42,825 bases of DNA, taken from contig CANQMT010000023.1 in assembly GCA_947625055.1 (NCBI GenBank), positions 1-42,825 on the forward strand, in the 5' to 3' direction. The stretch is from an uncultured Monoglobus sp. (GTDB taxonomy: Bacteria > Bacillota > Clostridia > Monoglobales > Monoglobaceae). Position numbers and translations under genes: made by a program. Below are positions 1 to 42,825 of this stretch, piece by piece; within the stretch, counting starts at the first letter, position 1; every line of letters starts with the position of its first letter. The notes below the pieces were generated by a model. It ran no database searches and was not told the origin of the DNA. It worked only from the letters and a program-made list of their open reading frames with translations.

Positions 1-1769
1 AAATCGGTTCCCATCTGCTCGCCTTCGGAGAGCACGTCGCTCCAGTCGTTCCACGATACCGAGCCGTCCCCGGCGGTGCTGCCCAAATAGCTCTCGCCGG
101 GATTTACTACCGATTTCGCGTAAACGTACGGGTACGAAGACTCGAACGACGACGCCATTACGCTCCTTGAGACAAGCTCGCCCTCGTTGCGGTCACTGAC
201 CAATTCGTATTTCCCGTCGGCTGTTTTGTTGGTCACAACGACCGAGAAAACTGTGTCCGCGGGGATATAGAGCGGCTCGGCAAGGTCCACGCGGTGATAG
301 CCGCCCAGCTCAAATGTTTTTGTCTCGCTCGCGAGCAGTTCGCCATCGGTGGGCGTCTCGCTTTTTTCGTTCAGCTTATACACCTCAAAGGTTGTCGTGG
401 TGTTCGGCGTGTTGGTCTGAAAAGCCAGAGTGCGAATCATTCTGTCATAGTAGGTTAAAAAATTATTCGCCATGTAGCAGGGCTCGTCGTAGAGATGATA
501 CTGCGTGTCGGGGTTCGCCGGCAGATAGTTATATTTGAAGTCATAATACTTGCTGTTTCTGTACTCGCTTGACGTGTCAAAATCCACAGCCTCATAGCTG
601 TCGATGGTGTGGTCGTAATATGACAGATAAAAATATCCGTCGTCGCCCCAAGTATCATGATCCGGGAATTCCCTGCTCTCGGCGCCGTAGCTGTTTTTAA
701 CTATCCATGCGCCGTTGTCGGGCGGAAGCTCATTGTCGGTGCTGAAATTCTCCCTCGGATAATCGTCGTCCCAGCCCACGACCGTGACCTGATGATCCGA
801 GTAGACTGAGCTGAGCGGATCTTCGCTATGGCTCGTTGGCGAGTAGTGCGCCCACGTTTCCTCGTTTGTGAACCGCGCGTCCGAGCAGTAGCCGATCTGC
901 AGCGGACGTCCGAGCATAAGCTGCTTTTTTGCCGAGTTTACCGCTTCTTGATTAAATACGAATTTATAATCGCCCGTGTTTTCGTCACGCTCAAACTGGG
1001 CGGACGCGGGTATCAAAAAGCTTTCCTCAAGCGCCGCGACCTGGCCGAAGCGCTCGCTTTCGTCAATGCTCCAGTCGTCTTTGTCGCTGTAACAATAGGG
1101 CATATAGCCCTCGCCGTCGGTGTAGCTTAAAGCATAGTCCGGCGTTAAATACATGATATTGCCCTCTTTGCCGCGATACGGATAATCCCGCTCAAGCATC
1201 GGGCCGATACCGCAGGCAAATACCGACGTGGCCGTGGCGGTAAGTCCGCCCGCGTTCATGATCCTGCTCGTATCTTCATCCGCTCCCGGCACATAAGTAC
1301 CCTCGCCGTCCTGCCGGCTAGCAGAGCCGCTCGGCAGAGGAACAAACGCAAACCAAGCGAGATGGTGCTCGGACAGGTCCATTTCATCTCCGTAAGCCTC
1401 TTCCCACTCGTCGCACGAGAGTCCCATTTCGCTCAAAATAGACGACTCTGTCGCGGCTATGGCGGCAAAGCCCCAGCATGCGCCAAAATTTCCCTGATTT
1501 TTTATGGGAGTGACGTAATTCTTTTTTTCTCCGCTGCCTTCAAGATCGGCTGCGCGAAGATCAAACGAGTTCGGGAACTCGTCTGCCTCGGCGGAATTCG
1601 CGGTCTCGGGAAGATAAAAACCGGTCCCGTTTTTGATAAACTCCCTTGCTGCGTCCGCGGCGGTGATTTTTGTTCCGTCATCGGGAGCGGCGAAAGCTCC
1701 CGCGGGAACAAGCGATACCGCCATGACCGCCGCGATAGCACACGATAAAATTTTCTTAAAGCGCCTCAT
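1..1769 (-). CDS. Secreted papain-like (C1) cysteine protease, 3' end off the window
   Basis: Partial: 589 codons are visible and the frame stays open to the left edge. The start is ATG at 1769, with GGAGGT at 1777-1782, 7 nt upstream. Residues 1-27 form a signal peptide (basic MRRFKK, hydrophobic core, AFA cut site). The C1 catalytic triad is visible: Cys98 in QGNFGACWGF, His326 in DHQVTVVGW and Asn359 in WIVKNSYG, with the usual oxyanion Gln just before the Cys. Spacing between Cys and His is larger than in plain papain, matching the clostridial secreted C1 proteases that carry insertions and a C-terminal lectin-like beta domain; the Tyr/Asp-rich region after about residue 400 would be that domain. 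It should hydrolyse proteins or peptides outside the cell. It is divergent from the ferredoxin gene and close to two subtilases, so this end of the window is a proteolysis locus. The C-terminal anchoring mode cannot be seen. Confidence 0.9.
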   Translation of the reverse strand, partial: MRRFKKILSCAIAAVMAVSLVPAGAFAAPDDGTKITAADAAREFIKNGTGFYLPETANSAEADEFPNSFDLRAADLEGSGEKKNYVTPIKNQGNFGACWGFAAIAATESSILSEMGLSCDEWEEAYGDEMDLSEHHLAWFAFVPLPSGSASRQDGEGTYVPGADEDTSRIMNAGGLTATATSVFACGIGPMLERDYPYRGKEGNIMYLTPDYALSYTDGEGYMPYCYSDKDDWSIDESERFGQVAALEESFLIPASAQFERDENTGDYKFVFNQEAVNSAKKQLMLGRPLQIGYCSDARFTNEETWAHYSPTSHSEDPLSSVYSDHQVTVVGWDDDYPRENFSTDNELPPDNGAWIVKNSYGAESREFPDHDTWGDDGYFYLSYYDHTIDSYEAVDFDTSSEYRNSKYYDFKYNYLPANPDTQYHLYDEPCYMANNFLTYYDRMIRTLAFQTNTPNTTTTFEVYKLNEKSETPTDGELLASETKTFELGGYHRVDLAEPLYIPADTVFSVVVTNKTADGKYELVSDRNEGELVSRSVMASSFESSYPYVYAKSVVNPGESYLGSTAGDGSVSWNDWSDVLSEGEQMGTD

Positions 1770-1832
1770 AATTTTGACCTCCGTTGTATTGTAAATTTAT
1801 ATTAGCTGCTTAAAAAACATAATATCATAATA

Positions 1833-1861
1833 ATTATATCATATATCTCGGCAAATTTCAA
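1833..1861 (-). promoter_or_regulatory. Promoter for the C1 protease
   Basis: On the minus strand TTGAAA (1856-1861), a 17-bp spacer and TATAAT (1833-1838), preceded by TG one base upstream (TGATATAAT, extended -10). It leaves a leader of about 60 nt before the ATG. Confidence 0.75.
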
Positions 1862-1975
1862 ATTTGTTTTCGCCCCTAAGCAGGAGTTTTACGTCAAAAA
1901 ATCCGATTTTCGCGCCGTAACATCAGTTTTATAAATCATTAAGCGCTCGGTTCAAAATTTTTGTTTGAATTCAAA

Positions 1976-2004
1976 TAGACTTTTTGATTTAATTGTAGTA
2001 TAAT
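1976..2004 (+). promoter_or_regulatory. Promoter for the iron-sulfur protein gene
   Basis: TAGACT (1976-1981), 17-bp spacer, perfect TATAAT (1999-2004). No TG extension. The predicted start site lies about 40 nt before the gene, which has AAAGGA at 2038-2043. Confidence 0.7.
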
Positions 2005-2051
2005 GTAAATACAAAATCAAAAAAATTAAAAGCAAAGAAAGGAATATTGAA

Positions 2052-2753
2052 ATGAAAAGAAAAATAATCAAAATCGACGCCGAAAAATGCAACGGCTGCG
2101 GCATTTGCGCCGAGGCGTGTCACGAGGGAGCGATAGGCATGGTTGACGGAAAAGCGCGTCTGCTGCGCGAGGACTACTGCGACGGGCTCGGCGATTGTCT
2201 GCCCGCGTGTCCGACGGGAGCGATCACATTCGAGGAACGCGAGGCCGCGGCTTATGACGCGGCAGCGGTCGCGGCGGCGAAAAGCGCCCGATCGGAAAGC
2301 GATACTCTGCCGTGCGGATGTCCGGGAACGAACGCGAAGGAGATCAGTCATACATACGAGGATGACAATAAGCCCGCCGCAAAGCAGCAAAGCCGACTTT
2401 CTCAATGGCCGGTTCAGATCAAGCTCGCGCCGGTAAACGCGCCATATTTTGACGGCGCGAACCTGCTTGTCGCGGCGGACTGCACAGCCTACGCATACGG
2501 GAATTTCCACGACGATTTTATAAAAAACAAAATCACTCTCATCGGCTGCCCGAAGCTCGATATGGTCGATTATTCGGAAAAGCTGACGCAGATCATCGCT
2601 CAAAACAATATAAAAAGCGTTACGGTCGCGCGCATGGAGGTTCCGTGCTGCGGCGGTATAGAGAACGCTGTCAAACAGGCGCTTATGGCAAGCGGTAAAT
2701 TTATACCGTGGCAGGTGGCGACTGTATCTACGGACGGAAAAATTTTGGAATAA
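2052..2753 (+). CDS. 4Fe-4S cluster protein with C-terminal CCG motif
   Basis: 233 residues. ATG at 2052 has AAAGGA 8 nt upstream. The N-terminus is ferredoxin-like: Cys13, 16, 19 and 23 form a classical CxxCxxCxxxC cluster site. The second site, Cys43, Cys49 and Cys53 (followed by Pro), has Gly46 where a fourth ligand would sit, so it may be a three-ligand or non-canonical cluster. More cysteines follow in CGCPG (about 109), in ADC and GCPK, and in PCCGG near residue 202, a CCG-like metal or thiol site. I recognise this as a common anaerobe protein annotated as a 4Fe-4S dicluster protein; its electron partner is not known to me. No signal peptide, so cytoplasmic. It is monocistronic with its own promoter, between divergent C1 protease and codirectional subtilase genes. 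A redox or electron-carrier role is inference from the clusters. Confidence 0.88.
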   Translation: MKRKIIKIDAEKCNGCGICAEACHEGAIGMVDGKARLLREDYCDGLGDCLPACPTGAITFEEREAAAYDAAAVAAAKSARSESDTLPCGCPGTNAKEISHTYEDDNKPAAKQQSRLSQWPVQIKLAPVNAPYFDGANLLVAADCTAYAYGNFHDDFIKNKITLIGCPKLDMVDYSEKLTQIIAQNNIKSVTVARMEVPCCGGIENAVKQALMASGKFIPWQVATVSTDGKILE

Positions 2754-2856
2754 GGTTTTTTACGACAGAAAATCTGCTTTTCGCGCCCGAATATATGATA
2801 TATCATTCTCAACTCAAAAATCACTTATAAATATGCGTTATTCCGCAAAAGCGGGA

Positions 2857-2885
2857 TAGACAGCTTCAAAGTTTTGTGTTATAAT
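2857..2885 (+). promoter_or_regulatory. Promoter for the first subtilase
   Basis: TAGACA (2857-2862), 17-bp spacer, TATAAT (2880-2885) with an upstream TG (TGTTATAAT). The start site falls near 2892, giving a very short leader of about 25 nt to the ATG at 2917; an earlier in-frame ATG at 2890 is therefore unlikely to be used. Confidence 0.75.
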
Positions 2886-2916
2886 AAACATGATAAATTC
2901 TGAAAGGACGGATATT

Positions 2917-5900
2917 ATGAACAAAAGGATAATCTCGGCAATTTTGTCGGCGCTGCTGCTTTTCGGAGCGGTAAACATGCCCGCGCTGGCCGATGACGAA
3001 AAGGTGACGCTTATAGTTGAAACCGAGGGCGCTCCGCTTCTCGGAACCAGAGAGGCCGCCTTGATGGGCGCGTCAGAGTTTTTAAAAACCGACGAGGCAA
3101 GGGATACCGAGGCGCGGCTTTTGAGCGCGCAGGACAAGGTCAAGTCGGCGGTCAAAAGGCGCTCGGGAGCGGACGCGGACAAGGGCTTTACCTACACAAG
3201 CGTTTTTAACGGATTTTCAATGGAGGCCCGCGAGAGCGATATTGAAAAAATCAAGTCGATCGACGGCGTCAAAAACGTGTATATTTCCGAAGCGGTCGAA
3301 ATTCCCGATCAGCCCGCAGCGGACGAAGAAAGCGCGCCCGGCTTCGGCGGTCAGATGATGAACGCGCAGGCGATGTATGACAACGGCTATAACGGCGGCG
3401 GGCAGGCCGTGGCGATCATAGACGCGGGATTTGATGTCGTTCACGAATTTTTCTCATCGACCGCAGAAGACCCGAGATTATCTAAAAGCTATGTAAAAGA
3501 TCTTATCGAAAATAACGAGCTTAACGCGAAGGCCGAGGCAAATCAGGTTTACAAAAACGCGAAGATCCCGTTTGCCTATGATTACGGCGACAATGACGCG
3601 GATGTGTATTACCCTCAGTTGTCGCACGGCACTCATGTGGCGGGCATCGCGGCGGGCAAGAACGGCGTGTTTGAGGGAACGACATTCTCGGGCGTCGCAC
3701 CCGAGGCTCAGCTTGTCTTGATGAAAATTGCCGACTCGGAAGGCAGCACATATAACTCCGTTATCATCGCCGCTATGGACGACGCGGCGAAAATGGACGT
3801 GTGCGCGGTCAATATGAGCTTGGGCTCAACGCTGGCGAATTCCCCGGCATACACAACCGCCTGTGATAACATGAGAAACGCAGGGATCGCGGTCATCAGC
3901 GCCGCCGGAAATGACGACAGATACGCCGAGACCGCCGAAAACCCCGATTACACCTATATCGAATATCCGGCAGTCTGCTCGGCGTCGACCGCAGTTGCGT
4001 CGTGCGACACGGACAAGAGGTGGCTCATAGGCGGCGGGATAACGCTCGCCGACGGAGAGAAGATCGTCGTTGACCAAGCGGTGTACAGCGAGCTGTTTTT
4101 CAAAAAATTCTCGGATAAATTTTATGACTATGTGTATGTGGGCAGCGAGACAACTCCGCCCGAGGATGTTGTGAAAGGAAAGATCGTTATCTCTGTTTTA
4201 AACAGCGGAATAACAAGCAGGTATCTTTTAGATTGCGGCGCCATTGGAATGATTTTTGTGGAAAACGACGAGATCGATGGCAGACTGCATACCGTGAGTG
4301 ATGAAATACCCGGCCTGGTGGTGCGCAAGTCCTACGGCGAAAAGCTGATAAACGCCGAGGATAAGCGGTTTAAAACCGATGCGGAAATATGCACACTCTA
4401 CGGGGAATTTCCCGACGCGGGAATATCCTATTTCAGCAACTGGGCGACATCCTCAAATCTTGAGCTAAAGCCCGAGATCACCGCGCCGGGCGGCGATATT
4501 CTGTCGTCGGTCAACGGTGACGAATACGAAAACAATAACGGCACATCCATGGCGGCTCCGCAGATCACGGGCGCTATGGCGCTGATGAGCGATTTTGTCG
4601 AAGCGGAATATCCCGAGGTCGCGGGCGCGGACAAGGTCGCGCTTATGGAAAATATTTTGATGAGCTCGGCAAGCCTTTTTTACAGTGACGAGGAAAAGAC
4701 TCTCCCATTGTCGCCGCGCAAGCAGGGCGCGGGCCTCGCGAATTTACAAGACGCGCTGACGATCCCAGTGATACTCAAGGGCGACAGCGGCAAATCAAAA
4801 CTGAGCCTCGGCGATATGCTCGGCGATGAGATAACGCTTAATTTCACGGCCGAGAACCTGACCGACAGCGACGTGACCTACGACGATATATCGGTTTGCG
4901 CGCTCACCGACGGATATGAAAACATAGACGGTGAAAATATGATCTCTGACTCGGTTCCGCTTGAGATCACCGCGGTCGAAAAGCCCGAAAGCGTGACCGT
5001 TCCCGCAAACGGAGAAACAGAGGTAAGCGTAAAAATAACCTTAAACGGCGAGCAGACAGCGGCCAATAAAGAAATATTCACAAACGGCTTTTGGGTGGAC
5101 GGATTTATAACCCTGAGTTCGAAGGACGGCTCGGTGACAAAATCGAGCATGCCTTACACGGGATTTTACGGCGATTGGACAGCCGCTGACGCGTTTTCTC
5201 CCTCGTATTTTGAGGAAGGCGGCAGCGCCGAGAACGGTTATATCGGATACAATTCCAATGTTCTCGGCACAAACTTGTTTGCGAGCGGCGATGAGGATAA
5301 AAGCGAATATGAAAGCGAAAGCTATGTGGGCATATCGGGTCTGACCGACAACACGGGATATTGGATAAGAGTGCGCATGCTGCGCGCTCTCGTTGATACG
5401 GTCTTGACCGTCAAAGACTCGAGCGGCAATGTCGTGTATGAGAAAAAGCTTTACGATGGTCTGTGCCGCCAGCTCGAAATCAATGATTACTTTGAGAATG
5501 TTTCGCTGGATGGGCTCGGCCTTTCCGAAGGCGACTATACCGCGGTCCTGTCGGGCAATTTCGTGTACGGCGACAAAATCAAGACCGAGGAAAAGACGTA
5601 TAAGTTTTATATCGACTCCGAGCTGCCCGAGATAAGAGATCCGAAAATCTATGAAGAAGACGGCAAAAAATACGCGTCATTTAAGGCAAGTGATAACCGC
5701 TATCTGATGGGCGCCATGGCAAATGACGGAAGCAACACGATCAGCGCGGCGGTCAAAGCTCAAAAAGAAGCGGAAATAACGCTTGATATAACGGATTTGG
5801 ATGAAGAGACACTTGAATTTTCGGTAAGCGATTATGCCTATAACACGTACGATTTCAAGATCGGCGCGGTAAACGCCGAGATAACCGACAGCATCACGGG

Positions 5901-6159
5901 CGGAGGCAGCGCCGCGTTTATCGCGAGCATCGTCAACAACGCCGCTGACGCCGACGCTGATGTTATGATGGCGATATATGACAGTGACGGCGTGCTGATC
6001 GGCGCGGACGTGCAAAACGTGTTCATAAACAGCGGCGAAAAGCTCTCGCTCGCATTCAGCTTTGAAAACGCACCGACTGCGGCCGAGGCCCGACTGTTTG
6101 TCTGGGAGCACGACAAACTGACCCCTCTGTGCGACCCCGTGATATTCACCGAATTTTAA
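2917..6159 (+). CDS. Secreted subtilase (S8) with PA and Fn3-like domains, copy 1
   Basis: 1080 residues. The ATG at 2917 has AAAGGA 8 nt upstream; the ATG at 2890 lies at the transcription start. Signal peptide 1-25 (ALA cut site), an I9-like propeptide to about residue 130, then the peptidase domain: Asp169 in VAIIDAG, His237 in HGTHVAG, oxyanion Asn332 in AGNDD and Ser544 in NGTSMAAP. The long gap between Asn332 and Ser544 holds a protease-associated (PA) insert at about 365-500, as in lactocepin and C5a peptidase relatives. After about 610 come beta-rich modules resembling the Fn3-like domains of those enzymes. No LPXTG, SLH or terminal membrane helix is seen, so it is probably released or held non-covalently. 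Role: extracellular protein degradation. It is one of a tandem pair with 6353-9592; both proteins keep identical spacing of catalytic residues. Confidence 0.93.
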   Translation: MNKRIISAILSALLLFGAVNMPALADDEKVTLIVETEGAPLLGTREAALMGASEFLKTDEARDTEARLLSAQDKVKSAVKRRSGADADKGFTYTSVFNGFSMEARESDIEKIKSIDGVKNVYISEAVEIPDQPAADEESAPGFGGQMMNAQAMYDNGYNGGGQAVAIIDAGFDVVHEFFSSTAEDPRLSKSYVKDLIENNELNAKAEANQVYKNAKIPFAYDYGDNDADVYYPQLSHGTHVAGIAAGKNGVFEGTTFSGVAPEAQLVLMKIADSEGSTYNSVIIAAMDDAAKMDVCAVNMSLGSTLANSPAYTTACDNMRNAGIAVISAAGNDDRYAETAENPDYTYIEYPAVCSASTAVASCDTDKRWLIGGGITLADGEKIVVDQAVYSELFFKKFSDKFYDYVYVGSETTPPEDVVKGKIVISVLNSGITSRYLLDCGAIGMIFVENDEIDGRLHTVSDEIPGLVVRKSYGEKLINAEDKRFKTDAEICTLYGEFPDAGISYFSNWATSSNLELKPEITAPGGDILSSVNGDEYENNNGTSMAAPQITGAMALMSDFVEAEYPEVAGADKVALMENILMSSASLFYSDEEKTLPLSPRKQGAGLANLQDALTIPVILKGDSGKSKLSLGDMLGDEITLNFTAENLTDSDVTYDDISVCALTDGYENIDGENMISDSVPLEITAVEKPESVTVPANGETEVSVKITLNGEQTAANKEIFTNGFWVDGFITLSSKDGSVTKSSMPYTGFYGDWTAADAFSPSYFEEGGSAENGYIGYNSNVLGTNLFASGDEDKSEYESESYVGISGLTDNTGYWIRVRMLRALVDTVLTVKDSSGNVVYEKKLYDGLCRQLEINDYFENVSLDGLGLSEGDYTAVLSGNFVYGDKIKTEEKTYKFYIDSELPEIRDPKIYEEDGKKYASFKASDNRYLMGAMANDGSNTISAAVKAQKEAEITLDITDLDEETLEFSVSDYAYNTYDFKIGAVNAEITDSITGGGSAAFIASIVNNAADADADVMMAIYDSDGVLIGADVQNVFINSGEKLSLAFSFENAPTAAEARLFVWEHDKLTPLCDPVIFTEF

Positions 6160-6303
6160 TAACCCGCTTCGCGGCTCCGGCCACAGCCGTCCCCTACGTC
6201 ATAATATGCAAAATGCCGTAGGGGCGGATATTATCCGCCCGCCCTATTCACTATTTACTAATCGCTAATCACTACGTTCGTAGTGGCGGATATTATCCGC
6301 CCG
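6157..6303 (+). repeat. 147-bp direct repeat, copy A, downstream of subtilase 1
   Basis: Begins at the subtilase stop codon and matches 9590-9736 at 145 of 147 positions (differences near 6279 and 6284). It contains two copies of a palindromic unit, GGGCGGATATTATCCGCCC-like, at 6218-6241 and 6280-6303, plus an 8-bp stem CCCCTACG/CGTAGGGG. Such short palindromic intergenic units act as REP-type repeats; the first could stop transcription. Confidence 0.9.
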
Positions 6304-6314
6304 TAATATACTTG

Positions 6315-6323
6315 TGATATAAT
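6315..6323 (+). promoter_or_regulatory. Extended -10 element for the second subtilase
   Basis: TGATATAAT at 6315-6323. No good -35: the position 17 bp upstream falls in the palindromic repeat (ATCCGC). The leader would be about 25 nt. Unlike copy 1, the promoter here is juxtaposed to the repeat, so expression of the two proteases may differ. Confidence 0.55.
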
Positions 6324-6352
6324 AATATATTAAATGTGGAAGGAATGATATT

Positions 6353-9300
6353 ATGCATAAGAGGATAATCTCGGCAATTTTGACCGCGCTGCTGCTTTTC
6401 GGAGCGGTAAACATGCCCGCGCTGGCCGAGGACAAAAAGGTTACGCTTATAGTCGAGACCGAGGGCGCTCCGCTTCTCGGAACCAAAGAGGCCGCCTTGA
6501 TGGGAGCGTCAGAGTTTTTAAAAACCGACGAGGCCAAGGAGACCGAGGCGCGGCTTTTGAGCGCGCAGGACAAGGTCAAGTCGGCGGTCAAAAGACGCTC
6601 CGGAGCGGACGCGGACAAGGGCTTTACCTACACAAGCGTTTTCAACGGATTTTCAATGAAGGCCCGCGAGAGCGATATTGAAAAAATCAAGTCGATAGAC
6701 GGCGTCAAAAATGTGTATATATCCGAAACGGTCGAAATCCCCGATACGCCCGACTCGGACGGAGTAAGTGCGCCCGGCTTTGGCGCGCAGATGATGAATG
6801 CGCAGGCGATGTATGACAACGGCTATAACGGCGGCGGGCAAGCCGTGGCGATCATAGACGCGGGATGCGACGTCAGTCACGATTTTTTTGCCGCGAATAT
6901 TGAAGATCCGAGGCTGTCCAAAAGCGACATAAGGAATTATGTCGAAAATAACGAGCTTAACGCGAAGGCCGAGGCAAATCAGGTTTACAAAAACGCGAAG
7001 ATCCCGTTTGCCTATGATTACGGCGACAATGACGCGGACGTATATTACGCCGAGATGACGCACGGCACTCATGTGGCGGGCATCGCGGCGGGCAAGAACG
7101 GCGTGTTTGAGGGAACGACATTCTCCGGCGTCGCGCCCGAGGCTCAGCTCGTTTTGATGAAAGTCGCCGACTCGGAAGGCAACGCGGAGGACTCCGTTAT
7201 CATCGCCGCGATGGACGACGCGTCAAAAATAGATGTGTGCGCGGTCAATTTGAGCGTGGGTACCACATTTGCAAATTCCACGATGTATGCAACCGCCTGC
7301 GATAACCTGAGAAACGCGGGGATCGCGGTTATATGCTCCGCGGGAAACGATGACAGATACGATGAGACCGCCGAAAACCCCGATTACACCTATAACAATT
7401 ATCCGGCGTCCTGTTCCGCGGCGACCGCGGTCGCGTCGTGCGACACGAACAAGAGGTGGCTCATAGGCGGCGGGATAACGCTCGCCGACGGAGAGAAGAT
7501 CGTCGTTGATCAAGCGGTGTACAGCGAGCTGTTTTTCAAAAAATTCTCGGATAAATTTTATGACTATGTGTATGTGGGCAGCGAGACAACTCCGCCCGAG
7601 GATGTTGTGAGCGGAAAGATCGTTATCTTTGATATGAACAGCGGAATAACAAGTAAGTACCTTTTAGATTGCGGAGCCGTGGGCATAATAATGCCGGCGC
7701 CCGATGAGCGCGACGGCATAATACAAACCGTGAGCGATGAAATGCCGGGTCTGGTGGTGCGCAAATCCTACGGCGAAAAGCTGATAAACGCCGAGGACAA
7801 GCGGCTTAAGACCGACGCGGAAATATGCACGCTCTACGGGGAATTCCCCGACGCGGGAATATCCGATTACAGCAACTGGGGAACCGGTTCAAGTCTTGAT
7901 CTAAAGCCCGAGATCACCGCGCCGGGCGGCAATATTCTGTCGTCGGTCAACGGCGACGTATATGAAAACAAAAACGGCACGTCCATGGCGGCTCCGCACA
8001 TCACGGGCGCTATGGCGCTCATGAGCGGTTTTATGGAGGCAGAACACCCCGAGACAGCAGGCGCGGACAAGGTCGCGCTTATGGAAAATATTTTGATGAG
8101 CTCGGCGAGCCTTATATGCAGCGACGAGGAAAAGACGCTTCCCGTGTCGCCGCGCAGGCAGGGCGCGGGCCTCGCGAATTTAAAGGACGCGCTGACGATC
8201 CCCGTGATTTTAAAAGGCGACAGCGGCAAATCAAAACTGAGCCTCGGCGACATGCTCGGCGATGAGATAACGCTTAACTTCACAGCCGAGAACCTGACCG
8301 ACAGCGACGTGACCTACGACGATATATCGGTTTGCGCGCTCACCGACGGATATGAAAACATAGACGGCGAAAATATGATCTCTGACTCGGTTCCGCTTGA
8401 GATCACAGCGGTCGACAAGCCCGAAAGCGTGACCGTTCCCGCAAACGGCGAAACAGAGGTAAGCGTAAAAATTACTCTAAACGGCGAGCAGACAGCGGCC
8501 AATAAAGAAATATTCACAAACGGCTTTTGGGTGGACGGATATATAACCCTGAGCGCAAAGGACGGCTCGGTGACAAAATCGAGCATGCCCTACACGGGAT
8601 TTTACGGCGACTGGACGGCCGCCGACGCGTTTTGCCCCTCATATTTTGAAGAAGGCGGCAGCGCCGCGAACGGATATATCGGATACAATTCGGGTGTGCT
8701 CGGCACAAACTTGTTTGTGAGCGGCGGCGAGGATAAAAGCGAATATGAAAGCGAAAGCTATGTGGGCATATCGGGCTTGATCGACAATAAATATGAGATA
8801 AACGTGCGAATGCTGCGCACCCTTGTTGACACGGTTTTGCTCGTCAAAGACCCGGGCGGCAATGTCGTGTATGAGAAAAAGTGTAACGACGGTCTGTGCC
8901 GCCAGATCGAAAGCTTTGATTACTTTGAGAATGTTTCGCTGGATGGGCTCGGCCTTCCCGAAGGCGACTATACCGCGGTTCTGTCAGGAAAATTCGTGTA
9001 CGGAGACAAAAGCAGGGCCGAGGAAAAGACGTATAAGTTTTATATCGACTCCGAGCCTCCCGAGATAAGAAACCCGAAAATTTATGAAGAGGATGGCAAA
9101 AAATACGCGTCGTTTAAGGCGAGCGATAACCGCTATCTGATGGGCGCCATGGCAAATGACGGAAGCAACATGGTCAGTGCAGCGGTCAAGGCTCAAAAAG
9201 AGGCGAAAATAACGCTTGATATAACGGATCTGAACGAAGAAACACTTGAATTTTCGGTTTCCGATTATGCCTATAACACATATGATTTCAAGATCGGCGG

Positions 9301-9592
9301 TGTAAACGCCGAGATAACCGACAGCATCACAGACGGAGGCAGCGCCGCGTTTATCGCGAGCATCGCCAACAACGCCGCCGACGCCAACGCGGATGTTATG
9401 ATGGCGATATATGACAGTGACGGCGTTATGATCAGCGCGGATGTGCAAAACGTGTTTATAAACAGCGGCGAGAAGCTCTCGCTCGCATTCAGCTTTGAAA
9501 ATGTGCCGAACGCAACCGAGGCCCGTCTGTTCGTTTGGGAACACGACAAACTGACCCCGCTGTGCGACCCCGTGATATTCACCGAATTTTAA
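6353..9592 (+). CDS. Secreted subtilase (S8) with PA and Fn3-like domains, copy 2
   Basis: 1079 residues, ATG at 6353 with GGAAGGA 8 nt upstream. Same architecture as copy 1: signal peptide (ALA cut), propeptide, Asp169, His237, Ser544 in NGTSMAAPH, PA insert and Fn3-like C-terminus. The two proteins align without a gap through the catalytic Ser; one single-residue indel occurs near the Tyr-Trp segment around residue 815. Most of the length is identical, but differences are bunched in places that should face the substrate: just after Asp169, before His237 (PQLS versus AEMT), residues around 280-350 and the end of the PA insert. This suggests duplication followed by change in specificity, although that is inference. 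Extracellular. Confidence 0.93.
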   Translation: MHKRIISAILTALLLFGAVNMPALAEDKKVTLIVETEGAPLLGTKEAALMGASEFLKTDEAKETEARLLSAQDKVKSAVKRRSGADADKGFTYTSVFNGFSMKARESDIEKIKSIDGVKNVYISETVEIPDTPDSDGVSAPGFGAQMMNAQAMYDNGYNGGGQAVAIIDAGCDVSHDFFAANIEDPRLSKSDIRNYVENNELNAKAEANQVYKNAKIPFAYDYGDNDADVYYAEMTHGTHVAGIAAGKNGVFEGTTFSGVAPEAQLVLMKVADSEGNAEDSVIIAAMDDASKIDVCAVNLSVGTTFANSTMYATACDNLRNAGIAVICSAGNDDRYDETAENPDYTYNNYPASCSAATAVASCDTNKRWLIGGGITLADGEKIVVDQAVYSELFFKKFSDKFYDYVYVGSETTPPEDVVSGKIVIFDMNSGITSKYLLDCGAVGIIMPAPDERDGIIQTVSDEMPGLVVRKSYGEKLINAEDKRLKTDAEICTLYGEFPDAGISDYSNWGTGSSLDLKPEITAPGGNILSSVNGDVYENKNGTSMAAPHITGAMALMSGFMEAEHPETAGADKVALMENILMSSASLICSDEEKTLPVSPRRQGAGLANLKDALTIPVILKGDSGKSKLSLGDMLGDEITLNFTAENLTDSDVTYDDISVCALTDGYENIDGENMISDSVPLEITAVDKPESVTVPANGETEVSVKITLNGEQTAANKEIFTNGFWVDGYITLSAKDGSVTKSSMPYTGFYGDWTAADAFCPSYFEEGGSAANGYIGYNSGVLGTNLFVSGGEDKSEYESESYVGISGLIDNKYEINVRMLRTLVDTVLLVKDPGGNVVYEKKCNDGLCRQIESFDYFENVSLDGLGLPEGDYTAVLSGKFVYGDKSRAEEKTYKFYIDSEPPEIRNPKIYEEDGKKYASFKASDNRYLMGAMANDGSNMVSAAVKAQKEAKITLDITDLNEETLEFSVSDYAYNTYDFKIGGVNAEITDSITDGGSAAFIASIANNAADANADVMMAIYDSDGVMISADVQNVFINSGEKLSLAFSFENVPNATEARLFVWEHDKLTPLCDPVIFTEF

Positions 9593-9736
9593 TAACCCGC
9601 TTCGCGGCTCCGGCCACAGCCGTCCCCTACGTCATAATATGCAAAATGCCGTAGGGGCGGATATTATCCGCCCGCCCTATTCACTATTTACTAATCGCTA
9701 ATCACTACGTTTGTAGGGGCGGATATTATCCGCCCG
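9590..9736 (+). repeat. 147-bp direct repeat, copy B, downstream of subtilase 2
   Basis: Second copy of the 6157-6303 repeat (145 of 147 identical), again starting at the stop codon. Contains the palindromic unit at 9651-9674 and 9713-9736. The two non-coding copies are more alike than the coding regions they follow. Confidence 0.9.
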
Positions 9737-9741
9737 CTTGC

Positions 9742-9869
9742 CTCGCCCCTTGGGGAGAGGTGTCAGGCGAAGCCTGACGGAGAGGGGTTAACATGGGTAC
9801 TAGCGATTAGTGACTATGAACCCCTCTCAGTCTGCGGCAAGCCGCAGCCAGCTCTCCCCAAGGGGCGAG
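9742..9869. repeat. 128-bp nested palindrome, MITE/REP-like
   Basis: Outer arms 9742-9759 and 9852-9869 are a perfect 18-bp inverted repeat. Inside are two small hairpins, GTCAGGC/GCCTGAC (9762-9778) and CTGCGGC/GCCGCAG (9832-9847), and a second pairing layer AGAGGGGTT (9781-9789) with AACCCCTCT (9819-9827). The centre (about 9797-9815) is an inverted relative of the TAATCGCTAATCAC segment in the 147-bp repeat. It encodes nothing. Repeats of this look are common between genes in gut Firmicutes. Confidence 0.85.
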
Positions 9870-9904
9870 CCTAACCCTACGAACATAGTATGCAAAATAT
9901 ATAA

Positions 9905-9930
9905 ACGCGGCGCCATGCATGGCGCCGCGT
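9905..9930 (-). terminator. Perfect 26-bp palindrome, terminator of the 1759-aa SLH gene
   Basis: ACGCGGCGCC-ATGCAT-GGCGCCGCGT is exactly self-complementary. Read on the minus strand it is followed by TTTATATATTTT, a weak T-tract; on the plus strand only TTTC follows. It probably ends transcription of the leftward gene. Confidence 0.7.
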
Positions 9931-9966
9931 TTCATTGGTATTAATTGGTAAGTTTTTATAGGCGGG

Positions 9967-12900
9967 TTATATGTTCAGTCTGCCGAGCATTGTGACAAAC
10001 TCGGCGCGGGTTATGCTCGCCGCGGGAGCCAGCGTGCCGTCGGGATAGCCGTTGATCACTCCGACTCCGCATGCCCACTGTATCGCGGGTACCGCGTAGT
10101 CGTTTATATCGCCCGCGTCGGTGAAGCTCAGAACATTCGTATCCTCGCCAACCGACACATCAGCGCCCTTGTGCTGCATGTATCTGTAAAGTATCGCGGC
10201 GGTCTGCTCGCGCGTCACGTTTTCGTCGGGTCTGAAGGTTCCGTCCTCAAAGCCCGTCACTATTCCGTTTTCGGCCGCCCACGCCACATACGGCGCGTAA
10301 TACTGGCTCGCGTCAACATCGCCGAACGAGGTTCCGCCGGACTGAGCGTTCTCCATGCGTCCGACTATCGTTACAAGCATCCCGCGCGTCATTGTCATGT
10401 TGGGGCCGAACTCGGTTTCGCTTATTCCGTTCACAAGGCCCTTGCCGTATGCCGAATTTACCGCGTCATAGAACCAGTCCGAGGGGCTTACGTCGGTAAA
10501 CGGCAATCCGCCTGCCGCCGGAGCGCCCGAAGCCTCGGGAGCCGCTGTTCCGGTCGGCTGCTGCGAGGGCGCCGGGGTCGAGTTCGTTGTGTTGAACGAA
10601 CCTCCTCCGCCTCCTCCGCCGTAACTTCCGGTGCTGCCGCTGTGTGATGAGGTCTGCGAGCTGAGCGTCAGCTTCTTCACATCTTCTCCGTTTGCGTCAA
10701 CATAAGTCAGTTTTTCCTCGTTGTACGATAACGCGGTTCCGTCGGATGTTGTTTTCACGCCTCCGAACTTCGCGTACTTCGACGCGGCGGTTCCGCCCTC
10801 CGCGGTAAACGTGCTGCTGTTGTCCATGCTGATATTAATGGTCGAAGTCTCGGCCTCAAAGGGCTCAACGCCGTAGCTTTGAGCTGTCTCACCGGCAGCC
10901 GAAGCGTTTATCGAGCTGTTGTTTGAGAGTCGGATAGTTCCGTATGTGCCTTGATCGTCATGATAAACCACAAGTCCCGTCGCGCGTTTCGTGCCCGACG
11001 TTGCCGCCGAAGCGTCCAGCTTTGAGTTGTCTTTGATCTCAAGGTTATGCACTGTGCAGCCTATGCCCATGTGTTCACCGCCTACCTCGCATACCGCCGT
11101 AACGTAAGCGGAGCCGTCGAGCGTGAGCTTTGTGGGTATATAGAGCGCAAGACCTATGCTGCCCGATACCGAGTCTCCCGCGTAAGCGTTTACCGTGGTT
11201 CCCGAGATGCTCATGTCTTCGTAGGATATAATTCCGCAGGAATATCCGTCTCCATTTTCATCGAATCCGCCGACGGCCTCGTCATACACCGCGTTTCCGC
11301 CCCGGGCCGTGAGCGTGCCGCTGCCTTTTATCTCAACGCCTTCGGCCACGATGCCGTAACTGTTGGTGTTTCTGACATTGCCGGCTGTCACCGTAAGATT
11401 TCCGTCAATTTCAAGAGTGTTGTCGCCCGAGCAGTAGAGCGCCGCGGCTCCTTCCGTATTTCCGGTCTTGTCAAATCCCGAATACGCGCTGTAAATCGAG
11501 GGACTTTCTCCCTCGGGAACGCGAAGCGTCGTGCCGGGGCTTAAGTGCAGTCCGTCCGCGTAGTTCGTGACAAATTTGAAATCCGATGTGAGCGTCAGCG
11601 TTTTTCCGTCGCAGGCCGCGCCGGGCACCTCGACCGGGTTCCCGAGTTCTCCGGTCTCGTAATCATATCCGTCATAGAGCTTGCTTGTCTCGCCGTCAAA
11701 GTAGAGGAGATGATCCGCAGGCTTGATCGCGTCGGTAAACTTAACGCTCTCAACAGGGGTGTCCGTGCCGGGTATGACGTATGTAAAGCCGTCATATTCA
11801 ACCTCGCCGTCATAATCGCCGCCCGAGCCGGTAACGGTAACGCCGTCCGAGCCGCTGACGCCCCAAACAGCCGAGCCTTGACCGGTCGCGGTGACAGACG
11901 AATTGTTCATCGCGGTGATCGTCGCCTTGCCGTCTTCAAAATTCCCTGTCTCGGCGTCGTAGACCCATGCGGTTATGCCCGGGGCGTCGTCATCATCGGG
12001 AGCGCCCGCGAAGTTGATTCTGTCGGCGTGAGCCGATATTACCGCGTTATCCTTGGTCGTGACAGAGCCGGGAAATTTTTCATCGCTTCCATAGATCACT
12101 ATGCCGCCTTCCGCTTCGATAAATGATGCGTCCCCGGCTATAATGTTTCCGCCGTTCATTATCATGATCGCTTTTGAATTTTCGCAACGGCTTGTGTCAA
12201 GATGAGAGCTGCCTTTCATCTCAATGCCCTCTGACGCGACACCGCAGATCGGGGAATTATTCTCTCTGACCTCCGGAGCGACAGAGAAGGCGGATACGTT
12301 GACTGTGCCGTCAAAAATGAAATTTTTGTTCGACATCATTCCGTATGAGTAACCCGTGCCGTTTTTTTCATAGGCTGTAACATCTCCCGAGCCATTTATC
12401 GTCATATCATCATATGAGAATATGCCTACAACATTAGTGGCGCTGTCGCCGAAGCCGTAAGCCGCGACGAGCAAGCCTCCGTCAATTTCCAAAGTGTTGC
12501 CGCCCTCGCCGCCCAGCGCAAATGTCATTTCGGACTCGGCAGTCGGAGACGCCGCTAAGGCGGCAGTCTTGCCTTCGGGTACCTTTACCGTAACGCCTTC
12601 GCCGATTCTGAGGGCGCCGCTGCTGCTTGACTCGAACACAACATTGTCAAGTGTGAGAACGCTGCCGTCCGCGCTCATTCCTTTGGGAATCTCCTCGCCG
12701 GAAAGCGCTTCGCCGTCCTTATTGTTTTTGCGAAATCCCGCCTCAGCGTCATAATATATGCCATAGTCGGCTATCGATGCGGCTGTGAACTCCACCATGT
12801 AATCTACGCTGCCGTCAGAGCGAATGTAACCCGCTTGATCCTTATCAAATGTAACACTGTCATCCGCCTGACTGCCTTTCACGGTATAGCTTCCCACAGG

Positions 12901-15246
12901 CTCATCCTGCAGCTTTACGGCAGCACCCACTCCTAAAAATTTGACAGACGACTCGTCGTCGCCAACTATAATCGAAACGGGACCGCTCTCCGCCGACGAG
13001 CCGTGCTCGCACAATCCGAATGCTTCCGCAGAAGCATAATTAAAAGATTCGCAGTCGATTTTGCCGCCGTCAAAGGCGCTCAAAGATTTTTCGTTTTGTT
13101 TCAGCGCAAGCCCCGCGGAAAGGTCGCAATAAGAATCTTCGGTGACGTATGCCTCAAAATTGCTCCCTTCCGACGTGACATTGTTTGCAAGACAGCCGTA
13201 TGTTATTACATTCTCTCCGCCGCCTTCGCCTTCAGCGTGCACATCCGCGCCGTCACCGGCAAAAACATTGTTGACATACATGCCTATGCTCACTCCGTTT
13301 TGGGGCTCCGTTTCCTCTTCCTGAGGTATGAGTGAAACATATCCCGAATATGCTCTTACGGCTGTACCGCGTATGCTTATATTGTCGTCTGAGCTTATAC
13401 CCGCCGAAATCACAGTCGGATCCGATGCGTCAATCATATCCCCGCCTGTCGCGTATATTTTTCCTTTTCCGGATATGGATAGTGTGCCGTCGCCGCCGAG
13501 AATGCCGCTGCTCCCCATACGCGCGCTCCTGCTTGTCGCGGTAAATAAGCCGTCAATTTCAAGATTGCAGTCGCCGTTGTACACAAGAGCTGCGGAGTTC
13601 ATATTATCCGGATTATCTCCGCTCATTACGCTTGCCGTTACGCCCTCAGGAACTACGAGCGTTGTGCCGGGGAACAGATATAATCCCATTTCGCAGTTGG
13701 TTTCAAAGTGAAAATCATTCGTAAGCGTAAGGGTATCGCCCTCGCATATTGCGCCGGGGAAGTTTTCGAGCTTTTCGCCGTTATTTTTATATAACACTCC
13801 TTCATCGGGCTTATATATAAGATAGTAGTCGGCTGCTTCTCCGCGTGTGATTTTTAAATAGTCTACGCCGGTATGGTAAGCGTACATATAGTTGTGCTCA
13901 CGGGAATTATAATACGTCACGATCGCGTTGCTGCCGTCCGTTTTGCGGCTTCCCATTACGGTCACGTTACCCGTCGGATCTTTGTACTGTGTTTTGCTGA
14001 TTCCGACATCATATACGCGCCGCTGATGATAAGCGTCGTTGTTGCCTGCCGCGATTATTTCCGACGGTTCGGCGTTTTCGCTCTCGTCAACAACGAACTC
14101 CACACCGCCGTATTCTATGGCTGAGGCGTCCTCCTCGCCATAGTTGTGGTAATATTCCGCTATGCCGTATCCGTATTCGCCGTTTCCGGCGCGCGCGTAA
14201 ATCGCGCTGCCGTTATCAACGGTTATTTTTCTCTTGTTTGTCCCCTCCATAATTTCAAGACCTATGGTGCGCATATCGTTGTCGGGATCTCCGTCATCGG
14301 GCGGCACGTTGCCGCCGTAGGCGTAAATTTCCGAGCCGTTTTTCGCCGATATACTGTTGGTCTGTATTCCATGCGAGAGCAGCGATGACTCGCCGCCCGC
14401 GCCGATGACAAGAGCACCGTCCTCGGCGGATAAAACGCAGTTTGCGGATAAAATGTCGGGAGATTGATCCCGTATTACGATACCTGTGCACTGTTGAGCG
14501 TCTCTTGTCAAACATGTGCCTATAAGCGCTGCTTTATTTACACTTATCGAGCTGTAAGCGAATATGCCGGCAGAAAACGTCGGCGCTTTTCCGCTTACCG
14601 CCGCGACAACTCCGCCTCCGCAAATGCTCAGACTGTCCGCGATAATACCGTAGCTTGACTCTGCGGCGTGAAAATTGACAGCAGCCAGATTACCGCTGTT
14701 ATTCGTGTTTATTGTCAAATTACCGCCGAAAATACTTGAGCTTTCGCTTTCCTGCGACACATTGATTATCAGTACGGACGAATTATCCGGAATGCTGATT
14801 TCGGCGTCGGACTGTAACCAAATATCCGTATCCGCCGACGTAATTAACGCCATGTCGCCCTCGGGAAATTTTATTGTGTCGGCATCGATCGTTATGCCGC
14901 CCAAATTTTCCGTCGATCCGGACTCCTCGTCAGTCTCACTGAATACCAGTTGATTATCGCCGAGATTCAGAACATTTACATCCGCGCTCTCAAGCATCGC
15001 CGCGAGCTCGTCCGCTGTCTTGTTTTCGGCTCCCGTCCAGTCAACGTCCTTAAAGCCGCCCCAGTCGGTATCGCCCCAGTCGATCGCGTCAATGCCGCCG
15101 GTATAGTTTTCTCCGGCTTCGACAGGATTTGTTATCGACGGCCGAATGCCGCCGTCATTCGGCTCGGCAAAAGCCGCCTGGGTAACGAGCGACGCCATCA
15201 TTGCAAGCGCAATAAACGATGACAGAACTCTTTTTACCTGTTTCAT
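9967..15246 (-). CDS. Giant secreted modular protein with C-terminal SLH domains
   Basis: 1759 residues. ATG at 15246 follows AGGAGGT. Signal peptide 1-27 (AFA cut). The body is Gly/Ser/Asp-rich with many short turns typical of a right-handed beta-helix or adhesin-like fold. A module of about 330-350 residues recurs: segments opening with a Tyr-Asp/Gly-Leu-Tyr motif, then a TLTL strand, a PEG/VPEG turn and an LEIDG strand are found near residues 500, 830 and 1180, with a weaker first copy near 80-200. A Gly-rich, then Thr/Pro/Gln/Ala-rich linker (about 1530-1580) leads to three SLH domains (about 1585-1759) with ITRAEF-, TREQ- and TRGM-type motifs, which bind secondary cell-wall polymer. So it is a non-covalently anchored surface protein. 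The ligand is unknown. Monocistronic, convergent with the subtilases. Confidence 0.9.
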   Translation of the reverse strand: MKQVKRVLSSFIALAMMASLVTQAAFAEPNDGGIRPSITNPVEAGENYTGGIDAIDWGDTDWGGFKDVDWTGAENKTADELAAMLESADVNVLNLGDNQLVFSETDEESGSTENLGGITIDADTIKFPEGDMALITSADTDIWLQSDAEISIPDNSSVLIINVSQESESSSIFGGNLTINTNNSGNLAAVNFHAAESSYGIIADSLSICGGGVVAAVSGKAPTFSAGIFAYSSISVNKAALIGTCLTRDAQQCTGIVIRDQSPDILSANCVLSAEDGALVIGAGGESSLLSHGIQTNSISAKNGSEIYAYGGNVPPDDGDPDNDMRTIGLEIMEGTNKRKITVDNGSAIYARAGNGEYGYGIAEYYHNYGEEDASAIEYGGVEFVVDESENAEPSEIIAAGNNDAYHQRRVYDVGISKTQYKDPTGNVTVMGSRKTDGSNAIVTYYNSREHNYMYAYHTGVDYLKITRGEAADYYLIYKPDEGVLYKNNGEKLENFPGAICEGDTLTLTNDFHFETNCEMGLYLFPGTTLVVPEGVTASVMSGDNPDNMNSAALVYNGDCNLEIDGLFTATSRSARMGSSGILGGDGTLSISGKGKIYATGGDMIDASDPTVISAGISSDDNISIRGTAVRAYSGYVSLIPQEEETEPQNGVSIGMYVNNVFAGDGADVHAEGEGGGENVITYGCLANNVTSEGSNFEAYVTEDSYCDLSAGLALKQNEKSLSAFDGGKIDCESFNYASAEAFGLCEHGSSAESGPVSIIVGDDESSVKFLGVGAAVKLQDEPVGSYTVKGSQADDSVTFDKDQAGYIRSDGSVDYMVEFTAASIADYGIYYDAEAGFRKNNKDGEALSGEEIPKGMSADGSVLTLDNVVFESSSSGALRIGEGVTVKVPEGKTAALAASPTAESEMTFALGGEGGNTLEIDGGLLVAAYGFGDSATNVVGIFSYDDMTINGSGDVTAYEKNGTGYSYGMMSNKNFIFDGTVNVSAFSVAPEVRENNSPICGVASEGIEMKGSSHLDTSRCENSKAIMIMNGGNIIAGDASFIEAEGGIVIYGSDEKFPGSVTTKDNAVISAHADRINFAGAPDDDDAPGITAWVYDAETGNFEDGKATITAMNNSSVTATGQGSAVWGVSGSDGVTVTGSGGDYDGEVEYDGFTYVIPGTDTPVESVKFTDAIKPADHLLYFDGETSKLYDGYDYETGELGNPVEVPGAACDGKTLTLTSDFKFVTNYADGLHLSPGTTLRVPEGESPSIYSAYSGFDKTGNTEGAAALYCSGDNTLEIDGNLTVTAGNVRNTNSYGIVAEGVEIKGSGTLTARGGNAVYDEAVGGFDENGDGYSCGIISYEDMSISGTTVNAYAGDSVSGSIGLALYIPTKLTLDGSAYVTAVCEVGGEHMGIGCTVHNLEIKDNSKLDASAATSGTKRATGLVVYHDDQGTYGTIRLSNNSSINASAAGETAQSYGVEPFEAETSTINISMDNSSTFTAEGGTAASKYAKFGGVKTTSDGTALSYNEEKLTYVDANGEDVKKLTLSSQTSSHSGSTGSYGGGGGGGSFNTTNSTPAPSQQPTGTAAPEASGAPAAGGLPFTDVSPSDWFYDAVNSAYGKGLVNGISETEFGPNMTMTRGMLVTIVGRMENAQSGGTSFGDVDASQYYAPYVAWAAENGIVTGFEDGTFRPDENVTREQTAAILYRYMQHKGADVSVGEDTNVLSFTDAGDINDYAVPAIQWACGVGVINGYPDGTLAPAASITRAEFVTMLGRLNI

Positions 15247-15578
15247 GATTTTTACCTCCTGTGTTTTATATTGGATTTATATTTTTAAACTTAAATATAC
15301 ACATATAATTTTATCACAACGATCGGCAGAATTCAATGCTGTTTACGTCATTAAACGAGCTATTCACGCAATTTTATATCGGAATATCCGCGTTAAAAAT
15401 GACGTTTGTCAAGCCGCTGCAGAGCTTGAGGGACAATTTTCCGACAATTATGCTTGCCAAAATTCAAAAACCGTGATATAATGAAAAAACAGGAAATTTT
15501 CGGATCCGCGTTCGGATCCGTTTGATATTACGCGCGGTCACGCGTAAATTTTTCGGCTGCGGAAAGGAGATATGCGCT
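15247..15578. other. Divergent intergenic region with structured leader
   Basis: 332 bp between divergent genes. It holds the rightward promoter at 15454-15482 and a roughly 90-nt leader with two strong hairpins: CGGATCCG-CGTT-CGGATCCG (15501-15520) and TTACGCG-CGGTCA-CGCGTAA (15528-15547), the latter 13 nt before the Shine-Dalgarno. For the leftward SLH gene I only see AT-rich sequence with weak -10 candidates near 15280-15310. Confidence 0.7.
15454..15482 (+). promoter_or_regulatory. Promoter for the phosphatidyltransferase operon
   Basis: TTGCCA (15454-15459), 17-bp spacer, TATAAT (15477-15482) with TG one base upstream (TGATATAAT). Confidence 0.8.
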
Positions 15579-16166
15579 ATGCACCGGATATTCAAAAAGG
15601 AACAGATCCTGACTGTTCCGAATTTGCTGAGCGCTTTAAGATTGTTGATGATACCGCTGATCGTTTGGCTGTACTGCGCAAAAAGGAATTATTATGCCGC
15701 GGCGTTTGTGATCGTGCTTTCCGGAGCCACCGACGTCGCCGACGGCTTAATAGCAAGAAAGTGCCGTATGGTCTCCGATTTCGGCAAAATATTGGATCCG
15801 ATCGCGGATAAGCTTACCCAGGCCTCCGTTATTCTCTGCCTCGCATTCCGCTACAAACTGATGATAGCGGTCATTATAATATTTGCACTGAAAGAGATCA
15901 TCATGAGTGTTCTGGGCTTAAAAGCGATCATGAAAACTGACACGGTCAACAGTTCTGAGTGGCACGGCAAACTGAATACGGTCGTATTGTATGTGGTGTT
16001 TCTTATCCTGATCCTGTTCCCGGATATTAACGCAAATTTGGCAAACGCGCTGATCTGCTTCAATATTTTTCTGATCTTAACTTCTTTGGCGCTGTATGCG
16101 AGGCGCAATTTAAAGATACTGAAAAAGGACAAGCAACCGCCGAAAATATCAAATGATCACAGATGA
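15579..16166 (+). CDS. CDP-alcohol phosphatidyltransferase (PgsA/cardiolipin synthase-like)
   Basis: 195 residues from ATG 15579, chosen because AAGGAGA lies 8 nt upstream; a longer frame from 15522 has no such site. The family signature D-x2-DG-x2-AR-x8-G-x3-D-x3-D is complete: Asp52, Asp55-Gly56, Ala59-Arg60, Gly69, Asp73 and Asp77. Hydrophobic stretches around 25-50, 90-115 and 135-185 fit the six-helix membrane fold. The enzyme transfers a phosphatidyl group from CDP-diacylglycerol to an alcohol. WHGKLNT near residue 130 sits where PgsA enzymes have a Gly-Lys pair, so phosphatidylglycerophosphate synthase is a fair guess, but a CDP-alcohol-type cardiolipin synthase is equally possible. 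First gene of an operon with a TtcA-like protein 41 nt downstream. The start is preceded by a structured leader. Confidence 0.88.
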   Translation: MHRIFKKEQILTVPNLLSALRLLMIPLIVWLYCAKRNYYAAAFVIVLSGATDVADGLIARKCRMVSDFGKILDPIADKLTQASVILCLAFRYKLMIAVIIIFALKEIIMSVLGLKAIMKTDTVNSSEWHGKLNTVVLYVVFLILILFPDINANLANALICFNIFLILTSLALYARRNLKILKKDKQPPKISNDHR

Positions 16167-16207
16167 TCAATATAAAATGATCACAATTACAGAGGGGAAA
16201 TAACCGA

Positions 16208-17071
16208 ATGGGCAGAAATTTAGAGCCGTATCAAGAGGTCGAGCGCAGTATTGTTAAAAAATATCGAAAATCTATCTGGAACCCTTTCATCGCCGCGGTA
16301 AAACGTTACGAGCTGATCGAAAGCGGCGACAATATCGCGGTCTGCATTTCGGGCGGCAAGGACTCTATGCTGATGGCTAAACTCATGCAGCAGCTTCACC
16401 GCCACAGCGAGGTGCCGTTTGAGCTCGAATTTTTGGTAATGGACCCCGGATATAACGAGGTCAACCGCCGCAAGATAGAAAGCAACGCGGAATTTTTGCA
16501 CGTCCCGATAAAAATTTTTGAAACCGATATATTTGAGGTCGCCAACAATACCGACCGGTCGCCCTGCTATCTTTGCGCCCGCATGCGGCGCGGCCACCTT
16601 TACAGCAAGGCGCGTGAACTCGGCTGCAACAAAATTGCGCTGGGCCACCATTTGAGCGATGTGATCGAAACAACTTTGATAGGAATGTTCTACGGTTCGC
16701 AGATCCAGGCCATGCTGCCCAAACTGCACAGCACGAATTTTGAAGGCATGACGCTGATCAGGCCGCTCTACTGTGTGCATGAGGACGATATTCTCTCCTG
16801 GAAACGATATAATAACCTTGACTTCATTCAGTGCGCGTGCCGTTTCACCGACAATTACACCAAAAGCGGCGACGGTATCGGCGACTCAAAGCGGCAAGAG
16901 ATCAAGCAGCTTATAAAGCGGCTTAAAAATGACAATCCGATGATCGAAAAAAATATCTTTAACAGTATTCACTCCGTCTGTCTCGATACCATGCCCGTCT
17001 ACAAGACCGAGGGCGAGGTACACTCTTTTTTGGAGAGGTTCAATAAAAAGGAGTCATGCGATAATGTCTGA
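16208..17071 (+). CDS. TtcA-like PP-loop ATPase, tRNA 2-thiolation family
   Basis: 287 residues, ATG at 16208 with GAGGGGA upstream. The PP-loop SGGKDS (residues 48-53) binds ATP and adenylates its substrate. Cys120 and Cys123 (CYLC) plus Cys209/Cys211 (CAC) match the cysteine pattern that holds the 4Fe-4S cluster in TtcA, which thiolates cytidine-32 of tRNA. Length is close to TtcA (about 300). Clostridial genomes hold several TtcA paralogues, so the exact tRNA position or substrate is not certain. Cytoplasmic. It overlaps the next gene by 8 nt, indicating translational coupling. The segment before it (16149-16192) contains three TGATCA copies with no clear meaning. Confidence 0.85.
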   Translation: MGRNLEPYQEVERSIVKKYRKSIWNPFIAAVKRYELIESGDNIAVCISGGKDSMLMAKLMQQLHRHSEVPFELEFLVMDPGYNEVNRRKIESNAEFLHVPIKIFETDIFEVANNTDRSPCYLCARMRRGHLYSKARELGCNKIALGHHLSDVIETTLIGMFYGSQIQAMLPKLHSTNFEGMTLIRPLYCVHEDDILSWKRYNNLDFIQCACRFTDNYTKSGDGIGDSKRQEIKQLIKRLKNDNPMIEKNIFNSIHSVCLDTMPVYKTEGEVHSFLERFNKKESCDNV

Positions 17072-17954
17072 ATTCAAAAAATTTTCATCAATAGACGGAG
17101 CTCTGAAGGAATTGTTCGGCGGCGTGATCGAAAAAACCGAACGGATCTTCGGCGGCGACATCAACGACGCCTTTAAGCTCACGTTAAGCGGCGGCGAAAA
17201 GGTATTTATGAAATCAAACCGCACGGCCTCTTCTTCCTTTTTCGCGGCCGAGGCCGCGGGTCTCAGCGCTATCGCAAGCACCGGCGCTATAGGAACGCCG
17301 GAGGTTCTGGGCTTCGGCGAGGAAAACGGCAGAGCCTTCCTGCTGCTTGAATTCATAAATGAGGGCCGTGAAATCCCCGAATATTGGGAAGTGTTCGGCA
17401 GACAGCTTGCCGGAATGCACAAAGCCGGCACAGGCGCGTATATAAACGGCGGCAAATTCGGTTTTATGGCCGACAACTACATCGGACACACCAAACAGAT
17501 CAACACGCCCAAGGACACATGGATCGAATTTTTCCGTGACTGCCGCCTTGAGCCGCAGTTCCGTATGGCGGAACATTTATTTTCAGCCTCGGACCTGAAA
17601 CGCATTAACCGTCTGCTTGACGCTCTTGACAAACTGCTGATCGAGCCCGAGCATCCTTCGCTGCTGCACGGGGATCTTTGGTCGGGGAACTTTATGACCG
17701 GAAGAGGCGGCAAAGCCGTAATAATCGACCCGGCCGCTTATGTGGGCCACGCCGAGACAGACATCGCAATGACCGAACTTTTCGGCGGCTTCCGCCGCGA
17801 ATTTTACGCTGCGTATAACGAAGCCGCGCCGTTAGAACACGGCTATGACGACAGACGCGATCTTTATAATCTCTATCACCTCTTAAATCATCTTAACATG
17901 TTCGGCGGCTCTTATCTTTCGTCGGTCACTCGTATCGTGCGCCGCTATGCTTAA
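17064..17954 (+). CDS. Fructosamine/ketosamine-3-kinase family protein
   Basis: 296 residues, ATG at 17064, overlapping the preceding gene by 8 nt; AAAAGGAG lies upstream. The aminoglycoside-phosphotransferase-like fold is clear: catalytic loop HGDLWSGN (Asp204) and metal-binding Asp222 in IIDPAAYVG, followed by the family's GHAETDIAM and LFGGF segments. Members phosphorylate ketosamines made by protein glycation, which then fall off, so the role is protein deglycation repair; bacterial members may act on small sugar amines or other sugars. Cytoplasmic. Last gene of the phosphatidyltransferase operon; no convincing terminator follows, the sequence passes straight into an AT-rich island scar. 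Confidence 0.9.
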   Translation: MSEFKKFSSIDGALKELFGGVIEKTERIFGGDINDAFKLTLSGGEKVFMKSNRTASSSFFAAEAAGLSAIASTGAIGTPEVLGFGEENGRAFLLLEFINEGREIPEYWEVFGRQLAGMHKAGTGAYINGGKFGFMADNYIGHTKQINTPKDTWIEFFRDCRLEPQFRMAEHLFSASDLKRINRLLDALDKLLIEPEHPSLLHGDLWSGNFMTGRGGKAVIIDPAAYVGHAETDIAMTELFGGFRREFYAAYNEAAPLEHGYDDRRDLYNLYHLLNHLNMFGGSYLSSVTRIVRRYA

Positions 17955-17968
17955 AGCATCATTACATT

Positions 17969-18685
17969 GTGCATAATTGTTGTAGTATTTATTGCGAATG
18001 TGAGAGCGAACCGAAAGGAAAGGTAAAAACAACGCTTATAGATGAAAAATTATATCGTGAACTCGGTCAACTGACAAAAGATAAAACTATTTGGAAACAA
18101 AATATCCCCTATGTAGCTTCTTTACTTAAAAATCAATCTCCTAAAATAACGGCTAAAGCAATGTGGTTGCTTGGAGAGATGGGATTGATATATCCGCAGG
18201 AAATCGCACCATATACAAAAGAAATTGCTTCTTTTATCGTTTCGGAAAATGACTTATTAAGAGAGCGTACTGCTAATGCTTTAGGACGAATTGGCAGAGC
18301 AGATTACAAACTTGTTGCCCCTTATTTTAAGGAACTATTTATCTTGGCAGGAGATAAAAGCTCTAATGTACGGTTGAGTTTTATATGGGCTTCTGAAAAC
18401 ATTGCAATAAATACACCAACGGTGTATGAAGATTGTTTGCCAATATTTGCAGAGCTTCTTAACGATGAAAACGAAAGAGTCCGAATAGAAGCACCAGAGA
18501 TGTTTCGGGTGTTAGGAAAACGAACGCCTGAGCTTGTGCGACCATATTTAGAAAAATTAGAATATATAGCAACGCACGATGAGGTTAGTGTAGTTCGTAT
18601 TCACGCCAAAGGGGCAATTAGAGCTATATTATCTAAAACCATCAAAGAGTCAGACGCTAAGACGCAGAATAAACAAGTGAGGTAA
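17969..18685 (+). CDS. HEAT-repeat protein, likely acquired
   Basis: 238 residues if read from the GTG at 17969. That start has no Shine-Dalgarno, and the first 20 residues (Cys-rich, then Lys-rich) do not look like the rest; a good purine run GGAAAGG occurs at about 18014-18022 but no in-frame start follows it, so the 5' end may be lost or fused. From about residue 25 there are tandem helical HEAT-like repeats (for example VASLLKNQSPKITAKAMWLL and ELLNDENERVRIEAPEMF), a protein-protein scaffold. No catalytic motif. The coding sequence is visibly AT-richer than its neighbours and runs directly into a recombinase fragment (frames meet at 18681-18685), so it is probably cargo of a decayed integrative element. 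Function unknown. Confidence 0.7.
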   Translation: MHNCCSIYCECESEPKGKVKTTLIDEKLYRELGQLTKDKTIWKQNIPYVASLLKNQSPKITAKAMWLLGEMGLIYPQEIAPYTKEIASFIVSENDLLRERTANALGRIGRADYKLVAPYFKELFILAGDKSSNVRLSFIWASENIAINTPTVYEDCLPIFAELLNDENERVRIEAPEMFRVLGKRTPELVRPYLEKLEYIATHDEVSVVRIHAKGAIRAILSKTIKESDAKTQNKQVR

Positions 18686-19125
18686 GAAAAACCCGCTTTC
18701 CGAACAAAAAAATGTTTGGGGCAGTTCCACCATTACACAGTTGTTGAAAAATCAAGTGTATATAGGGAATATGGTACAGGGTAAAAGGCAAGTCGTTTCA
18801 TTAAAGACAAAGAAAATGTGCTGTGTATCTCCCGAAGATTGGATCGTTGTGGAAAATACGCATGAGCCGCTTGTTGATCGGAAGCTATGGGACAAAGTGC
18901 AACAGAGGCTAAACGCCCCGCATGCGTAGTATTGACGAGTGGCTTGATATGATAAGTCAGTTTGAAAATATTACCGAACTCGACCGTGAAACCGTATGCG
19001 GACTTGTGGAACGTATCACCGTTTATGAAAAGGACAGAAGTACAAACCCCGTAACGCAAGAGATTAAAATTGAATACAGATTTATCAAAAATCTTCTGCA
19101 AAAAGAGAACGAGGACATTGCTTGA
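18681..19125 (+). pseudogene. Large serine recombinase remnant (C-terminal pieces)
   Basis: From 18711 the frame reads NVWGSSTITQLLKNQVYIGN followed by VQGKRQVVS, the recombinase-domain signature of TndX/Tn4451-type large serine recombinases, to a stop at 18927. From 18922, in the +1 frame, it resumes at DEWLDMISQFENITELDRE and runs through VERITVYEKD to a stop at 19125, the natural C-terminal end of these proteins. The catalytic N-terminal resolvase domain is absent, and the zinc-ribbon/coiled-coil stretch that normally separates the two pieces is deleted. So this is a dead scar of a conjugative or mobilisable element, AT-rich like the HEAT gene before it. Confidence 0.85.
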
Positions 19126-19154
19126 TTTCTCAAACAATATCCTCAGTAATTCGT

Positions 19155-19185
19155 TTTAATACACTTCAGCGAAAAGTGTATTAAA
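19155..19185. repeat. Perfect 12-bp stem-loop beside the tRNA genes
   Basis: TTTAATACACTT-CAGCGAA-AAGTGTATTAAA. It lies 4 nt past the 3' end of the tRNA-Ser(GCU) gene and 29 nt past the recombinase remnant. It could help end tRNA transcription, though no T-tract follows on the minus strand, or mark the old element boundary. Confidence 0.6.
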
Positions 19186-19189
19186 GTAG

Positions 19190-19281
19190 TGGCGGAGAAG
19201 GAGAGATTCGAACTCTCGCGCCGCTTTCACGACCTACACCCTTAGCAGGGGCGCCTCTTCGGCCTACTTGAGTACTTCTCC
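19190..19281 (-). tRNA. tRNA-Ser (anticodon GCU)
   Basis: 92 nt with encoded CCA (19190-19192). Acceptor GGAGAAG pairs with CTTCTCC, discriminator G; anticodon stem CGCCC/GGGTG encloses loop CTGCTAA; T-loop GTTCGAATC; a long variable arm marks a class II tRNA. Reads AGC/AGU codons. Confidence 0.96.
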
Positions 19282-19305
19282 GAATTTAAAAATATTAAAT
19301 TAATG

Positions 19306-19392
19306 TGGCGGAGAGGCAGAGATTCGAACTCTGGGTGCTTTCGCATCACTAGTTTTCAAGACTAGCTCCTTAAACCACTCGGACACCTCTCC
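19306..19392 (-). tRNA. tRNA-Ser (anticodon UGA)
   Basis: 87 nt with encoded CCA (19306-19308). Acceptor GGAGAGG/CCTCTCC, discriminator G, anticodon stem CTAGT/ACTAG with loop CTTGAAA, long variable arm, T-loop GTTCGAATC. 24 nt upstream of tRNA-Ser(GCU), so probably one transcript. Confidence 0.96.
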
Positions 19393-19474
19393 GAATTTCA
19401 AGCCGCAGCGCCTTTCACACGCGACTTGATTAGTATACCACAACAAATACTAATTTGTCAATAGTTTTTTTCTT

Positions 19475-19583
19475 TTAAAATTATTTTTTAAATAATTTTA
19501 ATGGGCTCCCGAAAAGCGCTTGCGCTTTTTGGGAAGAGGAGCAACCGCGCAGCGGGCGCCGGTTTGCGATTTTTAATCGCAAA
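19475..19583 (-). terminator. Hairpin-rich region downstream of dut
   Basis: Three inverted repeats follow the dut stop on the minus strand: 19563-19583 (TTTGCGATT/AATCGCAAA), 19507-19534 (about 12 bp, AAAAGCG/CGCTTTT core) and an AT-rich one at 19475-19501. None has a clean T-tract directly after it, but together they probably end the nrdD-nrdG-dut transcript. The block may also be a dispersed intergenic repeat. Confidence 0.5.
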
Positions 19584-20105
19584 TTAAGCTAGCGAAGCGT
19601 GTTGCGACGTGCTTCCAAAGCCGCCGTTGCGGACGCCGTCGGCATCATCGTCGACCGTTATGCCGTAGGACGTGAAGATGCCCTGCGCGAAGCCGTCACC
19701 GCGGCTGATCGACACGGTCTTTCCCATGTTTGTATCATTTGTTATTTTGATAAAAATATGCCCTTCGTTGTCTGAATTGTAATAATCGCTGTCGATTATT
19801 CCGACCGTGTTGTTGAGCTGCAATCTGAACTTAAATCCGAGGCCGCTGCGGGGGTAGAGACAGAGTACCCAGCCGTCGTCAATCCGCGCCCTTATTCCGG
19901 TCGGAACCGTCACTGTCTCGCCGGGGGCGAGCTCAAAGTCGAGCGTCGAAAAAAAATCATATCCCGCGCTGCCCGCAGTGGCGCGGCGCGGCAGTTTGAT
20001 TCCGGAATAAATCTCGTTGATCCTGTCGTCGCTTTCGATGATGCTGCCCATGGCCTCTTTGAATTGAGCGGGGCTTACCTTTTCAAATTTTGCAATACCT
20101 TTCAT
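19584..20105 (-). CDS. dut: dUTP diphosphatase
   Basis: 173 residues, ATG at 20105 preceded by AGAGGT. All five trimeric dUTPase motifs can be read in order: AGYDF (1), PRSGLGFK (2), NNTVGIIDSDY (3), GDGFAQG (4) and RNGGFGST (5, the arm that closes on substrate). It hydrolyses dUTP to dUMP and pyrophosphate, keeping uracil out of DNA and supplying dTMP synthesis. The first 30 residues form an N-terminal extension before the motif 1 strand, longer than in minimal dUTPases. It lies 20 nt downstream of nrdG in the same direction, so it is probably expressed with the anaerobic ribonucleotide reductase and under the same NrdR control. Confidence 0.95.
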   Translation of the reverse strand: MKGIAKFEKVSPAQFKEAMGSIIESDDRINEIYSGIKLPRRATAGSAGYDFFSTLDFELAPGETVTVPTGIRARIDDGWVLCLYPRSGLGFKFRLQLNNTVGIIDSDYYNSDNEGHIFIKITNDTNMGKTVSISRGDGFAQGIFTSYGITVDDDADGVRNGGFGSTSQHASLA

Positions 20106-20125
20106 GTTTTACCTCTGTTTTATAG

Positions 20126-20617
20126 CTACGCGGTGTGAAGAACTATGCTTCCGACCTCAAGCGTTTTCTTTACGTCAATGACGCGCTGGTTCGGGCTGCC
20201 CTTCCAGAAAAGCTTCGGGTCGAAGGCCTCCTGAATGAACCTGCCGTCAACGATCACGTCAAGATATTTAACAACGGGCAGATCGCGGATCTCCTCATAG
20301 TCGTAGCCCGTGTAGAGCCACTGGGTTTTGGACGGATATTTTTCGCGTATCTCCTTGGCGAGAGCGGCGATGTCGTCGCGGTTCGCGGGGTGAAGCGGGT
20401 CGCCGCCGCTGTAGGTTATGCCGGAGATATAGTCCTTGTCAAGCTCGGTGAATAACTCCTGCCGCTCCGCCTCGCCGAAGGGCAGTCCTCCGTTCTCGTC
20501 CCATGTGACCGGGTTCTGACAGCCGGGGCATCCGTGCTCGCAGCCGGCCACCCACAGCACGACCCTAAGGCCGTCGCCGTTCAGCATATCATCTTTTGTT
20601 ATATTGTGATAGCGCAT
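20126..20617 (-). CDS. nrdG: Anaerobic ribonucleotide reductase activating protein
   Basis: 163 residues, ATG at 20617, only 3 nt after nrdD. A radical SAM enzyme: Cys26-x3-Cys30-x2-Cys33 (CEHGCPGC) binds the 4Fe-4S cluster, followed by the NPVTWD segment and a TYSGGDPL glycine-rich SAM motif. It cleaves S-adenosylmethionine to make the glycyl radical on NrdD. Length is normal for the family (about 155-170). Cytoplasmic, oxygen-sensitive. The tight spacing to nrdD and 20-nt spacing to dut place it inside the operon. Confidence 0.96.
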   Translation of the reverse strand: MRYHNITKDDMLNGDGLRVVLWVAGCEHGCPGCQNPVTWDENGGLPFGEAERQELFTELDKDYISGITYSGGDPLHPANRDDIAALAKEIREKYPSKTQWLYTGYDYEEIRDLPVVKYLDVIVDGRFIQEAFDPKLFWKGSPNQRVIDVKKTLEVGSIVLHTA

Positions 20618-20620
20618 GGT

Positions 20621-22741
20621 TTACATACTTCTCCTGTCTCTGATTTCGGCCATTTTAGCGTCGTTGAGGCGCGTGTCGCCCTTGACCCTTGAGTATGACA
20701 GATAGCCGTTCATGCGGTCGATCTTGGTCAGGTTCTTGCTGCCGCACTTGGGGCAAACGTCCATTTCAAGTTCCTGATGTCCGCAGTCGTCGCAGTATGC
20801 CAGCGAGAGGTTGACTCCCTCATAGAAGCCCATGTCCATCGCGCGGTGGATAAGCGTCTCGATAGCCTTCTTGTTGTAGTCGATAGGATATTTTACATAT
20901 TGTATCTTTCCGCCGTTCATCAGATTCCAGAAGCGCTTTTCAAGATCCTGCTTCTTTATCGGGCTTATGTCCTCGGCAACGTGACAGTGGAAGCTGTTGG
21001 TTACATATTCGCGGTCGGAAACGTTCTCAACAATGCCGTATTTCTTTCTGAACTGCTGCACCTGGAGTCCGCAGAGGCTCTCCGCGGGTGTGCCGTAAAG
21101 CGCGTACAGATGTCCGTCCTCGGCCTTGAACTCGGCGACCTTTTTGTTTATATGCTCCATAACCTCAAGAGCGAATGTGCCGTCCTCGACCATTGACTTC
21201 TTGTTGTGGAGCTGCTGAAGCTCGTTAAGAGCGGTGATGCCGAATGAAGCAGTCGCGCTTTTGAGCAGGGGCTTAATTTTGTCGTGGAAATTGAGGTTTC
21301 CGCCGTAGAAGCCGCCCTCGCAGTACGCCAGCGGATTGGTCGAGGCGCGCATCTCGCCGAGATATTCATAGGTGCGGATATGCAGACGGCGGATGAGCTC
21401 AAGATAATAGTCAAGAACCTCATAGAAATCCTTGCTCTCTTTCTTGGCTTTGGCGTAGATCATGGGCAGATTAAGCGAGACTGCGCCGATGTTGAAGCGA
21501 CCGACAAATACTGGAACGTCGTTCTCGTCGGCAGGCTCCATGCCGCCTCTCTCGTACCACGGCGAGAGGAACGCTCTGCAGCCCATGGGGGAGATGACTT
21601 TCTTATATTTCTTGTACATGCTTGCGACATAGCCCTCACCGGTCAGCGACAGCCAGTCGGGATACATGGTCTTGGCCGAGCACTCAACGCCCGCGCGGAA
21701 CACGTCCTCAAGCTCCTTGCCGGGGCCGTGGAGCTCCTCATCGTAAAGGAACACGATCTTTGGGAACAGAACGGGCTTTTTACATTCTTTTTTGCCCTGG
21801 CCGTTCTTGTGAACGTTCAGCAAAGCGATCGTCGCCATTTTCTCAAATCTTGCGGTGCCGAGGCCCGCGGTCACGGTGATAAACGGATAATCGCCGCGGC
21901 TCGAGGCGACCGTGTTGAACTTATACTCCCAGCCCTGGAAGCCCTGCTCGAAGTCGCGCTGAACGTCTTTCATCGTCTCTTTTTCCGCGACTTCCTCGGG
22001 AACACCCATGCTGAGGTAACGCTCCTTATTTTTCTTGTATGTCTTTTCGGCGTAGGGCGCGAGGATCTTGTCGACCTCGGGTACGGTAAATCCGCCGTAC
22101 TGCTGGCTCGCGGCCGACAGCACTATATCGCCGATAACGTCAAAGGCAACGTCGAGAGTCTTGGGCTCGTTATACCAAAGGTTGCCCATCTCAAATCCGC
22201 CGGTCAGCACGCTTTTCACGTCAAACAGACAGCAGTTCATCGTGTCGCGTCTCGCAGACATGTCGTGAACGTAAATATATCCGTCGCGGCAGGCCTGGAG
22301 CTCCTCAACCGTCATAAAGAACTTCTGATACAGTTCTTTGTTGAGCTGATTGAATATGAGCGAACGCTTTGTCGAAACCAGTGCCGAGTCGGAGTTGGAA
22401 TTCTCCTTATCGCCGATGTACATGATCGCCTGACTCTTTTGATAAACCTCGTCAAGCATGTGGACAAAGTCCTGTTTATAGTTCCTGTAATCTCGGTAGC
22501 TCTTTGCGACTATCGGGTTGACCATATCGAGAGCGCCCTCAACGATATTGTGCATCTCGGAAATATGGATCTCATCCTTGCCCATAGTGTACACTCTGTT
22601 GTCCACAAACGAACAGATATTGTTAAGGTCCTCCGTCGTGAACGTTATGAGCGCACGGTTCGCGGATTTGGTGACAGCCGTTACAACTTTTTGAACATTA
22701 TAATCTTCTTTCGTTCCGTCCTTCTTAATAATCTTTATCAT
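20621..22741 (-). CDS. nrdD: Class III anaerobic ribonucleoside-triphosphate reductase
   Basis: 706 residues from ATG 22741, supported by AGGAG 8 nt upstream; the frame is open to 22870 but that extension would cover the promoter and NrdR boxes. An N-terminal ATP-cone (KKDGTKEDYNVQKV) gives allosteric control by dATP/ATP. The glycyl-radical core follows, with the zinc site CDDC...CPKC near residues 645-665 and the radical Gly at about 679 in NGYLSY, near the end as usual. The enzyme reduces ribonucleoside triphosphates to deoxy forms under anaerobiosis, using formate or thioredoxin-like donors. First gene of nrdD-nrdG-dut. Confidence 0.96.
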   Translation of the reverse strand: MIKIIKKDGTKEDYNVQKVVTAVTKSANRALITFTTEDLNNICSFVDNRVYTMGKDEIHISEMHNIVEGALDMVNPIVAKSYRDYRNYKQDFVHMLDEVYQKSQAIMYIGDKENSNSDSALVSTKRSLIFNQLNKELYQKFFMTVEELQACRDGYIYVHDMSARRDTMNCCLFDVKSVLTGGFEMGNLWYNEPKTLDVAFDVIGDIVLSAASQQYGGFTVPEVDKILAPYAEKTYKKNKERYLSMGVPEEVAEKETMKDVQRDFEQGFQGWEYKFNTVASSRGDYPFITVTAGLGTARFEKMATIALLNVHKNGQGKKECKKPVLFPKIVFLYDEELHGPGKELEDVFRAGVECSAKTMYPDWLSLTGEGYVASMYKKYKKVISPMGCRAFLSPWYERGGMEPADENDVPVFVGRFNIGAVSLNLPMIYAKAKKESKDFYEVLDYYLELIRRLHIRTYEYLGEMRASTNPLAYCEGGFYGGNLNFHDKIKPLLKSATASFGITALNELQQLHNKKSMVEDGTFALEVMEHINKKVAEFKAEDGHLYALYGTPAESLCGLQVQQFRKKYGIVENVSDREYVTNSFHCHVAEDISPIKKQDLEKRFWNLMNGGKIQYVKYPIDYNKKAIETLIHRAMDMGFYEGVNLSLAYCDDCGHQELEMDVCPKCGSKNLTKIDRMNGYLSYSRVKGDTRLNDAKMAEIRDRRSM

Positions 22742-22778
22742 ATGGCACACTCCTGTATCGGTTAAATTTTGCCGTGCC

Positions 22779-22800
22779 GCAGAACCTTTCACGGTTCTGC
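22779..22800 (-). other. Stem-loop in the nrdD leader
   Basis: GCAGAACC-(6 nt)-GGTTCTGC, a perfect 8-bp stem in the untranslated leader between the NrdR boxes and the start codon. No T-tract follows, so it is not a simple attenuator; it may only stabilise the messenger. Confidence 0.6.
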
Positions 22801-22814
22801 AAAATACACACCCG

Positions 22815-22830
22815 GCACAACATTTAGGCC
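22815..22830 (-). promoter_or_regulatory. NrdR box 2 (distal, weaker)
   Basis: Minus strand GGCCTAAATGTTGTGC matches the NrdR consensus ACACTATATATTGTGT at about 10 of 16 positions, strongest in its right half. Its start is exactly 32 bp from box 1, three helical turns, the usual arrangement for cooperative NrdR binding. Confidence 0.7.
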
Positions 22831-22846
22831 TGTTTAAAACTATTCG

Positions 22847-22862
22847 GCACAATATATAGTAT
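22847..22862 (-). promoter_or_regulatory. NrdR box 1 (overlaps the start site)
   Basis: Minus strand ATACTATATATTGTGC matches the NrdR consensus at 14 of 16 positions. It overlaps the end of the -10 hexamer and the predicted start site, so bound NrdR would block RNA polymerase. NrdR itself is not in the window. Confidence 0.85.
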
Positions 22863-22889
22863 AATAACACATCATTTCAAAAAAATCAA
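22861..22889 (-). promoter_or_regulatory. nrdD-nrdG-dut promoter
   Basis: Minus strand TTGATT (22884-22889), 17-bp spacer, TATTAT (22861-22866). The transcript would carry a leader of roughly 110 nt. Confidence 0.75.
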
Positions 22890-23131
22890 TACCTATCCGC
22901 TACAAATTTCAACAAATTTAAAACCGCTCTGATCAACGCTGTGTCAGGGCTTGCGGACAATAACGCCGAAGCCGTCGGAAAAATTGTAAAAAATTTGTAA
23001 TATTTTGTAAATGTTTTTTTAAAAGTGCGTATTAAAAATTATAGCATAACGATTTTTTTAAAACAACACTATTTTAAAAATTATTAAAATTTGAACATTC
23101 TGTTAAAAATCAAACTTTGGGAACATTTTAC

Positions 23132-23160
23132 TTGATTTTTTACGGGAAATATTATATAAT
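23132..23160 (+). promoter_or_regulatory. Promoter for the P-type ATPase
   Basis: TTGATT (23132-23137), 17-bp spacer, TATAAT (23155-23160). Because the start site would be near 23167, the upstream ATGs at 23117 and 23159 cannot be the translation start. Confidence 0.75.
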
Positions 23161-23203
23161 GAATAGACTATCCAAGCTAAACATCGGAGGAAATTTCAGA
23201 TAT

Positions 23204-25594
23204 ATGGAGAACGAAGATAATTATATGGAAAACGAAGACAATCTGCCCGCGTTATCGGGCAGCGATTATAACGGGCTCGGGCCCGATGAGGTTCGGCAGC
23301 GCGCGGCAGAAGGCAAGGTGAACAGCGCCGCCAAAACCGCCACGCGAACCTACAGCGACATCATTAAGGACAACGTGTTCACCTATTTTAACTTAATATT
23401 CGCCGTCCTTGCCGTGCTTCTTATTATTGTCGGCTCGTTCAGGAACCTCACGTTTATGATCGTTATATTTTTTAACACCATAATCGGAATAGTTCAGGAG
23501 ATCCGCTCAAAGCGGGCGCTGGACAAGCTGAAGATAATAAGCGACCCGAAGGCCGTTGTCATAAGAAGCGGGGCGGAAAAGACCGTGCCGGTCAACGAGC
23601 TTGTGCTTGACGATCTGGTTGTGCTCTCCGCGGGCAATCAGGTCCCCGCAGACGCCGTTGTCATCTCGGGCACAGCTTATGTCAACGAGTCTCTGATAAC
23701 CGGCGAGGCCGACGAGGTCGTGAAAAAGCCGGGATATGAGCTGCTGAGCGGAAGCTTCATCGTTTCGGGCTCGTGCAGGGCGCGGCTCACCAAGGTAGGC
23801 GAGGACTCGTATGTCTCAAAGCTTACCAAAAAGGCCACCGATGACAAGCGGGAAGAAGAATCAGAGATGATCCGCGCTCTTGACAAGCTTGTCAAAATCG
23901 TCGGCGTGATCATAATCCCGATCGGTCTGACGCTGTTTGTCCAGCAGATGTTTTTTGATCACGCGGGCTTCCGTGACAGCGTGACGGGCATGGTCGCCGC
24001 GGTCATCGGAATGATACCCGAGGGCCTGTATCTTCTGGCAAGCGTCGCGATGGTCGTGAGCATTATGCGGCTCGCGCGGCAGAAGGTGCTTGTGCGCAGC
24101 ATGAAGTGCATCGAGACGCTCGCCCGCGTTGACGTGCTGTGCGTGGACAAGACCGGAACGATAACCGAGAACACCATGAAGGTCAGCCGCTTTGAGGCCG
24201 CGGACGGCGGCGACGTAGAAAACGCGCGCGCTGTTCTCGGAAGCATGGTTTCGGCAATGGATAACGACAATATCACCATGGCCGCTCTCAAGCGGTATTT
24301 CACGCAGACAACGGGAACAAAGCCCGACAAGATATGCTCGTTCTCGTCAAAATATAAATACAGCGGCTGCGAGCTTGGCGGCAAAACCTACATTCTCGGC
24401 GCGCCCGAGTTCGTGCTGCGCGATAATTTCGAGAAATATAAGGAAAAGGTAAACGAATACTCGTCGCAGGGGTACCGCGTGATCGTTTTCGCAGAATACG
24501 ACGGCGAGGCGGACGGAAATGCTCTGACCGACCGCGCCGACGCACTCGGCTTTGTGCTGCTTGAGAACCCCATTCGCTCAACCGCGAAGGAAACGTTTGA
24601 ATATTTCGCGGGCCAGGGCGTTCAGGTCAAGGTCATCTCGGGCGACAATCCCGTGACGGTTTCAAGAGTCGCGCAGGAAGCCGGGATCGAAGGCGCGGAC
24701 AAGTATATCGACGCCTCGACGCTCACGTCCGATCAGGCGATCCTTGACGCCTGCGGTGAATACAATGTTTTCGGCAGGGTCACGCCCGAACAGAAGCGTC
24801 AGTTCGTTCTGGCGCTCAAGGCCCTCGGCAAGACGGTCGGCATGACGGGCGACGGCGTGAACGACGTTCTCGCGCTCAAGGAGGCCAATTGCAGCATCGC
24901 GATGGCGTCCGGAACCGACGCGGCGTCGAAGGTGTCGCAACTCGTTCTGGTCGATTCGGACTTTTCAAAAATGCCTTCGGTCGTGAGCGAGGGCAGAAGA
25001 GTGGTAAACAACATTCAGCGCACCGCGGGAATGTTCCTTGTGAAAAATATATTCTCGCTGCTGCTCGCGCTGTTTTCGGTGATCGTAGCCTGCGGCTATC
25101 CCATGGAGCCGTCTCAGGTGTCGCTGCTGGCGCTGTTCACCATAGGCACGCCGGCGTTCTTCCTGTCGCTTGAGCCGAACCACAATCTTATCAAGGGAAG
25201 GTTTTTGACCAACGTTTTCAAAAAATCTATCCCCGCGGGCCTTACCGATTTTATAGTCGTCGCCGGGCTTGTGGTATTCGGCAAGGTGTTCGGGGTGGAC
25301 GATGTGAGCATATCCACCGCCTCGACAATTCTCGTGTCGCTGGTCGGATTTATGGTTCTTTTCCACATATCAAAGCCTATGAACGCCTTCCACATCACTC
25401 TGCTGTCCGTGATGATCGCGGGATGGCTCGGCTGCGCGATATTCCTGCACCAACTCTTCGCCATGACGCTGATGAGCTGGCGCTGCATAATGATTTTAGC
25501 GGTGTTCATTCTTGCGACCGACCCGCTGCTCAGAGTACTAAGGATCGTTGTGGAATTCTTGTTCGACAAGTTTACAAGAAAAAAACCAGCTTAA
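23204..25594 (+). CDS. P-type ATPase, cation-translocating (CtpE-like)
   Basis: 796 residues from ATG 23204. GGAGG at 23186-23190 lies a rather long 13 nt upstream; a second ATG at 23225 sits in a tandem 21-bp repeat (MENEDNY/MENEDNL), so either may start. Domains in order: two N-terminal helices (about 65-115), actuator domain with TGEA (instead of the usual TGES) near 165, helices 3-4 with PEGLYLL, phosphorylation site Asp315 in DKTGTITENT, a short nucleotide domain, the hinge TGDGVND and C-terminal helices. Pro-Glu-Gly-Leu in helix 4 resembles calcium-type pumps. No heavy-metal CxxC domain, and no CPC motif, so not a copper or zinc pump. I assign it to the CtpE-like HAD-IC group (calcium uptake proposed in mycobacteria); the ion here is not proven. 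Monocistronic, followed by a terminator. Confidence 0.88.
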   Translation: MENEDNYMENEDNLPALSGSDYNGLGPDEVRQRAAEGKVNSAAKTATRTYSDIIKDNVFTYFNLIFAVLAVLLIIVGSFRNLTFMIVIFFNTIIGIVQEIRSKRALDKLKIISDPKAVVIRSGAEKTVPVNELVLDDLVVLSAGNQVPADAVVISGTAYVNESLITGEADEVVKKPGYELLSGSFIVSGSCRARLTKVGEDSYVSKLTKKATDDKREEESEMIRALDKLVKIVGVIIIPIGLTLFVQQMFFDHAGFRDSVTGMVAAVIGMIPEGLYLLASVAMVVSIMRLARQKVLVRSMKCIETLARVDVLCVDKTGTITENTMKVSRFEAADGGDVENARAVLGSMVSAMDNDNITMAALKRYFTQTTGTKPDKICSFSSKYKYSGCELGGKTYILGAPEFVLRDNFEKYKEKVNEYSSQGYRVIVFAEYDGEADGNALTDRADALGFVLLENPIRSTAKETFEYFAGQGVQVKVISGDNPVTVSRVAQEAGIEGADKYIDASTLTSDQAILDACGEYNVFGRVTPEQKRQFVLALKALGKTVGMTGDGVNDVLALKEANCSIAMASGTDAASKVSQLVLVDSDFSKMPSVVSEGRRVVNNIQRTAGMFLVKNIFSLLLALFSVIVACGYPMEPSQVSLLALFTIGTPAFFLSLEPNHNLIKGRFLTNVFKKSIPAGLTDFIVVAGLVVFGKVFGVDDVSISTASTILVSLVGFMVLFHISKPMNAFHITLLSVMIAGWLGCAIFLHQLFAMTLMSWRCIMILAVFILATDPLLRVLRIVVEFLFDKFTRKKPA

Positions 25595-25641
25595 AGCAAT
25601 CCGCATAAAAACCGCCGGCACAAAATAACTTTTCGCTTCAA

Positions 25642-25671
25642 AAAACGCCCGTTGAACGCAGCGGGCGTTTT
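25642..25671 (+). terminator. Intrinsic terminator after the P-type ATPase
   Basis: AAAACGCCCG-(10 nt)-CGGGCGTTTT, a 10-bp stem ending in TTTT, 47 nt after the stop codon. Confidence 0.85.
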
Positions 25672-25761
25672 GATATGAGCAATATTTTCCGAACGCGCCG
25701 CGCGGCGTTCCGACTCTGGCGGATAAATATACAAAACAATGAAACTCAAAGCCGGCGGCTA

Positions 25762-25790
25762 TTGACAATAACGCTCAAATCTGATATAAT
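25762..25790 (+). promoter_or_regulatory. Full-consensus promoter for the export operon
   Basis: TTGACA (25762-25767), 17-bp spacer, TATAAT (25785-25790), plus TG one base before the -10 (TGATATAAT). Both hexamers are perfect, so this should be very strong unless repressed; no clear operator was seen. Confidence 0.9.
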
Positions 25791-25899
25791 TTATGGATGA
25801 ATATTAAAAAATGTATACTAATATTAATAAATAAACAAAACCGTCGCGTTTTTCCAATACTGCACCGTCGGAACACCAAACAGCGGATCGGTGATCATT

Positions 25900-27843
25900 A
25901 TGAAAACTAAGCTAAAATCTTTCAAAACAGCCGTGTTGAACGGGCTTAAATCAGCTCTGAAATTCCTTGCCCGCCACAAGGTTCTTTCTGTTCTGCTTAT
26001 TATCGCGCTGCTTGCTACTGGAGCGTTCGCGATCAACAGTATTACCTCCGACGGAGATAACGGAGACATGACTAAAATCACCGCCGAAAGGCGCGATATC
26101 GAGGAGAGCATAAGCGACACCACAGTCGTCGAACCAAACAGCGAATACTACATAACCGCGAACGTCTCGGGCGACATTATCGAGGACTATTTTGAGGAAG
26201 GCGACACCGTAAAAAAGGACGATATCATGTACGTCATCGACTCCGAGACGATCAGGAACAACATTGAAAGCGCGGATATAGCGATCGCAAAGGCAAAAAA
26301 GGCGTATGACGACGCGGTTGTCGAAAACGAGCTGACCGTCCGCGATGACCTCACAGGACCCAGCACATTAAACAGCGCGAGGATAGCCGTTGAAAAGGCG
26401 CAGCAGGCATACGACGACGCTCTTAGGGCGGAGGCGGACTTAAACACCGTTTCGAATTACAGCGGATATGTGACAGAGGTCCACGTTTCGGCCGGCGACA
26501 CGGTGGCCGCGGGCTCGCCTGTTTGCGAGATTGCGGACAGTTCCGTGCTTAAAATAGACGTTCCTTTTAACAGCGCTGACATTCCGATGATCAGCGTCGG
26601 CTCACCGGCGGTGTTAACTCTGACAAAAAACGGCTCGGTCCTCTACGGCACCGTTACCGATATAAGTCCCCGTTCCGTCGCCGGCGAAGGCTACACTATG
26701 TATAACTATGTGACTGTCGAGGCCGCAAACCCCGGCGCGGTCCAAAGCGGCGACACCGCCTCCGCTATTGTCGGAAGCGTCGCCTGCGGAGACATCGGCA
26801 CGTTTGAGAACGCGACCGAAGAGACGATCTCTGCGCCCGCGGGCGGAAAGATAGACAGACTTTATATTTCCGAAAACTCATATGTCCGCCAGGGAGACGT
26901 AATACTTACGTTTGACGCCGACACGGTCATCTCGCAGGTAAACACGGCGCTTCTTAACTTAAACGACGCGCGCGAAGCCCTGAAGCGGGCTGAGATCCAA
27001 AGCAGCTCTGCCGACGCGAATACCGGGATCAGCGACAACAGATTAAACTCCGCGGTGGAAAACGCGAGACTCGCGTATGAGGACGCGCTGCTGAACAAGG
27101 ATAACCTCCTCCGCCAGCTTGAGGACTATACGATAAAGGCTCCGATCTCGGGCACTGTCGTCACAAAAAACAAAAAGAAGGGCGACAGCGCTGCGGGAAT
27201 GTCCGGTTCTGCATCCGCCTCCTCTCTCGGAGCCTCCTCCGCCTCTGCGGGCGGAATGTCAGCGGCTTCAATGAGCGCGGGCGACTCCTCGGCAATGGCG
27301 GTCATATATGATATGAGCCGTCTCAAATGCACCCTCAACGTTGACGAACTTGATATTAAAAACGTTCATGTCGGCCAAAAGGTCACGATAACGACCGACG
27401 TGACTGACAAGGAATATACCGGCGTGGTCGATACAGTCGGTATCGGCGGAACCGTTGGCCAGAACGGAGTCACTACTTTTCCCGTGACTATAGATATAAT
27501 CGACTTTGACGATAATCTGCTGCCCGGCATGAACATCGAGGCGACGATCGTGCTGAAAAACGTCAAGGACGCGCTTGCCATACCCGTGGGCTGCCTGAAC
27601 CGCGGAAACACGGTTTATGTACGCGGCGAAAAGACCGAGGAAGGCGACGCGGCCCCCGAAGGCTATCACACAGTCACCGTCAAAACGGGCGCAGCCGACG
27701 ACGAATATATCCAGATCTTAAGCGGCTTATCCGAGGGCGACGAGCTATATTCCGAGGATTACAACGTCATGGATGACATGATGGACGCGATGCAGGAAGG
27801 CCACGACGCGGCGGCTGACAGCGTGACCGGAGGTGGCTCGTAA
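25900..27843 (+). CDS. MacA/YknX-type efflux adaptor (HlyD family)
   Basis: 647 residues. I chose ATG 25900: GGTGATC just upstream matches the 16S anti-Shine-Dalgarno; a GTG at 25891 is in frame but lies inside that site. One N-terminal membrane anchor (about 27-45) places the rest outside the cell. Then come a lipoyl-like half, a helical hairpin with heptad-type AKAKKAYDDA and EKAQQAYDDA repeats, a second lipoyl segment (SGYVTEVHVSAGDTV), a beta-barrel domain and a second helical region. Around residues 425-470 there is a long Ser/Ala/Gly/Met-rich low-complexity insert. At about 650 residues it is much longer than MacA (about 370), partly through a duplicated hairpin/lipoyl arrangement. In Gram-positives such adaptors pair with an ABC ATPase and MacB-like permease for peptide or toxin export. 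The stop overlaps the next start (TAATG). Confidence 0.87.
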   Translation: MKTKLKSFKTAVLNGLKSALKFLARHKVLSVLLIIALLATGAFAINSITSDGDNGDMTKITAERRDIEESISDTTVVEPNSEYYITANVSGDIIEDYFEEGDTVKKDDIMYVIDSETIRNNIESADIAIAKAKKAYDDAVVENELTVRDDLTGPSTLNSARIAVEKAQQAYDDALRAEADLNTVSNYSGYVTEVHVSAGDTVAAGSPVCEIADSSVLKIDVPFNSADIPMISVGSPAVLTLTKNGSVLYGTVTDISPRSVAGEGYTMYNYVTVEAANPGAVQSGDTASAIVGSVACGDIGTFENATEETISAPAGGKIDRLYISENSYVRQGDVILTFDADTVISQVNTALLNLNDAREALKRAEIQSSSADANTGISDNRLNSAVENARLAYEDALLNKDNLLRQLEDYTIKAPISGTVVTKNKKKGDSAAGMSGSASASSLGASSASAGGMSAASMSAGDSSAMAVIYDMSRLKCTLNVDELDIKNVHVGQKVTITTDVTDKEYTGVVDTVGIGGTVGQNGVTTFPVTIDIIDFDDNLLPGMNIEATIVLKNVKDALAIPVGCLNRGNTVYVRGEKTEEGDAAPEGYHTVTVKTGAADDEYIQILSGLSEGDELYSEDYNVMDDMMDAMQEGHDAAADSVTGGGS

Positions 27844-28619
27844 TGGCGGCGCGCGCGATAGCAGCGGCCGCTCAAAACGACGGCGTTCCGCTGATAGAGT
27901 TTAACGATATTTATAAGATATACGTCATGGGCGACAGCGAGGTCCACGCCCTTGACGGCATAACCATGAAGATATATAAGGGCGAATTCGTCGCCATAGT
28001 CGGCCAGTCGGGCAGCGGAAAATCGACATGCATGAACATAATCGGCTGTCTTGACGTGCCGACGAGCGGCAAATATTATTTAAGGGGCACCGACGTCAGC
28101 ACCATGAAGGACGACGAGCAGGCCGAGATACGCAACAAGGAGCTCGGCTTTATTTTCCAGCAGTACAACCTTATCCCCAAGATAAACGTGCAGCAAAACG
28201 TTGAGCTGCCGCTGATGTACGCGGGCCTCTCGGAAAAGGAGCAGGAAAAGCGCGCTCTTGAGTCGCTCGACCGCGTGGGGCTCAGATCCAAGGCAAAAAA
28301 CATGCCGCAGCAGCTCTCGGGCGGACAGCAGCAGCGCGTCTCGATCGCGCGGGCCTTAGCCGGGAACCCCTCTATAATCCTTGCGGACGAGCCCACGGGA
28401 GCCCTTGACTCAAAAACAGGCCGCGATGTGCTTGAGTTTTTGAAAAAGCTGCACACCGAGGGCAACACCATTGTTCTTATCACCCACGACAACACGATCG
28501 CGGCCCAGGCCGAACGGGTAATAAGAATTCAGGACGGCAGGATAACCTATGACGGCGAGCCCGACATCAGCAAATTCGCCTCGGTTGTCCACGCAGGCGA
28601 CGGGGAGGTGAGCGCGTGA
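27843..28619 (+). CDS. MacB/YknY-type ABC transporter ATPase
   Basis: 258 residues, ATG at 27843 overlapping the adaptor stop by one base. Walker A GQSGSGKST, Q-loop FQQYNL, signature LSGGQQQRVSIARAL, Walker B ILADEPTGALD and H-loop ITHD are all intact. This set is typical of the LolD/MacB/FtsE-like class that drives mechanotransmission rather than classic transport. An N-terminal stretch of about 15 residues precedes the usual start of the domain. Cytoplasmic, docks on the permease encoded next. Coupled to the permease by a GTGA overlap. Confidence 0.95.
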   Translation: MAARAIAAAAQNDGVPLIEFNDIYKIYVMGDSEVHALDGITMKIYKGEFVAIVGQSGSGKSTCMNIIGCLDVPTSGKYYLRGTDVSTMKDDEQAEIRNKELGFIFQQYNLIPKINVQQNVELPLMYAGLSEKEQEKRALESLDRVGLRSKAKNMPQQLSGGQQQRVSIARALAGNPSIILADEPTGALDSKTGRDVLEFLKKLHTEGNTIVLITHDNTIAAQAERVIRIQDGRITYDGEPDISKFASVVHAGDGEVSA

Positions 28620-29794
28620 CACTGAAAAAATCATTCACGCTGGCGCTCAAAAATCTTTTGTTTGACAAGATGCGCTCGCTGCTTACCATGCTCGGAATTA
28701 TTATCGGCGTCGCCGCCGTTATCATTCTGATCAGCCTGATGAACGGCATGATGGGCCTTATGAACGACGAGTTTTCAAAGCTCGGCACCGACTCGATCAA
28801 CATAACCGTCACCGACCGCGGCGGCAGACGCACGGTCGACGAAAATGATATGTACAAGTTTGCCGAAGAAAATCCCGACTATATAAAGGCGGTGAGCCCG
28901 AATGTGACCATTCCCGCCGCCACGGTAAAGACTGCCGACGACGATCTGACCACAAGCGTCAACGGCGTCGACGAGCGCTACGCCGAAATAAGGCTGAACG
29001 GGCTCGAGCAGGGCAGATTTTTGCATTACAGCGACGTTGAGCGCAAGCAAAAGGTCTGCGTGATCGGAACGTATATTGAAAAAGAACTGTTCGGTCGGGG
29101 CATGGGCCTCGGTCAAACGTTTAAAATAAACGGCAAAAGCTTCAAAGTCATCGGCGTGCTTAACGAGGAAGAGGACTCCGAAAGCGGCTCCGCCGACGAA
29201 GCGATATATATCCCCTACACCGTAGCGGTCACCATGTCGCAGAACGGATTTATCTCGTCATACATCGTTCAGGCGGCAAGCGTCGATATCGTTGACGGCA
29301 CGGTGACGAAAATCAAACAGTACCTTGACAACAAAATTGGCGACAGCGACTATTACTCGGTGCTGAGCGTAAAGCAGGTCATGGACATGGTAAACACCAT
29401 GACGGGCACTATGGAAACGCTGCTGGTGTGCATAGCGGGAATTTCGCTGCTGGTCGGCGGAATAGGAATAATGAATATCATGCTTGTGTCTGTGACCGAG
29501 CGCACAAGGGAGATAGGCATACGCAAATCCCTCGGGGCGAAGAACCGCGACATAAAATCGCAGTTCGTTATCGAGGCGGGCACGGTCAGCGGCGTGGGCG
29601 GAATTATCGGCATAATAGTCGGGTCGATACTGGCCGTCTTATTCGGATCACTGCTCGACCTTAAAACAGTTCCGTCGCTTTCCGCGATAGGAATAGCTTT
29701 CGGCGTGTCTGTAGCGATCGGGATATTATTCGGATATCTGCCTGCCAAGAACGCGGCAAATCTCAATCCGATCGACGCACTGAGACATGAATAA
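28616..29794 (+). CDS. MacB/YknZ-type ABC permease (FtsX-like)
   Basis: 392 residues from GTG 28616, which overlaps the ATPase stop (GTGA). Architecture: helix 1 (about 20-43), a large extracellular MacB periplasmic-core domain (about 45-260), then three helices at the C-terminus including LLVGGIGIMNIMLVSVTERTR and the REIGIRKSLGA cytoplasmic segment that couples to the ATPase. Ends with the family's LNPIDALRHE. No tripartite outer-membrane channel is needed or present in a single-membrane cell. It forms the exporter with the two preceding genes. Confidence 0.95.
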   Translation: MTLKKSFTLALKNLLFDKMRSLLTMLGIIIGVAAVIILISLMNGMMGLMNDEFSKLGTDSINITVTDRGGRRTVDENDMYKFAEENPDYIKAVSPNVTIPAATVKTADDDLTTSVNGVDERYAEIRLNGLEQGRFLHYSDVERKQKVCVIGTYIEKELFGRGMGLGQTFKINGKSFKVIGVLNEEEDSESGSADEAIYIPYTVAVTMSQNGFISSYIVQAASVDIVDGTVTKIKQYLDNKIGDSDYYSVLSVKQVMDMVNTMTGTMETLLVCIAGISLLVGGIGIMNIMLVSVTERTREIGIRKSLGAKNRDIKSQFVIEAGTVSGVGGIIGIIVGSILAVLFGSLLDLKTVPSLSAIGIAFGVSVAIGILFGYLPAKNAANLNPIDALRHE

Positions 29795-29809
29795 CACGGA
29801 GGCGATCTT

Positions 29810-32110
29810 ATGAATATGATCACAAAAACAAAAAAATTGATATGCTTAACGCTGATAACGGCGACCGCGCTGTGCTCGGCGTTCTTACCCTGCCGCGCGC
29901 ACGAAACGAGCGCCAATAAAAACGAAGTCTTAAATCTCCTGAGAGAGCTTGAGATCATGAGCGGCGACCCTGACGGGGATCTGCGCCTTGACGACACGGT
30001 GACGCGCGCCGAATTTACCAAAATGGCGGTCGCAAGCTCCGACCTCCGGCACAGCGCGGCTTCAAGCCTTTCGGTCTCGCCATTTTACGACACGCCGTAC
30101 ACACACTGGGCTGCGCCGTATGTCCGCGCCGGCGTCAGCGGCGGGCTGGTTTCGGGATATCCCGACGCGTCGTTCCGACCCGACAATACTGTGGCATACG
30201 AGGAAGCCGTGACGATCATGCTTCGCGTCCTCGGCTATACCGACAAGGATTTCGGAGCAGCATGGCCGACCGGTCAACTCGGAATGGCAGACAGCCTTGA
30301 CATGACCGATAATATATCAAACACCGCCGTCGGCTCCGCGCTGAACAGAGGCGACGCGGCGACTCTGATCTACAACACATTAAGATGCGATAAAAAAGAC
30401 TCCTCCGCGGAGCTTATTTCGATATTTGACGTGAACTTCGTCGAAGACGCAACGCTTATCTCGACATCAAGAGAGGACGGCGCGATCCCCGGCGACGAGG
30501 TTTTCACCGACGCGGGGACCTATAAGATAACCTCCGACTTTGACTATGAAAAAGTCGGCATGAGAGGCGATATCGCGCTCAAAAACAACAGGACCGTAAT
30601 TGAGTTTTTCCCGAATAAAGACGCCGCTCCGGATGAAAAATACGTGGTTTACAGCATACTCGGAAACGATGTTGTGGCCTACAGCGGCGGCAGCTTTGAG
30701 ATCCTTGACATTCCGGACGGCACAACCGCATACGACGGAACTCAGCGCTCGACCTTCGGCGCGCTAAAGTCCGGCCTTGAGATGGGCGACATTATTAATC
30801 TGCGCCGCACAAACGGAAACGTCGATTACGCCTTGATCAACAGGGGCGGAATGCTGGGGCCTTACACGGTAACGGCCGACAGCTCCTGCATCAGCGGTAC
30901 CGGAATGAGCGAATCGACAAAAATAAGCAGGGGCGGCAGCGCCGCTTCGATATCGGATATACGCCAAAATGATATACTCTATTATGTTCCCGAGCTGGAT
31001 ATGGCTTTTGTCTACACAAACAAAATAACGGGCGTTTATGAAAACGCCTCGCCCAACAAAGACAATCCAACAGAGATCACTGTCTCGGGAACGGTGTATA
31101 AAGTGGAAAGTGCCGAGGCGTTTATGAAGCTGTCGTCGTCAGGCGGCGCGGCCTTCGGCGACACGGTGACGCTGCTTCTTGGAAAAAACAACGAGGTGGC
31201 AGACATCCTCACATCCTCACCGGGAATATCATCCGATATAACCGGTTACGCCATAGCGGCCGGAACCAAAACGTACTCCTCGGGCGACCTTAAAAACCGC
31301 TCCGGGAACTACATCACGATCGTGACCCCGGACGGCGGGAGCCGCGAGTATATAACCGACCGCGACTGCGCGGACTATGTAAACTCCGTGGTCAGCGTTG
31401 TCATTGACGAAGGCACCGCCAAGGTCCGCCGCGCCTCAAAGACATCGGGAGCGGGCGGCCTGTTCAGACAGGGACGCATGACATTGGGCACAAACAAGGT
31501 CGCGGATGACGTGAAGATCCTTGACGTGGGAACCACCGACAGCAGCATGCCTCCTCTCTACGCGTCCGTATACCCGGCGCGCCTTGACAATGTGAATATA
31601 AGCGCCGACAAAGTGCTCTATTGCCGCAGAAACGCAGCGGACGAAATTGACGAGCTTATATTATACGACGTTACGGGCGACTCATATACTTTCGGATTGG
31701 CCACATCGGTACAGAAGGTGAACGTCGGACTCTCGCTCAGCGGCACTTACGAATATATCGTAAACGGAACCGAATACAGTTATGCCGCGAGCAACTCGAT
31801 ATTCTCGATCAGCGGAGGTTCGGGAATACGCCTCACCTCGGCCGCAAACCCACATTCTATTTCGTCCCTGACCGAGCTCCGCGGCAGCGTCAGCGTGACA
31901 AGTCAGACCAACTTAATCTGCGGCGGCAAGACATATGCAATCTCGCCCAACGTTCAGGTTTATGAAAAACAAAGCAGATTTGAGGCGGAATACAGTCTTA
32001 TCCCGATAAGCGACATCGTCGGAAGCAGCGGCTACGATTTTATCGCCTATTACGACAAGCTTCCCGAAAACGGCGGAAGGATAAGAATAATCGTCGCGAC
32101 GAAAAAATAG
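29810..32110 (+). CDS. SLH-domain surface protein, fourth gene of the export operon
   Basis: 766 residues, ATG at 29810 with GGAGG 7 nt upstream and 15 nt after the permease. Signal peptide about 1-30 (CRA cut). SLH domains lie at the N-terminus (about 35-195): the motifs TRAEF, HWAAPYV, GYPDASFRPD and EEAVTIMLR are clear, with a third degenerate copy near 150-195. The remaining 570 residues are beta-rich with no family I recognise; no enzyme motif is visible. It is held to the cell-wall polymer through SLH. Its position after a MacAB-type exporter suggests that it works with or is served by that exporter, for example as an outer ring, a substrate binder or an exported cargo. This is inference. 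Its stop codon abuts the stop codon of the convergent protease gene with no base between. Confidence 0.87.
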   Translation: MNMITKTKKLICLTLITATALCSAFLPCRAHETSANKNEVLNLLRELEIMSGDPDGDLRLDDTVTRAEFTKMAVASSDLRHSAASSLSVSPFYDTPYTHWAAPYVRAGVSGGLVSGYPDASFRPDNTVAYEEAVTIMLRVLGYTDKDFGAAWPTGQLGMADSLDMTDNISNTAVGSALNRGDAATLIYNTLRCDKKDSSAELISIFDVNFVEDATLISTSREDGAIPGDEVFTDAGTYKITSDFDYEKVGMRGDIALKNNRTVIEFFPNKDAAPDEKYVVYSILGNDVVAYSGGSFEILDIPDGTTAYDGTQRSTFGALKSGLEMGDIINLRRTNGNVDYALINRGGMLGPYTVTADSSCISGTGMSESTKISRGGSAASISDIRQNDILYYVPELDMAFVYTNKITGVYENASPNKDNPTEITVSGTVYKVESAEAFMKLSSSGGAAFGDTVTLLLGKNNEVADILTSSPGISSDITGYAIAAGTKTYSSGDLKNRSGNYITIVTPDGGSREYITDRDCADYVNSVVSVVIDEGTAKVRRASKTSGAGGLFRQGRMTLGTNKVADDVKILDVGTTDSSMPPLYASVYPARLDNVNISADKVLYCRRNAADEIDELILYDVTGDSYTFGLATSVQKVNVGLSLSGTYEYIVNGTEYSYAASNSIFSISGGSGIRLTSAANPHSISSLTELRGSVSVTSQTNLICGGKTYAISPNVQVYEKQSRFEAEYSLIPISDIVGSSGYDFIAYYDKLPENGGRIRIIVATKK

Positions 32111-32992
32111 TCAGATCTCGCCCATTGTCAGACGGACGCTGCGGTTTATCAGCGCGGAAATTATCTGGCTCTCGGTAACGGTTTTGATGATCTCGCCGTT
32201 ATCGTCGATCACGTCGATTATGTGATATTTATAGCTTCCAAGGCGGCGCAGAAACAGCCCGGCACGAGCCTCGCTGTGCGCCGCCATTCTTATTACCGGA
32301 CACAGTCGGTCGCGGCGCAGGGCGTCCTTGTAATACAGCATTTCCCTCAGCGAGATCACGCTGAGGTTCTTTTGCTCAAAGCTTAAATTGCCCAAAAGGA
32401 AGGCTCCGATCATGATGAGCGACAGATTAAAGTCGTTCATAAGCAGCAGCATGACCGACACCGCTACGATAACGGCGATCGGAAAACGGCTGAATCTCAG
32501 CATTATGTTGTAGGCCCGCACCGCGCCGCTGTTTATCGAGATAAGTCCCTTTACTATCCTTCCGCCGTCAAGCGGAAGCGCGGGCACAAGATTGATAAGC
32601 AGCAGCGCCAGATTAACGTTCACGGCATAGGCGCAAAGCTCTTTAAGCTCCGGCACCTTCGGCGACACAAAGCAAAGGCTTAATGCCAAAATGCCGCTGC
32701 ACAGCGGCCCCGCGGCCGCGATCAGTATTTCTTTGTAAGGGTTCTTGACAAAGCCCGCGCCGAGCTTTCCGCAGATCCCGAACGGCAGTATCTCGATACG
32801 GGAGATCCCCACCCGAAGCGACCTCGCCGCCGCTATGTGGGCACACTCGTGAAAAAAAGCCGAGAGATACGCGATAAAGAACATGTCGGCATAGCCGAAA
32901 AACATTGCCGCCGCTGCCATAATAAGAAAAAACGGGCTGACCGACAAGCGCTCTCCCATCGGTATCAGCCACAGACTTTTAAAAAACTTCAC
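32111..32992 (-). CDS. spoIVFB: M50 site-2-type membrane protease, SpoIVFB-like
   Basis: 293 residues. HECAH (His48, Glu49, His52) is the zinc-binding HExxH motif in the second helix, and NLVPALPLDGGR (about 137-148) is the third-ligand LDG motif. Six hydrophobic helices in the first 200 residues. A C-terminal region (about 210-290) looks like a single CBS-type unit (MLYYKDALRRD, YHIIDVIDDNGEI), as in SpoIVFB, where it senses ATP. SpoIVFB cleaves pro-sigma-K in the mother cell during sporulation. It overlaps the small membrane gene upstream by 14 nt, mirroring the spoIVFA-spoIVFB order. Other site-2 proteases share these motifs, so sporulation use is likely but not certain. Confidence 0.8.
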   Translation of the reverse strand: MKFFKSLWLIPMGERLSVSPFFLIMAAAAMFFGYADMFFIAYLSAFFHECAHIAAARSLRVGISRIEILPFGICGKLGAGFVKNPYKEILIAAAGPLCSGILALSLCFVSPKVPELKELCAYAVNVNLALLLINLVPALPLDGGRIVKGLISINSGAVRAYNIMLRFSRFPIAVIVAVSVMLLLMNDFNLSLIMIGAFLLGNLSFEQKNLSVISLREMLYYKDALRRDRLCPVIRMAAHSEARAGLFLRRLGSYKYHIIDVIDDNGEIIKTVTESQIISALINRSVRLTMGEI

Positions 32993-33278
32993 TCCAGAAC
33001 CTCCAGACAGTCATAAAATAATCCCTAATATTATTAAAAACTCCCGCCCAGTCAAAATTGTGCGTGACCGCTCTGCCGAGCGCCGCAACGCAGTTTTTCG
33101 CAAACGCGAAACTTGAGCGGTTGATCAGCAGTATTACGCAAATAAGCAGAGCCGCCGCGGCGCAGCGCTTCAAAAACCTTAAAAGCCCCGCTCTCCCCGC
33201 GGAGTCTCTTTTATCGGTTCCGATCCCCGCCGCTTCCGCGCCCCTGATCCGTATGTTATTCCTTATATTTTCGCGCAT
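32979..33278 (-). CDS. Small single-pass membrane protein, SpoIVFA-like position
   Basis: 99 residues from ATG 33278, chosen over an in-frame GTG at 33287 because GAGGTGAT lies just upstream of the ATG and includes that GTG. One hydrophobic helix (about 38-53, CAAAALLICVILLI) follows a basic N-terminus of about 35 residues; the short outside part has several Trp and Phe. It precedes and overlaps the spoIVFB-like gene, the place of spoIVFA, but lacks the extracellular M23/LytM-like domain of SpoIVFA. It may be a minimal regulator or anchor of the protease, or a truncated SpoIVFA. A TATACT -10 candidate occurs near 33302; I see no clear sporulation-sigma promoter. Confidence 0.65.
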   Translation of the reverse strand: MRENIRNNIRIRGAEAAGIGTDKRDSAGRAGLLRFLKRCAAAALLICVILLINRSSFAFAKNCVAALGRAVTHNFDWAGVFNNIRDYFMTVWRFWSEVF

Positions 33279-33347
33279 GTTTATCACCTCAAAACAAAGT
33301 ATAATACATTTTATTTTGAGGGTAATCAGTTTATGATATAAACATAA

Positions 33348-33377
33348 AAATCACCTATTAACAAAAATAGGTGATTT
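33348..33377 (-). terminator. Terminator overlapping the DUF4160 stop codon
   Basis: AAATCACCTATT-(6 nt)-AATAGGTGATTT, a perfect 12-bp stem with TTTTTA after it on the minus strand. The upstream arm encodes the last residues of the DUF4160 protein, and the stop codon is inside the hairpin. Confidence 0.85.
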
Positions 33378-33636
33378 CTCCAAAATATTCGCGCCACTTC
33401 TGAATAACATAATCGCTTCTTGACTCAATTATTCTCATAATATTTTTTAAAATATGCGGCGGTATGTTTGAATTATTATTGCACAAATAACATTTGCCCG
33501 CCTTCGTCAGCCAAACCTTAGTGGTATTTTCCCGAGGGCTTCCTTGAGATATGTGAACATGGACCGGCTCAAGCGGCTCATTCTCATTTGACCAAAAATA
33601 TACCCAATATGAGCCTATTCTAAAAACCTGAGGCAT
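33358..33636 (-). CDS. DUF4160 protein
   Basis: 92 residues from ATG 33636, with GGAGG 8 nt upstream; a longer frame from 33666 has no such site. The start MPQVFRIGSYWVYFWSNE and the PVHVHIS motif are typical of DUF4160, a small family often found beside DUF2442-like partners and suspected, without firm proof in most cases, to form toxin-antitoxin-like pairs. No enzyme motif, signal or membrane helix. It overlaps the upstream gene by 17 nt, so the two are translated together. Transcription stops immediately at its end. Confidence 0.85.
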   Translation of the reverse strand: MPQVFRIGSYWVYFWSNENEPLEPVHVHISQGSPRENTTKVWLTKAGKCYLCNNNSNIPPHILKNIMRIIESRSDYVIQKWREYFGEITYFC

Positions 33637-33892
33637 TATCAAAACCTCCAGTTTGTGAAAACTCAAGAATCAAATGTGCGGCTGATTCAATGATCTTTTG
33701 AAATTCCGCGATTTCGTCCTCTGAAAAGCCGAAAACATCATCCCATTTGTAAGTGGGAATATAGCAGGCCGCATGATGAAAACAGTCCTTTTCATCCGGT
33801 TTTTCAATATATACTTTAACGCTGCCGTCAGCTTTCATTTCGGAATGAACGATCTCGGTGCCGTCATCAAGTGTCATAAAAGGATACATCAT
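33620..33892 (-). CDS. Small acidic protein paired with DUF4160
   Basis: 90 residues, ATG at 33892 with GGAGG at 33901-33905, 8 nt upstream (a second Met follows directly). Acidic and soluble. Opens with FMTLDDGTEIVHSEM, a beta-hairpin-like start, and ends with a helix (DEIAEFQKIIESAAHLILEF) and a GGF-rich tail. I know similar short proteins in Clostridia only as hypothetical. The position suggests a partner or antitoxin-like mate of the DUF4160 protein; it is not DUF2442 as far as I can tell. Confidence 0.75.
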   Translation of the reverse strand: MMYPFMTLDDGTEIVHSEMKADGSVKVYIEKPDEKDCFHHAACYIPTYKWDDVFGFSEDEIAEFQKIIESAAHLILEFSQTGGFDNASGF

Positions 33893-33920
33893 TTTCTTTT
33901 CCTCCGAATTTATTTGTTAT

Positions 33921-33949
33921 ATTATATCATTATGCGCCCTCGCAGTCAA
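33921..33949 (-). promoter_or_regulatory. Promoter for the DUF4160 module
   Basis: Minus strand TTGACT (33944-33949), 17-bp spacer, TATAAT (33921-33926) with TG one base upstream. Leader of about 25 nt. A complete, strong promoter dedicated to this two-gene unit. Confidence 0.8.
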
Positions 33950-34050
33950 GAAATTAATTTTTTGATTAAAAATTAAAAAAATTGGAACTTTTTTGAAAAT
34001 TTATCGTCTAAATAAGTGTGAAAGATTTATACGAAAGGCGGTTTTAACAA

Positions 34051-37000
34051 ATGAAAAAATTATTAATTTTAATTATGAGCCTCGCTTTGGCGCTGCCGTC
34101 GGTGTTTATTCCGGCAAGCGCGACGGAGGCTTCGATCCCGATCTACAGCGAGGCGGACTTATACTACATAGCCGATAACCCCGGCGGAAGCTATGAGCTT
34201 ATGTGCGACATCAACTGCACCGAGTTTTGCACGATACCGACGTTCTCGGGCAGACTTAACGGCAACGGTTATCAGATAATGACAAACGAAAGCCGCATGT
34301 TTGAAACCGTTGAAAGCGGCGCGGTGATAACCGATCTGTCCGTGGTCGGACTCTCGAACGGCGCGGAACGATACTTCGCGACAGACGAGCCCGCCTCAAA
34401 CGAATACGGCGGCGTTGTCGCCGGAGTGTTCAGGGGTACAATGGAGCGCTGCGCGGTATACGGCAGCGTCAGCGGCTCAACGCTCGCCTCGGGCGGAATG
34501 GCCGGCGTGGTCGACGGCGGAAAGATATCCGACTGCTCGTTCAAGGGCTCGGTCACTGCGGATTCGGGCTGCGCGGGCGGCTTTGCGGGCAAGCTAAGCA
34601 ACGCCGTGATCGAGCGGTGTTACGCAAACATTGATGTCAACGGCTCGGCCCCAGAAAAGGGCAACTTCGCCGGGAACAGCTCATCCTCACAGGTGTCGGG
34701 CTGCTATACGAGTTCCGGCCTTGAGAGCTTCGGCATCGGCGTCGGAGCCGACACCGTCACCGCTCTTGATGACACGGCAAAACTCAGCGCGGCATATTAT
34801 CCCGCCTTCAGCTTCGGCGATACATGGACAATTATTGAGGGCGAAACATTGCCGCTGCTTATCTCGATCTACGGACGCGGCACCGAGGCGCAGCCATACA
34901 GACTTCACGGTCAATCGTACCAATATTCCGAAATATACGCGATGATGAAAAACGGCACAAACGGCTTGGGGCCCGTGTATCTGCGCATGGACAGTGACTG
35001 GGACGCTTCAAGCAACAGCCTCCTCATGGTCGGCGACGACCAAAATCGTTTCAGCGGAGTGTTCGACGGAAACGGCCATGTTATAAAAGGGCTCAACTGT
35101 CCGCTGCTCGGCGCGATCGACGCGGCCGGCGCGGTAAAAAATCTGACGATCATAGCCGCCGAAATAAGTAACGCCGACGTTTTCGGCTATGTGACAAAAG
35201 TTAACTACGGCACGATAGAAAACTGCCATGTCACAAGCAACGGTCTGAACGGTTCAAAAGACCTCGGCGGCATCGCCGGCGAAAACATCAACGGCACGAT
35301 AAAGTGCTCAAGCTTCAGGGGCAATATAAGCGGAACCGAGTCGGGAATCGGCGGCATCGCGGGCTACAACAGCTTCGGAACAATAACCGAGTGCGCGGTC
35401 AAAAACTCATCAATCATCGGCGAGGATCACAGCGTCAGCGGCATCGCGGGCGACAACAGCAGCGGCACGATCGAAAACTGCTTGGTGTATAACGCCAATG
35501 TCTGCTCGGATGGCGGCGAGGTCGGCGGAATAGCGGGCAGGCTCTATAACGGCGTTATCAGAAGCTGCTTTGCTAACTGGCAGAGCCATGACTTGTCATT
35601 TCCGAACATATCCGCGATAGCGGGCGGCATAATCGAAAGCGGCACGGTTGAAAACTGCTATTACAATACCGACTTTGCGCCGTACGCCATAGGCGGCACC
35701 GAAAACACCGACGGAGCCGTGAGCGGAGACAGCATAAATAATCCCGCCTCCTATCCCGGGCTTGATTTTACAAGCACTTGGACGCTCGACGAGGAATGCG
35801 GCCCCGCACTGCTCTCGTTATGCGGCGCGGGAACACGTGAAAACCCGTACATAATCAGATGCGACGAAGACCTTACCGAGGCAAACGACGGCATAAGCGT
35901 CTCGGGCGAGAGAAATTATTATGTTTTAGGCAATAATCTCTATCTTGAGCTGCATCACGACACAGCGTTCAGCGGCAGCATAAACGGCGCGGGACACAGG
36001 ATCACCGTAACCGGCAGCAGTCTGCCCGATCTGGGCAAAGGCGGATATTGGGGAAACGCGGTTGTGGTCAACGGCAGATTTAACAGTATTGAAAACGCGA
36101 AAATCGAAAAATGCGTTTTCATAGGCCCCGGCAGATGCGCCAGCACGATCTCTGGCTCAACAGTGAGCGGATGCGCGGTTATTTTCAGAAAAAATAATCC
36201 CGAGTCGCCTCGGATAAACGGCGGATTTGCGCTGCAGATCTCAGACGGCAGCGACATAAGCGACTGCGTTGTGCGCAAGGCCGAGCTGGGCGGCGAGATA
36301 TGCGGAGGCTTCGCGGGCAGCGTCTCGGGCAGCCGCGTGACAAACTGCTGCGCGCTCGACTGCCGTCTCGGCGGCTCAAGCGCGGCGGGCGGCTTTGTCG
36401 GCAGGAACGACAATTCATCATCGATCAAAAACTGCGCCGCGCGCGGCGAGATAGAGACGAAAGACGGAAGCTACACAGGCGCTTTCGCGGGCATGAACTA
36501 CGCCGAGATAACCTCGTCCTACGGCGTTAACACCAAGGATGACAGCGAAACGATAGGATTCGCGGGCCATGACGAGGGAACCATAAAGGAGTCGGGCGTG
36601 TCCGACTTCACCGTGCCATACATAAGCTTCGGCGGATACGGCGTTTCGGTCTATGACAACACGGTCTATACTCCCGAAATACAAACTCCCGAGCCCGGCG
36701 GACTTTCCGACATTTCGGGCCACTGGGCGGAAAAAACGATCAATAATCTTGTGTCAAGCGGCGTTATCAACGGTTACGAGGACGGCACTTTCAGGCCCGA
36801 GCTCAGCGTGACAAAGGGCGAGTATATCAAGCTGCTCATGGCCGCGGCCGGTCAGCCCACCGACGACAATTTCACGCAATACAGCGACGTGAACGCCTCA
36901 TGGGCGAGGCAGTATGTGAGCCGCGCGGTTTATATCGGGATCTGCGGCGACATTCCCGTCACCGACACATATTTCGGCGTTGATGAGCCGATAACCAGAG

Positions 37001-37230
37001 CGCAGGCCGCCGCGATAACCGGAAGGCTGCTGGCTCCCGGAAAAGGCGGTACGCTCAGCTTCACCGACGCAGCGGCGATCCCCGCGTGGGCAGCGGAGCC
37101 GATAGGCGCGTGCGTGAATATCGGATTGATCACCGGAAACGACGACGGTTCTTTCAGTCCCGAGGGCAGGCTGACCCGCGCCGAAGCCGCGACGATAATA
37201 GAAAGAGTAATAAATCTTGACAGTAAGTAA
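34051..37230 (+). CDS. GLUG-repeat surface protein with three C-terminal SLH domains
   Basis: 1059 residues, ATG at 34051 with AAAGGCGG upstream. Signal peptide about 1-24 (ASA cut). The body is a series of GLUG-type repeats with the pattern GG(I/M/F)AG-x8-12-I-x2-C-x4-G-x-(V/I), for example at about 125-220, 405-520 and 730-835, which build a beta-solenoid used in adhesins and surface proteins. Many Cys-containing IxxC strands. SLH domains at about 885-1059 (HWAEKTINNL, GYEDGTFRPE, TRAQAAAITGRLL, TRAEAATIIERV). It is anchored non-covalently to the wall. Ligand unknown; adhesion is inference. Own transcription unit, with the perfect palindrome 37237-37276 as terminator. I could not identify a good promoter; TTGGAA at 33982 lacks a fitting -10. 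Confidence 0.9.
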   Translation: MKKLLILIMSLALALPSVFIPASATEASIPIYSEADLYYIADNPGGSYELMCDINCTEFCTIPTFSGRLNGNGYQIMTNESRMFETVESGAVITDLSVVGLSNGAERYFATDEPASNEYGGVVAGVFRGTMERCAVYGSVSGSTLASGGMAGVVDGGKISDCSFKGSVTADSGCAGGFAGKLSNAVIERCYANIDVNGSAPEKGNFAGNSSSSQVSGCYTSSGLESFGIGVGADTVTALDDTAKLSAAYYPAFSFGDTWTIIEGETLPLLISIYGRGTEAQPYRLHGQSYQYSEIYAMMKNGTNGLGPVYLRMDSDWDASSNSLLMVGDDQNRFSGVFDGNGHVIKGLNCPLLGAIDAAGAVKNLTIIAAEISNADVFGYVTKVNYGTIENCHVTSNGLNGSKDLGGIAGENINGTIKCSSFRGNISGTESGIGGIAGYNSFGTITECAVKNSSIIGEDHSVSGIAGDNSSGTIENCLVYNANVCSDGGEVGGIAGRLYNGVIRSCFANWQSHDLSFPNISAIAGGIIESGTVENCYYNTDFAPYAIGGTENTDGAVSGDSINNPASYPGLDFTSTWTLDEECGPALLSLCGAGTRENPYIIRCDEDLTEANDGISVSGERNYYVLGNNLYLELHHDTAFSGSINGAGHRITVTGSSLPDLGKGGYWGNAVVVNGRFNSIENAKIEKCVFIGPGRCASTISGSTVSGCAVIFRKNNPESPRINGGFALQISDGSDISDCVVRKAELGGEICGGFAGSVSGSRVTNCCALDCRLGGSSAAGGFVGRNDNSSSIKNCAARGEIETKDGSYTGAFAGMNYAEITSSYGVNTKDDSETIGFAGHDEGTIKESGVSDFTVPYISFGGYGVSVYDNTVYTPEIQTPEPGGLSDISGHWAEKTINNLVSSGVINGYEDGTFRPELSVTKGEYIKLLMAAAGQPTDDNFTQYSDVNASWARQYVSRAVYIGICGDIPVTDTYFGVDEPITRAQAAAITGRLLAPGKGGTLSFTDAAAIPAWAAEPIGACVNIGLITGNDDGSFSPEGRLTRAEAATIIERVINLDSK

Positions 37231-37236
37231 TTCAAA

Positions 37237-37276
37237 GCATTATAAACGGGCGGCCATGGCCGCCCGTTTATAATGC
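37237..37276. terminator. Perfect 40-bp palindrome between convergent SLH genes
   Basis: Starts GCATTATAAACGGGCGG, exactly self-complementary over 20+20 bases with no spacer. Serves both converging genes; the arms contain ATAAA/TTTAT next to the GC core, so a T-rich tail exists in either direction. Confidence 0.85.
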
Positions 37277-37279
37277 CGA

Positions 37280-38875
37280 TTATTTCCACAAGTCCGATAA
37301 TTTATATGTTCTCAGCGACAGCGCTATCGCCTGCTCTCTTGTCGCTGATGCATAGCCCTCTGCTTCCTCCTCGCCGGTCGTGTTCCTCGGCGCGAAATGA
37401 TTTTCATCTATTCCGTTTATGATCCCCATTTTTACCATATAATAAACCGACGGTTTCGCGTAATCCGATATTAAATCGTCGTCCGCGAATTTTTTCGCGC
37501 CTTCCGAATCGAGATAATACTCCGAATCCGTTTCGATCGACCAGCCTTCAAATTTGTACTTCTTGATCGTGCGGCAAAGCATTGTCGCAAGCTGCTCGCG
37601 CGTAAGACCGTCGTCGGGCGCAAACTCGTTATCTGATACCCCTATCGCTATATTAAGGGCGTAAGCTTTTTCGATATCGGTCTTGTTTATGTTTGAGCCG
37701 ATGTCAACAAAAGGAGTTTCAACTCCTAAAACGGACGAGCCGACAAGTGATTCATAAAGCTTAACCGAAATCGCGGCGAATTCCGCGCGCGACACAGGCT
37801 CGGTAAGGTCTTCGCCAACGAGATTTTCGGGTACCAAGCCCGCACTGTACGCCTCCTCCATTTCCGGAGATGACCACTGCGACACCTCGGAGCCATATGA
37901 TGTAACGTTTGTATCACTCGGCTCGCCTATGATATACGGCGATTCCGCACTTCCCGAACCCGAGGCAAAGCTGACAGATTGAATATTTAAATAAAATGCG
38001 GGGCGCACTCCGACACTGTAATCATCGGACTGATCGAAGCTGACAGAGCCTGTATCCGAAACATAACGAACGCCGCCGGTATAGTCGGCGCGCGGAGAGC
38101 GGAGCCAGTATGACCATTTCTTTCCGTATTCAAAATCCCTGTTCTTGTACTCGCTGCCCGACACGCACTCCGCTGTCGGTTCGCCTATGTAATAATCACC
38201 GCCCAAAATATTTCCGTTCTCATACACCGAGTCAAGCTGCTTAACATCGAGAAGGAACATTTTATCAGTTATATATTCGGCGTAAGCGCTGTCATAATTC
38301 GCTGCCGCGGCGGCTGTGCCGTTATCATATGAAAAAGTATGGATCTCACTGCCGGTTTGCGCCATGCCCGCGTCCGCCTCCGGGTAAGCCAAAAGCGACT
38401 TCTGGTTTACCTCCTTAACGGCGTTTAGCTCGGCCTGCGTGAAGTTGGTTAAAAATCCGGCCTCGGCGTCATAATCGTTATCGCCGTGACGCACATGCGC
38501 TTCATCGGGCGGATTTCCGCAGAGCCAATTCACGTTTCCCGCGCCTTCGCTTGAGTTAAGCCACGAACGTATGTTGCTGTCGGTCCAATAGTTAGAGCCG
38601 CTCCTCTGTCTCTCCTCATTCCTGCTGTGCGAGCCCGCACTTGTGTTCGCGCCGCCATCCGCGTCAAAAGGTTTTATGCAGATTATTTTGTCCGCGAGCA
38701 TAAGCGGCCCGTTTTCGTCAATATCCACGCACCGCCAAAGGATGGGCTGTCCGTAGTACGCTCCCATTTGCACATAGCCGCCTATGTCAATACTCGCCGC
38801 CCGTGCCGAGAGCGGCTGCGTGAGCGCCGCAAACAATGTAAACATCAGAGCCAGACTCAAAAATCGTTTTTTCAT
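37280..38875 (-). CDS. DUF6273 domain surface protein with C-terminal SLH domains
   Basis: 531 residues, ATG at 38875 with GGAGG upstream. Signal peptide about 1-26 (ARA cut). Residues about 30-305 match the DUF6273 pattern: PILWRCVDID near the start, SNIRSWLN in the middle and YWLRSPR...VGVRPAFYLN at the end, a fold seen in many gut Clostridia surface proteins and phage tail-like proteins; its binding target is not known to me. Residues about 335-531 contain three divergent SLH domains (SRAEFAAISVKL, TREQLATMLCRT, TREQAIALSLRT). So another wall-bound protein. It lies downstream of larB in the same direction, 89 nt away, and is convergent with the GLUG protein. Confidence 0.85.
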   Translation of the reverse strand: MKKRFLSLALMFTLFAALTQPLSARAASIDIGGYVQMGAYYGQPILWRCVDIDENGPLMLADKIICIKPFDADGGANTSAGSHSRNEERQRSGSNYWTDSNIRSWLNSSEGAGNVNWLCGNPPDEAHVRHGDNDYDAEAGFLTNFTQAELNAVKEVNQKSLLAYPEADAGMAQTGSEIHTFSYDNGTAAAAANYDSAYAEYITDKMFLLDVKQLDSVYENGNILGGDYYIGEPTAECVSGSEYKNRDFEYGKKWSYWLRSPRADYTGGVRYVSDTGSVSFDQSDDYSVGVRPAFYLNIQSVSFASGSGSAESPYIIGEPSDTNVTSYGSEVSQWSSPEMEEAYSAGLVPENLVGEDLTEPVSRAEFAAISVKLYESLVGSSVLGVETPFVDIGSNINKTDIEKAYALNIAIGVSDNEFAPDDGLTREQLATMLCRTIKKYKFEGWSIETDSEYYLDSEGAKKFADDDLISDYAKPSVYYMVKMGIINGIDENHFAPRNTTGEEEAEGYASATREQAIALSLRTYKLSDLWK

Positions 38876-38946
38876 AACATTTCCTCCGGTATATTAAAAT
38901 TTAGATCTTTATCCGCCGAAAATCTCTCATGCCTCGGCCTTTATGA

Positions 38947-38975
38947 ATTATAAGCGCGCCGCGGCTATCTTTCGA
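38947..38975 (-). promoter_or_regulatory. Possible promoter for the DUF6273 gene
   Basis: TATAAT on the minus strand (38947-38952), with TCGAAA 17 bp upstream at 38970-38975, overlapping the last codons of larB. The -35 is only a partial match. Confidence 0.4.
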
Positions 38976-39714
38976 TCATATTCGCAAGATACCCTGCGCC
39001 GAAGCCGTTGTCAATATTTACAACGCTGACGCCCGAGGCGCAGGAATTGAGCATCGAGAGCAGCGCCGCAACGCCGCCGAACGCCGCGCCGTATCCCACG
39101 CTCGTCGGAACGGCGATGACCGGACAGTCGGCGAGGCCGCCGATAACGCTCGGCAGAGCCCCCTCCATTCCCGCGACCGCCACGATCGCCTTCGCGTTCA
39201 TGATCTCCCGCGCGTGGCTCAAAAGGCGGTGCAGGCCCGACACGCCCACGTCATAAAGGCGGACGACCCTGCTGCCGAGCGCCTCGGCGGTAACGGCCGC
39301 TTCCTCCGCCGCGGGAATGTCGCTCGTGCCCCCTGTGGCAACGACCACATAGGTCTCCCTCTCGGGCTCGGGCATTTCGCCCGCGACCGCTATTTTCCCC
39401 GCCTCGTTATACATGAATTTTTTGCCGAATTCCGCGTTCATCTTGTCCGCAGTATCTTTACCGATCCGCGTGATAAGCACGGTTTTCTGGCCGTTTTCAA
39501 GCATGTTGCGGGTTATTTTTATGATCTGCCCGTCAGTCTTGCCCGCGCCGTATATGACTTCGGCCGCGCCTTGCCTCAGCGCGCGATGGTGATCGACTTT
39601 GGCAAAGCCGAGGTCCTCAAACGGCTTGAGGCGGAATTTCAGCGCGGCCTCGTCAACCGGCATTTCGCCGTCCGCAACCTTCTCAAGCAGCTCTCTGAGC
39701 TCCTTTTGATCCAT
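38965..39714 (-). CDS. larB: Nickel-pincer cofactor biosynthesis protein LarB
   Basis: 249 residues from ATG 39714, with GGAGATGAT just upstream; the frame is open further but those residues are upstream of the promoter's start site. The C-terminal half (about 115-249) is an AIR-carboxylase (PurE)-like domain: ATGGTSDIPAAEEA, VAGMEGALPSVIGGL, VGYGAAFGGVAALL and VNIDNGFGAGYLA are the family's hallmarks. LarB carboxylates and hydrolyses nicotinic acid adenine dinucleotide in the first step of the pincer cofactor of lactate racemase and related LarA enzymes. No larA, larC or larE is present in the window, so it stands alone here. Own promoter. Confidence 0.94.
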   Translation of the reverse strand: MDQKELRELLEKVADGEMPVDEAALKFRLKPFEDLGFAKVDHHRALRQGAAEVIYGAGKTDGQIIKITRNMLENGQKTVLITRIGKDTADKMNAEFGKKFMYNEAGKIAVAGEMPEPERETYVVVATGGTSDIPAAEEAAVTAEALGSRVVRLYDVGVSGLHRLLSHAREIMNAKAIVAVAGMEGALPSVIGGLADCPVIAVPTSVGYGAAFGGVAALLSMLNSCASGVSVVNIDNGFGAGYLANMIER

Positions 39715-39763
39715 AATATCATCTCCAAAACGCCCCGCTCGGAGCGAAGTTTTTCTTACGTCT

Positions 39764-39792
39764 ATTATATAACAACCGAAGGCATTTTGCAA
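39764..39792 (-). promoter_or_regulatory. Promoter for larB
   Basis: Minus strand TTGCAA (39787-39792), 17-bp spacer, TATAAT (39764-39769). Leader of about 45 nt containing a small CGCTCGGAGCG hairpin. Confidence 0.75.
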
Positions 39793-39808
39793 GACCCTAT
39801 AAGAATAA

Positions 39809-40048
39809 TCACGAATCGCGGGCCAATCCGACTATGCCGATCCATGTTTCAAGGTCAACATCGCCGGTCTGAGCTATTCCGAGCAGTTTTTGTATGTCGC
39901 GCACCGCCGCGGCGGTCTCGCTGAAAAACAGACCGTCCGGATTGATCAGCCGCACTCCGTCCGTTGTTTTGCTTATCTCTCTGAGCATTTCCTGAAGTTC
40001 AAAAACATTTTTCCTGTCGTTTTCGATCGAAATAAATCCCGCTCCCAT
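39809..40048 (-). CDS. Small peptidoglycan-binding-like protein
   Basis: 79 residues, ATG at 40048, one base after the stop of the upstream gene (TAATATG arrangement). Its Shine-Dalgarno GGAGGT is formed by the last Gly-Gly codons of that gene. The second half (about 45-72, AAAVRDIQKLLGIAQTGDVD and following) resembles half of a PG_binding_1 unit, as in the larger upstream protein, with an AVxxxQ...G...D-x-ETW pattern. No signal peptide. It is probably a spore- or wall-associated accessory; the function is inference. Confidence 0.75.
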   Translation of the reverse strand: MGAGFISIENDRKNVFELQEMLREISKTTDGVRLINPDGLFFSETAAAVRDIQKLLGIAQTGDVDLETWIGIVGLARDS

Positions 40049-40049
40049 A

Positions 40050-41465
40050 TTAACCTCCGTTATTTTCCGACATGACGTAGCCGGGATACTGACCCACCGA
40101 CCTTTGATTTCCGTTTATAATATCCGAGTAAAGCGAGGCGGCGCTGTCCCATGTTATAGGTCCCACCGTCCCCCGCGGCGGCAGCCCGAACAGATTTTGA
40201 TACGCGACAACCGCCTGCTCTGTATCCGAACCGAAATATCCCGTCACCGCCGGTTTTGGGATCTCGTTATATACATCCGCTATTGCCGCCAGATAGGTCT
40301 GCAGCGTCCGCACCTCCGGTTCGCTCGAACCGCGGACCAGCACGTTCCCTTGGAACGGGATAACATTGGTTCCGGCATAATCTTCCGGCAGCCTCATCAC
40401 GATCGAACGATAAATCGAATACAACTTATTCCACGTCTCCTCATCCACCACGCCCGTCACCGGCACACCGTACGCATATTGGAATGTGCGGACCGCGTTT
40501 TCGGTGGCGAGTCCGAATATCCCGTCGGCGACGATCCGCGGTATATAGTCATTAAACACTGAAATAAATCTTAAATAATACTGAATAAGCTGAACGCCGG
40601 GGCCTTGGTCGCCGTTTTGCAGCACGCCCGCGTACTGGCGGTTCACCTCGTCCACCGTCAGTCCCTCGGCGTCGAGTTCCGACAGACGCTTGACCGCGTT
40701 GTAAATATTGTTTACACTGTACCAAGTGGCGTTTCCGATAATTCCGTCAGGTGTCAAATTGAAAATTTTTTGAAATTCCTTGACCGCGTTCTCCGTTATC
40801 ACGTCAAAAAAACCGTCCGGATAGGCGATCTTGGGGATCTCCGGATAATTTCTTGAAATTCGGTTTATCTGGATCTGCATACGTTTCACGTTAAAGCCTT
40901 GGTCGCCAACTTTAAGCGGCGCGCCCGGGTAAGTGTCGGGGACATCCTCAACCGGCGCGTTCTCGACCAGATTAATGTCATCGCCGTAGTAATATCTTAA
41001 TATTTCGATCGGCGAGTAGCCGCGGTTCGCAAGATCAACGGTGCCCCACTGCGAAAGTCCTCCCGGGCATGTTGATGTGGTTCCGTTGCAGTACCTCGGA
41101 AATATCGGGAAAAAGTTGTCGCCTCTCACTATGTAGCTGTTAAAAATCTCATCGACGATCTGCCCGATATTTTCATAATAGTCCCTTCCGTAATTAAACG
41201 CCTGATCGTAGGCTTCAATATTCGTAATATCAAAATTATATCCCTGACTGCGGTAATGCTCGGTCGTGACGCGGTTCAGCGCGAAGGTTATCTGCGCCAG
41301 AATATTGGCGATAATGGCGTTTTCGGGCCATGTGGGATAGATCTCGCTTGAGGCGACGTTTTTTATATAATCCGTGAATGACACCGTGACATTCTGCGCC
41401 GACTCGTCATCGGGAGCGCCCAAATGAACAACTATCGTTTCAGGGATCCTGACTCTAAGATCCAA
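40050..41465 (-). CDS. SpoIID-like domain protein with three peptidoglycan-binding repeats
   Basis: 471 residues from TTG 41465, read as start because GGGGGTGATG lies directly upstream and no ATG is in frame. Residues about 25-175 resemble SpoIID/LytB lytic transglycosylases: FTDYIKNVASSEIYPTWP keeps the Glu that is catalytic in SpoIID, followed by CNGTT and SQWGTVDLANRGYSPIEIL. After residue about 185 there are three PG_binding_1 repeats (about 185-265, 280-355 and 375-455), each with a GD/GS-x-V-x2-(L/I)Q start and an AVxxFQ...G-x-(V/I)-x5-TW end. No signal peptide is visible, so it may act from the mother-cell side or leave by another route. I know this arrangement from Clostridia as a conserved, uncharacterised, possibly sporulation-linked protein. 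Middle gene of a three-gene operon. Confidence 0.85.
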   Translation of the reverse strand: MDLRVRIPETIVVHLGAPDDESAQNVTVSFTDYIKNVASSEIYPTWPENAIIANILAQITFALNRVTTEHYRSQGYNFDITNIEAYDQAFNYGRDYYENIGQIVDEIFNSYIVRGDNFFPIFPRYCNGTTSTCPGGLSQWGTVDLANRGYSPIEILRYYYGDDINLVENAPVEDVPDTYPGAPLKVGDQGFNVKRMQIQINRISRNYPEIPKIAYPDGFFDVITENAVKEFQKIFNLTPDGIIGNATWYSVNNIYNAVKRLSELDAEGLTVDEVNRQYAGVLQNGDQGPGVQLIQYYLRFISVFNDYIPRIVADGIFGLATENAVRTFQYAYGVPVTGVVDEETWNKLYSIYRSIVMRLPEDYAGTNVIPFQGNVLVRGSSEPEVRTLQTYLAAIADVYNEIPKPAVTGYFGSDTEQAVVAYQNLFGLPPRGTVGPITWDSAASLYSDIINGNQRSVGQYPGYVMSENNGG

Positions 41466-41476
41466 AACATCACCCC

Positions 41477-42142
41477 CTAACCGACGGTTTCTGAGCCCGG
41501 CAGTTCCTCTTCCACCGGGATCATCTCAACGTTCTGTATCGAGCAGATATTGTCGAACACCAAAGCGGTCACGCCACCTTTGCTCATGCGCGGCTCAACA
41601 CTGTACCCGTCAAGTTCGGCGTTTATTTTATAGATCGCGTATGGCTGAATGGTGTCCTGCGCCTGCATTGACAAATACATATCGGGGGCGGGCAGAAAAA
41701 TCTTCTCTGTTCTGCCGCTTGAGTCGGTATACCTGACCTCGCTGACTTTAACGGGCGATTCCTCAACCGAGTTGACCGTGACTTTCACGTTCTCAAGCGG
41801 GATCGCGCGCTGAGCCAGGAATGTCTGGACAACAATGCCGCCCACACCGGAAAACGGCGGAGTGATCTCATCCACCTGCGTTTCGTCAAAAGATTCGCGC
41901 TGCGACTCTCCCGGATTTGAAAAATTCGCCTCCTCGCCAAAATAATCCGAGTCCGTGATCTCGGTTTGAGGTCTTTCCGGCTTCGTCGGTACGTATACGC
42001 TTTCGGGCGCCTCGGGGAGAGCGTACCTCGGCGCGTTAAACGGCTCGGTCTGCATTCTGAGCGTCGGCGGCTCTTTGGGACGCGAGGCATCATATTGATC
42101 ATCGCTCACGTTTGTGTTTACACCTTTAAAATATCCGTTCAT
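41477..42142 (-). CDS. Hypothetical protein with disordered N-terminus and beta-sandwich domain
   Basis: 221 residues from ATG 42142, with GGAAGGTGATT upstream; a longer frame from 42211 runs into the IS element end. Residues 1-110 are Pro/Glu/Asp-rich and look disordered. Residues about 115-215 resemble a carboxypeptidase-regulatory-like (transthyretin-type) beta-sandwich: VVQTFLAQRAIPLENVKVTV, then TDSSGRTEKIFLPAPD and YAIYKINAELDGY. The same sandwich is often found beside or fused to the peptidoglycan-binding protein encoded 11 nt downstream. No signal peptide or membrane helix. It probably helps place or scaffold that protein; this is inference. Confidence 0.8.
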   Translation of the reverse strand: MNGYFKGVNTNVSDDQYDASRPKEPPTLRMQTEPFNAPRYALPEAPESVYVPTKPERPQTEITDSDYFGEEANFSNPGESQRESFDETQVDEITPPFSGVGGIVVQTFLAQRAIPLENVKVTVNSVEESPVKVSEVRYTDSSGRTEKIFLPAPDMYLSMQAQDTIQPYAIYKINAELDGYSVEPRMSKGGVTALVFDNICSIQNVEMIPVEEELPGSETVG

Positions 42143-42206
42143 AAAATCACCTTCCTGCATTATTCTATTCGGAAAAGCAAACCGCGTGACAAAATCCATA
42201 GTCAAG

Positions 42207-42330
42207 ACCACCGGCTTAGCCGGTGGCTTGCACTGCCCCTATAAGGGGCTATTACTGGCATGCGCTTGTGAGCGCACTGAATTGTTCGACAACTGCATAC
42301 TTTTTTCACGCTGCTGCTAAAGCAGCTTTT
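42207..42330 (+). other. Multi-hairpin IS right end; possible structured RNA
   Basis: Four perfect hairpins in 120 bp: CCACCGGC/GCCGGTGG (42208-42226), GCCCC/GGGGC (42235-42249), TGCGCT/AGCGCA (42261-42276) and GCTGCT/AGCAGC (42313-42326). The last is followed by TTTTTTATTT on the plus strand, which makes a good terminator for a rightward transcript running against tnpA. Confidence 0.5.
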
Positions 42331-42759
42331 TTATTTGCTATTCTTTACCGGCTCACCCGTAAACGGGTCCATATACTCTTTCAACGAAATTTGGTCTGCC
42401 GTATAATCCTCTTGTAACTGCTGCCGGATATATTCTTTTATCTTCGCAGTGTTCTTTCCTACTGTATCTACATAATATCCCCTGCACCAGAAATGTCTGT
42501 TCCCATATTTGTATTTCAAATTCGCATGTCTGTCAAATATCATCAACGAACTTTTTCCTTTCAAATATCCCATCACTTCTGATACACTGTATTTGGGCGG
42601 TATCCTCACCAACATGTGTATATGATCAGGACAACATTCTGCTTCTATTATTTCTATTCCCTTTCTGTCACACAATTCTCGCAATATCTTTCCTATATCC
42701 GATTTTATTTTTCCATATATTATCTGCCTGCGATATTTGGGTGCAAATACCCACGTCAA
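42331..42759 (-). CDS. tnpA: IS200/IS605 TnpA transposase (HUH, Y1)
   Basis: 142 residues if started at the TTG 42759. The HUH motif is HIH in DHIHMLVRIPPKYS, and the catalytic Tyr lies in the CRGYYVDTVGKN segment before the EYIRQQ helix. The conserved MGYLKGKSSLMIFD and NRHFWCRGYY segments are intact. It cuts and rejoins single-stranded DNA at the hairpin ends. The N-terminus is doubtful: the strand before WVFAPKYRR is in frame (FKIRLT) but has no ATG back to a stop; an ATG at 42803 in another frame gives 15 residues (MFLDSLGYNFISKLD) and ends right at the TTG. So there may be a frameshift, or translation may start at TTG. Confidence 0.88.
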   Translation of the reverse strand: MTWVFAPKYRRQIIYGKIKSDIGKILRELCDRKGIEIIEAECCPDHIHMLVRIPPKYSVSEVMGYLKGKSSLMIFDRHANLKYKYGNRHFWCRGYYVDTVGKNTAKIKEYIRQQLQEDYTADQISLKEYMDPFTGEPVKNSK

Positions 42760-42825
42760 TCTAATTTTGAAATAAAATTGTAACCCAAAGAATCCAAAAA
42801 CATGATATACTTAAAAAGGGTGACA

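Follow-up and report, generated by a model that had tools for sequence, protein, structure and literature searches.

A tandem pair of predicted secreted subtilases

What keeps two neighbouring protease genes alike over most of their length and different in a few stretches? The question is raised by copies A and B (88% identity; coordinates confirmed, Table 1) in the window, a 42,825-nt contig of an uncultured Monoglobus sp. An initial annotation ascribed the pattern to a duplicated secreted protease that changes what it cuts.

Copy A runs from a signal peptide and an I9 propeptide through the catalytic domain (161-606), which holds a PA-like insert, to an Fn3-like domain (630-748) and more C-terminal beta domains. 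D169, H237, N332 and S544 occupy the same positions in both copies, as originally annotated, and are invariant in 17 of 17 aligned sequences; the Asp/His/Ser triad, intact in both copies, and the oxyanion Asn sit in standard subtilase motifs. Peptidase_S8 (PF00082) scored 146.9 and 148.7 bits against a curated cut-off of 21.8. By domain and motifs, A and B are S8 subtilases with predicted proteolytic activity. Residues 371-494, inserted between the catalytic Asn and Ser, align structurally with the PA domains of BSAP and cucumisin, and Pfam PA (PF02225) gave 19.4 bits, below its cut-off of 23.9. Hence, the insert is PA-like by structure and weakly so by sequence. The catalytic domain is followed by fn3_5 (PF06280; 56.5 bits, cut-off 27.6). 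Neither an LPXTG motif nor an anchor helix was found at the C-terminus, and both proteins end ...TPLCDPVIFTEF.

The closest relatives of known structure by sequence were the streptococcal C5a peptidases ScpA/ScpB and SpyCEP/ScpC (E 2e-68 to 1e-58), which likewise have a catalytic domain with a PA insert, then Fn3-like domains. The likeness is one of sequence and architecture: A and B are distant in sequence and, unlike these enzymes, have no LPXTG-like end. Residues 745-1080 had no significant PDB sequence match. Lactocepin PrtP and the SGO_0316 family share the broad architecture; we rejected membership in the latter since NCBIfam NF040553 scored 261.9 and 240.8 bits, far under its cut-off of 1400. 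A literature search gave no publication about proteases of this kind in Monoglobus.

Table 1. Features of the A/B locus in window coordinates (genome handles denote other genomes with orthologues)
Feature	Residues or codons	Copy A	Copy B	Strand	Remarks
Copy A		2917-6159		+	Predicted secreted S8 protease, 1080 aa; orthologues in G004, G006, G009, G010
Copy B			6353-9592	+	Tandem paralogue of A, 1079 aa, domains as in A; orthologues in G003, G004, G006, G008, G009, G010
Promoter-like site 5' of A		2857-2885		+	TAGACA-17-TATAAT; consensus match only
Island 1, after catalytic Asp169	171-197	3427-3507	6863-6943	+	7 diagnostic residues, 172-183
Island 2	229-240	3601-3636	7037-7072	+	233, 234, 236 diagnostic
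Island 3	270-360	3724-3996	7160-7432	+	Contains BPN' 101-104 loop, 126-128, 151-152
PA-like insert	about 371-495	4027-4401	7463-7837	+	Structural match: PA domains of cucumisin, BSAP
Island 4, distal PA insert	421-470	4177-4326	7613-7762	+	11 diagnostic residues
Island 5	503-511	4423-4449	7859-7885	+	505 and 506 diagnostic; 506 assigned to BPN' 189
Island 6	534-541	4516-4539	7952-7975	+	N540K in all B copies; 540 = BPN' 217
Homogenised stretch	601-760	4717-5196	8153-8632	+	Zero diagnostic residues
Variable segment, C-terminal domain past Fn3-like	781-870	5257-5526	8693-8959	+	4 diagnostic residues, 810-818
Candidate conversion tract	197-226	3505-3594	6941-7030	+	16 identical polymorphic sites in run, permutation p 0.03
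Candidate conversion tract	387-413	4075-4155	7511-7591	+	16 identical polymorphic sites in run, p 0.03
Candidate conversion tract	647-671	4855-4929	8291-8365	+	17 identical polymorphic sites in run, p 0.02
3' noncoding flank of A, from stop codon		6157-6303		+	98.6% identical to B 3' flank
3' noncoding flank of B, from stop codon			9590-9736	+	Partner of 6157-6303

Synonymous and nonsynonymous differences cluster together

Nonsynonymous differences between A and B were clustered (variance per 30 codons 11.8 vs 5.1 expected; 0 of 5000 permutations), with clusters at 172-183, 192-197, 233-236, 277-280, 291-353, 426-458, 505-514 and 536-549. The bunching at the sites first named was thus borne out, and an even spread was not seen. 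Synonymous differences were clustered too (p 0.017) and co-varied with the nonsynonymous ones (Spearman 0.54, p 0.0007); A-B dS by codon window was 0.03 at 361-420 and 0.72 at 301-360. A bare protein alignment does not reveal the synonymous clustering.

These data bear on the reading that B is a fairly recent duplicate in which positive selection changed the cleft alone and constraint left the rest unaltered. That dS falls together with dN counts against it, since protein constraint cannot lower synonymous divergence. The C-terminal half had been described as less altered; this holds for 601-760 above all and fails for 781-870, which is among the most altered parts (pairwise dN/dS, ω, up to about 0.6; one-codon indel). 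Segment 781-870 groups mostly by copy type and is hypervariable also between the single-copy genes L010 and L013. Island borders were partly set after the A-B differences were seen, so island dS may be somewhat inflated; the count of diagnostic residues is independent of these borders.

Different parts of the genes have conflicting histories

The A and B genes are mosaics whose parts have significantly conflicting phylogenies. Island sequences split neatly into A and B, and in the catalytic-region tree B forms a clade (bootstrap 100); for the homogenised parts, trees that keep A and B as distinct clades were rejected (nucleotides, ΔlnL 112, AU 6e-13; amino acids, AU 0.003). With the window's pair and that of G004 or G009, four-gene site patterns at 271-360 and 421-470 grouped 24-37 sites by copy and 0 by genome, and were mixed at 1-143 and 871-1080. 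The ratio of A-B dS to A-L010/13 dS was 1.79 (95% 1.31-2.6) in the islands vs 0.39 (0.32-0.47) in the homogenised parts; by AU tests alone, island trees with B younger relative to L010/13 were not rejected (p 0.35 for nucleotides, 0.17 for amino acids). At codons 601-660 the window's A-B dS was 0.22, vs 0.47-0.75 from A to the A-type genes of other species. The similarity of the A and B 3' flanks extends across 147 bases; flanks of orthologous A copies in other species aligned only patchily, and the 5' flanks of A and B are unrelated. Tests of single conversion tracts were marginal (window p 0.02-0.03, G009 0.0125, none passing in G004).

A recent duplicate altered only in its cleft also fails to account for the other tree of the homogenised parts. 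The contrast between altered and unaltered stretches was probably made mainly by conversion that homogenised the rest, not by cleft-only change after recent duplication. The explanation that we consider probable is an old tandem duplication homogenised by conversion except in protected islands, with a common scaffold bearing two different surfaces for substrate recognition. On this view the two secreted subtilases, which resemble cell-envelope proteinases, would have stood in tandem for a long time. Repeated conversion between the neighbours would rewrite the propeptide, the fold-bearing stretches, the Fn3-like domain, the C-terminus and the 3' flank, so that most of each gene looks young. We infer that selection protects the islands: it would remove conversions that reach the cleft loops, the distal PA-like insert above the cleft and one C-terminal patch, and the islands would stay old and different because such conversions are lost. 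A would retain the surface of single-copy relatives, and B would have another.

The distinguishing residues are fixed across species

Sequence comparison identified orthologues of the tandem pair in four or more further species of this genus. The gene order Fer4-A-B-SLH is kept in G004 and, to the extent of their contigs, in G006, G009 and G010. Across species, 44 residues distinguish all A from all B copies; 40 of these map to the catalytic domain or its distal PA-like insert and 4 to 810-818, with none in 1-143, 361-420, 471-503, 601-760 or 871-1080. A-type island residues are largely common to single-copy relatives. G004 A has a B-like DIRNY at 192-196. Hence, conversion does enter an island. 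In single-copy G007, a search for a B remnant gave short repeat matches only and no coding remnant.

Islands might also be tolerant surface loops, at the active site and the PA edge, that drifted under relaxed constraint and whose mismatch shields them from conversion. Because conversion requires identical sequence, stretches that have diverged are resistant to it, and some 60% paralogues vary at the same loops. Yet A-type island residues are nearly invariant among A copies (A-A island dN = 0.013), every B copy has the B-specific states at BPN' 63, 102, 104, 152 and 217, and B is still constrained (ω 0.2). We regard this reading as very unlikely.

Nonsynonymous A|B-branch changes concentrate at mapped substrate subsites

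On subtilisin BPN', 9 of 27 mapped subsites carried diagnostic residues vs 20 of 287 other catalytic residues (rotation p 0.006). On the A|B branch, 8.0 nonsynonymous changes fell at substrate-contact positions with 2.9 expected (rotation p 0.01), and synonymous changes were not enriched there (3.0 vs 2.2 expected). On the A and single-copy branches, changes at contact positions were not enriched (9.9 of 113.5). Counting residues up to 3 from subsites weakened the enrichment (nonsynonymous p 0.11, diagnostic p 0.02). Island 2 reads YPQLSHGTH in A, with AEMT at 233-236 in B, and its residues 235-236 correspond to BPN' 62-63. The cleft location given in the initial annotation was upheld by this enrichment and by the fixation of the differences across species. 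Since active-site and lid loops differ consistently across several species, A and B would probably cut different substrates.

The triad positions of the BPN' sequence were checked, and subsites were placed by motifs; MAFFT disagreed at 6 of 34 positions. An automatic BPN' alignment was discarded, as it put three sites wrong: 189, the 165-169 loop and the residue preceding His64. The 165-169 loop was excluded from the final enrichment test, and we therefore make no claim for the striking E349N, which may correspond to S1 pocket position 166. An AlphaFold model of A built from 17 sequences had a mean pLDDT of 50.6, with most of the catalytic domain below 40, and was rejected for cleft distances; structural matches were taken from the PA and C-terminal domains only; cleft positions therefore rest on the BPN' alignment.

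Selection on the A|B branch

Pairwise ω between A and B was 0.22 overall and 0.2-0.3 around the cleft. Constraint acts on both copies: ω was 0.14 for the crown of A and 0.21 for that of B, against 0.49 for the A|B branch. The A|B value exceeded that elsewhere (0.18; 2ΔlnL about 14), and branch-site model A gave 2ΔlnL 13.6 (ω2 about 10, 6-7% of codons; top sites 172-183, 233-236, 278, 328-329 and 447-453). Both results favour the recent duplicate changed by selection. However, 2ΔlnL was 4.8 (ω2 5.6) with multinucleotide changes allowed and 0.7 once six codons (175, 447-450, 453) were removed, and one control branch inside B gave 5.2. The evidence hints at an adaptive burst on the A|B branch, but weakly. 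Pairwise ω in cleft windows was 0.15-0.28, well below 1, a result that the initial annotation had set against its own reading. As the cause of the contrast, the recent duplicate is largely refuted and, as a whole, unlikely; a founding burst of selection could apply to the islands. Of the first interpretation, the cleft location stands, and cleft-only change gives way to probable conversion of the rest.

The A|B branch carried 13.3 nonsynonymous vs 3.2 synonymous changes in island 4, and 18 of its 47 amino-acid changes were multinucleotide. The latter would fit B islands (catalytic, PA) recombined from a distant unsampled homologue with no particular selection for difference, as would their about equal dS from A, L004/9 and L010/13 (0.49-0.61) and segment 776-870, which behaves as if L010 and L013 had exchanged it as a module. 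However, no donor was found among 51 genomes of the order, and the 60% paralogues are not consistently closer to B than to A; import from them was rejected for want of consistent support. Short islands between identical tracts would need many imports, or one import plus conversion, which leads back to the old, conversion-homogenised pair. We consider such import quite improbable.

Candidate specificity determinants

How large PA-containing subtilases select their substrates is poorly understood, and the literature implicates the PA domain and remote exosites. Tentatively, the locus may be a natural two-specificity cassette in which conversion wipes out whatever is irrelevant to the difference; the 44 surviving residues would then trace the specificity surface of a gut protease of the cell-envelope type, made up of the loops of the cleft, the PA lid and a remote C-terminal patch that would correspond to the ScpA Fn2 exosite. 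Because recombination levelled all but a small residue set, the pair offers a short, testable list of candidate specificity determinants. In C5a peptidases and SpyCEP the PA domain lies over or near the cleft, and lactocepin without it shows altered casein cleavage (PMC5177683, PMC7113628); an effect of the PA domain on PrtP specificity is among the findings cited in PMC5177683.

The gibbon L/M opsin genes are tandem paralogues homogenised by conversion except in the function-setting stretch (PMC3213168). As in A and B, trees of homogenised and kept parts disagree in primate L/M opsins. The opsin homogenised parts are mostly introns, whereas those of A and B are coding domains, and the kept stretches here are several short loops of a bacterial secreted protease. 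Pairwise dN/dS or identity scans of tandem genes can take conversion for constraint, and an old tandem pair for a young one.

At residue 549, the annotated difference between NGTSMAAPQ (A) and NGTSMAAPH (B) is real, with the direction probably reversed: Q549 occurs only in A copies and G007, and most single-copy relatives carry H, as B does, so A is probably the changed copy.

Gene pair and its relatives

Both proteases have a signal-peptide-like start, an I9 propeptide, a Peptidase_S8 domain (161-606) and an fn3_5 domain (630-748), and among solved structures streptococcal C5a peptidase and SpyCEP come closest. Structural alignment to the PA domains of BSAP and cucumisin places a PA-like insert at about 371-495, with weak Pfam support. 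Copy A has an alternative earlier ATG at 2890; we took 2917 as its probable start because a ribosome-binding-like sequence lies there and B has the same start. The genome (2.21 Mb) holds only these two copies, with a 4Fe-4S protein upstream and a large SLH-domain protein downstream. The SLH-domain protein adjoins the protease in several relatives too and, at 57-90% identity among comparable ones, appears to vary fast. A second SLH-domain protein shows weak, below-cut-off similarity to M26 IgA1-specific peptidases in their N-terminal region.

Features of the protease pair and its surroundings
Feature	Coordinates	Length	Remark
Copy A	2917-6159	1080 aa	GAAAGGACG before start
Copy B	6353-9592	1079 aa	GGAAGGAATG before start
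Codons 1-143 of A and B	2917-3345, 6353-6781		
A residues 192-196	3490-3504		
Near-palindromic GGCGGATATTATCCGCC, behind A	6223-6239, 6285-6301		spacing equal to that behind B
Near-palindromic GGCGGATATTATCCGCC, behind B	9656-9672, 9718-9734		spacing equal to that behind A
Downstream SLH-domain protein	9967-15246		opposite strand
Second SLH-domain protein	34051-37230		GLUG motifs

Within the genus, A and B are adjacent in two genomes (G004 and G009); in G006 and G010 they lie in part on contigs that are separate or broken. G003 and G008 have partial B-type copies. Matching neighbours recur in relatives, with a Fer4 gene before A and an SLH gene after B. Genome G007 has a single A-like gene between the same neighbours, and a coding remnant of B was absent from this locus. 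Outgroups were the single-copy loci L004 and L009 (~90% to A), L010 and L013 (~80%, corresponding to the hits from a different genus in this family), together with a group of 60% paralogues (L012, L014-L016). Isolate names of the relatives in the species-genome collection start with Lapin, which suggests rabbit gut as their source.

Divergence along the pair

Codon comparison of A and B gave dS 0.303, dN 0.066 and dN/dS (w) 0.22. In 60-codon windows, w was 0.37-0.82 in those across 361-480 and as high as 0.62 at 811-870. The initial annotation had proposed that the differences bunch around the cleft, as when a duplicate changes what it cuts, and took w well below 1 there as evidence against this. 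The difference pattern stands; w over 151-360 is indeed 0.15-0.28, but the pairwise ratio is the wrong test, since dS varies more than twentyfold along the gene (0.03 at 361-420, 0.72 at 301-360), so that its parts have different histories. Along the gene, dS and dN co-vary (Spearman 0.42-0.60).

We counted sites at which the four genes of two genomes split two against two. Throughout the catalytic domain nearly all split by copy type (37:0 at 271-360 and 24:0 at 421-470 for our genome with G009), and at 1-143, 601-760 and 871-1080 the splits were mixed or by genome (28 by genome vs 3 by type at 871-1080 for G009 with G010). Correspondingly, the catalytic-region tree has a B clade (bootstrap 100), and the C-terminal tree pairs G010A with G010B (95) and G006A with G006B (87). 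For the pooled homogenised parts (1-143, 361-420, 601-760, 871-1080), separate A and B clades were rejected (nucleotide delta lnL 112, AU 6e-13; amino acid AU 0.003), as was B outside all other copies (nucleotide delta lnL 116).

In outgroup-rooted trees of the islands, the stretches in which A and B differ, B falls outside A, G007, L004/9 and L010/13. Placing B inside A plus G007 after the L004/9 split was rejected for nucleotides (AU 0.014) and not for amino acids (AU 0.12); placing it after the L010/13 split was not rejected (AU 0.35, 0.17). The ratio of A-B dS to A-L010/13 dS fell from 1.79 (1.31-2.6) in the islands to 0.73 (0.53-0.98) elsewhere in the catalytic region and to 0.39 (0.32-0.47) in the homogenised parts. 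At 601-660, A-B dS is 0.22; A is farther from its A-type counterparts in G009, G004 and G007 (0.47, 0.57 and 0.75). Over 147 bases from the stop codon A and B are 98.6% identical, and orthologous A flanks barely align. Together, the site patterns, trees, dS ratios, 601-660 dS and 3' flanks argue for interparalogue gene conversion; single-tract conversion tests were marginal.

At codons 1-143, sites often group crosswise (our A with another genome's B; up to 10 sites), which suggests that the propeptide region was exchanged between copies or genomes. At residues 192-196, G004A has the B-type DIRNY where other fully seen A copies have YVKDL, apparently a small B-to-A conversion within an island. 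The element GGCGGATATTATCCGCC has 72 exact copies genome-wide (reversed control pattern, 0); it resembles dispersed REP-like elements, and its copies may offer homology for exchange.

Fixed differences and tests for selection

Across all available copies, 44 residues consistently distinguish A from B: 23 at 144-360, 11 at 421-470, 6 at 504-600, 4 at 761-870 and none in the remaining 606 positions. Twelve fixed synonymous codon differences lie at the same places. Catalytic-domain residues were placed on subtilisin BPN' through conserved motifs; its pockets are described elsewhere (PMC3378952, PMC7935941). Diagnostic residues occupy 9/27 substrate-contact positions vs 20/287 others (Fisher 2e-4; 0.006 in a rotation test that respects clustering). 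Such enrichment was absent for synonymous changes on the A|B branch, which separates all A from all B (3.0 observed, 2.2 expected), and for nonsynonymous changes on the branches of A and of the single-copy relatives (9.9/113.5).

All B copies carry S236T (BPN' 63), T278A (102), N280D (104), A329S (152) and N540K (217), and likewise P233A and Q234E; at these seven positions A copies and single-copy relatives keep the other residue without exception. In subtilisin, 101-104 form the S3/S4 rim, 152 the S1 wall and 217 the S1'/S2' side. On the A|B branch, the island at 421-470, within the distal PA insert, has 13.3 nonsynonymous changes against 3.2 synonymous ones. In C5a peptidases and SpyCEP the PA domain is located near or over the cleft, and deletion of that of lactocepin is reported to have changed casein cleavage (PMC5177683, PMC7113628). 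Residues 810-818 sit in the domain that follows the Fn3-like domain; that they correspond to the ScpA Fn2 exosite is a guess. The single-copy genes L010:6001-9228 and L013:6001-9246 share 96% DNA identity in the catalytic domain and only 68% over codons 776-870, apparently a hypervariable, exchanged module.

Using purpose-written codon-model scripts, not PAML, we found w of 0.14 in the A crown and 0.21 in that of B; on the A|B branch it was 0.49 against a background of 0.18 (2dlnL about 14). The branch-site test of this branch gave 2dlnL 13.6, falling to 4.8 once double and triple changes were modelled and to 0.7 after removing six codons; six of seven control branches gave no signal and one 5.2. 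When the islands are rooted with the outgroups, the root falls near this branch, so its changes are not all assignable to B; most A states are common to the single-copy relatives.

The best-supported mechanism is an old tandem pair that gene conversion levels while selection would keep the recognition surfaces of the two enzymes apart. The sequences show the levelling and the islands; from the position and fixation of the islands we infer that selection guards them, and A and B probably have different substrates. The same evolutionary pattern is already known from the primate opsins L/M (PMC3213168), from which A/B differ in being a bacterial protease; this pair usefully narrows the candidate specificity residues to a short list.
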